Positions 1-64,000 of a stretch of DNA of 64,000 nucleotides are shown piece by piece. The stretch's first letter is position 1; the number at the start of each line of letters is the position of its first letter. The stretch is from a bacterium (GTDB lineage: Bacteria > Bdellovibrionota > Bacteriovoracia > Bacteriovoracales > Bacteriovoracaceae). The position numbers and the translations under genes were made by a program. The stretch spans positions 1-64,000 of the forward strand of contig JAUHVL010000009.1 of assembly GCA_030425045.1 (NCBI GenBank). The letters run 5' to 3'. The notes beneath the pieces are model-generated. The model saw only the letters and a program-made list of their open reading frames with translations. It searched no databases and was not told the origin of the DNA.

Positions 1-468
1 CAAAAAATCAACTGGGCCACCTACGAATTTTTAGAAAAGATGTCCTTTATTAGCTTTTTCCACGATATCGCTCTCACTGATCCCGATTGGTCAAAGATTC
101 ACACGATAGAAGACTTCAACACCATAGAAAACGACCTCACTCCAGCGCAAAGAAGAGTTATTATGGAACATGCTCTTCGTAGCGCTGAGATGATTGAAAA
201 AGAGCCAACGGTTCCCATGGGAGTCGCGCAGGTGATTAAACAGCATCATGGTGTTTTGAATGGTATCGGTTTTACCTCTTCTTTCTCTCATAATATGACT
301 CCCCTTTCGATTGTTTTTATAATTGCCGAACATTTTGTCGACTCCATCTTAAACCGAGGAGTTAAAGAATTTGATAAAGAAGCGATAAAAAAACATTATA
401 CCGAAAACGGAAAGTTTCCCTCTGCCTTTGAAAAAACACTTGATGCTTTTGAAAGAGCGTTTGATTAA
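1..468 (+). CDS. HD-domain phosphohydrolase, C-terminal part
   Basis: The frame is open from base 1, so the N-terminus lies outside the window; the first in-frame Met is at base 40 and is probably internal. The visible 155 residues carry an HD pair in FFHDIAL, a later His in MEHALRSAEMI, and QHHG followed by NGIGF. This spacing fits an HD or HD-GYP-like metal-dependent phosphohydrolase, where HHE/HHG and GYP-like residues close the active site. HD-GYP proteins degrade cyclic di-GMP, but the GYP triplet is not intact (GIGF), so the substrate is open. No partner gene is visible. Confidence 0.6.
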   Translation, partial: QKINWATYEFLEKMSFISFFHDIALTDPDWSKIHTIEDFNTIENDLTPAQRRVIMEHALRSAEMIEKEPTVPMGVAQVIKQHHGVLNGIGFTSSFSHNMTPLSIVFIIAEHFVDSILNRGVKEFDKEAIKKHYTENGKFPSAFEKTLDAFERAFD

Positions 469-506
469 AGTCTGCTCCCAAGATCAAAATTTTTATTTAA
501 AAAAGC

Positions 507-1061
507 TTATAATAACTCAAAGTTGTTTAGTACTTGATGATAATATGGAAACTCTTCTGCAAAGTCAGAATCAAGCCTGAAAAAAGCTCTTTCAATTGCT
601 CCAGGTGTTGATAAAAAATTAATGGCACCTGGGCCGATCACCGAAATTTCACCAACTCTTTGAAGAACGTTATCAATACTTCGAGCATAATAAGATGAGA
701 CAAATTTTAATTGTGCTAACAACTGGTTTTTAAACTCTTGATTTCCACTTTCAGTATCAAGCATGTACTCTAATAACTCTCTTTGCGTAGTCGTATAATC
801 CTGCATTGAAAGAGATGCCTCTATGAGATCGTTATTTTTAAATAATGCTGAATAACGATCAGAAAATGAAATTATATCTTTAGCAATACTATTTAACTGT
901 TCAAACCGAAAAGCAATAACCTCTTCAGATGTTCCAAAACGAAGAACTTTTTCCTCTTCAGTTCCAAATACTTTTACCTTTTGATCACCAATCCACGAAC
1001 CAAGACTAGCTTGAGAGTTGATTGCAACGAGTAGAAAAATTATGGTTAATAGTTTTTTCAT
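507..1061 (-). CDS. secreted protein of unknown function
   Basis: The product is 184 aa with a clear signal peptide (MKKLLTIIFLLVAINSQAS), so it is probably periplasmic or exported. An AAGGAG ribosome site lies about 7 bases before the ATG. The mature part is mostly predicted helix with charged residues and no catalytic motif that I recognise. It is divergent from the gene at 1260. No family is recognised. Confidence 0.7.
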   Translation of the reverse strand: MKKLLTIIFLLVAINSQASLGSWIGDQKVKVFGTEEEKVLRFGTSEEVIAFRFEQLNSIAKDIISFSDRYSALFKNNDLIEASLSMQDYTTTQRELLEYMLDTESGNQEFKNQLLAQLKFVSSYYARSIDNVLQRVGEISVIGPGAINFLSTPGAIERAFFRLDSDFAEEFPYYHQVLNNFELL

Positions 1062-1259
1062 TAAAATCTCCTTAATTGAAACAATTTCAATATAAGATAA
1101 TCAAAAAAAATAAGTGAACATTTGTAAAAATGATCCTAAAAATATGTGGCAACAGATGCCACAAAATACTTTAAAAAGTACGTAAGACGGGAAGATTCAC
1201 TTATCAATGTCAAAACTTTTTACACCCTTAAATTATTATAGACTCATCCCCTCTTTAAA
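1062..1259. promoter_or_regulatory. divergent intergenic region with a TGTGGCA dyad
   Basis: This spacer separates two divergent secreted-protein genes. It contains a perfect 7 bp inverted repeat TGTGGCA-N5-TGCCACA at 1145-1163, a plausible operator for either gene. It has no T-run, so it is unlikely to be a terminator. No convincing -35/-10 pair was identified. Confidence 0.35.
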
Positions 1260-2375
1260 ATGATGTCGTATATACTGCGATTTATGTTAAGAATGGTTTT
1301 AATCATATTTTTCGGAATTTCAGTATCCTACTCGGCTACGATGCATCAGTTCCCACTGGAATCAAGTTCCATGAAGATTGTCGATAGAATACTCGAAAAA
1401 GGAATTACCCATATTGGGGATCTCGATCTTCGTAAATTGAAATCAGAAATGTCAAAACTTCATTTTTTGGAGATGACTCTCGATACTAATTTTATGCTTG
1501 CCGAAGGAAGAAGGTCTGCTTTTTATGAGCATAATACTGTTTATAGTAAACTCGACTACCCCTATATCCCTGATAATATCAGAGGACTTGAACTGCTTGG
1601 AATTCATGAAGCACTAGGCGCTCTTGGGTATGATGATAATCAATACCAAAAATCGATTATCTTTGCTCTTATGTCTAAAGAAGACTTTCAAATAACAGAT
1701 GAACTTTTGGCCGACAGCTTAATTCAATATGAGTTTAAATTCAAACAACTCAATAGAGAAAATGAAGAAGGTGGTGCGACAGGTGTCGGTGGTGGCGGAG
1801 ACCTTCCATCTGCTATTTTTAAGTATGAATTATTTAACCTCTATTCTAGAATCTATAGTTTTGCTGATAGCCGATATTCTGTTGGCGGCACTAAAGCGAT
1901 TAATCTTATCTTAAACTTACAATTTGAACCCAATCACTTAGATTTAGGTACTGAGAAAGTTCAAATTCATCCTCCTTTTGCGAATTGCAAGCCAGAAGAA
2001 CAGTATATGACTTATAGTTCAGATATATTTGGAAATGAAGAAGTGACCTTAAGGCCTAGAATTCTCGTTCCTCGTAACTATCTTGAAATGGATATTAGAA
2101 AAAGACATAGTATCTTGTTTCAACTATCAGACTTTCTAAATATTTACGGAAACATTTTTTATCCAAGAGAAGATATCTTTTCAAAAAGAGAAGTAGTATC
2201 TTTTGGTAAATGTAAAAATATGACTTTTAAGGTACAAAAAAAGCTAATAGAACATCCCCTGATGATTGAGTCTGGTGGAATCGATCAGTTCTTAGGAGCG
2301 TTTAGAATACATTGTGGTGAAGTTGACTTTAATTATTTTAAGCTACCTCATCATATGGGGATTAGTTTCGACTAG
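1260..2375 (+). CDS. secreted Gly-rich protein with degenerate HE motif, paralog of the next gene
   Basis: The product is 371 aa with an N-terminal signal segment up to about residue 26. It resembles the downstream protein (2479-3522) throughout: both carry H-E-x-L-G-A-L-G-Y-[DE]-D near residue 106-116 and a GGATG[VI]GGGGD stretch near residue 150-180 followed by FKY. The HE motif aligns with the HELGHQAGNPDHRY zinc site of the secreted protein at 27240, but the second zinc His is Gly here. A catalytically dead relative of a metalloprotease is one reading. The start could be the ATG at 1260 or 1263. It is probably exported; the function is unknown. Confidence 0.7.
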   Translation: MMSYILRFMLRMVLIIFFGISVSYSATMHQFPLESSSMKIVDRILEKGITHIGDLDLRKLKSEMSKLHFLEMTLDTNFMLAEGRRSAFYEHNTVYSKLDYPYIPDNIRGLELLGIHEALGALGYDDNQYQKSIIFALMSKEDFQITDELLADSLIQYEFKFKQLNRENEEGGATGVGGGGDLPSAIFKYELFNLYSRIYSFADSRYSVGGTKAINLILNLQFEPNHLDLGTEKVQIHPPFANCKPEEQYMTYSSDIFGNEEVTLRPRILVPRNYLEMDIRKRHSILFQLSDFLNIYGNIFYPREDIFSKREVVSFGKCKNMTFKVQKKLIEHPLMIESGGIDQFLGAFRIHCGEVDFNYFKLPHHMGISFD

Positions 2376-2396
2376 TTCATTAGTTTCAATAACTTA

Positions 2397-2421
2397 GGGG
2401 TGTCTATTTCAAGGACACCCC
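2397..2421. terminator. stem-loop after the 1260 gene
   Basis: GGGGTGTC at 2397-2404 pairs with GACACCCC at 2414-2421 across a 9 base loop, 22 bases after the stop codon. There is no U-run on either strand, so termination is likely but not certain. Confidence 0.5.
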
Positions 2422-2478
2422 CATGTAGAATATACCCAAGCCCCCATCTCCACGTCTAAATAGCTTATTGTATTAGCT

Positions 2479-3522
2479 ATGAAAGTTTTTTCACTACTCA
2501 TCTTTACTTTGTGTTTTGCAAACTTGTTTGCCGATCAGCTACTCTCTAATCCGCTAGAGCGAAAAGCAGAGCAAACGATCACGGACATTATTGGAAGTGG
2601 TGTGACTAAAATTGGTGATCTTGATCTACTCGTGCTCAGAGAGGAAATAAAAACAATCAATTATCACAATATCGAAGGTGAGATTAGCTCTGTAGCAGGT
2701 GGAAGAAACTCTGCTTATTACTTAGCAGGAGAAGTCTTCTCGAAAACAGACCTTGAACGATATGGACAACAGGCCATTAATTTATTGGCCCTTCACGAGT
2801 CGCTCGGAGCTCTTGGTTATGAAGATAGTAACTATCAAAAGTCGATACTCATCGAGATTTTTAAAGATTTACCTCAAGGCTTACAAAGTGATTTTTTAAA
2901 AAATCAGCTTACTCAGCAAGTATTTGATGAAAAACATCTTAACTACAATGATAATGGCGGCGCCACTGGTATTGGAGGTGGTGGAGATATTGCTACTGCC
3001 TGGTTTAAGTATCAAGTATTAAATTATTTAAAAATTACGGGAACAATGACTCCTTTTGAACTTCTCGTTTTTAGCCATATTAGATTTGAGCCTCATAACT
3101 CTAAGCCAGATAAAAAAACGGCCGTCATCATTCCTCTCACCGCAGAGTGTGGACATAATGAGATCGTTTTACAAGAGTTAAGAAAAGCTAGATCTTATTC
3201 TCATATTATCCCTTCTGTTTTAGTCCCCGTTGATTATCACAAAATGAGTAGCCAAAGATTTTGGGGAATGGTTACAGATGTCGGTAACTTCTTTCATGTT
3301 TATTTTAGAAATAGAAATATTACAACGGATTTTATTCCGATGAGAAGTGGTTATCAAAGACTTGCCCATTGTCATGGTACAAATAATACTTTTGTGATTC
3401 ATGAAAGTATAAAAAACAATATCACGTTTAAGAATTCTAATACCCTTAAGGATTTTATATCAGAATATAATTTTCAATGTTTAAAGGAAACTGGTCATGA
3501 AGCAAGAATTAGTACAAACTGA
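2479..3522 (+). CDS. secreted Gly-rich protein with degenerate HE motif, second paralog
   Basis: The product is 347 aa with a signal peptide ending near residue 18 (LCFANLFA). It is a tandem paralog of the 1260 gene: HESLGALGYEDSNYQKS at 106-122 and GGATGIGGGGD near residue 155 match. The HExxH pattern is incomplete (HESLG), so zinc protease activity is doubtful. Its 3' end overlaps the start of the TIGR02147 regulator at 3497 by 26 bases, so the two are almost certainly translated from one mRNA. Confidence 0.72.
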   Translation: MKVFSLLIFTLCFANLFADQLLSNPLERKAEQTITDIIGSGVTKIGDLDLLVLREEIKTINYHNIEGEISSVAGGRNSAYYLAGEVFSKTDLERYGQQAINLLALHESLGALGYEDSNYQKSILIEIFKDLPQGLQSDFLKNQLTQQVFDEKHLNYNDNGGATGIGGGGDIATAWFKYQVLNYLKITGTMTPFELLVFSHIRFEPHNSKPDKKTAVIIPLTAECGHNEIVLQELRKARSYSHIIPSVLVPVDYHKMSSQRFWGMVTDVGNFFHVYFRNRNITTDFIPMRSGYQRLAHCHGTNNTFVIHESIKNNITFKNSNTLKDFISEYNFQCLKETGHEARISTN

Positions 3523-4285
3523 GCGCATACTTTCAATCATTGAAAAGTATCTCACCAGAAAGAAAAATAATAATTCGTCATACTCTAATCGAGCATTAGC
3601 AAGAGACCTCAATTTATCACCTTCTTTTGTCAGTGATATCTTAAAAGGAAAAAAGCAGCTTCCCTATAAACATGTCGACTCTGTTGTTGGCGTATTAGAT
3701 ATTGACCAATCTGATACCGCTGATTTAAAACTTGCTTATACTCCTGAGGAGTATATTGCTCCGACTCACAAGAAAGTAGCAAAGAAAAAAATAAAAAAAC
3801 ATTGGGTTCTCGGTTCAAGAGCACAAATGAAGATCCTTTCTAAATGGTATTATGTCTCCATGTTAGATCTCATCACATGCCCTAGCTTTGATGGTGATTT
3901 CGCCAATGCACTCGGTATTACCAATGAAGAAGCAAACGAAGCCGTTAACTTTCTAGAAGAAGAAGGTCTGGTTGTTCTAAATGATGGCAAGTATGTAAAG
4001 TCGAGCCTTAAACTCCATTTTAACTCTAAAGAAAGTAAAAAAGAATTTAGACATTATCATAGTCGCCTCTTGGATAAATCAAAAGAAGAGCTTTTAAAAA
4101 CTGAGCAAGAGGATTTTGAAAAAAGACTGATCATTAGTTATTCCGTGGCCATGAATAGTAAGAAAAAAGACTATTTTAAAAAGCGTCTAGCAGACCTTAT
4201 GCAAGAAATGGCCGACGAAATGAGTGAGGGTGAATGTGATCAGGTCTATCACCTTGGGTTACAATTCTATCCACTGAGCAAATAA
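3497..4285 (+). CDS. TIGR02147/DUF4423-type transcriptional regulator
   Basis: The product is 262 aa. Residues about 20-65 form a helix-turn-helix (NRALARDLNLSPSFVSDILKG). A winged-helix-like middle follows (ITNEEANEAVNFLEEEGLV). The end has the family signature: FRHYHSRLL, a long acidic helix and a terminal LGLQFYPLSK. TIGR02147 proteins are predicted DNA-binding regulators of unknown ligand. AAAGGAAA lies upstream of the chosen ATG. The gene overlaps the secreted protein gene upstream, suggesting that it controls or senses that product. A second regulator of this family lies at 26344, also next to a secreted protein with an HE motif. Confidence 0.85.
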   Translation: MKQELVQTERILSIIEKYLTRKKNNNSSYSNRALARDLNLSPSFVSDILKGKKQLPYKHVDSVVGVLDIDQSDTADLKLAYTPEEYIAPTHKKVAKKKIKKHWVLGSRAQMKILSKWYYVSMLDLITCPSFDGDFANALGITNEEANEAVNFLEEEGLVVLNDGKYVKSSLKLHFNSKESKKEFRHYHSRLLDKSKEELLKTEQEDFEKRLIISYSVAMNSKKKDYFKKRLADLMQEMADEMSEGECDQVYHLGLQFYPLSK

Positions 4286-4361
4286 TTCCTCTAAAGATCT
4301 TTCCCGTCACATAAAGACTTTCATCAGTCGATAAGTTAGTGAATCTTATCACAGAGGTTTT

Positions 4362-4679
4362 ATGAAAGCTTTAATACTCTTATCACTACTTTTTTCAGTC
4401 AACCTATTTGCCAAAGAGAATTCTCGAAAGGCGGCTTCTATTGTTGAGAAGGCCAAGGTTTTTGAGCTTGAAGTTGGCAGAACAAAAACGGCTTTAATAT
4501 GCCCTAATAGAAACCTTATTGCTTATATTGAAAACTTAGAGTGTACAAATGGACTATCACCAGTAATGCGTGAAAATGGTGTCATTAAGCTGGTCTTAAA
4601 CCAATGTAAATATAGTGAATCCTTAAGTGAAACTATTGAAATTCAACCATCTGCAGGTTGTATGCTCGTTCGTCGCTAA
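4362..4679 (+). CDS. small secreted protein of unknown function
   Basis: The product is 105 aa with signal peptide MKALILLSLLFSVNLFA. The mature part is about 88 residues and contains Cys in ALICPN, LECTNG, NQCKY and AGCML, an even number that could form two disulfides outside the cytoplasm. An AGAGG ribosome site precedes the ATG. No family is recognised. Confidence 0.65.
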   Translation: MKALILLSLLFSVNLFAKENSRKAASIVEKAKVFELEVGRTKTALICPNRNLIAYIENLECTNGLSPVMRENGVIKLVLNQCKYSESLSETIEIQPSAGCMLVRR

Positions 4680-5104
4680 AATATTAACGGAATTTCCATA
4701 CCTTTAACCACCCTAGGCCTAAAATCGAGGCAGGGTTGAATATCACCCCCTGATCAGGACATCTTTTTAAGTCTCTGAATATACTACTTTTAGCTTCGAA
4801 AACTTTCCTTGATTTGGGCACTGATCCGACTCCCTAGTAAAATAGAGATAACCAAAAAACTTAAAAGGAGGACTTATTTAAGTTTTTTATTTGCGGGAGC
4901 GGTATCGAGTTGAGTTAATAAAAATTCCATTTTTTTCATTCTCTTAGGCTGCCCGGTAAAGATTGAAGCTCTTTACCGGGCTTTTCCAATTTTGAAGTGG
5001 TGTTAATTTAGTCACTTTAACATTGCCTCTATAGTTTTTTCAAAATTCCCCACCAGCATCCTCACTTCCTCTAAAATATCAGCATAACAATATAAGGACC
5101 CCCT
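4680..5104. other. 425 bp intergenic region, possible small RNA
   Basis: No coding frame of note. The segment contains a strong rho-independent terminator (4951-4985) that lies 270 bases after the previous stop and only 120 bases before the next start. A TAAAAT box at 4838-4843 and an AAAAGGAGGAC stretch near 4861 precede it. A short untranslated transcript ending at the terminator is possible, but the -35 element is weak. Confidence 0.3.
4951..4985 (+). terminator. strong intrinsic terminator, no gene directly upstream
   Basis: GCCCGGTAAAG (4951-4961) pairs perfectly with CTTTACCGGGC (4971-4981) across a 9 base loop and is followed by TTTT. This is the classic intrinsic terminator form on the + strand. 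It ends either the 4362 transcript after a long 3' UTR or a separate small RNA. Confidence 0.8.
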
Positions 5105-6196
5105 ATGAAAAGAGCATTATTAACAGCTGCCCTCATGATCTCAGCTGTCCCAAGTCTTGCCATTACGAAAAGATCATTTTGTTATCAAGCTAAAAAACAA
5201 GCTGCTCACTCAGAGCAAGCTCTCGGGCAAGATGGAAAATATCTCGACACTAAAACAGGAAGTATGGAGTATTTTAGAGGATGTCGATTTGATATCCCCT
5301 GGATGCAAGAGATGAGATTATCTCTTTGTGAGAATAATAGCGGTATCCAAGATATTCAAATTCCTGAATACATCTTTTTTGTTTTTGATGGAGCAGCAGA
5401 TTTCGACGCTCAAAGAGCAACAAGTATCTTGGATATAGCAAATCTCGATGGAAGTGAAGGCAGAGATATGGGTCGTGGAAATATGAACGGTGGAAGCTTC
5501 TTTTTAAATAAATTAAAAGATCAAGAACTTATTAAAAAAGAGAAGATGCAAGTTCATTATCATGCCAGTAGTGGTTTTCATGAACGAGAAAACTTCAGGT
5601 CAGCTATTGGCTGTGCCAAAGAAATGGATCGTTATTTTGATATGGCCAAAAGCTTAAATCCAAATCTATCTGAACCAAAATTAATCACCTTTGGTTATAG
5701 TAATGGTGGCGTGAATGCCATCAAATTTCAAAAAGATATAACAAAAAGAGCAGTCAAACGTCCCGCTGACCTAGTTATCACCATTGACCCTATTCCAAAA
5801 GCAGCAGCTTTTTTATTCAAACAAGGATCTGAGTTTGAAGGAAAAAGAGACAGACAAACTAAACGTTTTATTAATCTTTACCAAGATGTAGACTATGGAT
5901 CATTCCACAATCTTAAACTAAGAGGAAGAAAAGTTAAAAATGCGGATAAAAATATTCATGTCACCCATGAAAATTCTCCTTATAGTATCTATCGCGATGG
6001 GGCCATCGCTCACCTTACTATTATAGACTCACTTATTGTTGAAAATACTTTTAACTGTGAACTCGCTAAGCTTGTGGATGATCAAGCTGCAATTGAAAAA
6101 GATTGTTTCAATAACCCCTTTCAAACTCGTTATCATCAAGATAATTTTAACTTAGCAGAAGGACTCGATCAGCTTGAAGATCACTGGATAGAGTAA
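5105..6196 (+). CDS. secreted alpha/beta-hydrolase-like protein
   Basis: The product is 363 aa with a signal peptide to about residue 19. The core has FFVFDGAADFD (strand plus oxyanion region, about 91), a nucleophile elbow TFGYSNGG with Ser199, DLVITIDPIPK with a candidate acid Asp near 228, and a late His in DGAIAHLTIID. This order fits an alpha/beta-hydrolase Ser-Asp-His triad. The protein encoded at 7059-8552 on the other strand has the same landmarks, so they are paralogs. Substrate unknown; esterase, lipase or peptidase activity is possible. Confidence 0.65.
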   Translation: MKRALLTAALMISAVPSLAITKRSFCYQAKKQAAHSEQALGQDGKYLDTKTGSMEYFRGCRFDIPWMQEMRLSLCENNSGIQDIQIPEYIFFVFDGAADFDAQRATSILDIANLDGSEGRDMGRGNMNGGSFFLNKLKDQELIKKEKMQVHYHASSGFHERENFRSAIGCAKEMDRYFDMAKSLNPNLSEPKLITFGYSNGGVNAIKFQKDITKRAVKRPADLVITIDPIPKAAAFLFKQGSEFEGKRDRQTKRFINLYQDVDYGSFHNLKLRGRKVKNADKNIHVTHENSPYSIYRDGAIAHLTIIDSLIVENTFNCELAKLVDDQAAIEKDCFNNPFQTRYHQDNFNLAEGLDQLEDHWIE

Positions 6197-6263
6197 CTCA
6201 AGTATATATCGTCTTGTCGATCAATAGTGCTCGGGCTATCCTTAAAAAAACCAAGGATGGCCC

Positions 6264-6680
6264 ATGTTAAAAATAATCTTTTTATTATTTCTTACCCCTT
6301 ATATCTTTGCTGCCGAAAATTTAGACCATGTGGGGTGCACAAGTTTTGATAAAACAATCACCATCACAATAGATAAGGTTGATTGCCAAGATGAGCGTTA
6401 TCAGCTTTGGCAAAAAAATGGTTGTTACAACCTCATAACTGAAATCCAAGGAAAACCAATTGAAATAGAGATGGTCCGAAACCTAATGTTTCATCATGAA
6501 AAACATCAAGGGTTTTATTCCATGTATACCTATGATGAAAATGAGTGGATTCTCGAGGGTTTTATTGTCGAATTTGAGGCCACTGACGATAGACAATACC
6601 CAAGAATGAGATTTGATTATCGAGACCATAGTAAGCAAAAATTTAAAAGCGTCTATGGTGAATGCAAAGTTCTCATTTAA
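6264..6680 (+). CDS. small secreted protein of unknown function
   Basis: The product is 138 aa with signal peptide MLKIIFLLFLTPYIFA. The mature part has four Cys (VGCTS, VDCQD, NGCYN, GECKV). The stop codon TAA overlaps the ATG of the next gene at 6680 (TAATG), so the two are translationally coupled. No recognised domain. Confidence 0.65.
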   Translation: MLKIIFLLFLTPYIFAAENLDHVGCTSFDKTITITIDKVDCQDERYQLWQKNGCYNLITEIQGKPIEIEMVRNLMFHHEKHQGFYSMYTYDENEWILEGFIVEFEATDDRQYPRMRFDYRDHSKQKFKSVYGECKVLI

Positions 6681-7057
6681 TGAAACTTTTATCCCTCATA
6701 TTCTTTCTCTTTAGTTTCAATACCAGATGTAATGTAATCGAACTCAACCTTGATTCTCATTACACCAAAGGTGAAACGAGCACAAAACAAATGAAAACCA
6801 AAATTGTCGCTAATATCGGCAACTCTTTTGTGGTTCCCGCACGTTTTGGAAACCCTTTCGAAATGAAGGTTACTCTTTCAGAAATTAACGACAAAATCAT
6901 CCAGTTTAATGGCCGTGTTTTTCTCAAAGAAAATGGTGTTCAAAAAGAAATAGGCTCCTACTCTGTCGTCAGTGAGTATCAAAAATGGGCCAATCTTAAA
7001 ACGATTCATGAAGATGGTAGTGTCTTTGAGATGAAGGTTCTTCCTAAGAAGCTCTAG
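6680..7057 (+). CDS. small secreted protein of unknown function
   Basis: I choose the ATG at 6680, which overlaps the preceding stop, over an upstream ATG at 6662, because it places the hydrophobic stretch MKLLSLIFFLFSF directly at the N-terminus as a signal peptide. The 125 aa product is mostly predicted beta strand. Its stop lies 2 bases from the 3' end of the convergent hydrolase gene, leaving no room for a separate terminator. Confidence 0.6.
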   Translation: MKLLSLIFFLFSFNTRCNVIELNLDSHYTKGETSTKQMKTKIVANIGNSFVVPARFGNPFEMKVTLSEINDKIIQFNGRVFLKENGVQKEIGSYSVVSEYQKWANLKTIHEDGSVFEMKVLPKKL

Positions 7058-7058
7058 A

Positions 7059-8552
7059 TTATGGACAAAGATTAAATGTATCTTGAATAACATTATTCAT
7101 TTCACAATGAATGCGCTCTACCGTTGTGTCGTGGCCGATGGCCGCAATATGAGAGTTTTTAGGATTGAGATCTTCTGTTAAATTAATATTATCATCAGCT
7201 TCGGCGACTTCCCGTGAGCGCAAATTAATTTCAAGACCTCTTAGGTTTAATGAGCCTTCATCATTAGTTTGATAGAGGTTCACATGCCGTGTGGTATTTG
7301 GATGCCGATCGGGTAATAAATCTGCTTGAAATGCTCTGCTAGCAAAAAAACCAGCAAGTCTCTCAATAGGATCAACTGTAATAAGAAGATCAGTAGTGTG
7401 ACCAGCTCTTCCGACTGATTGTTGGAAACGAAGGGCCGCTGCTCCTCCATTACTAAAGCCCATGACAATGGTTTCAGGCCTATCAATTTGATCACCCAGT
7501 GCACTCTCCGCTATATCTAACCAGTCTTGCATTTGGTTATGACAAGTAATCGCACTGATATCGCCGTGAGTTTGGCTAAAGCCTGTTCCATCATAATAAA
7601 ACAGTTGAGGTTGATCGATATTTTCGTTTAATCTTCTCATATAAAGTTCTGAATAAGTATTAATCGCCGTTGATTCTCTAGCTGCGAAATACCTCATTTC
7701 ATCGCGATCACGTATTCGCGTTCTAAAAGAGGATTCGTCCCCCGTCACATTAGCGGCAAGTGCCCCTCCAAAATAACTAGGGTCAAAAGCATTAAAGCCG
7801 TCGAACATAAAGGTAAAAGCTGGTGGTAAATTTAAATTAGGAACCATCTCTAAAACATCTTCATTAATAGAAGGGTTTCCTTCAAAACAAAGGGCATAAT
7901 ACATACTATGCTTCCACCCCATCCCGGCAGGACAGCCACGATAAGGTTCCCCATTCGGTAAGCGCCAATTATTTTCACTGGCAGCAAAAGCGATTTCTTC
8001 TTCCGCGATAAAGTCCTGACAGAATTTATTCCAATCATAACGTTGCCTACGGGTCATACCAGAGAGGGCCTCAGTCGTTCTCACAGCACCCGAATGGTAT
8101 ACTTCTGGATTTTCTACCTGACAGCTATAAACACTCTGACCATTTTCATTAACAATATTCATCATCTGAGGAGAGCTTCCTACGTTCATGCTAAAATTGT
8201 TTCTTCCTTGCAACCTAATATCAATGCTATTTCGATTGGCCCTAAAGGCACCAAAAGAACCTACGGAATAGCCAAGCTGATCAAAATGACGTCGAACACC
8301 TCTTTGATTAAAACGAATTCCATTGGCACGATAACTTTGAATTAAAGTTAGAGATCGCGACATGGTTGGATCACAATACTGCTCACCAGAGTCTACGTTT
8401 TCGCCCTCACAGGTTTCCATATCGGCAAGGATTTGATCAACCGTCATCAGCACATCTAATTGCTCACGAACGAGATCATTATCTAATTTAGCGTCATCTG
8501 AATAAACAGATGAAGATATCAAAAGATGTAAAAAGAAAATCATTCTCATCAT
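7059..8552 (-). CDS. secreted alpha/beta-hydrolase-like protein, larger paralog
   Basis: The product is 497 aa with a signal peptide (MMRMIFFLHLLISSSVYS). It is a longer, inverted paralog of the 5105 product: FTFMFDGFNAFDPS, a nucleophile elbow VMGFSNGG, LLITVDPIERL and a late His in IAAIGHD align in the same order. About 150 extra N-terminal residues contain an Asn/Arg-rich, probably beta-rich stretch with no recognised fold. It is likely secreted or periplasmic with hydrolase activity of unknown substrate. Confidence 0.65.
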   Translation of the reverse strand: MMRMIFFLHLLISSSVYSDDAKLDNDLVREQLDVLMTVDQILADMETCEGENVDSGEQYCDPTMSRSLTLIQSYRANGIRFNQRGVRRHFDQLGYSVGSFGAFRANRNSIDIRLQGRNNFSMNVGSSPQMMNIVNENGQSVYSCQVENPEVYHSGAVRTTEALSGMTRRQRYDWNKFCQDFIAEEEIAFAASENNWRLPNGEPYRGCPAGMGWKHSMYYALCFEGNPSINEDVLEMVPNLNLPPAFTFMFDGFNAFDPSYFGGALAANVTGDESSFRTRIRDRDEMRYFAARESTAINTYSELYMRRLNENIDQPQLFYYDGTGFSQTHGDISAITCHNQMQDWLDIAESALGDQIDRPETIVMGFSNGGAAALRFQQSVGRAGHTTDLLITVDPIERLAGFFASRAFQADLLPDRHPNTTRHVNLYQTNDEGSLNLRGLEINLRSREVAEADDNINLTEDLNPKNSHIAAIGHDTTVERIHCEMNNVIQDTFNLCP

Positions 8553-8757
8553 AAATACAAATCGGCTTTAATATAAGCTTAGTATAGAGGCAAAGTGCTT
8601 ATTTCTAAAAAAAATGCCACGTTTTCATCATTTTTTCTAAAAACCTGCCAAGCTTTATTGGCACTTCAAAACCTCCCTAATGACAAAAACTCAACTACTT
8701 GGCCAATTTAATCGATAAAGAGAGAAGGAAATAACGTTATTGCGTTAGTATGAATGT
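8553..8757. promoter_or_regulatory. divergent intergenic region with TGCCAA dyad
   Basis: The 205 bases between divergent genes contain an inverted repeat TGCCAA-N6-TTGGCA at 8646-8663, a possible operator. No clear promoter pair was identified. Confidence 0.3.
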
Positions 8758-9165
8758 ATGTTGAAAATAATTAGTTCGCTTATGGTTTACCTTTACCTGT
8801 GCCAAAGTGCCTTTTCTTGTGAAGAAAAAGGCTCTGTCATTTTATGGAAATATGATCAGCGTAAAGAAGAGATCAAACTTCATAAGATAAAAGAAGCTAT
8901 GGTCTGTGAGTTCACAGAGAACCAATTGTCTTCAAATATTTCAATCAAATTCTTTAAAGATAAAAAAGTAGTCTTTGAACAAAAAGTCTTTTGGGATAAT
9001 ATTTCCAATCAAGAATCTGTCGTCGATGGAAAAATTGTTGGAGAAAAATTTAAGACAACAGATTTCAAAATATTCAGACTTCCCTATAGGCCAACAGAAG
9101 TCGATTATTATATAGTTTATGACTTTGTTGAAAAGAAAAACCTTGGTCAAGGAGAAATCCGATGA
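8758..9165 (+). CDS. small secreted protein, coupled to a protease gene
   Basis: The product is 135 aa with signal peptide MLKIISSLMVYLYLCQSAFS. No recognised domain; the mature part alternates charged and aromatic residues in a predicted beta pattern. The stop codon overlaps the ATG of the protease gene at 9162 (ATGA), so the two are expressed together. An inhibitor or chaperone role for the protease is possible from the coupling alone. Confidence 0.65.
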   Translation: MLKIISSLMVYLYLCQSAFSCEEKGSVILWKYDQRKEEIKLHKIKEAMVCEFTENQLSSNISIKFFKDKKVVFEQKVFWDNISNQESVVDGKIVGEKFKTTDFKIFRLPYRPTEVDYYIVYDFVEKKNLGQGEIR

Positions 9166-10136
9166 CCAAAGCACTTACCCTAGTTCTCTTTTTCATTTCA
9201 CTTAGTAATTACGCTACAAACTATCGTTATGTTATTTATACTGATCAAGATCCTCCTACTAAAGCAAATGAGATCGTTCGGATGTTTCAAAACACAGTTC
9301 CTTTTAATGAGTTTGAGCTAGAGTTTGAAGTAAGGCAAATGCCAACGGAAGATCTCGACTGCTCAAGAACTTACCCTGAGGTTCCAAGAATAATTGAATG
9401 TGATACTGGTCATATTATGACTTCTACTTTCACTGACGGTTTTGACCAAGCCATGGTGGTCTCAGATATTGAAGGTTATGGTGGAGCAGCAGGTACAATC
9501 CCAGTTATTAGTTCCAGCAGTCCATCAGGCACCATGCTACATGAGTATATGCATGTCCTTGGTTTTTGTGATGAATACCACTACTTAAATCAACAAGAAG
9601 CTGACCTCTATTGTAGACCCTCAAACTTTAGAAGATATATCAATGCCACCGTGATCGAGCCCCTTGAGGGTGGATATAGTGGTGACGAACACGCAAGAAG
9701 TGAGCACGCCGATGATATTCCCTGGTATTCTCATATTTCTTCAGAAACTCCAATTGCAACGTCAGAGCTTGGTACCCCAGCAGGTGATATGAGCCTAAGA
9801 AATGAACTTGGTCTTTTTGAAAGTGCAACCTGTGAGCACGCAACTGAGCAGTTTAGCCTGTGGAAACCGGGAAGTAGAGATAATATAATGAGAGATGTTA
9901 GTCTCTCCATTGGAAACTATGCCCCCATCGTAAGAGAGGCTCTTCAATCTCTTCTCACTAACTCTGCTGCAAATGCAGAACCAAAAGATCCAGAAGGTGG
10001 TGAAAATAATGGTTCCTCGAGTTTTATAGACAGCGACTGTCCTACAAATAATGTCACAGAGAGTTTACCCCTTCACAATAAAGAAACAGGCTTAATGAAA
10101 GGTGTCATCGATGGACTTGAAGTTAACCCCCACTAA
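9162..10136 (+). CDS. secreted zinc metalloprotease with HEYMHxxGxxDEY site
   Basis: The product is 324 aa with a short signal peptide (to about residue 19). A zinc site HEYMH (His127, Glu128, His131) is followed by LGFCDEY, giving HExxHxxGxxDEY. This resembles the M64-type arrangement, in which a downstream Asp or His supplies the third ligand. Several Cys suggest disulfides. The C-terminal 60 residues are Gly/Asn/Ser-rich and look flexible. It is probably an exported peptidase; specificity is unknown. Confidence 0.75.
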   Translation: MTKALTLVLFFISLSNYATNYRYVIYTDQDPPTKANEIVRMFQNTVPFNEFELEFEVRQMPTEDLDCSRTYPEVPRIIECDTGHIMTSTFTDGFDQAMVVSDIEGYGGAAGTIPVISSSSPSGTMLHEYMHVLGFCDEYHYLNQQEADLYCRPSNFRRYINATVIEPLEGGYSGDEHARSEHADDIPWYSHISSETPIATSELGTPAGDMSLRNELGLFESATCEHATEQFSLWKPGSRDNIMRDVSLSIGNYAPIVREALQSLLTNSAANAEPKDPEGGENNGSSSFIDSDCPTNNVTESLPLHNKETGLMKGVIDGLEVNPH

Positions 10137-10261
10137 TCTTTGGCAGCTTAAATCTAGCGTAAATTATATAAATACCTAATATTCAAGACTTTCTCTAATC
10201 AATTCAACTCGAACCCCCCTTCCATAGGATAATTAAGTATAAGAAAAATAAAGGATCTCTT

Positions 10262-10965
10262 ATGGTGATCAATAAAAAAATTCTTCTTTTATTTTGGGCT
10301 GTCGCACTTGCTACATTAATCTCAGGCGTAGCAACGGCAGGATATTATGCAACAGGTGGAATGTCTGGTGATGGTATGGCCAACCGAGTTTTCGTTTTAC
10401 TTGGTGGCAATTTTACTGGCGGTGGTTATATTCAATTTTTAACTTACCTTGCCTTCTTTCTTTCTCTTTTTGATATTTTCCAAAAAAGAAAATCACTTCA
10501 AAGAGAGTTAAAACAGTTTCGAAAGAAACTTCTTCCCACAAACGGCCGTGATCTTTTACTCGCTAAAGACATAAGAGAATTACAATTTAAAATGATGGAT
10601 TTAGAAAAAGCAAAAAAGCATGGTCTTCTCTCTGATATGATTAAGAAGGCCTGTACCAAGTTTCGAAGTAATAATTCTATTCCTGAAATCATGGAAGTCA
10701 TTTCCGCTCAAACTGAGATTAATAAAGAAAAATCAGAATCGGCCCAAAGTGATATTCGTTACCTCACTTGATGGTGGCCAATAGTGGTGATATGAATATT
10801 ATTACCTCTACCCTTGGTGTGGCCTTTGATACCACTTTAATTTCGCTGATTCTAAGTATTATCATCATGTGGTTTTTTCATGGACTCCAAGAAAAAACAG
10901 ACAACCTCCATGCAACGATCAAAGAATACGTTATGGAAAATCTTGTCAATAGGATCGAATTTTAG
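10262..10965 (+). pseudogene. MotA/TolQ/ExbB-family proton channel gene, split by an internal deletion
   Basis: Two reading frames together look like one MotA/TolQ/ExbB protein. Frame 1 (10262-10771, 169 aa) has two membrane segments near residues 7-28 and 57-74 and a long cytoplasmic helix ending DIRYLT. Frame 2 (from ATG 10771, 64 aa) has STLGVAFDTTLISLILSIIIM, the family's last membrane helix. The conserved helix expected between them, with a GFIGTV-type motif, is absent, and the frame changes at TGATG. This suggests a deletion of about 50-70 bases. Translational coupling of two peptides is possible, but the pore would lack one wall. The VWA partner gene follows directly. Confidence 0.6.
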
Positions 10966-11907
10966 ATGAAAAGAAGAGAAACAAATGTTTTTTCTATTGC
11001 TTTTCTAGACCTTTTATCTGGCGCTCTCGGTGCGGTTATCATTCTCTATGTTGCTGTTCCAAAATCAAAAACAGAAGATCCTAAGATGACTGAGATAAAA
11101 GCAAAAGAAGGATATGCCAGAGTCCTCAAAGCTGAATCTCAGGCTGATATGAAATCAGATCGTGATGCCAAGTTTAATGAGCTAGAAGAACTCAAAGAAA
11201 ATGTTTCAAACCTTTCAAAAATCATCAAAGATTTAACAAAGAAAAACGAATCTCTTTCTCAAGAAAAATCCCAAGCGCAGCAGAAAGTTGCCAACCTGAC
11301 AAAACAAATCGAAAAGGAAAAAGATGAAGCAAGAGATCGCAAGACGGCCTCAATTCCTGTTGATGTTGGTTTTAAGTTTAAAGGAAAAAGAATTGTCTTT
11401 GTTATCGATGTCTCCGGCTCTATGTTTATGGAAGATAAAATTGGACAAGTTAAGGCCGGTTTAAAAATGCTTATCACCTCTATGGATAGTGAGTTTCATA
11501 TCGATGTCGTAAGTTTCCCCGATGGACGAGCAAAAAATTATAGACGTCTTTGGAGTAAACTTAGACCTCTTCATCCTGAAAACAAAAAAGGTGTTTATCG
11601 TTATCTCCATAATTTAAGACCTTATGGTGCGACTCCGACTCGTGATGTGATGAAATATGTCCTTAAGAGGTACTCTGATGCCACCGATATCGTGTTACTT
11701 TCTGATGGTGCCCCCACTCGAGGCAACTCTAATAAGCTCGATGACATTTTTACCGTCTCTCAAATGATTAGAAATAAAAATTATAATCAGGCCCAGATTA
11801 GCACCGTCGGTGTGGGAAGTGATTTTCTCACTGATACCAATAACCCGAAATACATCTTCTTAAAAAGAGTTGCCGAACAAAATAAGGGCTTCTTTGTTGG
11901 TTTCTAA
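10966..11907 (+). CDS. membrane-anchored VWA-domain protein, ExbD/MotB-like position
   Basis: The product is 313 aa. One membrane segment at residues about 9-27 (FLDLLSGALGAVIILYVAV) is followed by a Glu/Lys-rich coiled coil (about 45-115) and a von Willebrand A domain. The MIDAS residues are visible: DVSGS (about 148), a Thr in GATPTRD and LLSDGAP. The start abuts the stop of the MotA/TolQ-like gene, the place where ExbD, TolR or MotB normally lies. The intact pair would couple ion flow to a periplasmic VWA domain. The upstream channel gene looks broken, so activity is doubtful. Confidence 0.75.
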   Translation: MKRRETNVFSIAFLDLLSGALGAVIILYVAVPKSKTEDPKMTEIKAKEGYARVLKAESQADMKSDRDAKFNELEELKENVSNLSKIIKDLTKKNESLSQEKSQAQQKVANLTKQIEKEKDEARDRKTASIPVDVGFKFKGKRIVFVIDVSGSMFMEDKIGQVKAGLKMLITSMDSEFHIDVVSFPDGRAKNYRRLWSKLRPLHPENKKGVYRYLHNLRPYGATPTRDVMKYVLKRYSDATDIVLLSDGAPTRGNSNKLDDIFTVSQMIRNKNYNQAQISTVGVGSDFLTDTNNPKYIFLKRVAEQNKGFFVGF

Positions 11908-11924
11908 GTTTTTTAATTTAATGT

Positions 11925-11960
11925 TCAGCTAGAAGTGAACAGATTCTCACTTCTAGCTGA
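11925..11960. terminator. 14 bp perfect stem-loop between convergent genes
   Basis: TCAGCTAGAAGTGA (11925-11938) pairs perfectly with 11947-11960 around an 8 base loop. It lies between the 3' ends of two convergent genes and probably serves both strands, although neither side has a clean U-run. Confidence 0.65.
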
Positions 11961-11968
11961 GTATTGAG

Positions 11969-14527
11969 TTAAAGAGTTTTTGCGCGTCTTTCACAGGCAC
12001 GAATATTTCTAAAAGACATAATCTGTCTTTGACCATTATTCACTTGGCTGTAAAATTCGTAGTTTTTGAAATTATAAATTAAATAAGCTTCTTTATTTCT
12101 ACCGGCCGTATAACCAACACAGATGGTATCGTTTTTAAGATTTCTCTGAGCTCTTCTAATTTGATCCTGACAATCTTTCTTATCTTTATAAGTAGCATTT
12201 TCCATCCAAGAACCCGTCGTAGGAATAGCAATCATATTATCTTCAATAAGAGTATATCTTCTTTTTCCGTAGACATTTCTATGACAACCTAGCCTTGATA
12301 CCACAAGGTTATTTGTAAAGAGTGGCCCATTATCAATTCGAATAGGAGTACCTGGAGTGAACGCAAAGTTATAGTATGCTTCTTCTGGTTTAATATAACC
12401 ATTTGTGATGGCACGATTAGAAACATAACGATGATTTTGCTTTTCTAAATTTAAAATACCCGCAATATTAAGATCCATTGGTCTCATACTTAAAAGTTTT
12501 TGAGAGTTCAGACCTCTAAATTGAGAGAAAGGTACTGAGTAATCAACTGATGTATCACGATCAATGGTATAACGGATAAACTCTTGAGCTGTGTACCAAT
12601 CCATCTTCTTATCTCTAGAGCGATACTCTGGACAGCTTTCAAGTTCTCTTCCCTTTGCTCCCCATCTTAGCTCTGGACAATGATAGGGATCGAAAGAAAC
12701 ATCGTAAATTCTTCCAATAAAATCATTAAGGCTAATTTGTACGTTTCTATTATTAGAATTTTTATATTGATCAACACAGCTATAGGCCACATCGTTATAA
12801 ATTCTCAAAAAGTCTTCATATAAATTTGAGCCAGTATAGATCATCTCTGTGTTTCCACTTAAGATTTGCTCTTTAGCTTGCTTCATAGTCGAGATTACCG
12901 AACGTACAGAAGACCTTATTCTGGCATCTCTACCTGGTGAAGAAAAGTTCTCCCAATCACCTTCTGTTTGGTAAATATTGGCGGGAAGAACAATCGGATG
13001 ACTCTCTCTATGAAGTCCTCTTTCTACGGCCTTATCAACAGCATCAACACGCTCTTTGAATGCTGTACAAAGACCATTCATTTGTGTTCTAAAGTCACCA
13101 AGGACATCAATTTGAAATGGCTTTCTCGACAACTTTCTTCTCCCAAACTGATAGAGGTTTTGAGAGACAACACCGTTTTCAATGATTTCAATATTTGATG
13201 ACCATGTTTCAGGACGTGGATCATAGTTTTCCGTTCCATAAGATTGAACTAAACTATAATGAGGTAACATATGGTTTGGTGTTCCCACCATTGATCTGCC
13301 ATCTCGCGAAACTCTCCATGGTCTCAAGGCCTGAAACCCACCACCAAACTTAGAAGGATAAACCTTATTAATTTTTTCAATAATGTCAGTCGACTTCTTA
13401 TAAGTAATTGAGTCATCAGGGTGAGCATCGATCATATGGACAACACCATCGGCATCTACATGAAAAACAACCCACAAGTGTCCAGACGGATCATAAAGAA
13501 TTGAACCCGGAGGAAGTGATTCGCGTGATAGGTCTACTGGATAGAAGTCTTTGAAAGTAGCAGCATCATTATTATAAATATCATCATGATGATCTAACCT
13601 AAATGAGCTTGTAGAAAAAGAATTTGAAATAAGTTGAAACACTGCTAGAACATTATCTCCTTTTTTAATTAGTCGATTTCTATTATTTAACTTATTTCCG
13701 TAACTAGCGTATCGACTATCTAAAAATACCGTAGATTGTTTTTTAGCCTCTTTTAACTCTTTGTCATACTGAAGCTGGTTTGAGAACTTTAGCTGTTGCC
13801 AGTTGGGATCATTTTGAATAAATCGCTCTACTTCAGTATTAACGAGTTCATTATACTCTTTAACCATTTGTCTCACTTCTGAATAAAGATTTTCTCCATT
13901 TTCAGGGTCTGCTTCATAGCGAGTTTGAAAATCTTTCACCATAGCGAGATAAATATCTTTTGTATCTTGATTGAGATAGCTCGTACCAGAAATTCTACGT
14001 TTCATAATTTTCAAATACTCGCGAGCAGGAGCTTTTAATGTTGGGAAAGCCGCCATTCCAAAGGGAAGCTTATTCATAAAAGCATGGAAGCCCTCAAGCA
14101 TTTTTGGAAGATCACCACAGTCCGCATAAATTGGATGTGAAGAGATTTTTTGAACTCTCTCACCCGTCGCTGTATCAATTTCGTATTCAAATTTTAAATC
14201 AGGGTATCTCGCAGCCAGTTCTTCTCCACTCATGCGAAATTCATTTGGCATTTCACCATAAAATAGGTTGGCCTCTGGATTATTGATACAAGATTTAAAA
14301 GAGTGACATTTTCCATCTCTTACAGCAGCACCAAAACGATAAACAAAATGATAATAACTTTCTAAATCAGCACGAGTCAGTTCAGACTTATTATAGTCCC
14401 ATCTCAAATGATCTGGGCCACTTCTTAAACCTGCAACCTGAAGTTCATTATTAGAGTCACTCGACTTTTTACTATCACACGAAAAAAGGCCTAAAACGGC
14501 CAGAGCAATCACAATATAGATTTGCAT
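11969..14527 (-). CDS. large lipoprotein of unknown function, 852 aa
   Basis: The N-terminus MQIYIVIALAVLGLFSC has a lipobox with Cys17, so the mature protein should be lipid-anchored. The chain contains GHLWVVFHVDADGVVHMID near residue 350, which has the rhythm of a beta-hairpin seen in NlpC/P60 or CHAP-like folds, but no convincing Cys-His pair was found. Several Cys lie in the last 300 residues. The gene stands alone and is convergent with the VWA gene. No family assigned. Confidence 0.7.
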   Translation of the reverse strand: MQIYIVIALAVLGLFSCDSKKSSDSNNELQVAGLRSGPDHLRWDYNKSELTRADLESYYHFVYRFGAAVRDGKCHSFKSCINNPEANLFYGEMPNEFRMSGEELAARYPDLKFEYEIDTATGERVQKISSHPIYADCGDLPKMLEGFHAFMNKLPFGMAAFPTLKAPAREYLKIMKRRISGTSYLNQDTKDIYLAMVKDFQTRYEADPENGENLYSEVRQMVKEYNELVNTEVERFIQNDPNWQQLKFSNQLQYDKELKEAKKQSTVFLDSRYASYGNKLNNRNRLIKKGDNVLAVFQLISNSFSTSSFRLDHHDDIYNNDAATFKDFYPVDLSRESLPPGSILYDPSGHLWVVFHVDADGVVHMIDAHPDDSITYKKSTDIIEKINKVYPSKFGGGFQALRPWRVSRDGRSMVGTPNHMLPHYSLVQSYGTENYDPRPETWSSNIEIIENGVVSQNLYQFGRRKLSRKPFQIDVLGDFRTQMNGLCTAFKERVDAVDKAVERGLHRESHPIVLPANIYQTEGDWENFSSPGRDARIRSSVRSVISTMKQAKEQILSGNTEMIYTGSNLYEDFLRIYNDVAYSCVDQYKNSNNRNVQISLNDFIGRIYDVSFDPYHCPELRWGAKGRELESCPEYRSRDKKMDWYTAQEFIRYTIDRDTSVDYSVPFSQFRGLNSQKLLSMRPMDLNIAGILNLEKQNHRYVSNRAITNGYIKPEEAYYNFAFTPGTPIRIDNGPLFTNNLVVSRLGCHRNVYGKRRYTLIEDNMIAIPTTGSWMENATYKDKKDCQDQIRRAQRNLKNDTICVGYTAGRNKEAYLIYNFKNYEFYSQVNNGQRQIMSFRNIRACERRAKTL

Positions 14528-14684
14528 TTCATCTCTCCCCTAAATTTAATATCCGGCGGAGTATACCCTATTTTTTGACGCACAGAGTTCTAAGGTTAAA
14601 AATTACATGGTTTTCTTATCTGATTAGACTTTGATGATTTTTTTTCTAAGACCGAGTAATACCACCGGCCCTAAGTATTTAATA

Positions 14685-15344
14685 TTACAATATTTTCTTA
14701 TAGCTAAGCTTTTGCAACTCAACACTAAACTCAGACTCTGTATCATCTCCATCTATCGCAATCCAAAAGCCCAAAACTCGTTTATCAGCTTCAGGTTTTA
14801 AGCGATGAGAGACGAATCCATTTGAATCGATCTTAAGATTATGTGTTTCTTTTAAATATTCTGAGAAGTAATGATCGCGGGATTTATCTGCAATTCTTTT
14901 ATCTTGGTAGGTCGTATAAAATTGAATACGGTCGACTCCTTTATAACCCTCTCCGAGTTTGAATAATTCGTTTAGCCATTCTGGTGCAAAAATTTTTTGA
15001 AAAGAGGATATATTATGATCCCCTTCATAAACGAGGCCTATGCGAAAACGAAAGTCATCGTTTTTCTTTTCTCCTTGAAGAGATTCTTTAAGTTTTAATT
15101 CTCCGATAACTTTTAGTTTAATCTCTACTTCTTTTAGAATCGATGCCTTTTCAAATTTGTAGATCATAGGGTTTGCCGAAGATTTCACTTCAACTTTCAA
15201 CCCCTTTTCTGTTTCGCTAAATTTATGGGAGGCTATTCCTTTGTATTTAAGAACTTTGAAAGTATCTGATTTAAGCTTTATCTCGTTTGAAAAAGTAAAA
15301 CCACTCATTAAGAATATAAAGACAGCCCATATTTTATATTTCAA
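14685..15344 (-). CDS. secreted beta-rich protein of unknown function
   Basis: The product is 219 aa with a signal peptide (WAVFIFLMSGFTFS). The beta-rich mature part has DFRFRIGLVYEGD and FWIAIDGDDTESEF, loosely like DUF3047-type secreted proteins; this is weak. It overlaps the VWA gene upstream by 11 bases and is the last gene of the FNR-box operon. Confidence 0.6.
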   Translation of the reverse strand: MKYKIWAVFIFLMSGFTFSNEIKLKSDTFKVLKYKGIASHKFSETEKGLKVEVKSSANPMIYKFEKASILKEVEIKLKVIGELKLKESLQGEKKNDDFRFRIGLVYEGDHNISSFQKIFAPEWLNELFKLGEGYKGVDRIQFYTTYQDKRIADKSRDHYFSEYLKETHNLKIDSNGFVSHRLKPEADKRVLGFWIAIDGDDTESEFSVELQKLSYKKIL

Positions 15345-16626
15345 GTTTCGTAACTCCCTTTTCCTTTATTATTACTTTTTGTTTAAATCCTTTAGACCCT
15401 CGAATCATATACTCACCTACGGGAAAGTCTAAAGGTCCTTTTATTTTTCTAGACCATATTCTTCCATAATAATTTTTTCCTTTTACATATAAAGAGCCAA
15501 CTTTCTTAATAAAAACAAATTCGATTTTCCCAAGTCTTTCTTGACCTAGTTTTATCGTCATACTCTTATCAATTTTGATGGGATCGGATTCATAACTTAG
15601 GTGGTTCTTTTTACCTATGGCTTTAACAATATAGGTCCCTGCCACAATCTGAATAGACTTCCTATCTCCTCCAGAGCTTCTTTGTACTTGATCATAGGGT
15701 CTAAAGGTTTCTTTTGTTTTTATATCTTTTATGACTGGTCGTCCAAATCGATCCTTATCCCATTCAAACTTAAGCTTTATTGCCTTATCAAAGCTTACTT
15801 CTTTGAAAAGGTTTTTATTTGCTTTTATCTCAAGATCTTCTATGGTCGTTGCCGCCTTAGTAATTGCCTGAGTTACTTCGGCTTTATAGATACCGGGTAA
15901 GAGTTCAATCTTTCCGTAATTACTGCCCTCAGTAACGATCTTTCCATCCTTATCAAAAATCTTAAAGTTTAAAACTGTTTTATTTTTATCGACAAGCTCT
16001 AACGTTCCCTTATCTTTTAACTCCTCTCGTATCATTTCATCTGTTTTATTGAGAAGTTCATCACTGTTTTTAGCATCGATATAAGATCCACCAGATTTTT
16101 CAGCAATACATTTTAAACTTTCAGGATTACTTTTTATATCAAAGCCAATGACATCGACCTTGAAACTTATCTTCGCTTGTTTCTTTAACTTCTCAACAAA
16201 AGAGCACGGATCCCCCTTACAACTTTCAATACCATCAGTTATTAAAATTAATGAGACATTTTCTTTTGTCTTAATACTACTCAACGCTTTTTTTAGAGAC
16301 CCTTGAATTGGTGTCTTACCAAGAGGCTTAAGAGAATCTACTTTATCTTTAAGTATCTTTTTATTAACAGCAGAAAAAGGTACCAGCGTGTTGATATCAT
16401 TACAGTCACCTTTTTTGGTATTGCCATAGCTTATGAGGGCCATCTTAGTATCTTCAGGTAGCTTATCTACGATATTATGGACGGCCGTTTTGGCGCTTTT
16501 CATTTTGGGTTTAAACTTCTCATCCATTCCGGCCATCGAACCAGAAGAGTCGATAATAAGATAAAGGTTTTTGGCATATAGGCTTTGTGTAATAAAAAGA
16601 CAGAGAGTTAAAATTAAGGTTTTCAT
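15334..16626 (-). CDS. secreted VWA-domain protein
   Basis: I choose the ATG at 16626 because it begins a signal peptide (MKTLILTLCLFITQSLYA); an ATG at 16650 adds eight polar residues. The 430 aa protein has an N-terminal VWA domain with MIDAS residues DSSGS, T in GKTPIQGS and LITDGIES, then two or three beta-rich modules that may be carboxypeptidase-regulatory or Ig-like. Exported VWA proteins typically bind protein partners through a metal ion. It sits in an operon with the ferritin-like and PepSY-TM-like genes. Confidence 0.75.
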   Translation of the reverse strand: MKTLILTLCLFITQSLYAKNLYLIIDSSGSMAGMDEKFKPKMKSAKTAVHNIVDKLPEDTKMALISYGNTKKGDCNDINTLVPFSAVNKKILKDKVDSLKPLGKTPIQGSLKKALSSIKTKENVSLILITDGIESCKGDPCSFVEKLKKQAKISFKVDVIGFDIKSNPESLKCIAEKSGGSYIDAKNSDELLNKTDEMIREELKDKGTLELVDKNKTVLNFKIFDKDGKIVTEGSNYGKIELLPGIYKAEVTQAITKAATTIEDLEIKANKNLFKEVSFDKAIKLKFEWDKDRFGRPVIKDIKTKETFRPYDQVQRSSGGDRKSIQIVAGTYIVKAIGKKNHLSYESDPIKIDKSMTIKLGQERLGKIEFVFIKKVGSLYVKGKNYYGRIWSRKIKGPLDFPVGEYMIRGSKGFKQKVIIKEKGVTKLEI

Positions 16627-16651
16627 TTTAAAAGAATACCTTAATTTCAAA

Positions 16652-17176
16652 TTAAATAAAGCAGAGAGCTATAAAGATAAAAGCGCCTGATAGAAAAGAG
16701 ATGAGAATATCTTTTGTTAAAGACTTTCTCTTAACCAACAGAATTAATCCACTAATGGTAATCAATAAAAGCCCCAGCGCTGAAGCGATCTGAAATGACT
16801 TTAAAAGCCTCGGTCCATGACCTTTATGAATTTCAACTAATGACTTTATAAAGTTTGGTTTCACGAGATAGAAATTTTTATTATCACCTTCTTTTTTAAT
16901 TACAATATGCTCTCTATGAGACGGTCTTAAGATAAGAGAATTTCCTTTCTTTTTGATATACTCAAATGAGTGATCAATCTTATTTTCTTGTAAAAGACTT
17001 TCAATGCTTGAGCGATCTAAGTTTTTTGTCTCACCGGTAATAAAAAGAAGTTTTTCACTTGTGCTCCCCTTTTCACCAAGCAAATAAAGACCACCTGACA
17101 ACGGAAGAACTAAGAGAAAGCTCAAAAAGAATGCCGCTAATACTAAATGGATTTTTAAGAGTATTTTATAATTCAT
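16652..17176 (-). CDS. PepSY-associated TM-like inner membrane protein
   Basis: The product is 174 aa with three hydrophobic segments: about 10-31, 128-150 and 155-174. HKGHGPRLLKSFQIASALGLLLITISG matches the pattern of PepSY-associated TM proteins (HxGxG...G...L.ITG), given here in part only: HKGHGPRLLK then SGLILLVKRK. The loop between helices 1 and 2 is periplasmic and beta-rich. Relatives accompany iron or redox reductases, which fits the neighbouring ferritin-like gene. Gaps of 11 bases upstream and 25 bases downstream show an operon. Confidence 0.6.
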   Translation of the reverse strand: MNYKILLKIHLVLAAFFLSFLLVLPLSGGLYLLGEKGSTSEKLLFITGETKNLDRSSIESLLQENKIDHSFEYIKKKGNSLILRPSHREHIVIKKEGDNKNFYLVKPNFIKSLVEIHKGHGPRLLKSFQIASALGLLLITISGLILLVKRKSLTKDILISFLSGAFIFIALCFI

Positions 17177-17187
17177 ACTTTATTTTA

Positions 17188-17631
17188 TCACCTAGCACAT
17201 CTTTTAAAAGCCCTTAAATGTCTTTTTTGGCTTGCCCATTGAAGATTCTTAAAAACCGCAATTAAATCTTCGTCATCGGTTATCTTATAAATTTCATCAT
17301 AGAGTTTAACATTTTCTATTTCAGCGTTAACTCCAGCCTGACATGCACTGGCGAAGCTATCATAACTGGCCACATTTCCAAGGTACTTATTTTGGGGAAC
17401 GGCCTCTCCATACTTTTGAAAAAACGGAAGTAAAGCTTGAATATGCCTCTCTTCCGAGTTGACGATATTACTAAAAGGTCTTCGCTCTCCAAAATCTTCC
17501 ATAACCTGTAAGTATGTGGCTTTTGCTTTGTACTCGTCATCTAAGGCCATTTTTAACGCTTTAACATTATCAACATTTCCAAAAGAGTTAATGGTCATCG
17601 TGATTAAAGCAAGAGTAATTATTTTTTTCAT
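17188..17631 (-). CDS. exported ferritin-like DUF2202 protein
   Basis: The product is 147 aa with a signal peptide (MKKIITLALITMTINSFG). The four-helix pattern carries Glu33, then EERH (Glu60, His63) as an ExxH metal motif, and Glu104/Glu106. The second ExxH reads QKRH (135-138), so one expected Glu ligand is Gln. DUF2202 proteins are ferritin-like and probably bind iron. The gene is first in a four-gene operon and has a perfect FNR-type box 49-62 bases upstream of its start, so low-oxygen induction is likely. AAGGAG precedes the ATG. Confidence 0.8.
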   Translation of the reverse strand: MKKIITLALITMTINSFGNVDNVKALKMALDDEYKAKATYLQVMEDFGERRPFSNIVNSEERHIQALLPFFQKYGEAVPQNKYLGNVASYDSFASACQAGVNAEIENVKLYDEIYKITDDEDLIAVFKNLQWASQKRHLRAFKRCAR

Positions 17632-17679
17632 TTCGATCTCCTTATGTAATCATCATAGTGAAATCGAACAACAAGTTCA

Positions 17680-17693
17680 TTGATATAAATCAA
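17680..17693 (-). promoter_or_regulatory. FNR/CRP-family box, perfect TTGAT-N4-ATCAA
   Basis: TTGATATAAATCAA matches the FNR consensus TTGAT-N4-ATCAA exactly. On the minus strand a CACTAT -10-like box lies at 17655-17660, which would put the centre of the dyad near -39 to -42, the class II activator position. The target is the ferritin-like gene at 17188-17631 and its operon. Confidence 0.75.
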
Positions 17694-17742
17694 TAATTTT
17701 ACACTTTTTAATCGAATCTCTTGCAAACTTTTGTTTGAGATA

Positions 17743-19038
17743 TCAAAAAAAGATTCGTGCTCTTTTTTCTATTCCCTCAAGAATAATCTCTAAGGTTTTC
17801 TGATTTAAGTGAGTATCTAATTCTTCTTTAGTAAAAGATAATGCCAAATAACTCTTTCTAATACCTTCTAGAATTTCTTCAAACTTACTTTCAATGATTC
17901 CACATTTTTTGGCCGTTTCTAAATAATGCCTTTTTGCGATTTTTGAAAAACGATAATGTCCACTTTCACCGACTCCCATAGCAAGCTTCATTTTATTCAC
18001 GGATCGCCCTTCTGATTTAACTAAAAAATAACCACTCATTACGTCGTAAAATGGTGTTAAGCGAAACCCATCTGCTCCGAGAAATATACTAAAATTTTTG
18101 CCATGGCCGTCAGTTGCATACAATAAGTCAAAAATAATCATTGCTTTAAAAAAATCGAAACGATCATTTTGCTCTTTTGAAGCTTGTAAAAGTTTTGTAA
18201 TCTCAAGGATTCCTGGACCTCCATCACTTTGGTATTTTTGGTAAGGAGAATAGCCTAAGGCCTGGCATAGGTCTTCTTGAGGAATACGAATTAAAAAGTT
18301 TTGACTTTCATTTTTAACCCACCTCCTATCAAATCGCTCTACTACAAGAACTCTTTGATCCTCAAAAACTTCAATTTCACTGTGACATACAGGTAAGCCA
18401 AACTTTTTCATAATGGCCAACGATGCCCATTCGTTATCGACACTATCTTTGAAGTTTATGGACTCTCCAAGGGCCCCAATTGGTGTTTTAATTAGATGAG
18501 TTGTAGGAGTCATCCCCTGAGGTTCATGCCATCCCTTTTTTATTTTTAATAGAGCCGTTTTCTCTTGTGCTCCTGCGACAGAAAGTCGAAATTCACCTTC
18601 CTTCATTCCTAATGGACTACTTGAACTTAACTCTCTAATCCGTTGAGCAATCTCTTTTTCCGAAATTTTTTTATAGTTCATCTCATATTGTTCAAAAGGA
18701 TCTATCTCTTCATGAGAAAAAGATAAGGCACCAACACAGTCTTTTCCAATCACACTCAGCATATCAAATGGACGAATACTCTCTGCTCCAAATTTCGTTG
18801 CCACCGTTTTCTTGATTTCATCATTATCTGGTAGAAGATTATCAAAATAGCGAGATACGATCTCTCCTCGATACATATCTTCTTGTAATGGCATTGAATG
18901 AGAAATAGCGAACCCCTCTTCAAGCCACTCGCTTTCATAGCGAAAGCTGATCGCACCACTACTTTCTTTTTTTAAAAAGCCAACAAGTACTCCATTTAAT
19001 GAAACATATAATGTTTGAGACTTTGTTTTACGATTCAT
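17743..19038 (-). CDS. hipA: HipA-family Ser/Thr kinase toxin
   Basis: The product is 431 aa, close to E. coli HipA (440). The N-terminal HipA_N region and the kinase core are complete: SVAGAQEK with the autophosphorylated Ser153, VERFDR, TDGHGKN with catalytic Asp310 and Asn314, and FYDV with metal-binding Asp332. HipA phosphorylates glutamyl-tRNA synthetase in E. coli and causes growth arrest and persistence; the target here is not known. The start overlaps hipB by 11 bases, the usual antitoxin-first order. No damage is visible, so the module should work. Confidence 0.93.
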   Translation of the reverse strand: MNRKTKSQTLYVSLNGVLVGFLKKESSGAISFRYESEWLEEGFAISHSMPLQEDMYRGEIVSRYFDNLLPDNDEIKKTVATKFGAESIRPFDMLSVIGKDCVGALSFSHEEIDPFEQYEMNYKKISEKEIAQRIRELSSSSPLGMKEGEFRLSVAGAQEKTALLKIKKGWHEPQGMTPTTHLIKTPIGALGESINFKDSVDNEWASLAIMKKFGLPVCHSEIEVFEDQRVLVVERFDRRWVKNESQNFLIRIPQEDLCQALGYSPYQKYQSDGGPGILEITKLLQASKEQNDRFDFFKAMIIFDLLYATDGHGKNFSIFLGADGFRLTPFYDVMSGYFLVKSEGRSVNKMKLAMGVGESGHYRFSKIAKRHYLETAKKCGIIESKFEEILEGIRKSYLALSFTKEELDTHLNQKTLEIILEGIEKRARIFF

Positions 19039-19321
19039 TCAGAAGCTCAATCATTTTTTTCGCTTTTGATTTTTTATCAACAACTTTTATACTTGAGAGA
19101 TTACTTACCGCTACATTTGCCTTTAATGCCGATACTATTTTAAAAAAATAATCAAGTGTTCCCCCTACACCATTTTCAATATCACTTATTGTTGGCTGAC
19201 GAATGCCCAACATATTGGCCAGCTCAGTTTGGCTAAGTCCTTTACTTTTTCGAAGCCGCTTTAAGGCCACCCCAAGCTTTTTAGTAGTATTAATATTTTC
19301 AATAATAAGTTCTTTTTCCAT
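19028..19321 (-). CDS. hipB: HipB-family antitoxin and repressor
   Basis: The product is 97 aa with a Cro/cI-type HTH (about 18-65): GVALKRLRKSKGLSQTEL followed by IRQPTISDIENG. HipB neutralises HipA and represses the operon by binding palindromic operators. Four such palindromes lie directly upstream (19332-19430), the first overlapping the probable ribosome-binding region. AGAGGAAAAG precedes the ATG. Confidence 0.92.
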   Translation of the reverse strand: MEKELIIENINTTKKLGVALKRLRKSKGLSQTELANMLGIRQPTISDIENGVGGTLDYFFKIVSALKANVAVSNLSSIKVVDKKSKAKKMIELLNES

Positions 19322-19331
19322 CTTTTCCTCT

Positions 19332-19430
19332 TATACGCCTTTCCGTATATAGCTATTATATACGAATATTCGTATATAGCAACATTATACTCATTTCCGT
19401 ATAAATATTCCCTATACGATTTTTAGTATA
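19332..19430 (-). promoter_or_regulatory. four hip operators at exact 27 bp spacing
   Basis: Four 18 bp elements of the form TATACG-N6-CGTATA lie at 19332-19349, 19359-19376, 19386-19403 and 19413-19430, each starting exactly 27 bases after the last. Element 2 lies in a perfect 22 bp palindrome; elements 3 and 4 each deviate in one half-site (TATACT, AGTATA). By analogy with E. coli HipB operators (TATCC-N8-GGATA) they should bind HipB and autoregulate hipBA. Confidence 0.85.
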
Positions 19431-19594
19431 AAAACTAAAGTCACATAACATACTGAATTCTATATACTTCTTTATTTTTTGTGAAATTTTTATAATATCT
19501 TTGTGAATTCTTATTGATTTCTCTATTTCTCTTTTGTAGGTTCCCTTCAACAAAACAAAAGTTGATTTTCAACTTGATAACCAAAGGAAACAAA

Positions 19595-20224
19595 ATGAAA
19601 AACTTATTAATCGCACTCGCTCTTTTTTCTGTTTCATCTGTAGTCGTTAATGCAGGTTGGACAGATTATCTTTACGACCGTGACTATGTGATCGGTTACG
19701 CCTTCCCAGGACACAAAGCTCCAACAATTATGACTCACCCAAGAGTATCTTTTATGGGTGGACAATACAGTACAAGTGCACATGAAGCTTGTATTGATGG
19801 AAATGAAATGAGAACACTTTCACCAAAAACTTATTGTTCAGATTGGGAAAAAGAATACGAACTAAAAAAATCTAAAAAAGATGAAGATAAAATGGTTTCT
19901 GTTTGGACCGGAGACTATGTCTGTGCGGCCACAACAACTAAAATCTTAAGAAAGCCATTAAAAGGAACAAAAGAAATCTGTGAAAACAGAGGTCGTATCA
20001 TCGCTAAGTGGAAAAAAGATAACGAAGATGAGAAGTATAACTATGGTGACTACCCAGAATGTACTCTAAAAAGAGTCGTATCTAATAACGCAACAACGAC
20101 TTTTAAAGTATTTGTTGCTGAAAAGGCTAGAAAAAGTGATGACAACTATGAAGATGACTTCAATAAAAACTGGGGTGGATATCCAGTTCTTTCTGAAACG
20201 TGGACCGTTCCAGCTTGTAACTAA
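19595..20224 (+). CDS. secreted Cys-containing protein, paralog of the 25730 product
   Basis: The ATG at 19595 follows AAAGGAAAC and begins a signal peptide (MKNLLIALALFSVSSVVVNA); the frame is open further upstream but without support. The 209 aa protein and the one at 25730-26341 share YVIGYxFxGHxxPxIxTHPR, SF.GGxxSTxAHxxC and LKRxVxxNxxxxFKxFVAEK, so they are paralogs with about eight Cys. A perfect TATAAT lies at 19491-19496 as candidate -10. Function unknown. Confidence 0.75.
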   Translation: MKNLLIALALFSVSSVVVNAGWTDYLYDRDYVIGYAFPGHKAPTIMTHPRVSFMGGQYSTSAHEACIDGNEMRTLSPKTYCSDWEKEYELKKSKKDEDKMVSVWTGDYVCAATTTKILRKPLKGTKEICENRGRIIAKWKKDNEDEKYNYGDYPECTLKRVVSNNATTTFKVFVAEKARKSDDNYEDDFNKNWGGYPVLSETWTVPACN

Positions 20225-20250
20225 TAACTTTCCGAAGTGTTGTTAGTATA

Positions 20251-20276
20251 GGGGCCAAACAAACGGCCCCTTTTCT
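20251..20276 (+). terminator. intrinsic terminator after the 19595 gene
   Basis: GGGGCC (20251-20256) pairs with GGCCCC (20265-20270) across an 8 base loop and is followed by TTTTCTT, 27 bases after the stop codon. Confidence 0.85.
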
Positions 20277-20463
20277 TGTGAATAATTTTTACACATCACG
20301 TGAAATTTAATTGATTAAAAAATTATCTTAAGTTAAGTTCTCCCTGTAATAATTAAACCTAAATATTAGTGGTTTATTTCATAATTATTTGCGTTTAATG
20401 GTTTGTGGTTACTCTCATTAAGCCAAAGTTATGAAAATAAAATCTCTGTTTTTGTTGTTTTAA

Positions 20464-20488
20464 GGGTCAGGTCTAACCTGGCCCTTTT
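20464..20488 (+). terminator. terminator hairpin just before the 20508 start codon
   Basis: GGGTCAGGT (20464-20472) pairs with ACCTGGCCC (20476-20484, one G-U) across a 3 base loop and is followed by TTTT. It sits 20 bases upstream of the ATG at 20508 and before its AGGAGG site. It could be a leader attenuator, or the end of a small RNA encoded in 20300-20463. Confidence 0.6.
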
Positions 20489-20507
20489 ACAGACTCTAGG
20501 AGGAAGA

Positions 20508-21242
20508 ATGCTACTCAAAACAATACTATTTATGATTACCTTTTTATCGTTGAATTCCTTTGCAACTAGCGAAGAGGAGCTTTTATTAAAAACTATTGAT
20601 AGCAAAAAAAGTGAGATCGATATTATCTTAGTTGGTCAAGCTGTTGCCTGTGCAGAGACTCTAGACAAACTTCACTGCAGCACAAATCCATTCAAAACAT
20701 TTCATGACAGCACAGTCTTTGGCCATGCAATAAGTTATCTTCAACGAGCGTTTTACTCAAGTCACTTTAGCCTCAATGAGAAAAAGCGTATCAATGATGC
20801 TCAAAAACGCTTAATTGATCATGACAAGTTAAAGTCTGACGGATATCCAAACTTTTGGAGGCATGATAACATAATGCACGAGTCGATATACAAAAATATC
20901 AACTCATCAATTCTCAATAATGCTGTCACTTTAATTCTTAATCGACCATTAGAAGACAAAAAATATATTAATCGCCTAAGCGCAACTATCGTTTGTGGGG
21001 AAACGCTACATCGCGATCACTGTATATCAAAGGATGTAAAGTTATTTGGTCAAGGAAATATGAAAACAAGCGATGGCTCAAAATATGGGGTGCATCTTGA
21101 TATTTTAAAACAAGCATCTCACTCTCCAAAGCTTTCTGACATGAGCGCCCTTAAGAAAAGAATAGATAGCGCAATCGACAGACTAAATATTGCCAATAAC
21201 AGTTCACAAGAAAATGCTTATCTCGATCAGCTTGCTTACTAA
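20508..21242 (+). CDS. secreted protein with an internal domain duplication
   Basis: The ATG at 20508 is preceded by AGGAGG and begins a signal peptide (MLLKTILFMITFLSLNSFA), so I prefer it to the open frame from 20403. The 244 aa product contains two related halves: ACAETLDKLHC...FKTF...YLQRA and VCGETLHRDHC...KLFG...ILKQA, each ending in a Lys/Arg-rich helix with A..RL. Each half has a CxETLxxxHC pair. It is first in a run of four secreted-protein genes. Function unknown. Confidence 0.68.
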   Translation: MLLKTILFMITFLSLNSFATSEEELLLKTIDSKKSEIDIILVGQAVACAETLDKLHCSTNPFKTFHDSTVFGHAISYLQRAFYSSHFSLNEKKRINDAQKRLIDHDKLKSDGYPNFWRHDNIMHESIYKNINSSILNNAVTLILNRPLEDKKYINRLSATIVCGETLHRDHCISKDVKLFGQGNMKTSDGSKYGVHLDILKQASHSPKLSDMSALKKRIDSAIDRLNIANNSSQENAYLDQLAY

Positions 21243-21254
21243 AAAGGAAACATC

Positions 21255-21728
21255 ATGAAATTTTTATTATTAACACTAGTATCTTTATTCTCATATCAAG
21301 TCTTTTCAGTGGGAATGGAAAGATTCAACTGTTCAGATCCATCCGGGCACATTCAAATTGAAGGTTTAGGTTATTATCCAAAAGTAAGACTATCAAAAAT
21401 CGAAGATAGTCAGCTTCTCTATGAAACATTTGAAATGGGTAGTGTTAAGGTACTCTATACAAGCCAAAAAAGAGATATTCTCATTGTCGAAGATAAGCAG
21501 TGTGATCATCTTGGTCGAGGTATGGCCTGGTATGAAGAAAGTTATTTTATTGATGTACGTATCTATAAAAAAAATAAACATTCATATGCGACAGACTTTA
21601 GTCATAACTTTATCAAGCAAACTACAGTTGCCAAGGGTAAATTTGGATCACTAAGAGTTGTTGAGGGAACAGTAGAATGTCATCGCGTCTTTGAAACTCC
21701 ATTATTTTATGGCTGTGATGAAAGATAA
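21255..21728 (+). CDS. small secreted protein of unknown function
   Basis: The product is 157 aa with signal peptide MKFLLLTLVSLFSYQVFS and a beta-rich mature part with four Cys (FNCSD, KQCDH, VECHR, YGCDE). It starts 12 bases after the previous stop, with AAAAGGAAAC upstream, so it belongs to the 20508 operon. No family recognised. Confidence 0.65.
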   Translation: MKFLLLTLVSLFSYQVFSVGMERFNCSDPSGHIQIEGLGYYPKVRLSKIEDSQLLYETFEMGSVKVLYTSQKRDILIVEDKQCDHLGRGMAWYEESYFIDVRIYKKNKHSYATDFSHNFIKQTTVAKGKFGSLRVVEGTVECHRVFETPLFYGCDER

Positions 21729-21768
21729 TCTTAGAGCCAATTATTATAGACATTTTTGGAGAAACGTT

Positions 21769-22158
21769 ATGAAAATTTCAACTATATGTTTTATCTTATT
21801 ACTATCAATTAATTTAAAAGCTCAAATAATTCCAGGAACTAATCTTGGAAATATAAAACCACTGGACTCATCTTGGGCCGATCCCGATCAAGAGTATTTT
21901 TATGAGGAATTAGTTAATAATTTACCTTTAAATGAGTTGCTTACTAAAGCAGCAATTACAACAGGGGGATTAGATCCGATAAACTGCTTTCAAGCAAATT
22001 TTATCATTACGAAATTTAAATCAAAGTCAAATCAAATTTATTACGCAATATACTCAAGTGATGATTGGTGTGATGGAGGATCCTCTATTGGAATGGTCAT
22101 CGATGAGCTCTTTATAATTCAAGCCGTAATTAATGAAGGTGAATTAATAATTATTTGA
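21769..22158 (+). CDS. small secreted protein of unknown function
   Basis: I take the ATG at 21769 (after TGGAGAAACG), which begins a signal peptide (MKISTICFILLLSINLKA); the upstream ATG at 21691 would overlap the previous gene and bury the signal. The 129 aa product has two Cys in the mature part (NCF, WCDGG). It is third in the run of secreted genes. Confidence 0.6.
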   Translation: MKISTICFILLLSINLKAQIIPGTNLGNIKPLDSSWADPDQEYFYEELVNNLPLNELLTKAAITTGGLDPINCFQANFIITKFKSKSNQIYYAIYSSDDWCDGGSSIGMVIDELFIIQAVINEGELIII

Positions 22159-22178
22159 TAATTATTAAAGGGAAGAAA

Positions 22179-23339
22179 TTGAAAATACTTAATCTATATT
22201 TACTCTCATTACTCTTATTTTTTAATAGCACCTATGCTTCACAAACATCATTTAATTCAATGGCCTTAGTAAAAAAAAACCTTGAACAACACCTCACACA
22301 AATGAATGGAAATGATGTCATTTGCCCACTAGATGTCAGCTCCTGCATTGATGGACTAACAAAAATAAACTCAAATATATCATTATTGAAAGAAAATGTT
22401 CCTTACATATTGTCTTACAAAAAGTTATCACTTCAAAGCAATACGAATCATGAGAAAATTATCTACTTAGAGGAAATTGTTGGTAAAAGTAAATACAGTT
22501 TTCAAATACCTCTCCAAGAAAAGCTAACAGATCGTGAGCAAGATTTTTATAATAATTTATTTAGTAATAAAAACTTAAAAATATCCATTTTTTTTGGATA
22601 CTTTGATCATGGAAATGAAACTTTTAACTACCATGCCGAGCTCATGTCTAGGGAGATTATCAAATTCTTTCTAAAAATGAATGGATTTAAGGTCATAGAA
22701 GAAAGTAGTACATTCACCTTAGCAAGCTTAAATATGGAAAATCGAAAAAAAATTATGGTAAAAATCTTTCATTCTTTTTTTGCTTGTAAAAGCGAGGTTG
22801 AAAAAATAAATCAACTTTCTACTGTCTTTTGGGGAAAAGAAAGAACTACTTATCTTCCCTTAACGGGACTATCCTACACATTTAAAAGACACTTTTGCCA
22901 AAAACAAGAAGATCATTCTCGATTTATAAAAGAGAAATTTTTAAAATCAATTAAAGACGATGATATTGTTATCTACAGTGGGCATTCAAGACATGGAAGA
23001 GGCCCCGACTTCGGTAGGAGATATAGTAAATCTGGCTCAATTAATAAAGACACTCTCACATCAATGTCACTCAATTCTTCAAACCTTAAAGTTCTATATT
23101 TTAATGGTTGCTCAGGAAAGAAGAATTACCCTTCTTTAGTAAGAAGTTTTCCAAATGATCGAAGACTTATTGCCTGGAATGATAACGCTCCTGAATTTAC
23201 TGACTCATTTTTTAATTTAACAATGTTTCTTCAAGCGCTCTTAGAGAAGCGCGCTATAGAAGATATTGAAAAACGTATCAACCGACTAAGAAGAACTAAC
23301 ATCTGGCCCTCTACGGTTAAGCTCAATGGTATATACTAA
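22179..23339 (+). CDS. secreted caspase-like (clan CD) protein, putative
   Basis: I choose the TTG at 22179, which follows AAAGGGAAG by 5 bases and begins a signal peptide; the frame also opens at 22155. In the 386 aa product a hydrophobic strand IVIYSGHSRHG (His269 or His272) and a later strand VLYFNGCSG (Cys311) have the order and spacing of the His-Cys dyad of clan CD peptidases (caspase, gingipain, C13 relatives). LIAWNDNAPEF follows as a further strand. Exported caspase-like proteases are uncommon. Activity and fold are inference from these motifs only. Confidence 0.55.
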   Translation: MKILNLYLLSLLLFFNSTYASQTSFNSMALVKKNLEQHLTQMNGNDVICPLDVSSCIDGLTKINSNISLLKENVPYILSYKKLSLQSNTNHEKIIYLEEIVGKSKYSFQIPLQEKLTDREQDFYNNLFSNKNLKISIFFGYFDHGNETFNYHAELMSREIIKFFLKMNGFKVIEESSTFTLASLNMENRKKIMVKIFHSFFACKSEVEKINQLSTVFWGKERTTYLPLTGLSYTFKRHFCQKQEDHSRFIKEKFLKSIKDDDIVIYSGHSRHGRGPDFGRRYSKSGSINKDTLTSMSLNSSNLKVLYFNGCSGKKNYPSLVRSFPNDRRLIAWNDNAPEFTDSFFNLTMFLQALLEKRAIEDIEKRINRLRRTNIWPSTVKLNGIY

Positions 23340-23437
23340 ATATTGTTTTCTCTTATTTCTTTACATTTTAATGATGCAGCATGAGTACGAACTCAAAGAA
23401 TCTACCTCAAAGGGAAAATAGACATATATTATATTTA

Positions 23438-24802
23438 TTAATTAATAGAACAAGGAATATGTAATTTAATCAAAATTTTATATTTAAAGTTAAACTGCTG
23501 ATCTAAATATTCCTCAATCCTCATAGAGCTTTTATAAATCATCCCTTTCTCAGTAAGTCTGTGTGTTAAAGAAAGTTTTTCACGGTTAAGTGGCTTACCC
23601 AAACCTGAACTTTTATGACAATTCGTTTTGATTGATAAAGCTAGTGATTTTTCAAAAAGTCCACTCTTTCCATTTTTCATCATGGCCTTTAAATAGATGA
23701 GGGCCTCATTCTTATTATCAAAACCATTTTTCTTATTATCAATCTTTAATGGAATCATAACCCAGTTCGCCTTGAGCCTATTCTTACCAAAAACATTACC
23801 TCGCCTTAGTTTTAACTTTAAATGAGGAAGAAACACATTTCCGCTGTTCATTTTACTTAAAATATCATCTTCATTGATAATCTCAATCAAGTCAGAAAAT
23901 GGCGCATATGAGAGTTTTTGTAACTCCATACCCGTATGACCACCGGAAATACCACCGGACATACTACTATCTGAGTGAAGTAAGCCTATCATTACTAATG
24001 CCATTGATATTATAACGGTATTTACCTTTTCCATAATTTTTCCTAATACGTGACTAAAACTCACTCTTACTCCACCATCTTTCATTTCTTTTTTATGTTT
24101 GATGATAACTTCTTGCACTTCAGTAACTTGTTTGTGATGGAGTTTTTTTAACTCACTTAGTCCTTCTTCAGAGAGATCATGAACTTCTAAGTTATAACAT
24201 CCTACAAATTCCCCTGTGTGAACCTTACTATTTAAATTTTCATTAACTTTATTAATGATTCCAAACAACATCTCTCGACTAGGAGTAAAATGAGTATTTT
24301 CTTCATTTATATAATAGGTATTACTCTTCTTTGATATGTACTCTGAAGCAGCTAAAAGATCTGCAACTTTAATCCCTTGGTTTCCATAATTTCTAAAGAT
24401 TTGACCTAGTGAAACTCCTTCACTTTCTGCTAGTGAAATATCTAAGAAGATATTTAAAGCGTTCGCTTCTCCACTCAAAATCTGTGAAAGGTTACTTGAC
24501 AAGAGTTTTTTACGATTTTGTTTTTCAATCTCTTTTTCTATATCAAGAATATGTTTCGACTTTCTATTTTGAATTAGCTTGCAATAGTGTGCTTTTTCAT
24601 CAATGGGTATATTCATCTCTTGCATAATTTTTATGGCAAGATCAATATTGGCAGCTCTTTTTTTATTTTTAACCTGAGAGAGAAAACTAATGGAGGTATC
24701 CCACTTCTTTGCTAATTGCCTCATACTTAAGTTAGACTGATCTAATTTCTTTTCAATTAGTCTTCGAATATATTCCTGTTCAGGACCTTGGATATTCTCC
24801 AT
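23438..24802 (-). CDS. membrane-tethered HTH regulator with an outer domain like its neighbour
   Basis: The product is 454 aa. Residues about 12-58 are a Cro/cI-type HTH (MRQLAKKWDTSISFLSQV). A winged-helix-like middle (about 130-250) recalls TIGR02147 proteins. One membrane segment follows at about 257-275 (VIISMALVMIGLLHS), then a 170-residue outer domain. That domain matches the secreted protein encoded 19 bases upstream: NKNEALIYLKAMMKNGK vs SKSEAVAALKDMVALAKNG, MRIEEYLDQQFNFKY vs YRVEEEFDGNFNQVY, terminal HIPCSIN vs YIPCKY. A one-component ToxR-like sensor is likely. Confidence 0.65.
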   Translation of the reverse strand: MENIQGPEQEYIRRLIEKKLDQSNLSMRQLAKKWDTSISFLSQVKNKKRAANIDLAIKIMQEMNIPIDEKAHYCKLIQNRKSKHILDIEKEIEKQNRKKLLSSNLSQILSGEANALNIFLDISLAESEGVSLGQIFRNYGNQGIKVADLLAASEYISKKSNTYYINEENTHFTPSREMLFGIINKVNENLNSKVHTGEFVGCYNLEVHDLSEEGLSELKKLHHKQVTEVQEVIIKHKKEMKDGGVRVSFSHVLGKIMEKVNTVIISMALVMIGLLHSDSSMSGGISGGHTGMELQKLSYAPFSDLIEIINEDDILSKMNSGNVFLPHLKLKLRRGNVFGKNRLKANWVMIPLKIDNKKNGFDNKNEALIYLKAMMKNGKSGLFEKSLALSIKTNCHKSSGLGKPLNREKLSLTHRLTEKGMIYKSSMRIEEYLDQQFNFKYKILIKLHIPCSIN

Positions 24803-24821
24803 TAGTATAACTCACAACCTC

Positions 24822-25322
24822 TTAGTATTTACAAGGGATATAGATCGTGAACCCAGGAACATAAACTTGATTAAAGTTACCATCAAACTCTTCTTCAACT
24901 CTATATTTACCAGCACCGACATATCCCATATCAATAAGCTCTTCTACAAACTTACCATTTCTACCAAAATTTACTTTCAGAGAATTAGCAGGACTACACG
25001 CTAAGATGACTGCTCTTTTTACCATACCGTAATACTGACCGTTTTTTGCAAGTGCAACCATATCTTTAAGAGCCGCCACAGCTTCAGACTTAGAAGAGTA
25101 ACCCTCTCCACCAAAACGATCACTTTCAACTCTTACGTATTTAAAGTTTACAGTTGATTTTCCTTTTTTATTATTCCAACCCTCAACACGAACACTTAAC
25201 TTACTAGGATAAGAACCCTTTCCTAAAAGGTACTTTGCACTCTTGGCATTATTTACTCTAACAACTCCAGCTTGAGCTGCAGATAACCCAAAAAGCGCTA
25301 CTAATAAAATCATTGTTTTCAT
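24822..25322 (-). CDS. secreted protein related to the sensor domain of the adjacent regulator
   Basis: The ATG at 25322 follows AAGGAGTCACAA and begins a signal peptide (MKTMILLVALFGLSAAQA). The 166 aa product is exported. Its last 90 residues align with the outer domain of the regulator encoded next (SKSEAVAALKDM, YRVEEEFDGNFNQVY, IPCKY). The genes are 19 bases apart and co-directional. The secreted protein may compete for, or be, the ligand or partner of the sensor. Confidence 0.7.
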   Translation of the reverse strand: MKTMILLVALFGLSAAQAGVVRVNNAKSAKYLLGKGSYPSKLSVRVEGWNNKKGKSTVNFKYVRVESDRFGGEGYSSKSEAVAALKDMVALAKNGQYYGMVKRAVILACSPANSLKVNFGRNGKFVEELIDMGYVGAGKYRVEEEFDGNFNQVYVPGFTIYIPCKY

Positions 25323-25442
25323 TTGTGACTCCTTATTTTTCACATCGTTTATAAGAGTCCACAGTTTTTCATAACTGTTTGAAGTTGAGCTTATATTTCC
25401 GTGCTATAGAATCTTTTTTGATCGCTAAAGAAAACGTCAGTT

Positions 25443-25460
25443 TTCATATACTTATATGAA
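25443..25460. promoter_or_regulatory. 18 bp palindrome TTCATATA-N2-TATATGAA
   Basis: Perfect 8 bp inverted repeat with 2 base centre in the divergent promoter region; a probable operator for an HTH regulator, perhaps the one encoded at 23438. Confidence 0.45.
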
Positions 25461-25495
25461 TATGGCGCACATCTTCGACATCGATAGCCTATTTA

Positions 25496-25514
25496 TGATC
25501 ACATCTTGTGATCA
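25496..25514. promoter_or_regulatory. 19 bp palindrome TGATCACA-N3-TGTGATCA
   Basis: Perfect 8 bp inverted repeat with a 3 base centre. The half-sites contain TCACA/TGTGA in the opposite arrangement to a CRP site, so a different regulator is likely. Confidence 0.45.
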
Positions 25515-25638
25515 CATTAATACCAAGAATGGAAAACTGTCTAAAGTTCACTCACTCCATGGAAGTTTTTCACGTTAGATATGGCTAAGTTATTGATTAT
25601 GCTATAATAAAACCACGCTAACTTACTGTTTTTATTAA

Positions 25639-25658
25639 TCACAAGCACGTTCTTGTGA
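25639..25658. promoter_or_regulatory. 20 bp dyad TCACAAG-N6-CTTGTGA
   Basis: Perfect 7 bp inverted repeat with a 6 base centre, about 70-90 bases upstream of the 25730 start. It shares CACA/TGTG half-site letters with the dyad at 25496. Confidence 0.45.
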
Positions 25659-25729
25659 AAAATTCAAGATAAAACAGTGAAATAAATTTGGCAAATGTTT
25701 TTTAGTTTAATATAAAGATTTTGAAAATG

Positions 25730-26341
25730 ATGAAAACTCTATTAACACTTACTCTTCTTTTTCTTTTTAAAACAACGTGGGCCAATCAAAAAGACTGGAC
25801 TCATTTTCTTCATAACCCAAATTATGTCATTGGCTATGGCTTTGCAGGACATGACTATCCCATGATTAAAACACATCCTCGTATTTCTTTTCGAGGTGGT
25901 TCTTTTAGTACAGATGCTCACCAAACATGCCTTGAAGGCGACCGTATTAGAACAATAAATAAGAAGAAACTTTGTCTTCAGTATCGAGATGAAATGGTTT
26001 GGAACGATACAATGGATAAAAAAATCAAAACCGGAAATCGCATATGTGCTCAACCTAAACGTATGGTTTTAACAAGACCAATATCGGGGAAGAAAACAAT
26101 TTGCGAGAAGAGAAAAGATATTATTAAAGCATGGGAAGAAGAAAACCCTAGAGAAAAGTTTAACAAAGAGAGTTTAGCAACTTGTACGCTAAAAAGAGAA
26201 ATTGATGTCAACACGTCAATTAAGTTTAAAATCTTTGTGGCCGAGAAAAGAAATCATAAAAATACTAATAATTATGATAAACGTTGGGGTGGAAAGCCAC
26301 TATTTACACAAATGTGGTCGATTCCTAAATGTGACAGATAA
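25730..26341 (+). CDS. secreted Cys-containing protein, paralog of the 19595 product
   Basis: The 203 aa product (ATG at 25730; ATG 25727 or TTG 25721 also possible) has a signal peptide MKTLLTLTLLFLFKTTWA. It shares YVIGYGFAGH, RISFRGGSFST and a terminal W(S/T)(I/V)P segment with the 19595 protein, with matching Cys positions. Its stop lies 2 bases before the ATG of the TIGR02147 regulator, so this paralog sits in a regulator operon whereas the other stands alone. Confidence 0.72.
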   Translation: MKTLLTLTLLFLFKTTWANQKDWTHFLHNPNYVIGYGFAGHDYPMIKTHPRISFRGGSFSTDAHQTCLEGDRIRTINKKKLCLQYRDEMVWNDTMDKKIKTGNRICAQPKRMVLTRPISGKKTICEKRKDIIKAWEEENPREKFNKESLATCTLKREIDVNTSIKFKIFVAEKRNHKNTNNYDKRWGGKPLFTQMWSIPKCDR

Positions 26342-26343
26342 AA

Positions 26344-27231
26344 ATGGATAAACAAAACAACACAAATATTAAAAAGAAAAACTTAAAGATAACACATCGT
26401 CCTTCTGCTTTTGACTTTAGCTCTATTTCTGAATTTATTGTTGCCATCGGGCTTCCCAACGGTCGCTATAATCATAAAAGTGATAATTTAAAAGAGCTCG
26501 CCTTAAAACTTGGCTATAGATCTCCCAGTACATTAACAATGATCATAAAAGAACAACGTCTTCCCTCCAAAGGCTTTATAAAATCTTTAGCGGATACATT
26601 TAAGTTAAGTGCTAAAGAAAAAAATTATCTCTTTTTACTTTTAGAAAAAAGCAAAAAAGAAATGAAGGGAGAAGATCTTAAAGAAACACTCCTTGGCCTA
26701 AAAAAGTATCGAAATAATGTTCAAGACTATGGCATGGACCTCAATAAATTTGAGGCGATCTCAAATTGGTATTACTCTGCCATCACTCAAATGATTGAGA
26801 TGGATAATTTTATTGAGGATGCAGAATGGGTTTCAAGACAGCTGGTAGGAAAAGTAAAGCCTTCACAGATTAGATTGGCCATTGACCAGATGCTTGATCT
26901 TGGAATCCTTAAAAGAGATAAAAAAAATAAACTAAAGCTAGCTTCTGGTGGATGGCGACTGGTTCAAGACATACCTTCAAGTGCTATTCGAAATTATCAC
27001 TCAGGTTTAATTGAACTGGCCGGAGAAAGTCTTCATAGTGTTGATCCTGAAAGCCGACATATGATGGGACTTACTCTCCCTTTTGATAGTGATCAAATGG
27101 AAGAGGCCAAAGACTTTATTCAAAACTTTATTATGAAATTTAATCGTAAGTTTGCCAATAATAAGGGCGATAAAATAGAACAACTTAATATACAATTTTT
27201 TCCGCTGACAAAAGATGATATGGAACACTGA
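26344..27231 (+). CDS. TIGR02147/DUF4423-type transcriptional regulator
   Basis: The product is 295 aa. An HTH near residues 50-90 (LKELALKLGYRSPSTLTMII) is followed by a winged-helix-like middle (RLAIDQMLDLGILKRD) and the family signature IRNYHSGLIELAGES...LNIQFFPLTKDD. It lies between the secreted paralog gene (2 bases upstream) and the secreted protease gene (8 bases downstream), in one operon. The layout parallels 2479-4285, where a regulator of the same family overlaps a secreted protein gene with a related HE motif. Confidence 0.87.
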   Translation: MDKQNNTNIKKKNLKITHRPSAFDFSSISEFIVAIGLPNGRYNHKSDNLKELALKLGYRSPSTLTMIIKEQRLPSKGFIKSLADTFKLSAKEKNYLFLLLEKSKKEMKGEDLKETLLGLKKYRNNVQDYGMDLNKFEAISNWYYSAITQMIEMDNFIEDAEWVSRQLVGKVKPSQIRLAIDQMLDLGILKRDKKNKLKLASGGWRLVQDIPSSAIRNYHSGLIELAGESLHSVDPESRHMMGLTLPFDSDQMEEAKDFIQNFIMKFNRKFANNKGDKIEQLNIQFFPLTKDDMEH

Positions 27232-27239
27232 GGTAGAGT

Positions 27240-28292
27240 ATGAAAAAAAGCATCATTACAGTAATTGTTTTTTTACTAACATTTAATCTAAATGCTTTTG
27301 ATAATTATGAACACAAAAAACTTTTTGAACGTATCTTAAAAGGTGAATATCAACTGGACTCCATTGATGACTTTAATATATGGGATGACTTTCTCTTTAT
27401 GGATGGAGTTTATGGTGCCTTTAACCCTCTTGAAATTTATGGTTCAGGGGATGGGAATGTTGTTGGTAATGGCGGAGGTATGTCAGAAGGAACCTTTGAA
27501 TATTCATTTCAAATTTTAGGTAGAGTTATTAAAGATTGCTTACAAGATCAGTACTGTCTTGACGAACAACATGAGTATGATCTTTTGAAAAATATTTACA
27601 GTGTCCATCAACAAAATATGACAATGAAAAACTACCTTATTTTTGTTGATGGTGAAGTCCATAAGAGCTTCTTTGATGAAGGCAATGGTCGAGGTCCTAG
27701 AACAGCACTCACAGGGTCTAAATCAATGCTTCCCATTTTTATTAATACTTCTCACCTTTATGATGCTCTTGGAGCACCGAGATGGGATGTCGGTAAATCT
27801 ATTAGTATTCTAGTCCATGAGTTAGGACATCAAGCTGGAAATCCTGACCACCGCTATTTAGATAAGGTTGGTCAAAAGGTCAAACGCTTTCTTGAAGCCG
27901 ATAAAACAACACTAGAAAGCAAAGTAAATGATGAAGTTGTTAGAGTTTGGATGAGAAATGGGCAAAACCCAACAGAACAATTTGAGTTAGGTGTCTTTTG
28001 GGATGGAGAAGAAAAAAATATACGAGATGAGGTTCTCAATAATATTAAATGTCCACGAGAGTTCGACCTAGATAAGTTTTCTTTTTCAAACCTACATTGG
28101 GATCACCTTAGATATGACGATCAAGACGGTTATGTGGTTCCTATAACCTTATGGATGAATTTGAGATGTATTAATCACTCGAAAGGCCTCGTGGCAGAAT
28201 ATGAAAACCTTGAGTACAAAATTCTTCTTTCAAGAGGGAAATCACAAAAAGACAAAGCATTATCGGTTAAGTATTTTATCGAAAGACTCTAA
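27240..28292 (+). CDS. secreted zinc protease-like protein with HELGH site
   Basis: The product is 350 aa with signal peptide to about residue 19. A Gly-rich stretch GDGNVVGNGGG (71-80) precedes a zinc motif HELGHQAGNPDHRY: His193, Glu194, His197, with Asp203/His204 as candidate third ligand (HExxHxxGxxD/H, metzincin-like). The 1260 and 2479 proteins share parts of this motif but lack His197. It is third in the operon with the TIGR02147 regulator and ends 5 bases from the convergent lipoprotein gene. Confidence 0.72.
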   Translation: MKKSIITVIVFLLTFNLNAFDNYEHKKLFERILKGEYQLDSIDDFNIWDDFLFMDGVYGAFNPLEIYGSGDGNVVGNGGGMSEGTFEYSFQILGRVIKDCLQDQYCLDEQHEYDLLKNIYSVHQQNMTMKNYLIFVDGEVHKSFFDEGNGRGPRTALTGSKSMLPIFINTSHLYDALGAPRWDVGKSISILVHELGHQAGNPDHRYLDKVGQKVKRFLEADKTTLESKVNDEVVRVWMRNGQNPTEQFELGVFWDGEEKNIRDEVLNNIKCPREFDLDKFSFSNLHWDHLRYDDQDGYVVPITLWMNLRCINHSKGLVAEYENLEYKILLSRGKSQKDKALSVKYFIERL

Positions 28293-28297
28293 GTCCT

Positions 28298-31258
28298 CTA
28301 TTCAGCGATACAATGAGCAAACTGCTCTTCTAGCGTTTGATTTTTACTACTACCCTGTTGTTGTTTAGCTAACTGATCTGCTCTTTCAATAATGTTTTGA
28401 AGAAGTTTTGCAATATTAAGCCGTTGAGCTTTGAACTCAGTTGGTGGGTTTGAAGTGAGATCGGCGACTTGAAGTTTTCCCCAAAAATCTTCTGAAGGTA
28501 TCTTCTTCTTACTAATCATAAAGTAATAAGCACCATAGGCATACTTTTCTTTATCTTTAGCAAGTCCTGCTAGTTTAATAACAGAGCTTCGATAGAGTCT
28601 GAATCCATTTTCTAGCTCGGCGAATTCAAGTACATTATCTTTATTTTGATCAAAACGGATAAGAGTTGATTCAATATTTAACATGGCCCCAAAAATAATC
28701 TTTCCAAGACGTGAGCTTACATAAGCTGAATTATCATCGCGAGCAAACCTTTCGATACTTTGTAAAAACGCCATGACTTCTTCCCATGGGGTGGTAGTAA
28801 CGTATTTATACAGTTTTGCTAGATGATATCTTAAACCGAGGTTATTCATTAAGGTTTTAAAGAAATTACTTCTAAAACATTGATTCTCAATCTTGGGGTT
28901 ATCCCTTGTGCCGTAGTTTTGACAGTAACCATTATTAATCATACTGGAAAAAAGTTTATCTCCCGTTTGAACGGCCATAAAGACAAGACTTCCATATTCT
29001 GTAATTTCGGCGGCATTGATATCGAGAGTTCCATCTGACTGCCCTTGAAATAGATCCGCTAATAATAAAATATTTCGTCCAAATGTTTTTATTGAAGTCG
29101 ACCATAGATCAAAATAATCAAGTGCCGGTTTAAATTCATAGAGCACACAGTCGAGGCTTTTATTATCAAGGACAAAATCTTTTCTTCGGTTTTCAAATGG
29201 TTTGTCATCTTCTACTGGAATAAAACCATATTTTGGAAGAAGTAATTCAGCGGCCCATTTGACGGCAATAACTTCTTTTACTCCATAGGCCGTACGAATG
29301 GCATAATTGCCGTAATAGCTATAACCTTTATCGTTTCTAAAATATCGATACTGATTAATCACTTTGTTAAACTCTTGAAGATAGAGAACTTGTTTTTCGG
29401 CAGAGAAATGCCTATATCCAGGATCTTTTAATTGGCTTTGCTTAACTCTCACCTCTTCCCACGTTCTCTTTTTTTCAGGAATTTGATAAAAGGTAAGTTC
29501 AGCAAAGTAAATTTTTTCGATAAACTCTTCTACTAAATTTGAAAGGGAAAGAAAGTCTCGAACGGTGAAAATATCTTCATACCCGTTAACCAGCTTAACC
29601 TTCAAACTTTCGATCAGAGGAATAAACTGCTCATACTTTTTCCCATCTTCTAAGATATACTCCGCAATAGTAATCATATTTTTAGCACTGACAACGGGAA
29701 AAAGAGCCGCGCTTAATTGAATATTGTCTCGAAAGTCTCTTAGATCAATAAGAGCGAGTTCATAGAGATCTCTTTTTGAAATTGTATCGAGATCGAGATT
29801 AGATAAATCATAATAAAGATTACCAATAAACTGCATTTTATTGAGAAAAGTAAAGAGCTCTCCCCGATTCGTCAGATCACTACGCCCCCCTAAAAAGAGC
29901 GTTTTAAAACCAATAGCAGCATCGAGAAATTCCACATTGATATTAATATCTTCCATTTCATCGTTTAAAAATTTTAGAAACTTATAATACTCTACCTCAG
30001 CAGGAAAAATAGTATTTCTAATAATCTTTAATCTCAATGTCTCTGCTAAATTAGAAGTTGCGTTAAGAAAATCATTTTTAGAAAGTAGCCCTTCTTCATC
30101 TAAACTTTTCTCAGGCTCTGTTGCTCTAAAAATTGACTCATTATTTAAAAAATAAAGATAAGACTCAAGTCCTATATCAGCCAAAGAAAAAAGTGATTTC
30201 ATATTTTTAAAAGTATACTCGTCAGAATAATTATTTCTTCCATCAATGATATTATATTTTAATTGCCTCACTGTCGGTTTTAAAAACTCCATGGCCTCCA
30301 TTTCATTAAAGAGGTCATCAAAGACCAAATCAATTTCTTCTTGAGTAATAATCACGGTACTATTTCGATGATCATAGAGTTGTTTTGCGATTTCATTGAG
30401 GTTTTTTTGAAAATAAACCAAATAATTCGTATTTCCTTCGAGGTCTTCTTCATTTGAAAAATAGAGATTAAAAATTGAGGTCGTTAAGTCAGGACCGATA
30501 TCGAAAAAACGAAGCATTTCATCGGAACTCAAGTTTGATTTATCACCGCCAAGAAACAGTTTCTTAAAGCTTAAAAGAGCATCAATCACATCTGAGCTGA
30601 TGCTTAAGTTTCCAAAAGTTTCTCCCTCGGTTACATCTTCTATTAATACTTTTAAATTTACGTCATGAGGTTCAATATTTTTTTGTAAATTCTTTGAGAC
30701 AAGAGGTTTAGCAAATTCAGAAAAGCGGTTAATCGCTAGGGAGAAATCACGAGAATATTTTAAGAAGTTTCGATCCCTTGCCTCTGCCCCTTTGATTGCC
30801 TTATTCATGGCCATCGCCTCAGAATTGAGCACTTTTAAAAGATCAAATATGGCATCAATATTTCTAACAGAGAGACTATCTCTTGGCTCATTTAAAACAA
30901 TATTTCCCAATTTAAAAAACATCGAAAGTTTATCTTGAAGATCATTTGTCGATAGCGAGAGGTTTTCATTAATAAAGGTATTTAATTCAGAAAGCGTAAT
31001 AAAGTCGGGATTATTTCTTCTAGAAACACCAATATATGTTTTTAATCCTGACCTTAAACAATCAATAGGTTCTGATATATTCTCTTCAAAGATAAGATTG
31101 AATTTTTCGGCATCAGAAGAGAAATCACAATTTGTTTCAAGTACATTAGCGACATAGGCCACATCAGCATTTTCAACGGGTTCATCCGAGAAGTACCCAC
31201 AACCACTAACGAGACCAAGCAAGACGACAATAACATAATACAACATGGAACGATTCAC
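28298..31258 (-). CDS. very large lipoprotein with an EF-hand-like loop, 986 aa
   Basis: The N-terminus MNRSMLYYVIVVLLGLVSGC has a lipobox with Cys20. The chain is almost entirely helical with repeated patterns of about 150 residues (for example DVNLKVLIEDV...FLGGDKSNLSSDEM and NINVEFLDAAI...FLGGRSDLTNRGEL), suggesting internal repeats. Near residue 865, DQNKDNVLEFAE fits the canonical EF-hand calcium loop. It is probably anchored to a membrane facing the periplasm or exterior. Function unknown. Confidence 0.72.
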   Translation of the reverse strand: MNRSMLYYVIVVLLGLVSGCGYFSDEPVENADVAYVANVLETNCDFSSDAEKFNLIFEENISEPIDCLRSGLKTYIGVSRRNNPDFITLSELNTFINENLSLSTNDLQDKLSMFFKLGNIVLNEPRDSLSVRNIDAIFDLLKVLNSEAMAMNKAIKGAEARDRNFLKYSRDFSLAINRFSEFAKPLVSKNLQKNIEPHDVNLKVLIEDVTEGETFGNLSISSDVIDALLSFKKLFLGGDKSNLSSDEMLRFFDIGPDLTTSIFNLYFSNEEDLEGNTNYLVYFQKNLNEIAKQLYDHRNSTVIITQEEIDLVFDDLFNEMEAMEFLKPTVRQLKYNIIDGRNNYSDEYTFKNMKSLFSLADIGLESYLYFLNNESIFRATEPEKSLDEEGLLSKNDFLNATSNLAETLRLKIIRNTIFPAEVEYYKFLKFLNDEMEDININVEFLDAAIGFKTLFLGGRSDLTNRGELFTFLNKMQFIGNLYYDLSNLDLDTISKRDLYELALIDLRDFRDNIQLSAALFPVVSAKNMITIAEYILEDGKKYEQFIPLIESLKVKLVNGYEDIFTVRDFLSLSNLVEEFIEKIYFAELTFYQIPEKKRTWEEVRVKQSQLKDPGYRHFSAEKQVLYLQEFNKVINQYRYFRNDKGYSYYGNYAIRTAYGVKEVIAVKWAAELLLPKYGFIPVEDDKPFENRRKDFVLDNKSLDCVLYEFKPALDYFDLWSTSIKTFGRNILLLADLFQGQSDGTLDINAAEITEYGSLVFMAVQTGDKLFSSMINNGYCQNYGTRDNPKIENQCFRSNFFKTLMNNLGLRYHLAKLYKYVTTTPWEEVMAFLQSIERFARDDNSAYVSSRLGKIIFGAMLNIESTLIRFDQNKDNVLEFAELENGFRLYRSSVIKLAGLAKDKEKYAYGAYYFMISKKKIPSEDFWGKLQVADLTSNPPTEFKAQRLNIAKLLQNIIERADQLAKQQQGSSKNQTLEEQFAHCIAE

Positions 31259-31448
31259 TGTTAACTCTACTTACAACATTTATAAAGCGCCATACTCCCA
31301 ATATTTGTGCTGAATTAACAAGGAAAAAGACATTTTCTGTGTCATTTTTATACTAGCTGACTCGTCTTCTTTGTAATTTTTACAAACTGATAAAAGTCTC
31401 GTTTCAAGTTCAGTCAAAAATGATAAGCGTACTATCTTACAGAAATTA

Positions 31449-32477
31449 CTAGAGAATCTTTTTAGAATCCAGTGCAATCTTATCGTAGACAGATTTATCA
31501 ACTTTGTAGACCCAAGCCCCTTTTTCGAGGTTAGTCCTTTGAGCTTTCTCTTGAGCTAGAATAGTATCTTCAATTTTTTGTAATTCCTCTTTTCCATCAT
31601 TTTGACCAACGACGAACTGAGTTTGAGGCTCTTCAAACAACGCTGATAGTTTTAGAAAATGCTCCTGATCACTTTTTGCAAAACTTAAACTATAAACAAG
31701 TTTATTTTTTAGTTTAATCTTAATATTTTTATCAAAGTGTAATTCTTTTACCTTTTTATCTACTGGAGTAAAGAATTCTTTAAATTTTATACTTGAAAAG
31801 TTCCCAGGGATATCTTGTAATTTATCTTTGTTGGATTTTTTTATTTCTTCAGAATCAATAATAAAACTCTCATCCTTTTTGATTATTTCAAAATTTTTAT
31901 CTGCCATCACAGAAATCTTTTCAATCTCTTCTTTTTTGACCTCTAACAAAACTGTATTGACGAAGTCTTTATATGACGAGTCTAACCACAGACTATCTTT
32001 TGATACATAAACATCACTTTTTCCCTCTTTAAATAAATAATTTCCTTTACCTTTTAAAGATTTTCCCACTCTAAACGCTATTGTTTTTTTCCCATCATTA
32101 TCAAAGAGCTCTACTAGATACTTTCTTTTTTCTTTATCTAGCTCATATTTACTTAATTCTTTTTCTGAAGCATTCGACGCTACCTTCTCTTTCACTTGAA
32201 TGCTCGCCAATTTGTAGATTAAGTCATTTACTTTTTCAGTTGAGGCTGGATATGACTTATAATTTTCTAGTAAGAACCTATTTGAGTCTCGAGTTAATGT
32301 AATATTTTTATCTTTACCAAAACTTAATCTAATTTTTTGAATTTTATTAATATCTAGTCCTTTTATATAATCGCTTCCTGCAAGTAAGTCAGTACCTCTT
32401 TTGTTTTCGTTCATAAAAACAAAAAGAGAGATGACAAAAAGTATAACCGTTGTTAACGAAAGGGTTTTTAGTTTCAT
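31449..32477 (-). CDS. DUF4340 membrane-anchored protein of a Gld-type ABC system
   Basis: The product is 342 aa with one N-terminal membrane anchor (SLTTVILFVISLFVFM) and a beta-rich outer part with repeats typical of DUF4340 (YLVELFDNDGK...FRVGKSLKGKGNYLF...VYVSKDSLW). DUF4340 genes follow GldG-like genes in ABC clusters of many bacteria. The start overlaps the GldG-like gene by 4 bases. It is the last gene of the leftward operon. Confidence 0.8.
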   Translation of the reverse strand: MKLKTLSLTTVILFVISLFVFMNENKRGTDLLAGSDYIKGLDINKIQKIRLSFGKDKNITLTRDSNRFLLENYKSYPASTEKVNDLIYKLASIQVKEKVASNASEKELSKYELDKEKRKYLVELFDNDGKKTIAFRVGKSLKGKGNYLFKEGKSDVYVSKDSLWLDSSYKDFVNTVLLEVKKEEIEKISVMADKNFEIIKKDESFIIDSEEIKKSNKDKLQDIPGNFSSIKFKEFFTPVDKKVKELHFDKNIKIKLKNKLVYSLSFAKSDQEHFLKLSALFEEPQTQFVVGQNDGKEELQKIEDTILAQEKAQRTNLEKGAWVYKVDKSVYDKIALDSKKIL

Positions 32478-34414
32478 GCTTTCACCTCCGTAAAATTTTC
32501 AGTATGATGAGAGTCTTTTTTATGATTTATGATCTCTCTTCGACCTTGCATTAAACTACTTCTTTTATAGTTATAATAAATACCAAAAACAATAACAAAG
32601 AACGGTACAAACATTGTGTTGAAATACTGAAAGAATTTCCCTATGCGTTCGACCTTCTCTCTTCCTTCTCTTTTTACATTTCGGAGCTCTTTCTTTAAAG
32701 CTGCAATATTTTTGGCCAATTCTTTTTTCTTTTTAATACCTTCATTTTGTAAGAGTGCGATGTTTCCAGCATTGGCCTTACTCCCAAGTTGATTTAATTC
32801 TGACTGAAACCGAGCAATACTTGCATTGATTTCTTTGACTTTATCAGCAGTACGTTTTTCTGCTTCAAATTCAATTTCATTAATAACATCAAAAGACCGA
32901 TTTACCCGACCTTTTGAACGTACACTCATTAAGTCCATATCGCCCGAAATAGCTTCAACACTATTTAAAAACAATGTACTATTATCATTGGCGACAGATG
33001 CACCAAGGAATGTGTTTTTAAATGCAAACTGATCACTAATAAAATCGACATCTGAAAAAACGATAACAACACTTTCTTTCTTTGATTCTTTTAAAAACTG
33101 TTTATTATTTTTTTTCTCTTTCTTCTTTGTGCCGTTTGGGTAAGCCGTTTTAAATTTACCCATTGCCTTATAAGCAATAACTACAGGAGAAGATCCTTCT
33201 GTAAATTTCTTCCAAAGTATGTCTGGATTGTTTAACTCATAACCTTGAGCACGGTACGCATTTCCCTTATTAGATGTAGACATAATTACGGAATGTTTTA
33301 CTCCTTCGATACTTTTAGCTTTTAAAACTCCAGGAAAGACAAACGCTGCGTCATTAATACCTGAAGTAATATTGTCATTATATTGTTCTGTACAAACTTC
33401 ATTACAATTCAGTAAAGCCAATAGCCTCCCTGGTGGGCGATTAGGATGAAAGCGTCCATATCCACTCAGATAACGATCTCCAGCATAACTATTTTCTTGT
33501 AACTCTATACCCCATTTATCCATTAATTTTTTAAAGTTATTATCAGGTGAGCTTGAAGTTCCATACATAGAAGAGCTTTTTAAACTAACTGTATTTGGGT
33601 CAGTAAAGACAAGAACATTGCCTCCATTTAAAACATATTGATCAATTGCAAACAGCGTATCATCGGAAAAGCCGGTTGGGTGAATTATGACAAGTGAGTC
33701 GACACCTGAAATACTCTTTGTGTCTTTTTCAATCTTTTTTACATTATAAAATTCAGATAATAATTGAGTTACAAGCCAAGATTGGTTTACATCTTTTCCT
33801 TGCATTCTCATTATTTGGGCCATGTATGGGTTTAGATCATCAACTAAAACATCAATTGAGGAAAGTATGCCAATATTCTTTTTTTGTGGATTGAGTACTG
33901 TATAAATTAACTTTGTTAACTCGTACTCAAGTTTATCTTTTTGATTAGGGTCAAAAAACTCAATAATTTTTTCAGTACCTGATTCATTTTCAGCAACTAA
34001 ACCAAAGAAGTATCGTTCAGTTTCAGTTAAGTTAAACTTTTTCAAACCGTACATGACCGCATCTTCTTCTTCAGGTGTATCAGGTCTTGGATCTATAACT
34101 TCTAATTTTAGATTATTTCTAGAGTTACTAACAAATTGTCTCAAAAGTTCTTGAACGTAGAGAAAATGATTATTAAATGCTCTAAGACCTTCAGTACCTT
34201 TATTTGCAGCAGTTTTGGAGTAATATAACTTTAAGTTAATTGGAGAATCTAACTTATTTAAAATCGACTTGGTACCATTAGAAAGGGTATAGAGTCTTTC
34301 TTCAGTAAAGTCTATTCTAACTTTTTTGAATAGTGTTGAGCCGATATAAATAAGTAGGGTCATTGAAAATAGACCAAGAATAACCTTTAAATAGTTTTCT
34401 TTTTGCTTATTCAT
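32474..34414 (-). CDS. GldG-like ABC transporter accessory protein
   Basis: The product is 646 aa. An N-terminal helix (about 10-28) is followed by RIDFTEERLYTLSNGTKSIL, the Gldg-family entry motif, then a large extracytoplasmic domain with FTDPNT and other ABC-type uncharacterised transport signatures, a coiled coil (about 540-605) and a C-terminal helix (FFVIVFGIYY). GldG works with GldA and GldF in Bacteroidetes gliding and export; in other phyla the role is unknown. It lies 15 bases after the permease. Confidence 0.85.
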   Translation of the reverse strand: MNKQKENYLKVILGLFSMTLLIYIGSTLFKKVRIDFTEERLYTLSNGTKSILNKLDSPINLKLYYSKTAANKGTEGLRAFNNHFLYVQELLRQFVSNSRNNLKLEVIDPRPDTPEEEDAVMYGLKKFNLTETERYFFGLVAENESGTEKIIEFFDPNQKDKLEYELTKLIYTVLNPQKKNIGILSSIDVLVDDLNPYMAQIMRMQGKDVNQSWLVTQLLSEFYNVKKIEKDTKSISGVDSLVIIHPTGFSDDTLFAIDQYVLNGGNVLVFTDPNTVSLKSSSMYGTSSSPDNNFKKLMDKWGIELQENSYAGDRYLSGYGRFHPNRPPGRLLALLNCNEVCTEQYNDNITSGINDAAFVFPGVLKAKSIEGVKHSVIMSTSNKGNAYRAQGYELNNPDILWKKFTEGSSPVVIAYKAMGKFKTAYPNGTKKKEKKNNKQFLKESKKESVVIVFSDVDFISDQFAFKNTFLGASVANDNSTLFLNSVEAISGDMDLMSVRSKGRVNRSFDVINEIEFEAEKRTADKVKEINASIARFQSELNQLGSKANAGNIALLQNEGIKKKKELAKNIAALKKELRNVKREGREKVERIGKFFQYFNTMFVPFFVIVFGIYYNYKRSSLMQGRREIINHKKDSHHTENFTEVKA

Positions 34415-34429
34415 TGTCTTTCCTTCCTT

Positions 34430-35176
34430 TTAATTTGCTTTGTTCTCATCCAATAAAATTATATTTCCAAAAAGCCAAAAACTAATCATTACAGAAAAAA
34501 ACCAAATATTACTTAAGCTAAAAACCCCTCGTTCTATTGAGTCAAAATGATTTAAAACACTTAACGATTCAAATAAGTCGACTACATATTTAGGAGAAAA
34601 AGAGGAAATAAAATCGAGAATTGGTGGCGAGCCTGCCATGAGAAGAAGAAAACTTACACATACAGTTAAGATAAAACTAATCACTTGATTCTTTGTTAAA
34701 GCAGAAAAAAATCCTCCGACTGCCAATAGAGAACCGGCTATTAAAAAAGATGCTAGGTAACCTAGAAAAATAACACCGTAGTCAGGCTTTCCTAGGTATG
34801 TCACTGTAATAATCATTGGGAATGTCCCTAAAAGTGCGAGACCAATAAATGCCCAAGATGCAAAGAACTTAGCGAGGACTGCCTGCTTAACCGTAACAGG
34901 CATAGTTAAAAGTAATTCGACCGTCCCAGACTTTCTTTCCTCCGACCATAACCTCATACTCACAGCAGGAATCAAAAATAAAAACATCCAAGGAATATAC
35001 TTAAAAAAAGAAGTCATCGAAGCCTCACGCATATAAAAAAAGCTCCCACGGCCTGGTTCAAAAGTAAGATATCCTATTCCAAAAAGAAAAATCACAAGAA
35101 ATACATAGCCTAATGGAGTTTTAAAATAACTAGCAAATTCCTTAAAAAATAAATTCTTCACTGTTTGATTTATCAT
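34430..35176 (-). CDS. ABC-2 type permease, GldF-like
   Basis: The product is 248 aa with about six membrane helices. FKEFASYFKTPLGYVFLVIF at the start and RLWSEERKSGTVELLLTMPV are hallmarks of the ABC-2/GldF permease family. The start overlaps the ATPase stop by 4 bases. It forms the membrane channel with the ATPase encoded upstream. Confidence 0.88.
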   Translation of the reverse strand: MINQTVKNLFFKEFASYFKTPLGYVFLVIFLFGIGYLTFEPGRGSFFYMREASMTSFFKYIPWMFLFLIPAVSMRLWSEERKSGTVELLLTMPVTVKQAVLAKFFASWAFIGLALLGTFPMIITVTYLGKPDYGVIFLGYLASFLIAGSLLAVGGFFSALTKNQVISFILTVCVSFLLLMAGSPPILDFISSFSPKYVVDLFESLSVLNHFDSIERGVFSLSNIWFFSVMISFWLFGNIILLDENKAN

Positions 35177-35910
35177 ATTGCAACTCCCTCTAAGTGTTCA
35201 CCTTTTGTAATGGCCCTAAAGACATCCTGAATTCTTCCCTTTGCTGATTTTGACTTTAACTCGGCGGGTGTCCCCTCAAACAACTTCTCCCCCTCTCCAA
35301 TAATAATACAGCGATCACAAACCTCTTCGACTTCCTCAAGTATATGAGTAGAAATCAATATACATTTTTCTTTAGCAAGTTCTTTTATTAATTCCCTTAC
35401 GTCATGTTTTTGATTTGGATCCAGGCCGTCAGTTGGTTCATCTAAAATAAGAACTTTTGGGTCATGGATAAGAGACTGAGCAAGAGATACTCTTCGTTTG
35501 TAACCTTTAGATAAAGTCTCAAGTTTTTGATACTCAACATTTTCAAGGGAGCACATTTTAATTACTTTATTGATCGCTTCTTCAATTTTATCGTTAAAGA
35601 CCTCTCTCATTTTTGCGATAAAGTATAAAAACTCTCTTACATACATATCTTCATAAAGTGGTGCATTTTCAGGAACATAACCAAGATCTTTTCGAGCACT
35701 AAGGGGTTCCACCTGAACAGACTTTCCGCAAATTGTAGCATCTCCACTGGTTGGTTCTAAGAAGCCTGTAATCATTTTCATTGTGGTTGATTTTCCCGCA
35801 CCATTAGGTCCTAAAAATCCAAGAACCTCTCCTTTTTTTAATGTAAAACTCACATCATTAACTGCTTGAAAATCTCCAAATTTTTTTGAAAGCGACCTTA
35901 CCTCTAGCAT
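35173..35910 (-). CDS. ABC transporter ATPase, GldA-like
   Basis: The ATG at 35910 follows GGGAGGAG; an in-frame GTG at 35928 would read through that ribosome site, so I prefer 35910 (245 aa). Walker A GPNGAGKST, signature LSKGYKRR (with YKRR as in GldA/CcmA-like ATPases), Walker B LILDEPTDGLD and the switch His in ISTHI are intact. It energises the ABC-2 permease. The Hsp20-like gene ends 10 bases upstream. Confidence 0.92.
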   Translation of the reverse strand: MLEVRSLSKKFGDFQAVNDVSFTLKKGEVLGFLGPNGAGKSTTMKMITGFLEPTSGDATICGKSVQVEPLSARKDLGYVPENAPLYEDMYVREFLYFIAKMREVFNDKIEEAINKVIKMCSLENVEYQKLETLSKGYKRRVSLAQSLIHDPKVLILDEPTDGLDPNQKHDVRELIKELAKEKCILISTHILEEVEEVCDRCIIIGEGEKLFEGTPAELKSKSAKGRIQDVFRAITKGEHLEGVAI

Positions 35911-35920
35911 AAACTCCTCC

Positions 35921-36511
35921 CTAAACACTCAACTTCGGAAATTTAATGATTATTTTTTGACCTTCAGTATCAATCTCAACTTTATTCTCATTTACTCCCC
36001 TAGGAATGCTAAAACTTTTACTAAATGTGGAAATTGATTGAGATCTTATAAAAGAATTCCTATCTTGATTATCTGATTTATTTTTTATTTCCCCTGAAAT
36101 CGAGACCATTCCATTAGAAATATCGACATTGATGGCATCTTTATCTAAACCTCTACCATTAATTTCAATATACTTAAATTTTTCATCCTCATGGTGCTCA
36201 ACACTTAAGTCATCTTCTAGTGCTCCACCTATATTCCCAAAAAGACCTGAATCAAAAAAAGAGCTATCTAAAAAAGATTTTCGATCAAACATTTTATCCA
36301 TTTGTCTTTGCATTTGTTGGTGGAATTGATCAATATTCTTAAATGAGTTATTAATATCATTATTTTTAAGCTTTATTGGAGCTGTGGATTGATATGATAA
36401 CTGTTGATCACTATTATGATTACTTTTCAAACGAATATAATCGGTAACAAAATAAGTTAAAAGACCACCAAAAATAAATGATAAAAAAGATGCCGAAATA
36501 ACTTTTTTCAT
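35921..36511 (-). CDS. membrane-anchored Hsp20/alpha-crystallin protein
   Basis: The product is 196 aa. Residues 4-24 (VISASFLSFIFGGLLTYFV) form a membrane anchor or uncleaved signal, followed by a linker and an alpha-crystallin domain (about 105-196): YIEINGRGLDKDAINVDISNG, then ISGEIK, and FSKSFSIPRGVNENKV. Small heat-shock proteins are normally soluble; the anchor would put this one on the membrane, probably outside. It overlaps the HPF-like gene by 4 bases and leads into the ABC genes. Confidence 0.8.
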   Translation of the reverse strand: MKKVISASFLSFIFGGLLTYFVTDYIRLKSNHNSDQQLSYQSTAPIKLKNNDINNSFKNIDQFHQQMQRQMDKMFDRKSFLDSSFFDSGLFGNIGGALEDDLSVEHHEDEKFKYIEINGRGLDKDAINVDISNGMVSISGEIKNKSDNQDRNSFIRSQSISTFSKSFSIPRGVNENKVEIDTEGQKIIIKFPKLSV

Positions 36512-36825
36512 AAAGACGCCCCTTTATATTTTGAACTCATAAACTTAGAGATAACTTTCGATTTTATAGAGTCTGCAACATCAATTAAATTAATTCCTAG
36601 ATCTCTAGCAAGAATGCAAGTCTCTTGATGACCAAGTAATGCTTCACCATGAATCGTTTCTCCATCTTTGAAGAAGTTAATAGACATTCTAAAATCTTCA
36701 GAAATAAGTTCAGTGAAGCTCCGAGACAGAGACTCTAGATACCTCTTCTCTTCTTCATTTGGTCGAATATTAAATAACTTGACTGATTCAGACAGCTTAA
36801 AAAGGTTACTTCCAGGCCCTATCAC
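36508..36825 (-). CDS. HPF/RaiA-like small protein, first long gene of the ABC operon
   Basis: The GTG at 36825 follows GAGGGAGGAAA. The 105 aa product has a helix-rich first part, then strands and a helix: MSINFFKDGETIHGEALL, ...ARDLGINLIDVADSIKSKV. This recalls ribosome hibernation proteins (strand, strand, D-hyphobic-helix with paired Lys), like the other HPF-like products nearby. The match is weak. It overlaps a 30-codon frame upstream and Hsp20 downstream. Confidence 0.45.
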   Translation of the reverse strand: MIGPGSNLFKLSESVKLFNIRPNEEEKRYLESLSRSFTELISEDFRMSINFFKDGETIHGEALLGHQETCILARDLGINLIDVADSIKSKVISKFMSSKYKGASL

Positions 36826-36898
36826 TTTTCCTCCCTCTAAGATAGAAAAGCAGCCGGCATTGGATATTTAATATTGAGTCACCTACTTTTCTCTTCAT
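36806..36898 (-). CDS. small ORF, 30 aa, leader of the Hsp20-ABC operon
   Basis: The ATG at 36898 follows AGGAGATTTT at ideal spacing. The 30 aa product is basic (MKRKVGDSILNIQCR...RAWK) and its stop lies inside the next gene, so the two overlap by 20 bases. It may be a translational coupler or leader peptide. The ribosome site is the main evidence; conservation is untested. Confidence 0.4.
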   Translation of the reverse strand: MKRKVGDSILNIQCRLLFYLRGRKSDRAWK

Positions 36899-36954
36899 AA
36901 AATCTCCTAATTCACAGCAAAAATGCCTGAAAAAAGGTAAGTTACAATATACAT

Positions 36955-36984
36955 TTATCATGGTTACAGATTTTTTAGTGTCAA
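36955..36984 (-). promoter_or_regulatory. sigma-70 promoter candidate for the leftward Hsp20-ABC operon
   Basis: On the minus strand TTGACA (36984-36979) and TGATAA (36960-36955) are separated by 18 bases. The start would fall near 36948, 50 bases before the small ORF. The perfect -35 box is the stronger half. Confidence 0.45.
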
Positions 36985-37028
36985 GAGTAGTCAAAATTTT
37001 TTTTACAAAAAATTTACTTTTTCCAATA

Positions 37029-37056
37029 TTGACAAAAATTTAAATTTTATTATTTT
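37029..37056 (+). promoter_or_regulatory. sigma-70 promoter candidate for the rightward HPF-like operon
   Basis: TTGACA at 37029-37034 is followed after 16 bases by TATTTT (37051-37056). Another perfect -35 box faces the other way 45 bases to the left, so the divergent operons could share regulation. Confidence 0.4.
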
Positions 37057-37146
37057 ATACCTACGAGGCAACAAGTGTACGCCCTTCGTCCAATTAATTA
37101 ACCCTAAGGGGCCAATAGGATTTAACTGAGCAAAGGAGGTTTACTG

Positions 37147-37239
37147 ATGTCATTTTTAAAAATTAAAGATACTTTATCATTTGATGTAATCAAAACTCAT
37201 TCTTCAGGAATACCACCTGAACATCGTAAAAAACTCTAA
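37147..37239 (+). CDS. small ORF, 30 aa, leader of the HPF-like operon
   Basis: The ATG at 37147 follows AAAGGAGGTTTACTG, a strong ribosome site. The product (MSFLKIKDTLSF...GIPPEHRKKL) is soluble and basic at the end. The next gene starts 31 bases after its stop with its own GGGAGG. The opposite divergent operon also starts with a 30 aa frame, though the sequences differ. Confidence 0.45.
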   Translation: MSFLKIKDTLSFDVIKTHSSGIPPEHRKKL

Positions 37240-37270
37240 CTTTCAAAATTGTATTTCAAAGGGAGGAAGT

Positions 37271-37654
37271 ATGGTTTCACAGCGTTTTTATACCGATGAA
37301 TATAACTATATTAATTTAAACGAATCTAATTTCAAACTAGATTCAAAGTCCAAAGGACAAATACGTTCGAAATTATATCAAATACAAGAAGAAGTACCCC
37401 AATACTCAACAATCTCTCTCAATTTAAATCGAGAACAGAAAGATGATTATGAGTATTATCATGGTAACTTAAAAATTAGTACCTATAGTACAAATTTTGA
37501 AGCAAGTTCTTGTCACTTATCACTTGATAACCTCATGATAAATTTAGAAAAGGACATTAAGGCACAGTTAGAAATTTGGCGGCAAGATCGTTTTCAAAAA
37601 AGATCACAAGAACAATACAATCTTCATAAATTAACAGGAGGTTATGCTTTATGA
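37271..37654 (+). CDS. HPF/RaiA-like protein, partner of an OB-fold-like protein
   Basis: The product is 127 aa. After an N-terminal extension, strand-strand-helix architecture matches ribosome hibernation factors: VPQYSTISLNLNREQ, YYHGNLKISTYSTNFEAS, and a helix LMINLEKDIKAQLEIWRQDR. The 56825 protein aligns along its length (VPxxSxI, GxLxI, F, W+). The last codons (GGY) double as the GGAGGTTATG ribosome site of the next gene, whose ATG overlaps the stop. This arrangement recurs at 57207. Ribosome binding is inferred. Confidence 0.6.
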   Translation: MVSQRFYTDEYNYINLNESNFKLDSKSKGQIRSKLYQIQEEVPQYSTISLNLNREQKDDYEYYHGNLKISTYSTNFEASSCHLSLDNLMINLEKDIKAQLEIWRQDRFQKRSQEQYNLHKLTGGYAL

Positions 37655-38043
37655 AATTATTAAAATTTAATAATGAAAATATTAATAAAAGAGTAACTCT
37701 TAATGGCTATATTACGCCTTTGTCATGGGATGACCATGGGGGGCCTACCAAGTTTAGCCTTTATACATTAGACGATTTTGACATTCCTTTGGTTGAGGAA
37801 GGTCACTTAAAAAAACTAAGGAAAAATATAAATCAGCTCGTTGAAATTACGGGTATTATGACTCCAAGGCCATTTGAAGAAGATCATTTAAAAATAATAA
37901 AGCTAAAAAGAAAGAATTCTATCCCAACACCCACAGGTGGCGTTCAATCTTTTGATGATTTTTTCACTCAAGATTGGCAAATAAGATTACCTCGACATTC
38001 AATAAACCAAGCATTAGGACCATCACTATCCGAGGTAATTTAA
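37651..38043 (+). CDS. OB-fold-like protein paired with an HPF-like protein
   Basis: The product is 130 aa with the strand pattern of an OB fold: VTLNGYITPLSWDDHG, FSLYTLDDFDIPL, a helix of about 18 residues, VEITGIMTPR and LKIIKLKR. The protein at 57207 aligns (SGTLTPAHWEYNGD, FSIISDLSEEYFI, VQIKGKLR). OB folds bind nucleic acid or protein, which suits a ribosome-linked role. It is translationally coupled to the HPF-like gene. Confidence 0.6.
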   Translation: MKLLKFNNENINKRVTLNGYITPLSWDDHGGPTKFSLYTLDDFDIPLVEEGHLKKLRKNINQLVEITGIMTPRPFEEDHLKIIKLKRKNSIPTPTGGVQSFDDFFTQDWQIRLPRHSINQALGPSLSEVI

Positions 38044-38051
38044 ATCACTCA

Positions 38052-38082
38052 GGGATGTGGTGAATTTTGCCACATCCCTTTT
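38052..38082 (+). terminator. terminator between the OB-fold gene and the next HPF-like gene
   Basis: GGGATGTGG (38052-38060) pairs with CCACATCCC (38070-38078) across 9 bases and is followed by TTTTCT. The next ATG is only 15 bases further on, so it either terminates the operon or attenuates the 38097 gene. Confidence 0.8.
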
Positions 38083-38096
38083 CTAAAGGAGGTAAT

Positions 38097-38369
38097 ATGA
38101 ATAAAAGAAAACATCTGAAAAAGACTTTTAAAAAGATTCGAAAAGTGTTTCCTAGAGCTGAAAATATTAATATTGATGTAAAAAAACTTCCCGATGGCCA
38201 GTTTAATACAAAGCTTGAGGTCAAAGCGAAAAGAAAAAATTTATTCGCCTCAAAAATTGATAAAACTTATGTTGATTCACTTGATCGGTCATACCAAGCA
38301 ATCAAAAAACAAATTGATAAAATTAGGTGGAAAAAAGCGGTAAGAACAAAATTAGAGTTTAATATTTAA
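38097..38369 (+). CDS. HPF/RaiA-like protein, compact
   Basis: The ATG at 38097 follows AAAGGAGGTAAT; the frame is open further upstream through the terminator without support. The 90 aa product is Lys-rich: NINIDVKKLPDGQFNTKLEV, then KIDKTYVDSLDRSYQAI and a terminal helix KKQIDKIRWKK. This is the HPF pattern (F..xL.V, D.Y.xID.x...+...Q+.+.+). It probably binds the ribosome and can be expressed only if the preceding terminator is bypassed or from a promoter I did not see. Confidence 0.65.
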   Translation: MNKRKHLKKTFKKIRKVFPRAENINIDVKKLPDGQFNTKLEVKAKRKNLFASKIDKTYVDSLDRSYQAIKKQIDKIRWKKAVRTKLEFNI

Positions 38370-38375
38370 AGGAGC

Positions 38376-38402
38376 AAGAGGAGGTTTCCCTCCTCTTTCT
38401 TA
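38376..38402. terminator. bidirectional terminator hairpin
   Basis: AAGAGGAGG (38376-38384) pairs with CCTCCTCTT (38389-38397) across 4 bases, followed by TCTTATTTT. It lies between convergent genes and may serve both. Confidence 0.7.
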
Positions 38403-38404
38403 TT

Positions 38405-38884
38405 TTAAGATTCCGATTTCACACCTTCTTCTTGATGCATAAGTTGCTTTACGACATTATCTTGCCCATCTGTGAAGTTAATTTTGACAGGTTTTTCTTC
38501 TTCCATTTTAGGAAGAGCAAAATAAAGTACACCATCCTCGTAGTGGGCCTTTATTTGATCTTTAGCGACTTTTTCGGGAATTGTTAAAACTCTAGAGATT
38601 TTTTCCTCTGTATCTTGAGAGAAGATACTTCTTTTCACTCCCTCAATTGTAATCTTATCTCCTTCAAAAGAAATCTCTAGATTAGACTTACTTACACCAG
38701 GAATCTCTAGTGAGAAAAAATACCCCTCTTCTGTTTCTTTATAATTGGTTAGTGTTGAAGATCGTGAACCTTCCCAGGTGCTTTCAATTGTATCAAGAAC
38801 ATCTTTTAAATCTCGATCTAGTCCCCAAAATGTTGGTCTCAAATGTAAATTTCGTGTTGGCATATACCTTGTTCTCATCATCAT
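38405..38884 (-). CDS. Hsp20/alpha-crystallin small heat-shock protein
   Basis: The product is 159 aa. The alpha-crystallin domain (about 45-140) has YFFSLEIPGVSKSNLEISFEG... in part: LEIPGVSKSNLEI, ITIEGVKR, then ISRVLTIPEKV and ALPKME. A C-terminal V-K-I motif (PVKINF) resembles the IXI anchor. No membrane segment, so it is a cytoplasmic holdase, unlike the anchored Hsp20 at 35921. Three ATGs follow each other at the start. Confidence 0.92.
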   Translation of the reverse strand: MMMRTRYMPTRNLHLRPTFWGLDRDLKDVLDTIESTWEGSRSSTLTNYKETEEGYFFSLEIPGVSKSNLEISFEGDKITIEGVKRSIFSQDTEEKISRVLTIPEKVAKDQIKAHYEDGVLYFALPKMEEEKPVKINFTDGQDNVVKQLMHQEEGVKSES

Positions 38885-39024
38885 AACTCTCCTTTTACTT
38901 TGTTGGTTATAATAATATCTAGAGAAATCATTGATTTCTCATTCGATTCTTTACTCAATTAGAAGATGTGATAAAAAAAAGAGTCGTCAAGGTTTATAAA
39001 TAAAAAAATCGAAATTTTAGCTAA

Positions 39025-39882
39025 CTACCCAAGTTCACTAATAGACTTTTTCTTAACATCGTTAAGATAAAGACAATATTTTCGAAGTAGAGACTGCTCT
39101 ATATCGGCAATTTTATTATTTTCTACGGCAATTTTTAAAAGAATTTCTATTTCACTTTCTGAGTTAATAACAACTTTAGTTCTAGGCAAAATAGAAGGAA
39201 TAACGAGGCCCTCTTTTTTACAGAAGTTACCAATATATTTTTCTGCATTTTCAATATAATCTTTTGAAATAATCGTTCCCCAATCAAGTACACTTTTTTC
39301 AAACTCCTCAAAGTCAGTATCTTCAGGAAGCTTAAAGTTAAATGATTTTATCGAATAGTTTTTAAAGTAAGACTCGTTTTTCACAGCATGACTTAAAACT
39401 AAACTATTAGGAATAGTAATAACTCCCCCTGTGGTTTGTTGAGAGTTTTTTTCAGGACCCATTTCTAATATTTTTGTCGTCGTTATACCTTTTTCAACGA
39501 CGAAGCCTCTCATCTCATCAATTTCTATACGATCACCAACTTTAAAATGGTTATTTACTTTTATCAAAAAACCACCCATGACTGACATGATCACTTCTTT
39601 GGTAGCAATAACGATGGCCGCCGCAACAGCAAATAATGAAACCAAAACGGACTGGATATGAGAGAACCATAGTGCTATCAAAAGAATTGTAAAAATAATA
39701 TTTACGTATGTTTTTATACTTTTAATGATTTCTACTTTCTCTAACGACTTGAAATTCTTCTCTTTATCTAATTTTTTAATGAGAATTTTTTTGATGATCG
39801 TACTTATAATGAGTAGTACCAGTGAAAGTACTATTGATTTCGTTATTTCCGAGCTTAATAAAAAGTCTTTTATTTTAAACAT
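39025..39882 (-). CDS. MscS-family mechanosensitive channel
   Basis: The product is 285 aa with three membrane helices: about 15-33, 53-71 and 76-110. The pore helix and beta domain are recognisable: ATKEVIMSVMGGFLIKVNNHFKVGDRIEI, quoted here in part as MSVMGGFLIKVNNHFKVGDR, and ITIPNSLVLSHAV. MscS channels release solutes on osmotic downshock. It starts 14 bases after the M14 gene, in one operon. Confidence 0.88.
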   Translation of the reverse strand: MFKIKDFLLSSEITKSIVLSLVLLIISTIIKKILIKKLDKEKNFKSLEKVEIIKSIKTYVNIIFTILLIALWFSHIQSVLVSLFAVAAAIVIATKEVIMSVMGGFLIKVNNHFKVGDRIEIDEMRGFVVEKGITTTKILEMGPEKNSQQTTGGVITIPNSLVLSHAVKNESYFKNYSIKSFNFKLPEDTDFEEFEKSVLDWGTIISKDYIENAEKYIGNFCKKEGLVIPSILPRTKVVINSESEIEILLKIAVENNKIADIEQSLLRKYCLYLNDVKKKSISELG

Positions 39883-39896
39883 ATCATTTCCACTTT

Positions 39897-40922
39897 TTAA
39901 TCTTCTTCAGCAACAAAGTCTTCATGACCTGGAATATCTTCTGGCTCCGGCTCAAACATATTTACGCCGAGATGAAGTACTCTCGTACCGGCATCACAAT
40001 TTGGTCTAATATTTTTCCCAATGACAACTCCTGAACGATCAGCACGAACTTCTTCTCTTACTTGGCCAAAGACATCGTATACTTTTGCGATAACTTCATT
40101 TTTTTTAACCTCGTCTGCTAAAGAAGGAAGGACATCAATAATTCCTCCTTTTGTAGAGTAGATCCAATAAGAGTTATCACAGATATAGGCGTCTGTTACC
40201 ATATCTTTAACTTCTCCACTTATCATTCCAAGGTATCTCATTGTGTTTAAAATCCCATCAAGGGTTTCATCGATCAATGAATGTTGAAACGCATTTGGAT
40301 TTCCAATCTCTATCGTTATAGCGGGAATTCCCTGATCATTGGCCCAAGAACGCAGAGTTCCCTCAACATCATATTTTTTAACAATTATCTGTGGGTTTTG
40401 AAGATAAGCCAGAGTTCTTGTTTCCTCATTTTCAATATCAGCTCGCAAATACAGACTATTTACTCTTCCATGACTAGCAGTATGTAAATCTAGTAAATAA
40501 TCAAATTTTGAAATGACCTTGCTCGTAAAGCTATACGCATACAAATTACTAGTTAATCCTTCTGGCTTCCCAGGCATAATTCTATTGAGATCCACGTTGT
40601 CGGAGAAATATCTTTGATTCATTAGATAACCGGGAACGTTACTAATAGGAACAAGCACGAGAGAGCCACTTAAACTTTTGGCATCAATTTCTTCGATAAG
40701 TTTAAAAATAGTAGAAATTCCATTGAGCTCATTTCCATGAACAGCTGCCGTCAAACCTAAGACTGGCCCCTCCTTGGCCCCTCTTATAACAATAACAGGT
40801 AACTTCCAAGGTCTCCCCATTGAATTATCGGAAAGCTCAATTTGCAATCGATGAACCTCTCCTTTTTTCAAAGAATTGAGGTTCAGTTCTTCACTTTTAT
40901 CAATAATAACAACTTTATTCAT
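39897..40922 (-). CDS. M14/AspA-AstE-type deacylase or carboxypeptidase
   Basis: The product is 341 aa. Zinc site VHGNE (His62, Glu65) and DLHTASHG (His147), with a later ITIEIG that may carry the catalytic Glu, place it in the succinylglutamate desuccinylase/aspartoacylase family. The C-terminal 90 residues are a beta barrel-like module (GGIIDVLPSLADEVKKNEV), as in cluster proteins. It lies 7 bases after an ATP-grasp ligase gene. Ligase and deacylase could add and remove an amino acid or polyglutamate tail. The product at 46113 is its paralog. Confidence 0.85.
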   Translation of the reverse strand: MNKVVIIDKSEELNLNSLKKGEVHRLQIELSDNSMGRPWKLPVIVIRGAKEGPVLGLTAAVHGNELNGISTIFKLIEEIDAKSLSGSLVLVPISNVPGYLMNQRYFSDNVDLNRIMPGKPEGLTSNLYAYSFTSKVISKFDYLLDLHTASHGRVNSLYLRADIENEETRTLAYLQNPQIIVKKYDVEGTLRSWANDQGIPAITIEIGNPNAFQHSLIDETLDGILNTMRYLGMISGEVKDMVTDAYICDNSYWIYSTKGGIIDVLPSLADEVKKNEVIAKVYDVFGQVREEVRADRSGVVIGKNIRPNCDAGTRVLHLGVNMFEPEPEDIPGHEDFVAEED

Positions 40923-40929
40923 ACATTCC

Positions 40930-42351
40930 TCAAACCATAATCTCTTTTAATAATGCTTCATCGTTATCAAGAGAGCGAAAGAGCTTAGAGCGAAACGCTC
41001 CTTTTTTATTTATTAAATTCTGTGACATTTTATCTATAGCAGTAATTGAAAGTACTGTTTGAATATAGGCCTCAATCAAATCATCAGTACCAATTCCAAG
41101 CATATTGAAATCTTTTCGATCCATCAGCATTAAACGCGATGTATCCGAGTCCCATTTATTTTCATCAACTTTAATCGATAAATTTGTTCCCAAGATATCC
41201 CAACTTTTCTCAGGGATTTGTGGCTCTAAAGGAGAGCGTGCCCTTCGAGCATAAATAGCACAGGGAAAGAATCCTTGCGGAGAAGAATAAACCATCATTC
41301 GAAGATCAGCGATAAAAATATTTCCTTTTTTATTTGGAACAGTTCCCACATGAAAGAACCTGCCTTTTTCCGTTTGAGAGCTCCATTCATAATGCCCAAT
41401 CAAACTTTGAACGATAAACTGATCGTAACTATAGTCCTCTTTCATAAAGGCTTCTAATTCTTGCTCATTGGTAATGGTATAAACCCCTTGACCAGCATTC
41501 GAATAAGGGTTTTTAATGACGGCCTTACCCCCAAAGCGATTCACCCAAAGAGGTATTTCTAACTTGTTCACGTCTTTAATGGTCTCTGGCATATTTATTT
41601 TCAAACCACTATCATTAATCTCGGCATTAAATAATTCGTATGCTTTATTCGCTAAGAGCTTATTTCGACCACCGGATAAGCATACGAGAGTAGAATTAAA
41701 GATAAATGTTTTTGACGTGGTTGGAAGTCGATTCCAAGGCTTTTGAGTCACATAACGAAAAGCTGCTCTAATAGGAATCTGCTCGCCATCTCTAGTAAGA
41801 ATCATAACTCCATTTTCAAAAGTCACGTATTGCTTCTCATTATGAAAGTGAGGAATGAGGTATACTTTTTCTCCCGTTAGATCAGCAATTGTCTGGGCGT
41901 AACCTGAAGTTTCCATATAGTTTTTATCATAGATCACAGCAAGCGATCCTTTTGGAAGCCTTCTCTTTTTTAAGGCCGGTAAAAATGAGTTTTCTATCAA
42001 ATAACGATATCCCCGATGTTCATCTGCATCTGTTCGAGGAGGCATGGATTTTTGTCCTGAAGGACACGAGTTGGTTTCAAGCACCACCATCTTTCTATTC
42101 CCTCTTTCTGTCGTCACATAAAAAAGGTCTGCTCCCCCCCAAAAGAAATGTTTACATTGAGAAGTTAAGATATTACCGAGCCTATCTAAATCAACTTGAG
42201 GATTTAGGTGACCGTAGCGTTTAATAATTCTCTTATGATCCAAATTAAAAAAATGGCTAACCATAGCATGAAGTTGAGAGTTTAACGATTTGGGATAAAA
42301 GTGATTTTCCTGTTCAAAATTATCTGGTGTAATGACTTCTACTACTCTCAT
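40930..42351 (-). CDS. ATP-grasp ligase, non-RimK type
   Basis: The product is 473 aa. VIKNPYSNAGQGVYTI in the C-terminal half is a typical ATP-grasp Lys-Gly-rich strand-loop, followed by FIVQSLIGHYEW and IADLRMMVY (metal-binding D/R). The N-terminal half has ETNSCPSG. This layout recalls long ATP-grasp peptide ligases of uncharacterised families. Substrate unknown. It overlaps the LysR gene by 4 bases and precedes the M14 gene. Confidence 0.75.
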   Translation of the reverse strand: MRVVEVITPDNFEQENHFYPKSLNSQLHAMVSHFFNLDHKRIIKRYGHLNPQVDLDRLGNILTSQCKHFFWGGADLFYVTTERGNRKMVVLETNSCPSGQKSMPPRTDADEHRGYRYLIENSFLPALKKRRLPKGSLAVIYDKNYMETSGYAQTIADLTGEKVYLIPHFHNEKQYVTFENGVMILTRDGEQIPIRAAFRYVTQKPWNRLPTTSKTFIFNSTLVCLSGGRNKLLANKAYELFNAEINDSGLKINMPETIKDVNKLEIPLWVNRFGGKAVIKNPYSNAGQGVYTITNEQELEAFMKEDYSYDQFIVQSLIGHYEWSSQTEKGRFFHVGTVPNKKGNIFIADLRMMVYSSPQGFFPCAIYARRARSPLEPQIPEKSWDILGTNLSIKVDENKWDSDTSRLMLMDRKDFNMLGIGTDDLIEAYIQTVLSITAIDKMSQNLINKKGAFRSKLFRSLDNDEALLKEIMV

Positions 42352-43226
42352 CTTTTATCCTTTAGATTTTTTGTAATCAATTGATAGCCAAGTCCTTTAT
42401 AACTATTTTTTAAGATACCCCAGACTGAAGTTTGTAATTCTTCAAGCTCACCCAAAACAATTATATTTTTATCAGAAGAAAGCCTATTCATTGCGACCTC
42501 TGGGACAATGGAGAAGGCAATCCCTTTAGCTGTCACCACTTCAAACATATCAATATCATCGGCTTCACCGATAACTCTCGGGGCGAGACCATGTTTACTA
42601 AAAAAAAGCTCGATCTCATATTTTAAAAAGGAGTCATTCGTATAATTTAAAAAAGGAATCTCACTTAAACACTGGGGAAAGTTCTTCTTAAATTTGGAAT
42701 ATTTTTTATGGGCAACAGCAAACGTCCTATTCACTCCTACTCTGTAGGCACTCATAGTGGAAGATATTCCATCTTTATTATCTGTAAACATCAAATCAAT
42801 ATTACCCTCTTCTAAATCAGCAAGGAGCAAATGACGTTCATTTTCTTTGATATTGATCGAAACTTCGTTTTGCTTAAAAAGAGGAAGTAAATTTTCATAT
42901 AAAAAATACTGCGACATAAAGTGGGTAATTCCGATATCAAGCGAGCTTTTTGGAAGTGAGATATTATTTCGAAGTCTCATGGTAAGCTCGTTAGAGAGAT
43001 CAAAAATTTTCTCTGCATACTTAATGGCAAGTTCTCCTTCTTTATTAAGATAGAGGCCACGATTTTTTCTCTCAAATAAGCGGCAATTAAAATGCTCTTC
43101 AAGCAGCTTTATTTGATCACTAATTGTAGGTTGAGAGACATGTAATTTCTCAGAAGCACCTTTAATTGACCCTTCTTTTGAAACGATGTAAAAATAGTAT
43201 AAGTGGTTGAAATTAAGTCTATCCAT
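42348..43226 (-). CDS. LysR-family regulator, NhaR-like
   Basis: I choose the ATG at 43226 (MDRLNFNHLYYFYIV), as LysR proteins begin at the HTH; the frame is open for 33 more codons upstream. The HTH (GSIKGASEKLHVSQPTISDQ) and NHLYYF start match NhaR-like LysR proteins, which respond to sodium and high pH in enterobacteria. The 292 aa product has a full substrate-binding domain. It leads the operon with ATP-grasp, M14 and MscS genes, an unusual forward position for a LysR gene. Confidence 0.85.
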   Translation of the reverse strand: MDRLNFNHLYYFYIVSKEGSIKGASEKLHVSQPTISDQIKLLEEHFNCRLFERKNRGLYLNKEGELAIKYAEKIFDLSNELTMRLRNNISLPKSSLDIGITHFMSQYFLYENLLPLFKQNEVSINIKENERHLLLADLEEGNIDLMFTDNKDGISSTMSAYRVGVNRTFAVAHKKYSKFKKNFPQCLSEIPFLNYTNDSFLKYEIELFFSKHGLAPRVIGEADDIDMFEVVTAKGIAFSIVPEVAMNRLSSDKNIIVLGELEELQTSVWGILKNSYKGLGYQLITKNLKDKR

Positions 43227-43376
43227 AAAGCTCTCACATAATTCAGTTAACTTTAACCTAATTAACAAAAAGAATAAAACGATTTTTACTAAATACGATG
43301 TTAAGCTATGATAACAATATCGCACCTCAGCATAGAGAGTCCCCCTTTTGGTGGTTGTTGAGTGTATCTAATTATT

Positions 43377-43414
43377 CTTCAAGGGAGGGGTGCACCCTGC
43401 CTCTTCCCTTGAAG
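43377..43414. terminator. long stem-loop downstream of the sigma-54 activator
   Basis: CTTCAAGGGA (43377-43386) pairs with TCCCTTGAAG (43405-43414), with a further self-complementary GGGTGCACCC inside. It lies directly after the stop of the activator gene. No strong U-run follows. Confidence 0.55.
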
Positions 43415-43416
43415 TA

Positions 43417-44856
43417 TTAATCAACATGATCCTTCAAACTAATTGAATAATCCTTCGACTTAATATTATGTTTGGCCATTAACTTATGGAGCTGTCTAAC
43501 GGTAACTTCAGCTTCTTCAGACATTTTATTTAACTTACCGTTATGGGCAATTAACAAGTCAACTATATACTTCTTTTCAAACTGCTCCGTAACCTCCTTT
43601 CTCGCTTGAGACAAACTTAATTTATCTCGAGATAAAGGCGATATTTCGATCAATTCTTTAGACTCTGGAAGAAGATCCTTTGATAAGTTATTAATACTAA
43701 TCTCATCACTATTTTCTAAAACATAAGACCTTTCTAAAATATTTTCTAGCTCTCTAATATTTCCAGGCCAGTCGTAGCTATTAAAAACCCTTAAAACATC
43801 ATCGGAAACTCTATTTATATTTTTTTGATAAATATTATTAAATTTCTTTAAAATCGATCTACATATGGAGGGTATATCCTCTTTTCTCTTTCTTAATGGT
43901 GGCATTTCTATGTGAAAAACATTTAATCGATAGAAGAGATCTTCTCTAAAACTGCCTGATTTCACCATATCCTTAAGATTAGTATTCGTAGCGGCTATCA
44001 ACCTGATATCCAGGGGAATATCTGCTTCTCCACCCACTCTTTGAATAAAGCGCTCTTGAATCACTTGTAATAAACGAACTTGTACCGCATGAGAAACAGT
44101 ACCTATTTCATCTAAAAAAATTGTCCCTTTATTCGCTAATTCAAATTTTCCAATTTTTCTTTTTATGGCACCAGTAAAAGCTCCTTTTTCATGACCAAAG
44201 AGCTCACTTTCAACCAACTGTTCTGGAATTGCACCACAATGAATTGATACAAAAGGCTGCTCGGCTCTTAAGCTTTCAAGATGAACCCATTTGGCAAGAA
44301 GTGATTTTCCGGTACCAGACTCACCCGTAATTAAAATAGTTGAACGACTTTTTGCTGCCTTAAGAAGATGATCAAGCTCTTCCTGAAATTTAGTATTTGT
44401 CGTATTTAAAGGAGAATAAGATCTTTTAGCGGTAGAGCTCTCTCTTACAACTTCCTTTAACTTCTCTCTTTCTTTTTCAATTTTTAAAGAGTTTAGAACG
44501 ATTTCCCTAGAGCTAGGCCATAAAATGATATTATCAATACCAAAACTAAAAAGCTTAGAAGCTTCTTGCATCGTCTTAGCATTAGTAATAATCAGTAAAT
44601 GAGCAGAAGGAAATGACTTCTTTATTTTTTCTATCTTAGTATTAATCTTATTTTGATCTAAAAGCTTAAGGTTAAATTCATTAAATAATAAATAATCTAT
44701 TAAGATAAATTCAAACTTTTGCTCTGTAATAAACTCATCTGTAAAAGGGAATGTATTATAAGTGCTAAGTTCAAAGGTGTTTTCGAAAAAAACCTCCAAA
44801 GTATTTTTTATACTTTCAGAGTCAGAAACAAGCATAATTTTAAGTAGATTTAACAT
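43417..44856 (-). CDS. sigma-54-dependent activator (bEBP) with receiver-like domain
   Basis: The product is 479 aa. An N-terminal receiver-like domain (1-125) has Asp54 in ILIDYL but lacks clear N-terminal acidic pair. The AAA+ domain has Walker A GESGTGKS (178-185), GAFTGA (225-230, contacts sigma-54), Walker B IFLDE and the R-finger region FREDLFYRLN. The C-terminus has a Fis-like HTH. The receiver may be phosphorylated but no kinase gene is near. Sigma-54 promoters lie at 45028 (divergent), 49562, 50355 and 50517, with shared GAAC-N5-GTTC dyads, so this is their probable activator. Confidence 0.92.
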   Translation of the reverse strand: MLNLLKIMLVSDSESIKNTLEVFFENTFELSTYNTFPFTDEFITEQKFEFILIDYLLFNEFNLKLLDQNKINTKIEKIKKSFPSAHLLIITNAKTMQEASKLFSFGIDNIILWPSSREIVLNSLKIEKEREKLKEVVRESSTAKRSYSPLNTTNTKFQEELDHLLKAAKSRSTILITGESGTGKSLLAKWVHLESLRAEQPFVSIHCGAIPEQLVESELFGHEKGAFTGAIKRKIGKFELANKGTIFLDEIGTVSHAVQVRLLQVIQERFIQRVGGEADIPLDIRLIAATNTNLKDMVKSGSFREDLFYRLNVFHIEMPPLRKRKEDIPSICRSILKKFNNIYQKNINRVSDDVLRVFNSYDWPGNIRELENILERSYVLENSDEISINNLSKDLLPESKELIEISPLSRDKLSLSQARKEVTEQFEKKYIVDLLIAHNGKLNKMSEEAEVTVRQLHKLMAKHNIKSKDYSISLKDHVD

Positions 44857-44932
44857 TATTTTTTATTTTAAAGTTATCGTTCAAAATAATCCTAGAGTTC
44901 TCCTAGTTGTTTGTCATTCAAATTCACTCAAA

Positions 44933-44945
44933 GAACTCAGAGTTC
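44933..44945. promoter_or_regulatory. activator-binding dyad GAAC-N5-GTTC
   Basis: GAACTCAGAGTTC is a perfect dyad, 84 bases upstream of the -24 GG at 45029. The same GAAC-N5-GTTC form occurs upstream of the sigma-54 promoters at 49562 and 50517. A half-like site TAGAGTTCTC lies at 44893. It is probably the enhancer site of the bEBP encoded at 43417. Confidence 0.6.
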
Positions 44946-45027
44946 TCAAAATGTAAAAAAGTCCTAAAAAGCTACTTAAGAGACTAGCAAATTCAGCAAC
45001 TTACAGGGATTGCGCAAAAGCAAAAAT

Positions 45028-45043
45028 TGGCACGACTTATGCT
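45028..45043 (+). promoter_or_regulatory. sigma-54 promoter
   Basis: TGGCACGACTTATGCT matches TGGCACG-N4-TTGCW at all but one position, with GG and GC separated by 10 bases as sigma-54 needs. The start of transcription would fall near 45054, just before the ribosome site of the 45068 gene. Confidence 0.8.
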
Positions 45044-45067
45044 TAAAAGTAAAAATAAAGGTGAATT

Positions 45068-45490
45068 ATGAAAGAGCAAATAATATCTCAATGTGAAGAC
45101 AAAGAAGAGCTAATACAGGCATATGCTGCAGCTCTTGTCTGGTTAAAAGCTAAAAAAGGCTACACTGATTTAAATGAATATATGGATTTCCTACTCACAA
45201 GCGAAAATATTTTAGAATCTGTGGTCATAAGTTCTTTTGAAATAAAAAATAGAAGTCTTAAACTCATTAAAGAATTTAATCTTAATTTTTTTGATGGAAC
45301 TCATAAGGCAATCGCAATGATTGAACCTCTAAAACATCGGCCAGCTGAGGCAATCATGTTTTATTCGATAATTAAAGAAATACTACGAAAAAGTGAATAC
45401 TCAAGTAAAGATTATATTCAAATCCTATATCAACTTTCTAAAGTTTTAGCTTTAAACCTAGAGTTGGATGATCCATACTTAAACACATGA
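45068..45490 (+). CDS. unknown soluble protein, first gene of a sigma-54 operon
   Basis: The product is 140 aa, helical and without signal peptide or membrane segment. AAAGGTG precedes the ATG. Its stop overlaps the ATG of the MarC-family gene (ATGA), so the two are coupled. The sigma-54 promoter 25 bases upstream ties it to the activator regulon. No family recognised. Confidence 0.7.
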   Translation: MKEQIISQCEDKEELIQAYAAALVWLKAKKGYTDLNEYMDFLLTSENILESVVISSFEIKNRSLKLIKEFNLNFFDGTHKAIAMIEPLKHRPAEAIMFYSIIKEILRKSEYSSKDYIQILYQLSKVLALNLELDDPYLNT

Positions 45491-46110
45491 TTAGTTTCGA
45501 AGAAATAGTGAGTATCTTTATTATCTTATGGGCGGTTATCGATCCAGTAGGAACGATTCCGGTTTTTATTGCCATCACAAAAAGCTACAATAAAATTGAA
45601 AAAGCGAGTATTGCATTAAAGTCATCGTTTATAGCTGCTATCATATTAGTTTTTTTTCTTCTTGTTGGAGAATATGTACTAAGGAATGTGGGTGTCCCCA
45701 TATCCGCATTTCAAACATCAGGTGGAGTCATTTTATTTCTCTTTGCAATTAATATGATCTTTGGAAGTAGTAAGCCAGAAGAAGAAATTCAATTAGTAAA
45801 AAATGGTACTGAAACAGCTATTTTTCCTTTGGCAATTCCTTCTATTGCTAGCCCTGGTGCTATTTTAGCCGTCGTACTTTTAGCTGAAAAAGATCGCCAT
45901 AATTTAACATACCAAGTAATTACATTTTTTCTGTTAATTTTAATCCTTATTATAAATTATATTTTAATGAGAGCATCAAATAAAATTCATGAAAAAATTG
46001 GAAATTCAGGAGCAATTGTCATTTCAAAAGTAATGGGATTAATATTGGCATCAATGGCGGCAAATAACATTCTCTTAGGTATTAAAGAGTTTTTTAAAAT
46101 TAAAGTTTAA
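45487..46110 (+). CDS. MarC-family integral membrane protein
   Basis: The product is 207 aa with six hydrophobic helices. IDPVGTIPVFIAIT, GGVILFLFAINM and PLAIPSIASPGAILAVVLL are the family's conserved segments (D-P-x-G, T-x-G-G-I, P-L-A-x-P). MarC proteins are inner membrane proteins of unresolved function; the earlier link to antibiotic resistance was not confirmed. It ends 2 bases from the convergent M14 gene. Confidence 0.88.
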   Translation: MISFEEIVSIFIILWAVIDPVGTIPVFIAITKSYNKIEKASIALKSSFIAAIILVFFLLVGEYVLRNVGVPISAFQTSGGVILFLFAINMIFGSSKPEEEIQLVKNGTETAIFPLAIPSIASPGAILAVVLLAEKDRHNLTYQVITFFLLILILIINYILMRASNKIHEKIGNSGAIVISKVMGLILASMAANNILLGIKEFFKIKV

Positions 46111-46112
46111 AA

Positions 46113-47117
46113 TCACATATCTAAATCAAAATAATCAAAAAACTCTTCATCTTCTTCTGTATTCACAGCTTCTAGAAACCCAATATTATAAAGAGCATCA
46201 CCGGCCATAATGAGAGCAGCTTGACTTATTCCAAGAATAACACCATCGTTCTCAAGTCTAATTTTATGAAGAAGCTCACCGGTCATTTGTCTTAACTCAC
46301 CCACAACTTCACCTTTTTTAACGACCTTACCTCGATGGGCCTTATTAATTAAAATCCCACCCTCTTGTGCTCTTATCCACCGGGTTTTCTCAATAACAAC
46401 TTTATCAAAAACATACTTTTTACTAGGCTTTATCATTCCAAGGTGTGAGAGAGTGCTTCTAACGAGATTAACTCCATATTTTGTGATCGTTTCATCTAAA
46501 CGAAGTCCTTCGCCTCCTTCAAAAACGATGCATGGCTTTTTGAGATCATTGATAGCTTCTCTTAAGGAACCATCTCTTAGGCTGCTATTGACGACTAACG
46601 GAATACTTATCTTTTCAACTAACTCTTTAAGATCTTTATTACTAAGGTCACAACGAATCTGAGGAATATTAAATCTTCCAGGACCTCCAGAGTGTAAATC
46701 TATAAAAACATCTCCATAACGAGTTATATTTTGCAAAATAAAGTTTGCAAACCGACTTCCAAAACTTCCCTTTGTCTGTCCGGGAAAACATCTATTTAAA
46801 TCTTTTCTGTCGGGAAGATACCTCTGTTTATTTAAAAAGCCATAAATATTAACTACAGGTAATATAATAAGTGTTCCCTTTAATAGCTTCAGCTTACTCT
46901 TCATTAAAGATTGAGCTATTCTCAGGCCATTAATTTCATCGCCATGGATACAAGCTGTTACCACAACACAAGGTGACGTTTTCTCAGACGCTCGATAGAC
47001 ATAAAGAGGTGCTTTTACCTTTTGAAGACCATAAAAAGAAGGGAAATCTATAAACTCTTGAGTAACCTGCCCCACTTCATAGTTCTCTAAATTGAGTTCA
47101 AATACTTTATCTCTCAA
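46113..47117 (-). CDS. M14/AspA-AstE-type deacylase, paralog of the 39897 product
   Basis: The product is 334 aa. CIHGDE (His58, Glu61) and IDLHSGGPGR (His142) form the zinc site and VFEGGEG may carry the catalytic Glu. A C-terminal barrel-like module (GGILINKAHRGKVVKKGEV) matches the paralog. It follows rimK with no gap, so a modification/removal pair acting on the same amino acid chain is likely. The C-terminus is strongly acidic (EDEEFFDYFDLDM). Confidence 0.85.
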   Translation of the reverse strand: MRDKVFELNLENYEVGQVTQEFIDFPSFYGLQKVKAPLYVYRASEKTSPCVVVTACIHGDEINGLRIAQSLMKSKLKLLKGTLIILPVVNIYGFLNKQRYLPDRKDLNRCFPGQTKGSFGSRFANFILQNITRYGDVFIDLHSGGPGRFNIPQIRCDLSNKDLKELVEKISIPLVVNSSLRDGSLREAINDLKKPCIVFEGGEGLRLDETITKYGVNLVRSTLSHLGMIKPSKKYVFDKVVIEKTRWIRAQEGGILINKAHRGKVVKKGEVVGELRQMTGELLHKIRLENDGVILGISQAALIMAGDALYNIGFLEAVNTEEDEEFFDYFDLDM

Positions 47118-48011
47118 TCAATTGTCCTTTTTCACATTAGTATAGTTCTCTTCAACATACTCGATGATTTTTATCGCAATATTTTTTTCTGTACACCCTT
47201 CGATACCTTCAAGTCCAGGAGATGAGTTAACTTCTAATATTTTTGGCCCACTTCCAGAGCGAATAATATCAACACCTGCCATATTTAATCTCATGGCCTT
47301 AGCTGCACCGATGGCCACCTTTCTTTCTTCTGGAGTAATTTTTATGGGAATCCCAACTCCACCTCGGTGTATGTTCGATCGAAATTCTCCTTCTTTTGCT
47401 TGTCTCATCATCGTTGCAACAACTTTATCTCCAACAACAAAACAACGAATATCTGAGCCATTGGCATCTTTGATAAATTCTTGAACAAGAAAATTTGCTT
47501 CTAACTCACGAAAAGCATCAATTAAACTTTCAGACGCTTTTTGTGTTTCAGCTAAGACAACACCTCTTCCTTGTGACCCTTCTAATAGTTTTACAACATT
47601 AGGTGCTCCTCCAACGAGTTCTATGAGCATTTCTGTTTGCTCTGTACCTTTTGCGAAACTTGTTTTAGGCAACGGCAACCCTTTTTGTGACAATATCTGA
47701 AGAGAGCGTAGCTTATCTCGAGATCGCCCAATAGCATTCGATGAGTTTAAGCAGTAAACACCCATCATTTCAAATTGCCTCACGATGGCCATACCATAGC
47801 TACTAATACTCGCACCAATTCTTGGAATGACGATATCAAATTTATCCAATTTTCTTTTTTTGTAATAAACCATGGGTGCACCAGTAGAAACATCCATATA
47901 ACACCTGGTTGGTCTAATAACCTCTACTTTATGTCCCTTAGCTTTTCCTTCTTCTACTAGTCGTTTGGTAGAGTAAAGATTTTTACTTGATGATAAAATT
48001 AAAATATTCAT
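47118..48011 (-). CDS. rimK: RimK-like ATP-grasp glutamate ligase
   Basis: The product is 297 aa, the usual RimK length (300). The RimK pre-ATP-grasp region ([41 protein letters not shown]) and ATP-grasp core ([51 protein letters not shown]) are complete. RimK adds glutamates to ribosomal protein S6 in E. coli and influences translation. The M14 gene follows directly. In this window it lies in a sigma-54 transcribed operon, next to HPF-type genes, so a role in ribosome modification under stress is plausible. Confidence 0.88.
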
Positions 48012-48020
48012 ACATTACCT

Positions 48021-48818
48021 TTAATATACAACAGGTTTTTTTACTTTCTTTGGATAAGCTAGTTTTTTATAAAACAATAACATTTTCCTCTGAGACGGTG
48101 GAGTGTTATTACCGCTTGAGCCGGTATAACCTGCCTCAATTCCGTCAGATAATACTTCATATGCTCTTTTAGATAGGTCAGTATGAGGAAAGCGCCTTAT
48201 TACTTCTTTAAGATAAAAATTCTCTGTCCAGTAATCATGGTCATTCCAAGATCGATATCGAATATTTCCAAGCATAAACAAAGCTTCTCCAATATTTTTA
48301 GAATTATCGTAGTTATATACGTAGGGAACTAAATATGTTGCAGCAATGTATAAATTCGGTTTACTTTTACTTAAAATTCCATTCTCTTGGTCATTTAAGC
48401 CTTTTTGATAGTACTTTTTACCAAGTTCGAATAATTCATTTGCTGAGTTTATCGTTTTTGGCATTTTACCTAACTTCTTCCACTCTTTTGAAACTGACAG
48501 CCACTCCAAAAGAATATCTTCTTCGGCGTCAGAGAAATTATACTTTTTTAAAATTTTATTTATGAAAGATATTGCACCATCTGGATCTTTGTTAATCCTT
48601 AAATATATTCTCAAACTTGTATCGATTGACCAAAATACTTTTTCTTTAACTTTTTTATTTTTAATGCTTTTATTTCGACTTATGTAATCCGTAAAAAGGG
48701 ATAAAGACACATTATAGTTTTGCCTTTGAAGCTCTTTAAACGCCATTTTATAAAGGTTTTCATCTGAAGCAAATGATGAATTTAAACAAAAAATAAGGCA
48801 AATAGTTTTAAAAAACAT
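48021..48818 (-). CDS. secreted TPR-like protein
   Basis: The ATG at 48818 follows GGGGGAG and begins a signal peptide (MFFKTICLIFCLNSSFAS); an in-frame TTG at 48830 reads through the ribosome site. The 265 aa product is helical with tetratricopeptide-like pairs (NLYKMAFKELQRQNY, EALFMLGNIRYRSW, RFPHTDLSKRAYEVLSDG). It is probably periplasmic scaffold. It is second gene of the sigma-54 operon with rimK. Confidence 0.7.
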   Translation of the reverse strand: MFFKTICLIFCLNSSFASDENLYKMAFKELQRQNYNVSLSLFTDYISRNKSIKNKKVKEKVFWSIDTSLRIYLRINKDPDGAISFINKILKKYNFSDAEEDILLEWLSVSKEWKKLGKMPKTINSANELFELGKKYYQKGLNDQENGILSKSKPNLYIAATYLVPYVYNYDNSKNIGEALFMLGNIRYRSWNDHDYWTENFYLKEVIRRFPHTDLSKRAYEVLSDGIEAGYTGSSGNNTPPSQRKMLLFYKKLAYPKKVKKPVVY

Positions 48819-48837
48819 GAACTCCCCCAAAATAGTT

Positions 48838-49434
48838 TTACTTTTTATGAGTATTAATAATACTCTTTAAATTACTATTTTCGATCTCAACAATATCTAT
48901 CTCAATCGTTGTTAGCTTTTCATACAATGACTTTTTTTCTTTTAATGGCCACCATTCATATAAAAAAATATTCACAGGCTTCCACATAGATACCCATCCG
49001 AGTAACATTAAACTTTCCTTAATATATAACCGAAAGTAGCCATCAATCATGTTTTTCGTTACATAAAAAGAGAAAGTTATTGCTATTGTCAAAAAGATGG
49101 AACCAATAAGCAATGACTTTAACCCTGTTTTTAAAGTAAAATTAATTTTCTTTGCCGTCATAGCCGAGCGGTAGTGAAAATAATCATATATTGCATTTTT
49201 AACTGTCCCTATAATTTGATGATTTAATGGATCGAGGGTGAGAAGTCGAAACTTTCCAAGCTTTTTCTTACCAATTTCATCAGCACAGGTAAGGATATAC
49301 TCTTCAACATCTTCGTCGAGATCTTTTGACCTAAATGGATTTGGATCTCTTTTATCAAAAAGCTGCTGCAAAGAGTCTATTCTCATCTCTATAACAGCTT
49401 TTTTGTTCTCAATTGGATACCAGGTTTTTTTCAT
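48838..49434 (-). CDS. membrane protein, first gene of the sigma-54 rimK operon
   Basis: The ATG at 49434 follows GGGAGG; the open frame upstream to 49482 crosses a terminator hairpin. The 198 aa product has a soluble start (RDPNPFRSKDLDEDVEEYI), then two or three hydrophobic segments (LLIGSIFLTIAITFSFYV; SLMLLGWVSMW) and a short tail. I recognise the NPFR.RDLD signature as conserved in several bacteria but without a function. A sigma-54 promoter and a leader with a terminator lie upstream. Confidence 0.72.
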   Translation of the reverse strand: MKKTWYPIENKKAVIEMRIDSLQQLFDKRDPNPFRSKDLDEDVEEYILTCADEIGKKKLGKFRLLTLDPLNHQIIGTVKNAIYDYFHYRSAMTAKKINFTLKTGLKSLLIGSIFLTIAITFSFYVTKNMIDGYFRLYIKESLMLLGWVSMWKPVNIFLYEWWPLKEKKSLYEKLTTIEIDIVEIENSNLKSIINTHKK

Positions 49435-49447
49435 ACTACCTCCCAAT

Positions 49448-49472
49448 AAAAAGGGGGACCGATTGGCCCCCC
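49448..49472 (-). terminator. terminator just upstream of the 49434 start
   Basis: On the minus strand GGGGGGCC pairs with GGTCCCCC around AATC and is followed by TTTTT. Full read-through would be needed to express the rimK operon from the sigma-54 promoter. Confidence 0.75.
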
Positions 49473-49551
49473 TGGAGTTCAAAATGACAGATAACCGCGA
49501 CTTACTTTAGTCGGGGCACGAATTGCCCGAACTTGTTATTTGTCTTGTCTA
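49448..49551 (-). ncRNA. structured leader RNA ending in a terminator, sigma-54 driven
   Basis: From the sigma-54 promoter at 49562 a leader of about 115 bases would be made before the 49434 ATG. It contains a bulged hairpin TCGGGGCA/TGCCCGA (49511-49530) and then an 8 bp stem (49472-49465 with 49460-49453, one G-U) followed by TTTTT, an intrinsic terminator ending only 4 bases before the GGGAGG ribosome site. The leader may be an attenuator, or a small RNA in its own right. Confidence 0.5.
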
Positions 49552-49561
49552 ATATTTGTTA

Positions 49562-49577
49562 AGCAAAACTTCTGCCA
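49562..49577 (-). promoter_or_regulatory. sigma-54 promoter, leftward
   Basis: On the minus strand TGGCAGAAGTTTTGCT matches TGGCACG-N4-TTGCW with two changes and has GG-N10-GC spacing. It faces the 49434 gene and the rimK operon. A GAAC-N5-GTTC dyad lies upstream at 49618-49630. Confidence 0.75.
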
Positions 49578-49617
49578 ACAACGTTCTCTTTATTTTTGAA
49601 TACTTACAAAGTATATA

Positions 49618-49630
49618 GAACCTCCAGTTC
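49618..49630. promoter_or_regulatory. activator-binding dyad GAAC-N5-GTTC
   Basis: GAACCTCCAGTTC, extended to AGAAC-N5-GTTCT, lies about 41 bases upstream of the 49562 sigma-54 promoter. It matches the dyads at 44933 and 50455. Confidence 0.6.
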
Positions 49631-49663
49631 TCATTATTCCCATACTTGTGAATTATAAATTCA

Positions 49664-49981
49664 CTATGAGGCAAGGTCTTGATCATTTTTATTTAAGTAC
49701 CTCTCTAGTCCTAAATGGTTTTTAAAATCAAGTGAGCTATCATCATAGAACTCATCGAGACGAATAAGATCATATTCATCTGCTTTAATCAGTTCATGAA
49801 CTTTAATTGTCTTATCCTTAAGACAACCAAAGACATAGACAGACTCCCAGATAAAATCTTTTATGTCTTTCATTGATAATTGAGAAAAGTCGAGATCCAA
49901 AATTTTTCCATTATCGAGATGAAACTTTAATTCAAAATCTTGGATCATTATATAACCAGAAAACTTTCTTATTTTTTTCAC
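49664..49981 (-). CDS. unknown small protein downstream of an HPF gene
   Basis: The GTG at 49981 follows AGGAGAAGCTA. The 105 aa product is acidic with no signal or membrane segment. It lies 9 bases after the HPF gene, so is made from the same sigma-54 promoter at 50355. No family recognised. Confidence 0.6.
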   Translation of the reverse strand: MKKIRKFSGYIMIQDFELKFHLDNGKILDLDFSQLSMKDIKDFIWESVYVFGCLKDKTIKVHELIKADEYDLIRLDEFYDDSSLDFKNHLGLERYLNKNDQDLAS

Positions 49982-49990
49982 TAGCTTCTC

Positions 49991-50326
49991 CTAAGCACTG
50001 TAAAGAAACTCTCTTTTATTGCGATGAATTTTGTTAGTTTTCTTCTCTTTGAGGTCGAGAAGTTCTCTTTCAGCTTTTCCAAGAACCAAGTCAATGGTAT
50101 TTTTAAACCGTTTAGACTTGGCACTGGTCTGGAAAGGCTTATGCCTCGAAGGAATCACGATTTTTAACTTCGTCCAGTAGAGATTCCCCTCTCGTTGAAA
50201 ACTCCAATAGATTGACATTCTTTTTCCATAATCTAACTTTGATAGCCTTTGTGACTTTTTAAAAACAAGCTCTTTTATCCAAGGACTAATCTCAAAGTCT
50301 GCCATCGTAATATTTATATTGATCAT
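49991..50326 (-). CDS. HPF/RaiA-type ribosome hibernation protein
   Basis: The product is 111 aa, close to short HPF. MININITMADFEISPWIKELVFKKSQRL shows the beta strand and first helix of the fold (here in part: MININITMADFEISPWIKEL), followed by YWTKLKIVIPSRH and a terminal helix TIDLVLGKAERELLDLKEKK. AAGGAG precedes the ATG. A sigma-54 promoter lies 29 bases upstream. HPF stabilises 100S or inactive ribosomes under stress; the position in the activator regulon fits a stress response. Confidence 0.75.
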   Translation of the reverse strand: MININITMADFEISPWIKELVFKKSQRLSKLDYGKRMSIYWSFQREGNLYWTKLKIVIPSRHKPFQTSAKSKRFKNTIDLVLGKAERELLDLKEKKTNKIHRNKREFLYSA

Positions 50327-50354
50327 ATTGATCTCCTTTTTTGTATTTTAATTG

Positions 50355-50370
50355 AGCAATTTTTAGGCCA
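50355..50370 (-). promoter_or_regulatory. sigma-54 promoter for the HPF gene
   Basis: On the minus strand TGGCCTAAAAATTGCT keeps TGGC, TTGCT and GG-N10-GC spacing of the sigma-54 consensus; the CACG part is diverged. It faces the HPF gene at 50326. Confidence 0.65.
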
Positions 50371-50431
50371 ATTCTCAAAGCCTAGTAAGCTTAAAAAATC
50401 AACCTTTTAACGATCAGTTGAGGCTCCTTAA

Positions 50432-50467
50432 GAACTGGAGATTCTCTCCTAAGCGAACCTTAAGTTC
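50432..50467. promoter_or_regulatory. two activator dyads between divergent sigma-54 promoters
   Basis: GAACCTTAAGTTC (50455-50467) is a perfect GAAC-N5-GTTC dyad; GAACTGGAGATTC (50432-50444) deviates at one base. Their starts are 23 bases apart. They lie 62-97 bases upstream of the HPF promoter (50370) and 50-85 bases upstream of the 50517 promoter, so may serve both. Confidence 0.6.
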
Positions 50468-50516
50468 ACCAATAGAAAAAACTGCTTTTAAAACAATGAT
50501 TTAGTGCTTTTAAAGT

Positions 50517-50532
50517 TGGTACGAGACTTGCT
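50517..50532 (+). promoter_or_regulatory. sigma-54 promoter, rightward
   Basis: TGGTACGAGACTTGCT matches TGGCACG-N4-TTGCW with one change and has GG-N10-GC spacing. It faces the secreted acidic protein at 50567. Confidence 0.8.
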
Positions 50533-50566
50533 AAACAACAAGAAAAAATCATTCAGGAGGTTTCGA

Positions 50567-50992
50567 ATGAAAAGAAATAGAAGCGTAATTTTGTCAATAA
50601 TTTTAGGGTCAATGTTAATTATTAATTCTCATGCTACGGAAGGAAGTAATGATATTAATATACAAGACAAGGTTTCCATAAACTGTGAAGGTGATGAATG
50701 TAATCAAGCTGAAGCTGAAAGTGCCAATGTTGATGAGAATCATGATGCCCATGTAGCAGACTCTACAGAAGAGCCCATTAATAACACAAACACACTTGCC
50801 ATAGATGAAGAAAGTGAAAACTCAATTGAGTCTAAAAAAAATGAGATGATTCAAGAGCAAGAAGTTGTAAATCATGATGCTAATATTGAAAATGAGAGCG
50901 AAGATGTTGACGAAGAACCAATCCTTGCTAAAACAAATACTAAAAAAAGATGGTGGCAGTTTTGGAAAAAATCAGACAAAACAAAGATATAA
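50567..50992 (+). CDS. secreted acidic low-complexity protein, sigma-54 driven
   Basis: The ATG at 50567 follows CAGGAGG; an upstream frame from 50504 overlaps the promoter. The 141 aa product has a signal peptide (IILGSMLIINSHA), an acidic Glu/Asp/Asn-rich disordered middle, and a basic aromatic tail KKRWWQFWKK that may contact membrane or cell wall. The 56432 protein is also a short acidic secreted protein but lacks that tail. Function unknown. Confidence 0.75.
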   Translation: MKRNRSVILSIILGSMLIINSHATEGSNDINIQDKVSINCEGDECNQAEAESANVDENHDAHVADSTEEPINNTNTLAIDEESENSIESKKNEMIQEQEVVNHDANIENESEDVDEEPILAKTNTKKRWWQFWKKSDKTKI

Positions 50993-50999
50993 CTTTATG

Positions 51000-51020
51000 G
51001 AGGCGCATAAGCGCCTCTTT
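51000..51020 (+). terminator. intrinsic terminator after the 50567 gene
   Basis: GAGGCGC (51000-51006) pairs with GCGCCTC (51011-51017) around ATAA and is followed by TTT, 7 bases after the stop codon. Confidence 0.8.
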
Positions 51021-51049
51021 CCCATTTTAAGACTTAACGAAATCTAACC

Positions 51050-51859
51050 CTAAATACATTGTGAAATGGCTCTTTCATTTGGAACGAACTCTTGCCATTC
51101 TAAAAAACTCATACATCGAGTATCAAGATCCCAAAGATGCCTTTGAGCTTTCATCGATATATTTGTCATTGCTTTCATTGATGGGAGATCATTTAGGTTT
51201 ATAACCCCATCTAACTCTCTCTGTATAAAAGATCTAACTCCACTCGCATACCTTAGTGCATCTGATAACTTTGCTCTATCTCTATATACATCTTCATTAT
51301 CTCTACTTAAAAAACGTGGAGATGACTCATTATTCAACCTATTCAAGTTTAGAAAAAAAAATTAAACTATCAAGTTGATTTACAATTTCCTGAATATCAA
51401 CGGAAGACATTCCATCAGGTGGATTACTAATTAAACTTTTACGTCTTTCAATTTCAGGCATCAACTCATTCATTAATCGATTTAGATAACTCTCACCTTC
51501 ACGTGGTAGTTTTTCAATATCTTCTTTAAAAGTATTCAAAAAATTATCAACAACTCCTTCATAGAAAAGTAAGAGCCCAAGAAGATCTCCAAATTCTTGA
51601 CCATAGTTTAAACAATGCTCATTTTCTCTATAACTATTATATATAATCCGAAGAAGGCCAATACGGGTATTATTTGGAATTGGTTTTCTTCCATAATAGT
51701 ATTCTTCAAATTCAGCTCTATAATGTGCTAGTTCTACATTTACTGTTTCACAATCAAGTTTTCCAACGTCATATGAACCATGTACTTCTTCCGAGTTAAG
51801 TCATCTGCGAGATTCATTTTAAAAAACAATAAACTAATAAAAATGACCTTTATTATCAT
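51050..51859 (-). pseudogene. frameshifted secreted protein gene
   Basis: An ATG at 51859 starts a signal peptide (MIIKVIFISLLFFKMNLADDL), cut here at 20 of its residues as MIIKVIFISLLFFKMNLADD, in one frame. From about 51795 the coding sense continues in another frame (SEEVHGSYDVGKLDCE...YYYGRKPIPNNTRIG...) with no start codon of its own until 51539, and after the stop at 51339 a third frame (51050-51346, TTG start) carries on with similar composition. One gene of about 260 codons with two frame changes is the simplest reading. Neither downstream segment has a ribosome site. Sequencing error is possible. Confidence 0.5.
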
Positions 51860-51991
51860 ATAAAAACTCTCAGTTATGTTTCTGATTATTTTCAATTTAT
51901 CTTTAGATAGGGCAAAATTACATCTTCACGGGGATATTACAATTTTCAAAAAAAGACTAAACATATAACCATAAGATCCGTTAAAGGATTT

Positions 51992-52696
51992 ATGAATTTA
52001 ATGAAGGGGTTTCCAGTAGAATTAAGATTTTCAACTATAACTTTGCTAAGCTTACTCTGTTCATTTCCTGGTCATTCACAATCAGTTCAGGAAGTATTTG
52101 AAAATCCTCATGAACTAGGCCTTCCTCCAGAACCAGGTTGCAGCACAAATACACAAGTTGTCGAGTTATCAGATTGTATAATTAGCTGGGAAGAACAAGA
52201 CGATGGACATACTATTTTTTCACCATTAGTTGACCTTTTTAAATATGGTACAATGAAGAACATGAGGCTTCAGCCACCTAGGCCTATATTTTCCTCAAGT
52301 GAATGTGAGGAGGTCTTCTATAGAGAGCGAAGAGCAGAGCTAGAAGAGCGTCAGAGGTTAGAGCAGGAAAGGCAAGAACAAATTCAAGCATTTAAAAGTA
52401 CAGGCATAATTAGTCCATCTGAGATTCAAATTTCAGTTCACGATGGAATAGGAAAATGTAATGCTATCATCATAAAAGCTTATAATGAGATTATAGCAAT
52501 TATTGGTAGTTATAAATGCAAAGACCACGATAATAGTGTAGATATTAGCAATAAGCATATTAACAATTTAAGTCGGATAGCTTCTGATATGAGTGTCCAT
52601 TTAAATAATTTATCAAATGACCAGGATCAGCTAATTCAGTTTCAGCTTGAAAACTGGAATGAACAAATACCAAATAATATATTTAACACTCTATAA
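51992..52696 (+). CDS. secreted protein with coiled coil, unknown function
   Basis: The product is 234 aa with a signal-like segment (TITLLSLLCSFPGHS) after a short polar start, and AAAGG before the ATG. Residues about 108-135 form a Glu/Arg-rich helix (EERQRLEQERQEQ). Four Cys in the mature N-terminal half and two later suggest disulfides. It is divergent from the frameshifted gene. No family recognised. Confidence 0.6.
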   Translation: MNLMKGFPVELRFSTITLLSLLCSFPGHSQSVQEVFENPHELGLPPEPGCSTNTQVVELSDCIISWEEQDDGHTIFSPLVDLFKYGTMKNMRLQPPRPIFSSSECEEVFYRERRAELEERQRLEQERQEQIQAFKSTGIISPSEIQISVHDGIGKCNAIIIKAYNEIIAIIGSYKCKDHDNSVDISNKHINNLSRIASDMSVHLNNLSNDQDQLIQFQLENWNEQIPNNIFNTL

Positions 52697-52885
52697 CACA
52701 TCAATCAAGAAAAACTAAGCGGTGTTACGACTAGCTCACTTAAATAAATGTGTTTCCACCAAGTATCTTTTGGCTTACAGATTAATCATAACTAAAACTA
52801 ATATTAGTGTTAATTGATCCTTCTACAAAAATTTGTTAATTCTCATCAACTTTTTTAACGATCTTCATTTCTATTACGTTTTTAT

Positions 52886-53158
52886 TTAAAAAAGACATTT
52901 TTTATCTTTTGAAATCATTTTTCTTTTGAACGCATATTTGTTGTTACATTTTTCTTCAAAGTTTAACAAAAATTCCGTAACTCTATTAATATCTTTATCT
53001 GAAGTAAAAGATAAGTGAGATCGAAACTTTCTTCCAGAGCTGGTTTCATATGTTTTTATCGTTACCCCTTTTATTGAAACAGAACTTACTAGGCTTTCAG
53101 AACAAAAAGCATTAAAGCCAAACAGTAATAATAAGGAAGTGGTAATCCGTTTACTCAT
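52886..53158 (-). CDS. small secreted protein coupled to a kinase-phosphatase pair
   Basis: The ATG at 53158 overlaps the stop of the phosphatase gene (TGATG). The 90 aa product has a signal peptide (ITTSLLLLFGFNAFC) and a short basic mature part. Coupling to the kinase-phosphatase operon is the only clue to its role. Confidence 0.6.
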   Translation of the reverse strand: MSKRITTSLLLLFGFNAFCSESLVSSVSIKGVTIKTYETSSGRKFRSHLSFTSDKDINRVTEFLLNFEEKCNNKYAFKRKMISKDKKCLF

Positions 53159-53922
53159 CACCAACCAACAAGGATAAAGGCGAGGTCATCATCTTTTTTC
53201 CATTGATTACCTTCATATCGGCTTTCGCAGAAGTCAGATAAAGCATCAAAAGACCTACTTAGAGATTTCCCCAATACGATATCTGTAATCTCTTTATGAG
53301 ATAAATTATCAAATAAACCATCGGTTCCAACTAAACAAGTATATCCTTTTTTTAAATTAAACAAAGATGAAGACTGTATACTAAAACTCTTTTCTCCCAT
53401 AAGATGGGTCACAATATTTCTATCTGGATCCTCAAGTGATTCATCTTGTGAAATTAACCCTGCTTCAACTTTATGTCCAACAAGAGAATGAGGAATAGAT
53501 TTATAAACAAGAGTTCCATTTGAGTTCCACAATAAGACTTCAGAATCGCCCACACAGTAAAATCGTATCGAATCATCTTTCACCGAAGCTAAAGCTAACG
53601 TTGTCTTGGCATTACTTGTTTTTTTTCTAATGTGATCATTACCTTTATCTATAGAGTTTAAAATCTTCCCTGGCTTACTTTTTGCCATCTGCTCAACAAT
53701 AATTTGTGAAGCGACTTCACCTTGGGGGTACCCTCCGGCTCCATCGGCAACTCCAAATAAAAGTCCATTTTTGTTGGACGTCACAAAAAGAGAATCTTCG
53801 TTTTGCCATCCAGAGAAGTTTGGAGAGAGATAATAACCTATCTTAAAGTTTTCATTTAAGATAAAATCTTTTTTCGTTTCACTTTCTCCGGGCAACGTTA
53901 GTTTAAATTCATTAGATGGCAT
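53158..53922 (-). CDS. PP2C-family Ser/Thr phosphatase
   Basis: The product is 254 aa. GVADGAGGYPQGEVAS carries the metal-binding Asp and Gly pair of PP2C, TTLALASVKDDSIRFYCVGDSEVLL is the next strand block (quoted in part: FYCVGDSEVLL), and TDGLFDNLS and KKDDDLAFILV supply the remaining acidic ligands. It overlaps the kinase gene by 11 bases and probably reverses its phosphorylation. Confidence 0.88.
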   Translation of the reverse strand: MPSNEFKLTLPGESETKKDFILNENFKIGYYLSPNFSGWQNEDSLFVTSNKNGLLFGVADGAGGYPQGEVASQIIVEQMAKSKPGKILNSIDKGNDHIRKKTSNAKTTLALASVKDDSIRFYCVGDSEVLLWNSNGTLVYKSIPHSLVGHKVEAGLISQDESLEDPDRNIVTHLMGEKSFSIQSSSLFNLKKGYTCLVGTDGLFDNLSHKEITDIVLGKSLSRSFDALSDFCESRYEGNQWKKDDDLAFILVGW

Positions 53923-54637
53923 CGGACCAATCCATTAGCTCTAAATGTCTCTTAAGAATCGATACATTTCTAAACTTTTTGAGAATTAATGATCTTTTTA
54001 AACCACAAATTATATATTTTACAGACTCAGGAAGCTTACTATAATGTTTATCCCCTCCCAAAATATCATAAAAGATTCTTATCACTTTTATAATATCTTC
54101 ATCACGATTATCCTTCTTAGAATCACCCCAATGGTGCATATCAATAATTTTTAAATCAAAAGAAAGTCCGAACCTTTTTATCATAATATTATCAACATGA
54201 AGGTCTCCATGATACTCACCTCTATTGTGAATATAATCTAAACCTGAAACGATCGAGTAAAGTAAGTGAATAGCGGGAAAGATTCCTAATCTTTTACCTC
54301 TTTGAGAATTAACAAAATCGCCGAGGATTTGCCCTTCGATATATTCTGAAACCAAGCAGGCCACTTCAAATTCATCATAGCGAACTAACTCATGAGAGAG
54401 ATAGTCCATAACAATGGGGCAATCACGAAGTTTCTCTAACTTAAGTGCATAACGACGACTAACTTTATTTCTTTTGTTTCTGTGGGGATAAAAAAGCTTC
54501 ACCGCCCTGACAAGCTGAGTATCATTTTCAAAAACTTTATAAACTTCGCCTTCATAGCCACCTCCTAAAAAACTATCAATGGTATAGTTTTTCGTGAGAA
54601 AGTAACCTGGCTCTAGTGAAAAAGAATTAATACTCAA
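53912..54637 (-). CDS. Ser/Thr protein kinase, short and with altered DFG
   Basis: The start is a TTG at 54637 after AAGGGAAG. The 241 aa product is a kinase domain only: glycine loop GGGYEGEV, AVKLF with the ATP Lys, YIEGQI at the hinge, HGDLHVDN as catalytic loop (Asp, Asn present) and IDMHHWG where DFG is expected. The metal-binding Asp is kept but FG is replaced. No membrane segment or sensor domain. It forms an operon with PP2C. Confidence 0.85.
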   Translation of the reverse strand: MSINSFSLEPGYFLTKNYTIDSFLGGGYEGEVYKVFENDTQLVRAVKLFYPHRNKRNKVSRRYALKLEKLRDCPIVMDYLSHELVRYDEFEVACLVSEYIEGQILGDFVNSQRGKRLGIFPAIHLLYSIVSGLDYIHNRGEYHGDLHVDNIMIKRFGLSFDLKIIDMHHWGDSKKDNRDEDIIKVIRIFYDILGGDKHYSKLPESVKYIICGLKRSLILKKFRNVSILKRHLELMDWSDAI

Positions 54638-54689
54638 TTGTCTTCCCTTATGCGTTTGTTAATATTATGCAAAATTAAATTTAGCATGA

Positions 54690-55988
54690 CTATTTTTTCG
54701 TTGATTTTATTCTTTTAAGCTCTCTTAAAATTCTCCAGTTTACTCGAGCAATCCCTAAAGAAGGCCTACCCACAATTGGTCTGACAAAAGGAATGACAGC
54801 CTTGGAAAAGGACTTGAAATCGAGCGGTGGCATAAAGTACAAACAAAGGAATCTTAATGATGTTGAAATAATAAAGAGATATTCGTATTTAAAGTTTGGT
54901 AAATACTTACTTAAGCCAAAGAAAATAAGCCCACCGACAAGGCTAGCAAAAGCAATCATGAGTGAATTGTATAAATTAAGTGAAATATTATACGTTCCAT
55001 TTTTCTCTGTAGGAATTTTTTGAAACACTTTTAACAGAAAAATTAACTCAAAAAGTCCCCAAACTATTCCAGAAAATATTTCAATAAAAAGAAGGTAATA
55101 ATAGTGAGGATAAATGATCCAAACAATGGGAAGGATCGCCACTCCAATAGCGCTTAACATAAAAAAAAGCCGAATATTTTTTTCGTTTAGCACACCTTTT
55201 ACTAAACGCATGACGATGACCCTTCCGACGAAATTCGCTGAAATAATGGTCATGTACTGAAAATAATTAAATTTTAAAACCTCAAACATATAAGGGGTAA
55301 AAAATGGTGCCGCGATAAAAACAGTACCTCGAAAAAAAAGAATAAACGTTGTTACTGAATGCATATTGGAGTAGTTTTTTATCTCTTTAAAAAATCCTTT
55401 ATTCAACGTCGTCATGGGACGAAAATCTATTCCATAGTCATCTTTTAGATAGATCGCTAAACAAGAAATCAAACGACAGATCAGAGCCATGAGAAAGATA
55501 ATTTTAAAATTATTCGTTTGATTTAAAATGATTCCAGAAATCACCATCCCTAAAAGTGTCCCAGTATAAATAAAGGCATTTCTCTTTGAGAAAAAATTCA
55601 CATAGTCACTTGCCCCTATTGCTTGAGACATCCAAGCACTCCATACTGAAGAGCTCGAAAAAAATAAGGCCCAATACAAGCAAACCAATCCAAAAAATAT
55701 GGGATACGAAAGTTCATGATAAATAAGAGGAAGAAGTAATAATAAACTTTGAACGAGAGCTGAAAAATATACCCAAATTCGATAACGCTGAATCTTATTT
55801 ACAATTAATGGAGTAAGTAGCTGTAGTACTCCGCCAAAGGCCATAGGCAATGTGGCAATTAAGCCGGCTTTCAGCTCTCCATGATCTAATGAAAGAGAGT
55901 ACGCTGTAAAATAAGTCTCTCCACCTCCTACTAAGATGGCAAAAAAAAGTGCATCAATATAACTTAAGAGCTTATTTTTATTCTTCAT
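54690..55988 (-). CDS. MFS-family transporter
   Basis: The product is 432 aa with about 12 membrane helices. The first helices (YFTAYSLSLDHGELKAGLIA) and loop 2-3 region fit MFS fold; no family-specific motif tells the substrate. It stands alone, 52 bases upstream of the kinase gene in the same direction, and may be in the same transcript. Confidence 0.78.
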   Translation of the reverse strand: MKNKNKLLSYIDALFFAILVGGGETYFTAYSLSLDHGELKAGLIATLPMAFGGVLQLLTPLIVNKIQRYRIWVYFSALVQSLLLLLPLIYHELSYPIFFGLVCLYWALFFSSSSVWSAWMSQAIGASDYVNFFSKRNAFIYTGTLLGMVISGIILNQTNNFKIIFLMALICRLISCLAIYLKDDYGIDFRPMTTLNKGFFKEIKNYSNMHSVTTFILFFRGTVFIAAPFFTPYMFEVLKFNYFQYMTIISANFVGRVIVMRLVKGVLNEKNIRLFFMLSAIGVAILPIVWIIYPHYYYLLFIEIFSGIVWGLFELIFLLKVFQKIPTEKNGTYNISLNLYNSLMIAFASLVGGLIFFGLSKYLPNFKYEYLFIISTSLRFLCLYFMPPLDFKSFSKAVIPFVRPIVGRPSLGIARVNWRILRELKRIKSTKK

Positions 55989-56177
55989 AACTAATGAGAA
56001 TCGGAATAAAAGAACTTCAATACAATTCGATTTTAATCACATAAAACTTAGCTTATTCCTAACTGACAAGATTAGCTTAAAACTAATTAAATTAACCAAT
56101 AAAACGATTTTACCTAACTGGCTTTTCGCTCGATAATGCTAAGCAACAACCATTCACTTATGTTTTGGAGGGTGAAA

Positions 56178-56420
56178 ATGAGCAAGTTATTAATTTCAGT
56201 TTTAGTTATGGGTTTATCGCTAAGTACATTTGCAGCAGACAAAAAGCCTTGTGGAAAATACAAAGCGATTTCATGCTCAAAAGTTGATGGGGCCAAAAGA
56301 AGTCACTTTTGTTGGAAAAAGGGAAATTTAAGTGCTGAAAGAAAGGCCAAAATTTGTACAACAGAAAAGAGAAAAAAAAGAGCAAAAAAGTTAAACAACA
56401 AAAAAACAATTAAAAGCTAA
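56178..56420 (+). CDS. small secreted basic protein
   Basis: The ATG at 56178 follows TTGGAGGGTGAAA. The 80 aa product has a signal peptide (LLISVLVMGLSLSTFA) and a strongly basic mature part with four Cys (KPCG, ISCS, HFCW, KICT) and a Lys/Arg-rich tail. Eleven bases later begins a short acidic secreted protein, so the two form an operon of opposite charges. Function unknown. Confidence 0.65.
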   Translation: MSKLLISVLVMGLSLSTFAADKKPCGKYKAISCSKVDGAKRSHFCWKKGNLSAERKAKICTTEKRKKRAKKLNNKKTIKS

Positions 56421-56431
56421 GGAGTATCGAA

Positions 56432-56692
56432 ATGAATAAGGAAACAAGAATGAACCAAAAAATCATGATCCTAATCTTCGCATTATTTTTTATTTTGCTT
56501 GCGAGCTATCCCCTCAATGCTTTTGATGGTGATGATACCGATTACAACAGCAATAATAATGAGGATATCCAGATGGAGCGTAATACCGCTTCTGAGACAG
56601 AAGACGAAGAAGAAGCTCAAGTGTCAGAGAACACGACTACAAATGAAAATAGCGAATCAGGAGATGACGAAGGAACTCTCATTATCGAATAA
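56432..56692 (+). CDS. small secreted acidic protein
   Basis: The ATG at 56432 follows AAGGAGTATCGAA. The 86 aa product has a signal-like segment (IMILIFALFFILLASYPLNA) and an acidic low-complexity tail rich in Asp, Glu and Asn. It lies 11 bases after the basic partner gene. It resembles the 50567 protein in composition but lacks its aromatic tail. Confidence 0.6.
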   Translation: MNKETRMNQKIMILIFALFFILLASYPLNAFDGDDTDYNSNNNEDIQMERNTASETEDEEEAQVSENTTTNENSESGDDEGTLIIE

Positions 56693-56702
56693 ATCACTTA
56701 AC

Positions 56703-56728
56703 AATAGAGGGTAGTCACACCCTCTATT
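56703..56728. terminator. stem-loop after the 56432 gene
   Basis: AATAGAGGGT (56703-56712) pairs with ACCCTCTATT (56719-56728) across 6 bases, 10 bases after the stop. No U-run follows. Confidence 0.55.
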
Positions 56729-56824
56729 CCCAAAATCATCAAAAAAATCAATACAAATATTTAAAATTATCTATTTTATTAATATAAACTAGCAATTTAA
56801 AATTCTAATCAACAAGGAGGTTCT

Positions 56825-57214
56825 ATGAAAACACTATCATCGTATCTTAACTCAAAGGAACAAGAGAGTTTCACTATACAGGAAGCAGGATTGAAGTTAA
56901 GTCCTGAAGATTATCTTAAAGTAAGAATGAGGTTGAAGTCTTTGGAAGCAAAAGTCCCTGCGACTTCAGTTATAAACTTCAAAGTGACCAAAATTGATTC
57001 TGAAAAATTTAAAGGAGAACTTGTCATCTTTGCTCCAGAAAAGACGTTTAAGGTTGTTGAGTATTCAGACTGTGCGATGAGTATTTTTTTTATAGCACAC
57101 AAACAAATTAAAAAGAATATTCTCGGCTGGAAAAAATCAATACTTGATAAGTATATTAATTTTCCTATTTTTAATTCACATAAAATAAATTATGGAGGTT
57201 ATGTCTATGAGTAG
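56825..57214 (+). CDS. HPF/RaiA-like protein, second copy of the OB-fold module
   Basis: The product is 129 aa. AAGGAGG precedes the ATG. The core ATSVINFKVTK, FKGELVIFAPEKTFKVVE and helix KQIKKNILGWKKSI align with the 37271 protein. Its last residues (GGYVYE) are encoded by the GGAGGTTATG ribosome site of the next gene, exactly as at 37654. It probably binds ribosomes or a related particle. This is inference. Confidence 0.55.
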   Translation: MKTLSSYLNSKEQESFTIQEAGLKLSPEDYLKVRMRLKSLEAKVPATSVINFKVTKIDSEKFKGELVIFAPEKTFKVVEYSDCAMSIFFIAHKQIKKNILGWKKSILDKYINFPIFNSHKINYGGYVYE

Positions 57215-57626
57215 CTTATTTTATAAAAAACTTTTTGCAGACTACTTAAACGACGAAGATATTATCATTTCAGGAACATTAACCCCTGCACACTGGGAAT
57301 ATAACGGAGATATAAAACAATTCTCTATTATATCTGATCTCAGTGAAGAATATTTTATTGAAAAATTTAAAAATAAAAGAAAACTTTTAAAGTTACTCAA
57401 CAATAGAGTTCAAATAAAAGGGAAATTACGAATTGATGATTATGGAAATCAATTTATAAAAATAAAAGATATAAAAGTACTCTCAGGTCCGAGTTCATTA
57501 TCCTTAACTCTCTTAAGACCCACAGACATAGCGTTCCATTCGGAAGAGTTCCCCTCGGCCGTGCCTAAACAATACGCCATCAATCAATATGGACAATTTA
57601 GTGACCTGAGTTCCGTTACCCAATAA
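57207..57626 (+). CDS. OB-fold-like protein, second copy
   Basis: The ATG at 57207 is 7 bases after GGAGG; ATGs at 57192 and 57201 are too close or lie before it. The 139 aa product aligns with the 37651 protein: SGTLTPAHWEYNGD, FSIISDLSEEYFI, NNRVQIKGKLR and IKDIKVL. Its last 45 residues are Pro/Ser-rich. The stop lies 2 bases before a hairpin. Confidence 0.58.
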   Translation: MSSLFYKKLFADYLNDEDIIISGTLTPAHWEYNGDIKQFSIISDLSEEYFIEKFKNKRKLLKLLNNRVQIKGKLRIDDYGNQFIKIKDIKVLSGPSSLSLTLLRPTDIAFHSEEFPSAVPKQYAINQYGQFSDLSSVTQ

Positions 57627-57627
57627 G

Positions 57628-57700
57628 AGGTGTTTTTCATAAACACCTGAATGCGGGGCCAACCAGATTCATACCAAGAGGTATTGGTGCCAGGCCCCGC
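57628..57700. terminator. two consecutive stem-loops, the second long and structured
   Basis: AGGTGTTT (57628-57635) pairs with AAACACCT (57641-57648). Then GCGGGGCC (57653-57660) pairs with GGCCCCGC (57693-57700), enclosing further pairs ACCA/TGGT and ATACC/GGTAT. The second is more elaborate than an ordinary terminator, and no U-run follows either. It lies between convergent genes. Confidence 0.55.
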
Positions 57701-57736
57701 TCTGCTGTATTCTCTAATATTTATAAAAGTAGATTT

Positions 57737-59035
57737 TTACTTGTCGCGACTTGGATCAAAATAATAAAAGCCACTACCACCTTTTGCTAAGCCTAAGGCT
57801 GAATGATGTCTCCACGCAAACCCAAAATTAATATGGTCACCATTAGAAGTAGATGCATTATAATTATTATAGAAAGTTCCGGAGCCTCCAGGGATTGTTA
57901 CCGTTGAAGGAACATACGCAACTTTTCCATGAATTGAACCATAATTGGCACGACTTAGCTTAAAGATAGGATTCCCACCAAGCGCTTTAATCTTATTTAC
58001 GATAGGAGCAAAGTAATAAGAGTTTTTCTTTCTTCTCACATAGAGTTTTCCAAATCTTTTAATCACCACAAGGTTATTATTTGGAGAAACTAAATTGATA
58101 ATTCTGTCTGCTCTTTTTCTTTTGGCAAAAGAAGGATGGGTGTCGATAAGTCTATAAACAAGCTTCCCTTTTATTTTAATGGGAGCAATATGCTTAAATC
58201 TTGATTTATTATAAAGAAGCTCTTTTGTATTTGGAGTACCTCTCACTGGAAACACCATCCAATTACCATCTTTATCCCACTGTCTTTGAAAGTAGTTAAT
58301 CTGACTTCCACTACTCACTCTTCTGATTCGATAATACCTTTTCACTTTCCAAGGGTTATAAATCATCACTTTCTCTACTCCACCAGACATATCATAACCA
58401 TTAACGGCCATGGCATGTAACCAAGGAGTCGCTTCATAATATACTGATGTTAAACCCGTAGCATTCGTTTGCTTTTTCCAATTTCCTGTTTGAGTAACAA
58501 CTTTCATTGTCGGTAATCTCGATTGAAAAGCATTATGAAAATACCCTTCTGTTCCAACCTGTGGATACTCAACTTTTGCATTAAATAATCCCGCGGTATT
58601 AGTGATATGATAATTCGTCACACTAATTCTCGTCCCAGTTCCGCTTCTAAAGCCTAAATCTCTCGCTTGATCCATAATAGTTTCATTAACAGCAGAGTTT
58701 TGCTTCCCCGCTGGCATTTCTAAGTTTGTTACAGATAATCCCGTTTTTCCGGCTACTCTCGCATCGACATAGTTTTTGAAGTTACGACAAGTTGAAAGAT
58801 ATGAATTATAAGTACAGAAATTTTTATTAATACTTGATCGACTATCAGCCAGCGCTGAAATCATTAACATGGAATATGTAGTTGGTGCACATAGACCAGC
58901 AACTTTAAACTGGCTCTCAGGTCCTCCCTGACTTAGAAGTGGCATATCTTTTAAGTAACAAGAATTTTCTGTAGCACAGTCAGATCCATATATATTTAAT
59001 GAAAGTGATAGTAATAATATAGATAATGCTTTCAT
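57737..59035 (-). CDS. secreted C39-like cysteine protease, putative
   Basis: The product is 432 aa with a signal peptide ending near residue 17. GLCAPTTYSMLM (Cys49) resembles the Cys-x-Pro-T/S nucleophile site of C39-like peptidases; LHAMAVNGYD (His about 208) and MIYNPW supply the His and Asn/Asp. A long C-terminal beta-rich region of about 180 residues follows. Gram-negative use of this fold includes exported peptidases and bacteriocin processing. No inhibitor or transporter gene is adjacent. Confidence 0.6.
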   Translation of the reverse strand: MKALSILLLSLSLNIYGSDCATENSCYLKDMPLLSQGGPESQFKVAGLCAPTTYSMLMISALADSRSSINKNFCTYNSYLSTCRNFKNYVDARVAGKTGLSVTNLEMPAGKQNSAVNETIMDQARDLGFRSGTGTRISVTNYHITNTAGLFNAKVEYPQVGTEGYFHNAFQSRLPTMKVVTQTGNWKKQTNATGLTSVYYEATPWLHAMAVNGYDMSGGVEKVMIYNPWKVKRYYRIRRVSSGSQINYFQRQWDKDGNWMVFPVRGTPNTKELLYNKSRFKHIAPIKIKGKLVYRLIDTHPSFAKRKRADRIINLVSPNNNLVVIKRFGKLYVRRKKNSYYFAPIVNKIKALGGNPIFKLSRANYGSIHGKVAYVPSTVTIPGGSGTFYNNYNASTSNGDHINFGFAWRHHSALGLAKGGSGFYYFDPSRDK

Positions 59036-59165
59036 CTTTCCCCCGTTTTTTTCCTAACTTAATTATAAGTTTTTTTCGCTTACGAGCTTAGAAGCAAATC
59101 AAATTGCACCTTTTATCAAGGGATTAGTTTTAGAAAAGTTTAGAATTTTTGCCTTAAAACTGTGG

Positions 59166-59906
59166 CTATTTAACTAAATTCGGATACATACTTTTCATTC
59201 TTCCATAAATCATTTCTCGCCCAGGACTTCCTTCATTCTTTGAAAGGGCCTTTTGAATAAGCTTTTTAGATGATACATTTGAATCTGAGTGCTCTACATA
59301 TAACTCTAAAGATATTAAAGGCGTAAAGAAGATGGTTTCACCATCCCCTACTGTATTTAATGCTTGGCTTTTGAAAAGCTTCAATTTTAACTCTTTATCA
59401 CATTCTAAACGTGTGGCGAGTTGAACTAATGTTTGAGAAGCTCCATCATTTTCAATTCGCATTTTGTTGAGACCATCGGTTAGCTCTTTCATGGCTAATT
59501 CAGGATTAGCATTGAGCTCATCAAAGATTTGAATAAGCTTATCCATATTTTTATCAGGAGTAGTGTGTTCAATTAACTCCACGGCCTTGGCCAAATTCAT
59601 TCCCTCTGGAGTAGGAGAAAAATATTTTCGATATTGATTTCCACTTCCATATTCAAGGGGTTTTGACTTTATCGATGCAATACCTCTACCAACAGAAGCA
59701 TTTGTATCCTGATTATTATTTGAAAATTTATGATCAGTTTCTTCATCTTTACTCATCTCATAATGTTTAAAATTTGATATCGTCTTACCTTGATCAGCTT
59801 CAGTGTAATGTTCATTTGTATCTTCATTTAAAAGCTTACCGATAAGAAAAAAACTTCCCATAACACATAAATTTAAAACAAGTATTTTAAAGATCTTCAT
59901 CATCAC
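59166..59906 (-). CDS. membrane-anchored protein of unknown function
   Basis: The product is 246 aa with one N-terminal hydrophobic segment (ILVLNLCVMGSFFLIG), then a disordered charged linker and a helical domain. Its start lies 11 bases after the previous gene's stop, in one operon. The 59918 protein has the same plan, though no direct alignment stands out. Confidence 0.62.
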   Translation of the reverse strand: MMMKIFKILVLNLCVMGSFFLIGKLLNEDTNEHYTEADQGKTISNFKHYEMSKDEETDHKFSNNNQDTNASVGRGIASIKSKPLEYGSGNQYRKYFSPTPEGMNLAKAVELIEHTTPDKNMDKLIQIFDELNANPELAMKELTDGLNKMRIENDGASQTLVQLATRLECDKELKLKLFKSQALNTVGDGETIFFTPLISLELYVEHSDSNVSSKKLIQKALSKNEGSPGREMIYGRMKSMYPNLVK

Positions 59907-59917
59907 ACCTTTTAACT

Positions 59918-60703
59918 TTAGAGACCATGGATCTCTTGAAGTTGACCTTTGAAGGCCTTTTCTAATTGTTTATCTTCATACTTATTTATTGCTTGATCTG
60001 TTAAGTCTTTGGCCTCTTCTGAGTCTTTGGTATTAATCAAAAGCAAACTATGAGAAACAATGGGAAGAATATGGGCAGGATTGGCAGAATCTGTTTGCCC
60101 ACCAATATCGTCAACGACAGGACTTTCCCCTGTATCTTTTTGATCTTCTGATTTTGGAACTTCACTTTCAAATAAAAGCTTCTTTGCAAGTTCTTTAACC
60201 TCATCTGGATTATCGTAAATTTTCGCACCAAAAGTTAATAGTGATGCCCTTTCAAAATGATACTGATCATTTGGCATTTTAGATAAAGTCTCTTCAATCT
60301 TTTTAAAGTATTCTTGAGAATTACTCTTTCCCTTCTCTTGTAAAATCTGAGCAAAAGTTTTCATTTGATCTTCAGACAATTTTTCTGAAATAATGGCGTA
60401 CTTTAAATCTGTTGATACCTGATCACTTACAAAATAAGATAAGAGTTTCTTATCTTCATACTGAGCTTCTATACCTTTAAGTTCTCGATAAACTTCATGT
60501 TGCTGATGACTTGCAACGACTGAACTCTTTGCCTCTTTAGCAAGTTCTCTTTTCACAATAGGCTCATCAACTGTTTTTGATTTATAGGCGCTTAAATTTT
60601 TGTCAGCAGAATCATTTTCATGAGGAGATGGGTTTGTTTGAGATAAAAAATAACCAACACATGCTGAAACAATTAGGCTTGCAATCATTAATACAGTTTT
60701 CAT
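59918..60703 (-). CDS. membrane-anchored or lipid-anchored protein of unknown function
   Basis: I choose the ATG at 60703, which begins the hydrophobic segment MKTVLMIASLIVSACVGYFL; VSAC could be a lipobox, but a plain anchor is as likely. An ATG at 60730 lies upstream. The 261 aa product is helical with Glu/Lys-rich stretches and an Asp/Glu-rich linker. It is first of a two-gene operon. Confidence 0.6.
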   Translation of the reverse strand: MKTVLMIASLIVSACVGYFLSQTNPSPHENDSADKNLSAYKSKTVDEPIVKRELAKEAKSSVVASHQQHEVYRELKGIEAQYEDKKLLSYFVSDQVSTDLKYAIISEKLSEDQMKTFAQILQEKGKSNSQEYFKKIEETLSKMPNDQYHFERASLLTFGAKIYDNPDEVKELAKKLLFESEVPKSEDQKDTGESPVVDDIGGQTDSANPAHILPIVSHSLLLINTKDSEEAKDLTDQAINKYEDKQLEKAFKGQLQEIHGL

Positions 60704-60773
60704 AGATGGCTTATCGGAATAACCGCGCAAACCACTTAGCTATTTAATACTTTTTACTATAATTTTAGGTACT

Positions 60774-60856
60774 TATGGTCTCAGTTTTGTCGCTAGCTGG
60801 GTTTGGTCGTTCGAGGTTCATAAACCTTAGTAAGACCATACAAAATCTGAGATCAA
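60774..60856. other. structured intergenic segment upstream of tRNA-Cys
   Basis: TATGGTCT (60774-60781) pairs with AGACCATA (60833-60840), while TCTCAGTTTTGT and ACAAAATCTGAGA can form a competing helix, and AGGTTCATAAACCT makes a small inner hairpin. The two long pairings exclude each other or form a pseudoknot. No gene frame is visible. Confidence 0.3.
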
Positions 60857-60986
60857 ACACAGGTAAACTGAAACGCTCTCACTCCAAGGTCACTTACTTT
60901 TAAGTTAAAATAGTCACTTAACGCATAACAAATGGTCATTTCCATTGCCAGAACGATCATAAATTTGTAAAAATTGAACTTCTTGA

Positions 60987-61064
60987 GGAGACGTGCCAGA
61001 GCGGTCCAATGGAACGGTTTGCAAAACCGTAAAGCCGGCGGTTCAAATCCGCCCGTCTCCTCCA
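60987..61064 (+). tRNA. tRNA-Cys (GCA)
   Basis: The acceptor stem GGAGACG/CGTCTCC closes a full cloverleaf: D arm CCAGAGCGG, anticodon stem ACGGT-TTGCAAA-ACCGT with anticodon GCA, and T arm GGCGG-TTCAAAT-CCGCC. The discriminator base U73 is typical of tRNA-Cys and CCA is encoded. The anticodon reads UGC/UGU. Confidence 0.96.
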
Positions 61065-61348
61065 TTGCTCATTCTGAGACTATCATTTGCAATCATCATT
61101 TCACTTTTTTGTTCAAATAGTTCGGAGAAACCCTTGATATAGTTAGGATTTGTTAGTCTTTTCTGATTCCTCCAACTGGTTCTCGAAAGATTCGATTGTA
61201 ATCAATACATTTAAACCTTCTCTTTCGAATAACGAGAAAAACATTTTTGTTTCTAATTGGCGAATCTTTAATTGTTAGATTTACCCGATCATAAACTTTA
61301 GTACATTTAGGACTGTCATCGTTTCGCAGTGGAAGCTCTAAAAAAACC
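61065..61348. other. intergenic region between tRNA-Cys and the insertion sequence
   Basis: Bases 61157-61310 match the coding strand of the nearby ISL3 transposase and are listed as a remnant. The rest shows no gene. The boundary to the complete insertion sequence lies near 61349. Confidence 0.5.
61157..61310 (-). pseudogene. remnant of a second ISL3-family transposase
   Basis: Read on the minus strand this stretch translates to KCTKVYDRVNLTIKDSPIRN and on to VFLVIRKRRFKC...IFREPVG, matching residues 48-92 of the 61501 transposase almost exactly. One Cys of the zinc pair is lost (FKCIDYN vs FKCGSCN). Nothing of the catalytic part remains. It is a fragment of a related but different copy, truncated on both sides. 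Confidence 0.85.
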
Positions 61349-62783
61349 TAATCATAAAAAGTAGTTACAACGTTTTCTCAAGCTCAATTTTTAACCTTAT
61401 CGATACAAGTTGCTGATTAGTTAAGCCTAATTTTTTAATTTAAACGTAGATTACCAACAACGACTTAAATCGAAGCTTATTTTATGTTTTTAACATCGTC
61501 TTATCGGCAACAGTAAAGAAGTTTCAGTCGATAGTTTTTGAAGCTTCTAAACCCGTACGCACAACGTTGAATCAACTTTGCCTTGTGATTATATCCTTCG
61601 GTTCGCCCATTATTGAGTCCGCCTGTTGAGAAGTAATTTAAGATCTCTTCATGCCATGAGCGAAGTGTGTTTCTATAAGAAACAATTCTTTTGTTTTTTG
61701 ATTTACACATCTCATCCGTTAATTGAATGAGCATCTTTTTCGCCTTGTTATATCCTTTGATCCTATAAATTCGATAAAGTTTTTGTTGATACCAATACAA
61801 CTCTTCAAGTTCTGGTGCTAGTTTTAAAAATTTATCGAGAGCTGATCTTTGATGATATTGAAGTTTTTTTCTATAGGTTAAAAGTAATATCACAATTGGA
61901 TTTTTTCTCTTCTTCTCGATGCCTAGTTTTTCAATAACCTCCTTTCGCATTTGATGGATCAATGGATGCATTAACTTAACCACATGAAAATGATCGGCAA
62001 TGATTCTGGCGCTTGGAAAAAAGTCTTTAACAAAGGATCTAAATGTTGGAGATAGATCTGTGATGACATTCTTTACTTTTTCTCGACCTGGTATTTGTTT
62101 TATTCGATCACAATGAAGATCTCCAATTGCCTTTCCTAGCACGACTTCCTTCATTCGCTTATTAGTGTAATCAACAAAAACTGTGACAAATTCAACCTTC
62201 GCTCCACGTTGATTGCGAAGAAAAGAGTGTTCATCAAACCCTAGAGTCTTTGGCCAAGGGGATTTATATTTTCGTAATTCTAGTTCTGCTTGTTCATAGA
62301 AAGCTTTATAAACTAGCCAATCAGAGCACCTTAGCGTTGCTGAGACGCTACTTAAATTTGCAAAGTTACTAGCACACCATCTGATATGATCTCTAAATCT
62401 TTGAGTTGTTCTAAAACCTTTTCTAATTCCACCAACAGGTTCTCGAAAAACTTTATTACATGACCCACATTTAAATCTTCTTTTTCGAATGACGAGGAAA
62501 ACATTTTTATTTCTAATTGGTGAATCTTTAATCGTTAAATTTACTCGATCATAGACTTTAGTACATTTAGTTGCGCAATGAGGGCAGACCTCAAAGTCAG
62601 ATACTTTCTCACAATAAATAAAACGAATCTTCTTAACTGGATTGTGGATTTCTTTGACAAAACGCAGATCGGGTAACAGCAATTGTTGTGTTAGTCTTTT
62701 TTCAGACATAGTTTTTTCTCCTGTGAAAAGTTGTGTGGTAACAAAATTTTACTTGAGAAAATCTATGTCTCTTTTCTTGATTA
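61349..62783 (-). mobile_element. ISL3-family insertion sequence, about 1.4 kb
   Basis: The transposase gene is flanked by imperfect inverted repeats: TAATCA...TTTTCTCAAG at the left (61349-61382) and CTTGAGAAAA...TGATTA at the right (62752-62783), with AATTTT and ACC further in. A length of about 1435 bp is normal for ISL3. No target duplication was recognised, so boundaries are approximate. A fragment of another ISL3 transposase flanks the left end. Confidence 0.7.
61501..62709 (-). CDS. tnp: ISL3-family transposase
   Basis: The product is 402 aa, the usual family length, and AGGAG precedes the ATG. An N-terminal zinc-binding region (CPHCATKC, then CGSC) is followed by a HTH and the DDE core: Asp159 in GFDEHSF, Asp218 in ITDLSP and Glu371 in NGRTEGYNHKAK. 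The sequence is uninterrupted, so the element may be active. The last residues read LLYCCR. Confidence 0.93.
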   Translation of the reverse strand: MSEKRLTQQLLLPDLRFVKEIHNPVKKIRFIYCEKVSDFEVCPHCATKCTKVYDRVNLTIKDSPIRNKNVFLVIRKRRFKCGSCNKVFREPVGGIRKGFRTTQRFRDHIRWCASNFANLSSVSATLRCSDWLVYKAFYEQAELELRKYKSPWPKTLGFDEHSFLRNQRGAKVEFVTVFVDYTNKRMKEVVLGKAIGDLHCDRIKQIPGREKVKNVITDLSPTFRSFVKDFFPSARIIADHFHVVKLMHPLIHQMRKEVIEKLGIEKKRKNPIVILLLTYRKKLQYHQRSALDKFLKLAPELEELYWYQQKLYRIYRIKGYNKAKKMLIQLTDEMCKSKNKRIVSYRNTLRSWHEEILNYFSTGGLNNGRTEGYNHKAKLIQRCAYGFRSFKNYRLKLLYCCR

Positions 62784-63153
62784 AATTACTATTGATTCGA
62801 GGCTAACCACTGCGGACCGAGAAGAGCGGTCGCAAGAACACTGGCTCGCGCTCTCGTTTATGAGATCGAAGAGCTTTATATTCTTCAGTATTAATACTAT
62901 TTAAGGCATTTTGACCATGCTGCGGTCTAAACCTACTCAAGCTGTAAAGATCAATTCCTGCTTAAGCAGATAACTGTAGAATTGCTATGATAATTTAGAT
63001 TAGGGATTTTTATACCTAGGTCCAATCAAGTAGAGTTTAAAGTTCTTTAGTATTTACCACAATGTCTGTGACATTAATCGATTAAGTAAACCTTTGAGCT
63101 TGCGGGATGCTTAGATAAGTATAGGCTGACTGAAGATTCGTTTGATATGTATT
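62784..63153. other. intergenic region right of the insertion sequence
   Basis: On the minus strand an open frame of 52 codons (62803-62961) without start codon translates to GIDLYSLSRFRPQHGQNALN and on; it may be a gene fragment but has no match that I know. The remaining 190 bases show no gene, promoter or repeat. Confidence 0.35.
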
Positions 63154-63681
63154 TTATTGACGATAAATAGTGCATACCATTTCGCTAATAACAGTTTTGG
63201 GATTAGCATCTGTCCCAAAACATACGGTATCTTGAGACATATTCTCACCAACAGCTAGAAGGCAATATTCTGAAACATCATCATTTAATACTGTATAGGG
63301 CGAGTTAAATCCCTTTAGAGGAACAGCCTCTTCTTTTGTTTTGATTAAAGAGCCTACAATCTTGTTATTTCCTAAAAACGTCGTAATTTCTGGTAAGTCT
63401 GTCATTAAAGCGTTTTGACAAATATAATCAATTTGTTCTTGTACTGAAGGTGTAATTACTTTATTGGAATAGCTACTCAATCGTACTTTTAGCTTATGTC
63501 CAATTAAATTTGAAAATGGAGCAAGGTTAGACTCGTCAACAGTGTCGAAAACCGGAGTGAACTTAACTTCGTAAGAGTTCTTTAGTTTCCGTATATTATA
63601 CCCATACATGTCAGAAAAAGCAGCTTTAGCATAAGTATTTAATGATAAAATAGAGACTAGAGTTAATACAAAAGTTTTCAC
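63154..63681 (-). CDS. secreted protein of unknown function
   Basis: The product is 175 aa with signal peptide MKTFVLTLVSILSLNTYAKA. The mature part has four Cys (YICQN, EYCLL, TVCFG, MVCTI), mostly near the C-terminus. It stands alone between the IS flank and the antitoxin-like gene. No family recognised. Confidence 0.65.
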   Translation of the reverse strand: MKTFVLTLVSILSLNTYAKAAFSDMYGYNIRKLKNSYEVKFTPVFDTVDESNLAPFSNLIGHKLKVRLSSYSNKVITPSVQEQIDYICQNALMTDLPEITTFLGNNKIVGSLIKTKEEAVPLKGFNSPYTVLNDDVSEYCLLAVGENMSQDTVCFGTDANPKTVISEMVCTIYRQ

Positions 63682-63886
63682 TATTAATCCTTGATTATTT
63701 TTGATTGACTATACTATTGCGAATAATTGATTGCAACAAGTTATGAAATATTTTTAGGGCTTAATTCGATTATGTTTTGATGAATGTATCCGCTAATGAG
63801 TCATGTAAATGGTCGGGCCGACTGTCGCAATCCAACTATTCAAAATCATTTCGTTTTAAAAATGCTAGGTCACAAAAAGTCACGGC

Positions 63887-64000
63887 CTAAGAAGATTTCT
63901 TGTAAACAGACCAGAGCCGATCAACATCTTCTTTAAGAAGCTTCGTTAAAAAAGTCGTGTAGGGTATATTTTGGGCTTGAGCTAATTCTTTGATTTTTTC
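63887..64000 (-). CDS. BrnA/CopG-like antitoxin, C-terminal part
   Basis: The frame is open to the window edge; the 37 visible residues EKIKELAQAQNIPYTTFLTKLL then KEDVDRLW have the I..LA...gIPYqTL...L pattern of BrnA and CopG-type ribbon-helix-helix antitoxins. The N-terminus and any toxin gene (BrnT normally lies upstream in the operon) would be beyond 64000. Confidence 0.55.
   Translation of the reverse strand, partial: EKIKELAQAQNIPYTTFLTKLLKEDVDRLWSVYKKSS

Follow-up and report, generated by a model that had tools for sequence, protein, structure and literature searches.

A fused membrane-type regulator and its exported homologue in Bdellovibrionota, with a proposed kinship to cassettes of regulators and exported proteins

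The question of why a transcription regulator would carry, as its own C-terminal outer domain, a likeness of the secreted protein encoded beside it is raised by a gene pair, here called R and S, in a member of the Bacteriovoracaceae (Bdellovibrionota; assembly GCA_030425045.1). The pair lies within positions 1 to 64,000 of contig JAUHVL010000009.1, and this whole stretch of 64,000 nucleotides is referred to below as the window. An earlier note, made from the sequence alone, had read the two proteins as a sensor and a secreted protein of the same fold that would pair with each other or compete for a common ligand, possibly in the surveillance of exported or prey-derived molecules.

The gene pair and the ancestry of its exported domains

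R encodes a fused regulator of 454 amino acids (23438..24802) and S an exported protein of 166 amino acids (24822..25322) of the outer-domain type that we call OD1; both are on the minus strand, as are all of their parts listed below, and S is the upstream gene, read the same way and separated from R by 19 bases, so that the ORF calls agree with the coordinates and the gap given in the earlier note. The outline of R, drawn from its ORF, Pfam, about 20 relatives and an AlphaFold model, starts with an HTH_3 domain (residues 16-69, 24596..24757; PF01381, 28 bits against a cut-off of 23), followed by a predicted winged-helix domain (residues 97-173, 24284..24514), a hydrophobic segment (about residues 262-275, 23978..24019), the Gly motif GGISGGHTG (residues 283-291, 23930..23956), which comes directly after a degenerate cleavage-type site, SMS, and an OD1 outer domain with two conserved cysteines (residues 298-454, 23441..23911), recognized from its homology to S and from the AlphaFold model. 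The description of R as an HTH, a single hydrophobic segment and a C-terminal domain was thus borne out by the Pfam HTH_3 match and the Kyte-Doolittle scan; the segment aligns with the AxA-ending segments of relatives of R, and could be either a membrane helix or the core of a former signal peptide. S consists of a signal peptide (25269-25322), with the cleavage site after AQA and before G judged by eye, and a mature part (24825-25268), and has no Pfam match.

A local alignment (BLOSUM62) of the R outer domain with S scored 90, far above the level of shuffled sequences (35±5 at full length, 31±5 for the domains alone), which is a z of 10-12 and a score reached by 0 of 2000 shuffles; comparison with shuffled sequences had been named beforehand as the check that might overturn the resemblance. 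The stretches quoted earlier and the IPC ending all fall on this single alignment, in which overall identity is about 21-23%. A profile HMM built from the outer domains of 12 regulators of other genomes, with R and S left out, found S among 669 ORFs with an E-value of 5.5e-5 and the secreted neighbour of the closest relative of R (locus L035) with an E-value of 5.6e-4. Profile-profile comparison of regulator OD1 with secreted OD1 gave a probability of 99%, or of 95% with S and its L035 counterpart as the only secreted sequences, and the control comparison with a second outer-domain type, OD2, gave 0.2%, the two types being not detectably related. That two short alpha/beta domains should look alike by chance, for which the low overall identity might be cited, is so improbable in the face of the shuffles, the profile from other genomes, the hhalign probability of 99% and the recurrence of the pair at L035 that we treat the possibility as ruled out, the shuffles and the independent profile being decisive. 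On these sequence comparisons, the shared ancestry of the R outer domain and S can be regarded as confirmed.

The predicted folds, compared as single chains, do not differ in any major respect. AlphaFold gave mature S a pLDDT of 82 and a pTM of 0.70, and R a pLDDT of 67 and a pTM of 0.43, with values in its outer domain ranging from below 50 to about 85. The order of elements is H-E-E-H-H-H-E-E in S and H-(bridges only)-E-H-H-H-E-E in the R outer domain, the same except for one strand of S that appears only as bridges in R. The R model was made without secreted rows in its input and the S model with regulator rows, and the two are not fully independent because of the latter. Searches of the PDB with S gave nothing convincing (best Foldseek match E 0.009 at a TM of 0.20; VIA Z of 4.1 or less). 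The cytoplasmic half of R is predicted to consist of the HTH and the winged helix, and the latter matches the ArsR chain 6j05_A (VIA Z 10.6, rmsd 1.8 over 76 residues).

Relatives of R and a signal-peptidase-type site

About 20 full-length relatives of R (376-500 amino acids) came out of a search through 369 Bdellovibrionota genomes, those with named records coming from Bacteriovoracia, Halobacteriovorax, Bdellovibrionales and the like; no relatives were found in IMG/VR viral contigs. They have in common the HTH and a middle/winged-helix domain, then a hydrophobic segment at around residue 240-305, and beyond it a Gly-rich motif and the outer domain; in an alignment of 18 sequences two glycines of the motif are invariant while the surrounding region is variable. 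Outer domains in the fused regulators are of three types: OD1, as in R; OD2, which is longer and has five or more cysteines; and a short OD3.

The best relative, at L035, is 48% identical to R and is the only fused relative with an OD1 secreted neighbour like that of R, so the search for the same layout elsewhere in Bdellovibrionota, as the earlier note had proposed, turned up a second genome with the pair. The L035 outer domain scores 92 against its own neighbour (z 11-14), and in both genomes the within-pair scores (90 and 92) are higher than the cross-pair scores (79 and 66). Identity between R and its L035 counterpart falls from 72% in the HTH and 61% in the middle domain to 23% in the outer domain, S and the L035 secreted protein being 47% identical; for three pairs of OD2-type regulators the corresponding values are 86%, 70% and 26%. 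Judged by these identities, the outer domain is the fastest-evolving part of R-type proteins.

OD1 is also found as a standalone exported protein, in S, in its L035 counterpart and in proteins of two further genomes (G033 and G262). A chorismate-synthase-like match in G033 (E 0.009) was discarded as a false positive, and a weak OD1 match in the window (31449-32477, E 0.008), inside a long exported protein, appears fortuitous. Standalone OD2 is present in 72 of 291 genomes, about a quarter, a few of these matches being fused forms; fused and exported OD2 match each other with a profile probability of 96-98%, and in the cases tested the exported proteins had no Pfam or NCBIfam model above cut-off.

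Three OD3 regulators (L050, L051 and L053) are overlapped by an upstream gene for an exported protein of 102-108 amino acids. Their fused domains showed no sequence match to these small neighbours; by eye, both have a helix-Cys-strand-strand-Cys arrangement. An OD2 exported protein is encoded downstream of the OD3 regulators, at a distance of about 220 nt in L050 and L051 and beyond an intervening transposase-like ORF in L053. Locus L056 (6018-7279, genome G117) appears to be a decayed OD1 regulator locus, with an OD1 remnant of 84 amino acids upstream of a regulator of 290 amino acids that has an internal deletion between the HTH and the hydrophobic segment.

A membrane-like segment was detected in 23 of 24 R-type matches, and in none of the regulators tested from two soluble families described below, B (16) and TIGR02147 (25). 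In 22 of 23 R-type proteins it ends in a site of signal-peptidase type, [A/S/T/V]xA, with a flexible Gly-rich stretch behind it in most cases; the strict pattern is found in 19 proteins, against 4.9±1.8 in shuffled sequences, where 0 of 5000 reached as high a count. R is the sole exception, with HSDSSMS before GG and no alanine at -1. Because AxA is kept in 22 of 23 proteins, and because the domain is a separate gene product beside the soluble regulators, the outer domain in most of the family is probably a released secreted protein and not a tethered receptor. The R copy, having lost the alanine at -1, may stay tethered.

Cassettes of regulators and exported proteins

Exported OD2 genes adjoin HTH regulators in 13 of 20 further loci (L145-L164), the regulator being within 250 nt. 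When the one locus chosen with prior knowledge is taken out of these 20 from the hit list, 12 of the 19 fresh loci have an adjacent regulator and 7 do not. Since there are only about 10 TIGR02147 genes in the whole genome that holds R, adjacency by chance would be of the order of 1%, and we claim no exact probability because related genomes are non-independent samples. Two families of soluble regulators occur at OD2 loci, TIGR02147/DUF4423 and the family termed B, to which, in the cases tested, neither Pfam nor NCBIfam gave a name; overall, OD2 proteins are coupled repeatedly to HTH regulators of three kinds.

The usual cassette order is an exported OD protein, the regulator and a second exported protein, the last two genes overlapping or at most 20 nt apart. 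The second exported protein has a GDIVGNGGGLxEQNF-like Gly-rich motif in 17 of 22 distinct loci with TIGR02147 regulators. After B genes, from which the next exported gene is separated by an overlap of up to 19 nt or by no more than 9 nt, it has a GGxxGG-like N-terminus together with OD2 in 6 of 10 distinct loci; one of these loci, with its B regulator and Gly-OD2 protein, is in the genome of R itself, on contig C35 (L165). Exported proteins of some 320-350 amino acids with the motif G(S/G)D(I/V)(V/I)GNGGG(L/I)xEQNF were seen behind TIGR02147 regulators at L134, L136, L138, L157, L166 and at 27240-28292 in the window.

B regulators are homologous to the cytoplasmic half of R: the middle region of R with the HTH excluded matches them with an hhalign probability of 97%, and whole cytoplasmic parts of R-type and B regulators match with 98% over 212 columns. 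The hydrophobic segment, Gly motif and outer domain of R-type proteins are the counterpart of the next gene in B cassettes, which encodes a Gly-rich exported protein with an OD; B cassettes have two genes and OD2, whereas R is one chain with OD1. The TIGR02147/DUF4423 regulators are part of closely similar cassettes that include OD2-type exported proteins, and their N-terminal HTH is recognizably related to that of R by a local TIGR02147 profile, for the HTH part only. R has no match to Pfam DUF4423 or NCBIfam TIGR02147 at E-values up to 1, an assignment of its middle domain to this family was rejected (hhalign 5%), and R differs from these regulators in having a membrane segment and an exported domain.

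One TIGR02147 cassette adjoins S (25721-28292, plus strand). Its first gene encodes A206, an exported OD2-type protein (25721..26341), its second, 2 nt further on, a TIGR02147/DUF4423 regulator of 295 amino acids (26344..27231; TIGR02147 at 123.8 bits against a cut-off of 50, with a DUF4423 match in Pfam), and its third an exported protein of 350 amino acids with the motif GSGDGNVVGNGGGMSEG (27240..28292), whose position and motif are repeated in 16 further TIGR02147 cassettes. This last protein has no Pfam or NCBIfam match and contains a metallopeptidase-like HELGHQ. A paralogue of A206, the exported OD2-type protein B209, is encoded at 19595..20224 on the plus strand (local score 406 between the two). 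Pairwise comparison of A206 and B209 with OD2-type fused domains was not significant, and their link to OD2 rests on a chain of profiles, which they join through an intermediate group (hhalign 97%), and on OD2 genome-search matches with E-values of 4e-7 for A206 and 5e-8 for B209.

The S and A206 cassettes are divergent and share an upstream region (25323..25720, no strand assigned), in which a repeat scan picked out a palindrome, TGATCACA-N3-TGTGATCA at 25496-25514, as a candidate operator; a second palindrome, ATTAATCACAAGCAC/GTTCTTGTGAAAAAT at 25634-25663, also lies between S and A206 and is a possible operator. Elsewhere in the window, three copies of a TATACG...CGTATA palindrome at 27-nt spacing (19331-19430) precede a gene pair for HipB-like (19028-19321) and HipA-like (17743-19038) proteins and are likely HipB operators. 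At 2479-4285, a TIGR02147 regulator gene (3497-4285) overlaps an upstream gene for an exported protein of 347 amino acids with the Gly-rich stretch GGATGIGGGGDIA, possibly a further cassette of the regulator/exported-protein kind.

Readings of the pair

The reading we favour, and hold to be probable, is that R is a soluble XRE/winged-helix regulator fused to an exported Gly-rich protein, that R and S represent a fused form of the cassettes of exported OD, regulator and exported Gly-rich protein found across Bdellovibrionota, and that these cassettes control themselves through their exported domains. S would be the homologous exported protein, encoded first in the operon of R. On membrane insertion of the hydrophobic segment, the HTH half would stay inside and the outer domain would come to lie outside; for most relatives, cleavage by signal peptidase I behind AxA would free the outer domain beside the exported partner and leave the regulator anchored, and in R, with its degenerate site, the outer domain may remain attached. 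The regulator would most likely act on the cassette that encodes it and take its extracytoplasmic input from the exported domains, and S and the outer domain may bind the same partner or each other. Homology, fusion, cassette layout and fast outer-domain divergence are established at the level of sequence, and the recurrent order, coupling and fusion indicate that regulator and exported proteins act together. Counting against a fused cassette are the small number of same-type neighbour pairs, clear for 2 of about 20 fused regulators, the many fused loci with no recognized exported neighbour, the absence of the AxA site from R itself, the 7 fresh OD2 loci of 19 without a regulator beside them, and the OD1 exported genes of G033 and G262, which have no adjacent regulator.

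R could instead be a tethered receptor with a homologous soluble co-factor, in the manner of ToxR/ToxS or VtrA/VtrC, in which a mixed dimer or a shared ligand alters DNA binding by the HTH. In those co-component systems, too, each regulator chain has a DNA-binding domain, one membrane segment and an outer domain, the exported or periplasmic partner is encoded next door and the outer domains, which form an obligate heterodimer, evolve fast (PMC9214523). The single operon and shared predicted fold of R and S, the rapid divergence of the outer domains, the higher within-pair scores and the absence from R of the AxA site kept by its relatives all speak for such an arrangement, which is a possibility above all for R itself because that site has been lost. 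The retention of AxA in 22 of 23 R-type proteins speaks against it, as does the absence of a membrane segment from soluble regulators with separate exported partners, and these AxA sites set the relatives of R apart from ToxRS and VtrAC. There are further differences: the co-component regulators have a CadC/ToxR-type HTH (PMC9214523), whereas R has HTH_3 and no Trans_reg_C match in Pfam; their partner gene is directly downstream in an overlapping operon, whereas S is upstream; and S bears a signal peptide that can be cleaved off and shares ancestry with the outer domain of R, whereas the folds of VtrA and VtrC differ. The co-component partner has a lipocalin-like fold; the fold predicted for S is alpha/beta. 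We consider a co-receptor of this kind unlikely. Of the interpretation in the earlier note, shared ancestry, shared predicted fold and recurrence stand, and the tethered receptor is weakened for most of the family.

Lower still in probability is a switch gated by signal peptidase, in which the outer domain would shield the site for as long as neither S nor a ligand is bound, and cleavage followed by intramembrane proteolysis would free the HTH half. RsiV-type anti-sigma factors provide the precedent, with a cytoplasmic regulatory domain, a membrane segment, a signal-peptidase-type site immediately after it and an outer domain (PMC6066255), the same succession as in the relatives of R. Protection in RsiV, however, needs amphipathic helices right after the site (PMC6066255), where R has, by eye, a Gly-rich motif, and gating is less likely because glycines replace the protective helix. 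R moreover lacks the canonical site that ends the membrane segment of RsiV, and has HTH_3 in place of an anti-sigma domain.

We give as little credence to an evolutionary by-product, in which an exported gene was duplicated and fused to the upstream regulator, leaving S and the outer domain functionally unlinked and S a mere regulated target. Fusion of adjacent genes does account for the anatomy, and most fused loci have no same-type neighbour, but some 20 genomes have kept the fused form, its glycines invariant and its cleavage-type site preserved, and OD1 and OD2 both occur fused and unfused, repeatedly beside regulators.

The fused-cassette reading has to be placed among known regulators. 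R has the same one-component layout of DNA-binding domain, membrane segment and extracytoplasmic domain as transmembrane transcription regulators in general (PMC10269533), and differs from them in its apparent origin from a soluble regulator and an exported gene and in an outer domain that is encoded elsewhere as a secreted protein in its own right. Neither Bdellovibrio nor XRE nor HTH_3 turned up in a text search of that paper, and literature searches on TIGR02147, DUF4423 and such cassettes yielded no description. From their sequences, R and S appear to be a new variant among one-component membrane regulators, in an apparently undescribed family of regulator/exported-protein cassettes.

More broadly, and as a tentative proposal that we regard as possible rather than probable, Bdellovibrionota may have an undescribed class of export-coupled cassettes in which the regulator is made with, or as a single chain with, a Gly-rich exported protein plus an exported paralogue. 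Signal peptidase would split the fused chain in most species, and the rapidly diverging exported domains would feed information on a state outside the cytoplasm (partner, kin or prey) back to transcription of the cassette itself; the idea of prey surveillance is a guess based on taxonomy only. In R a regulator and an exported domain share a single chain, which argues strongly that the unfused neighbours act in concert. For many hypothetical genes of predatory bacteria this leads to a concrete question, that of what these regulators sense via exported partners with outer domains that diverge far faster than the rest.
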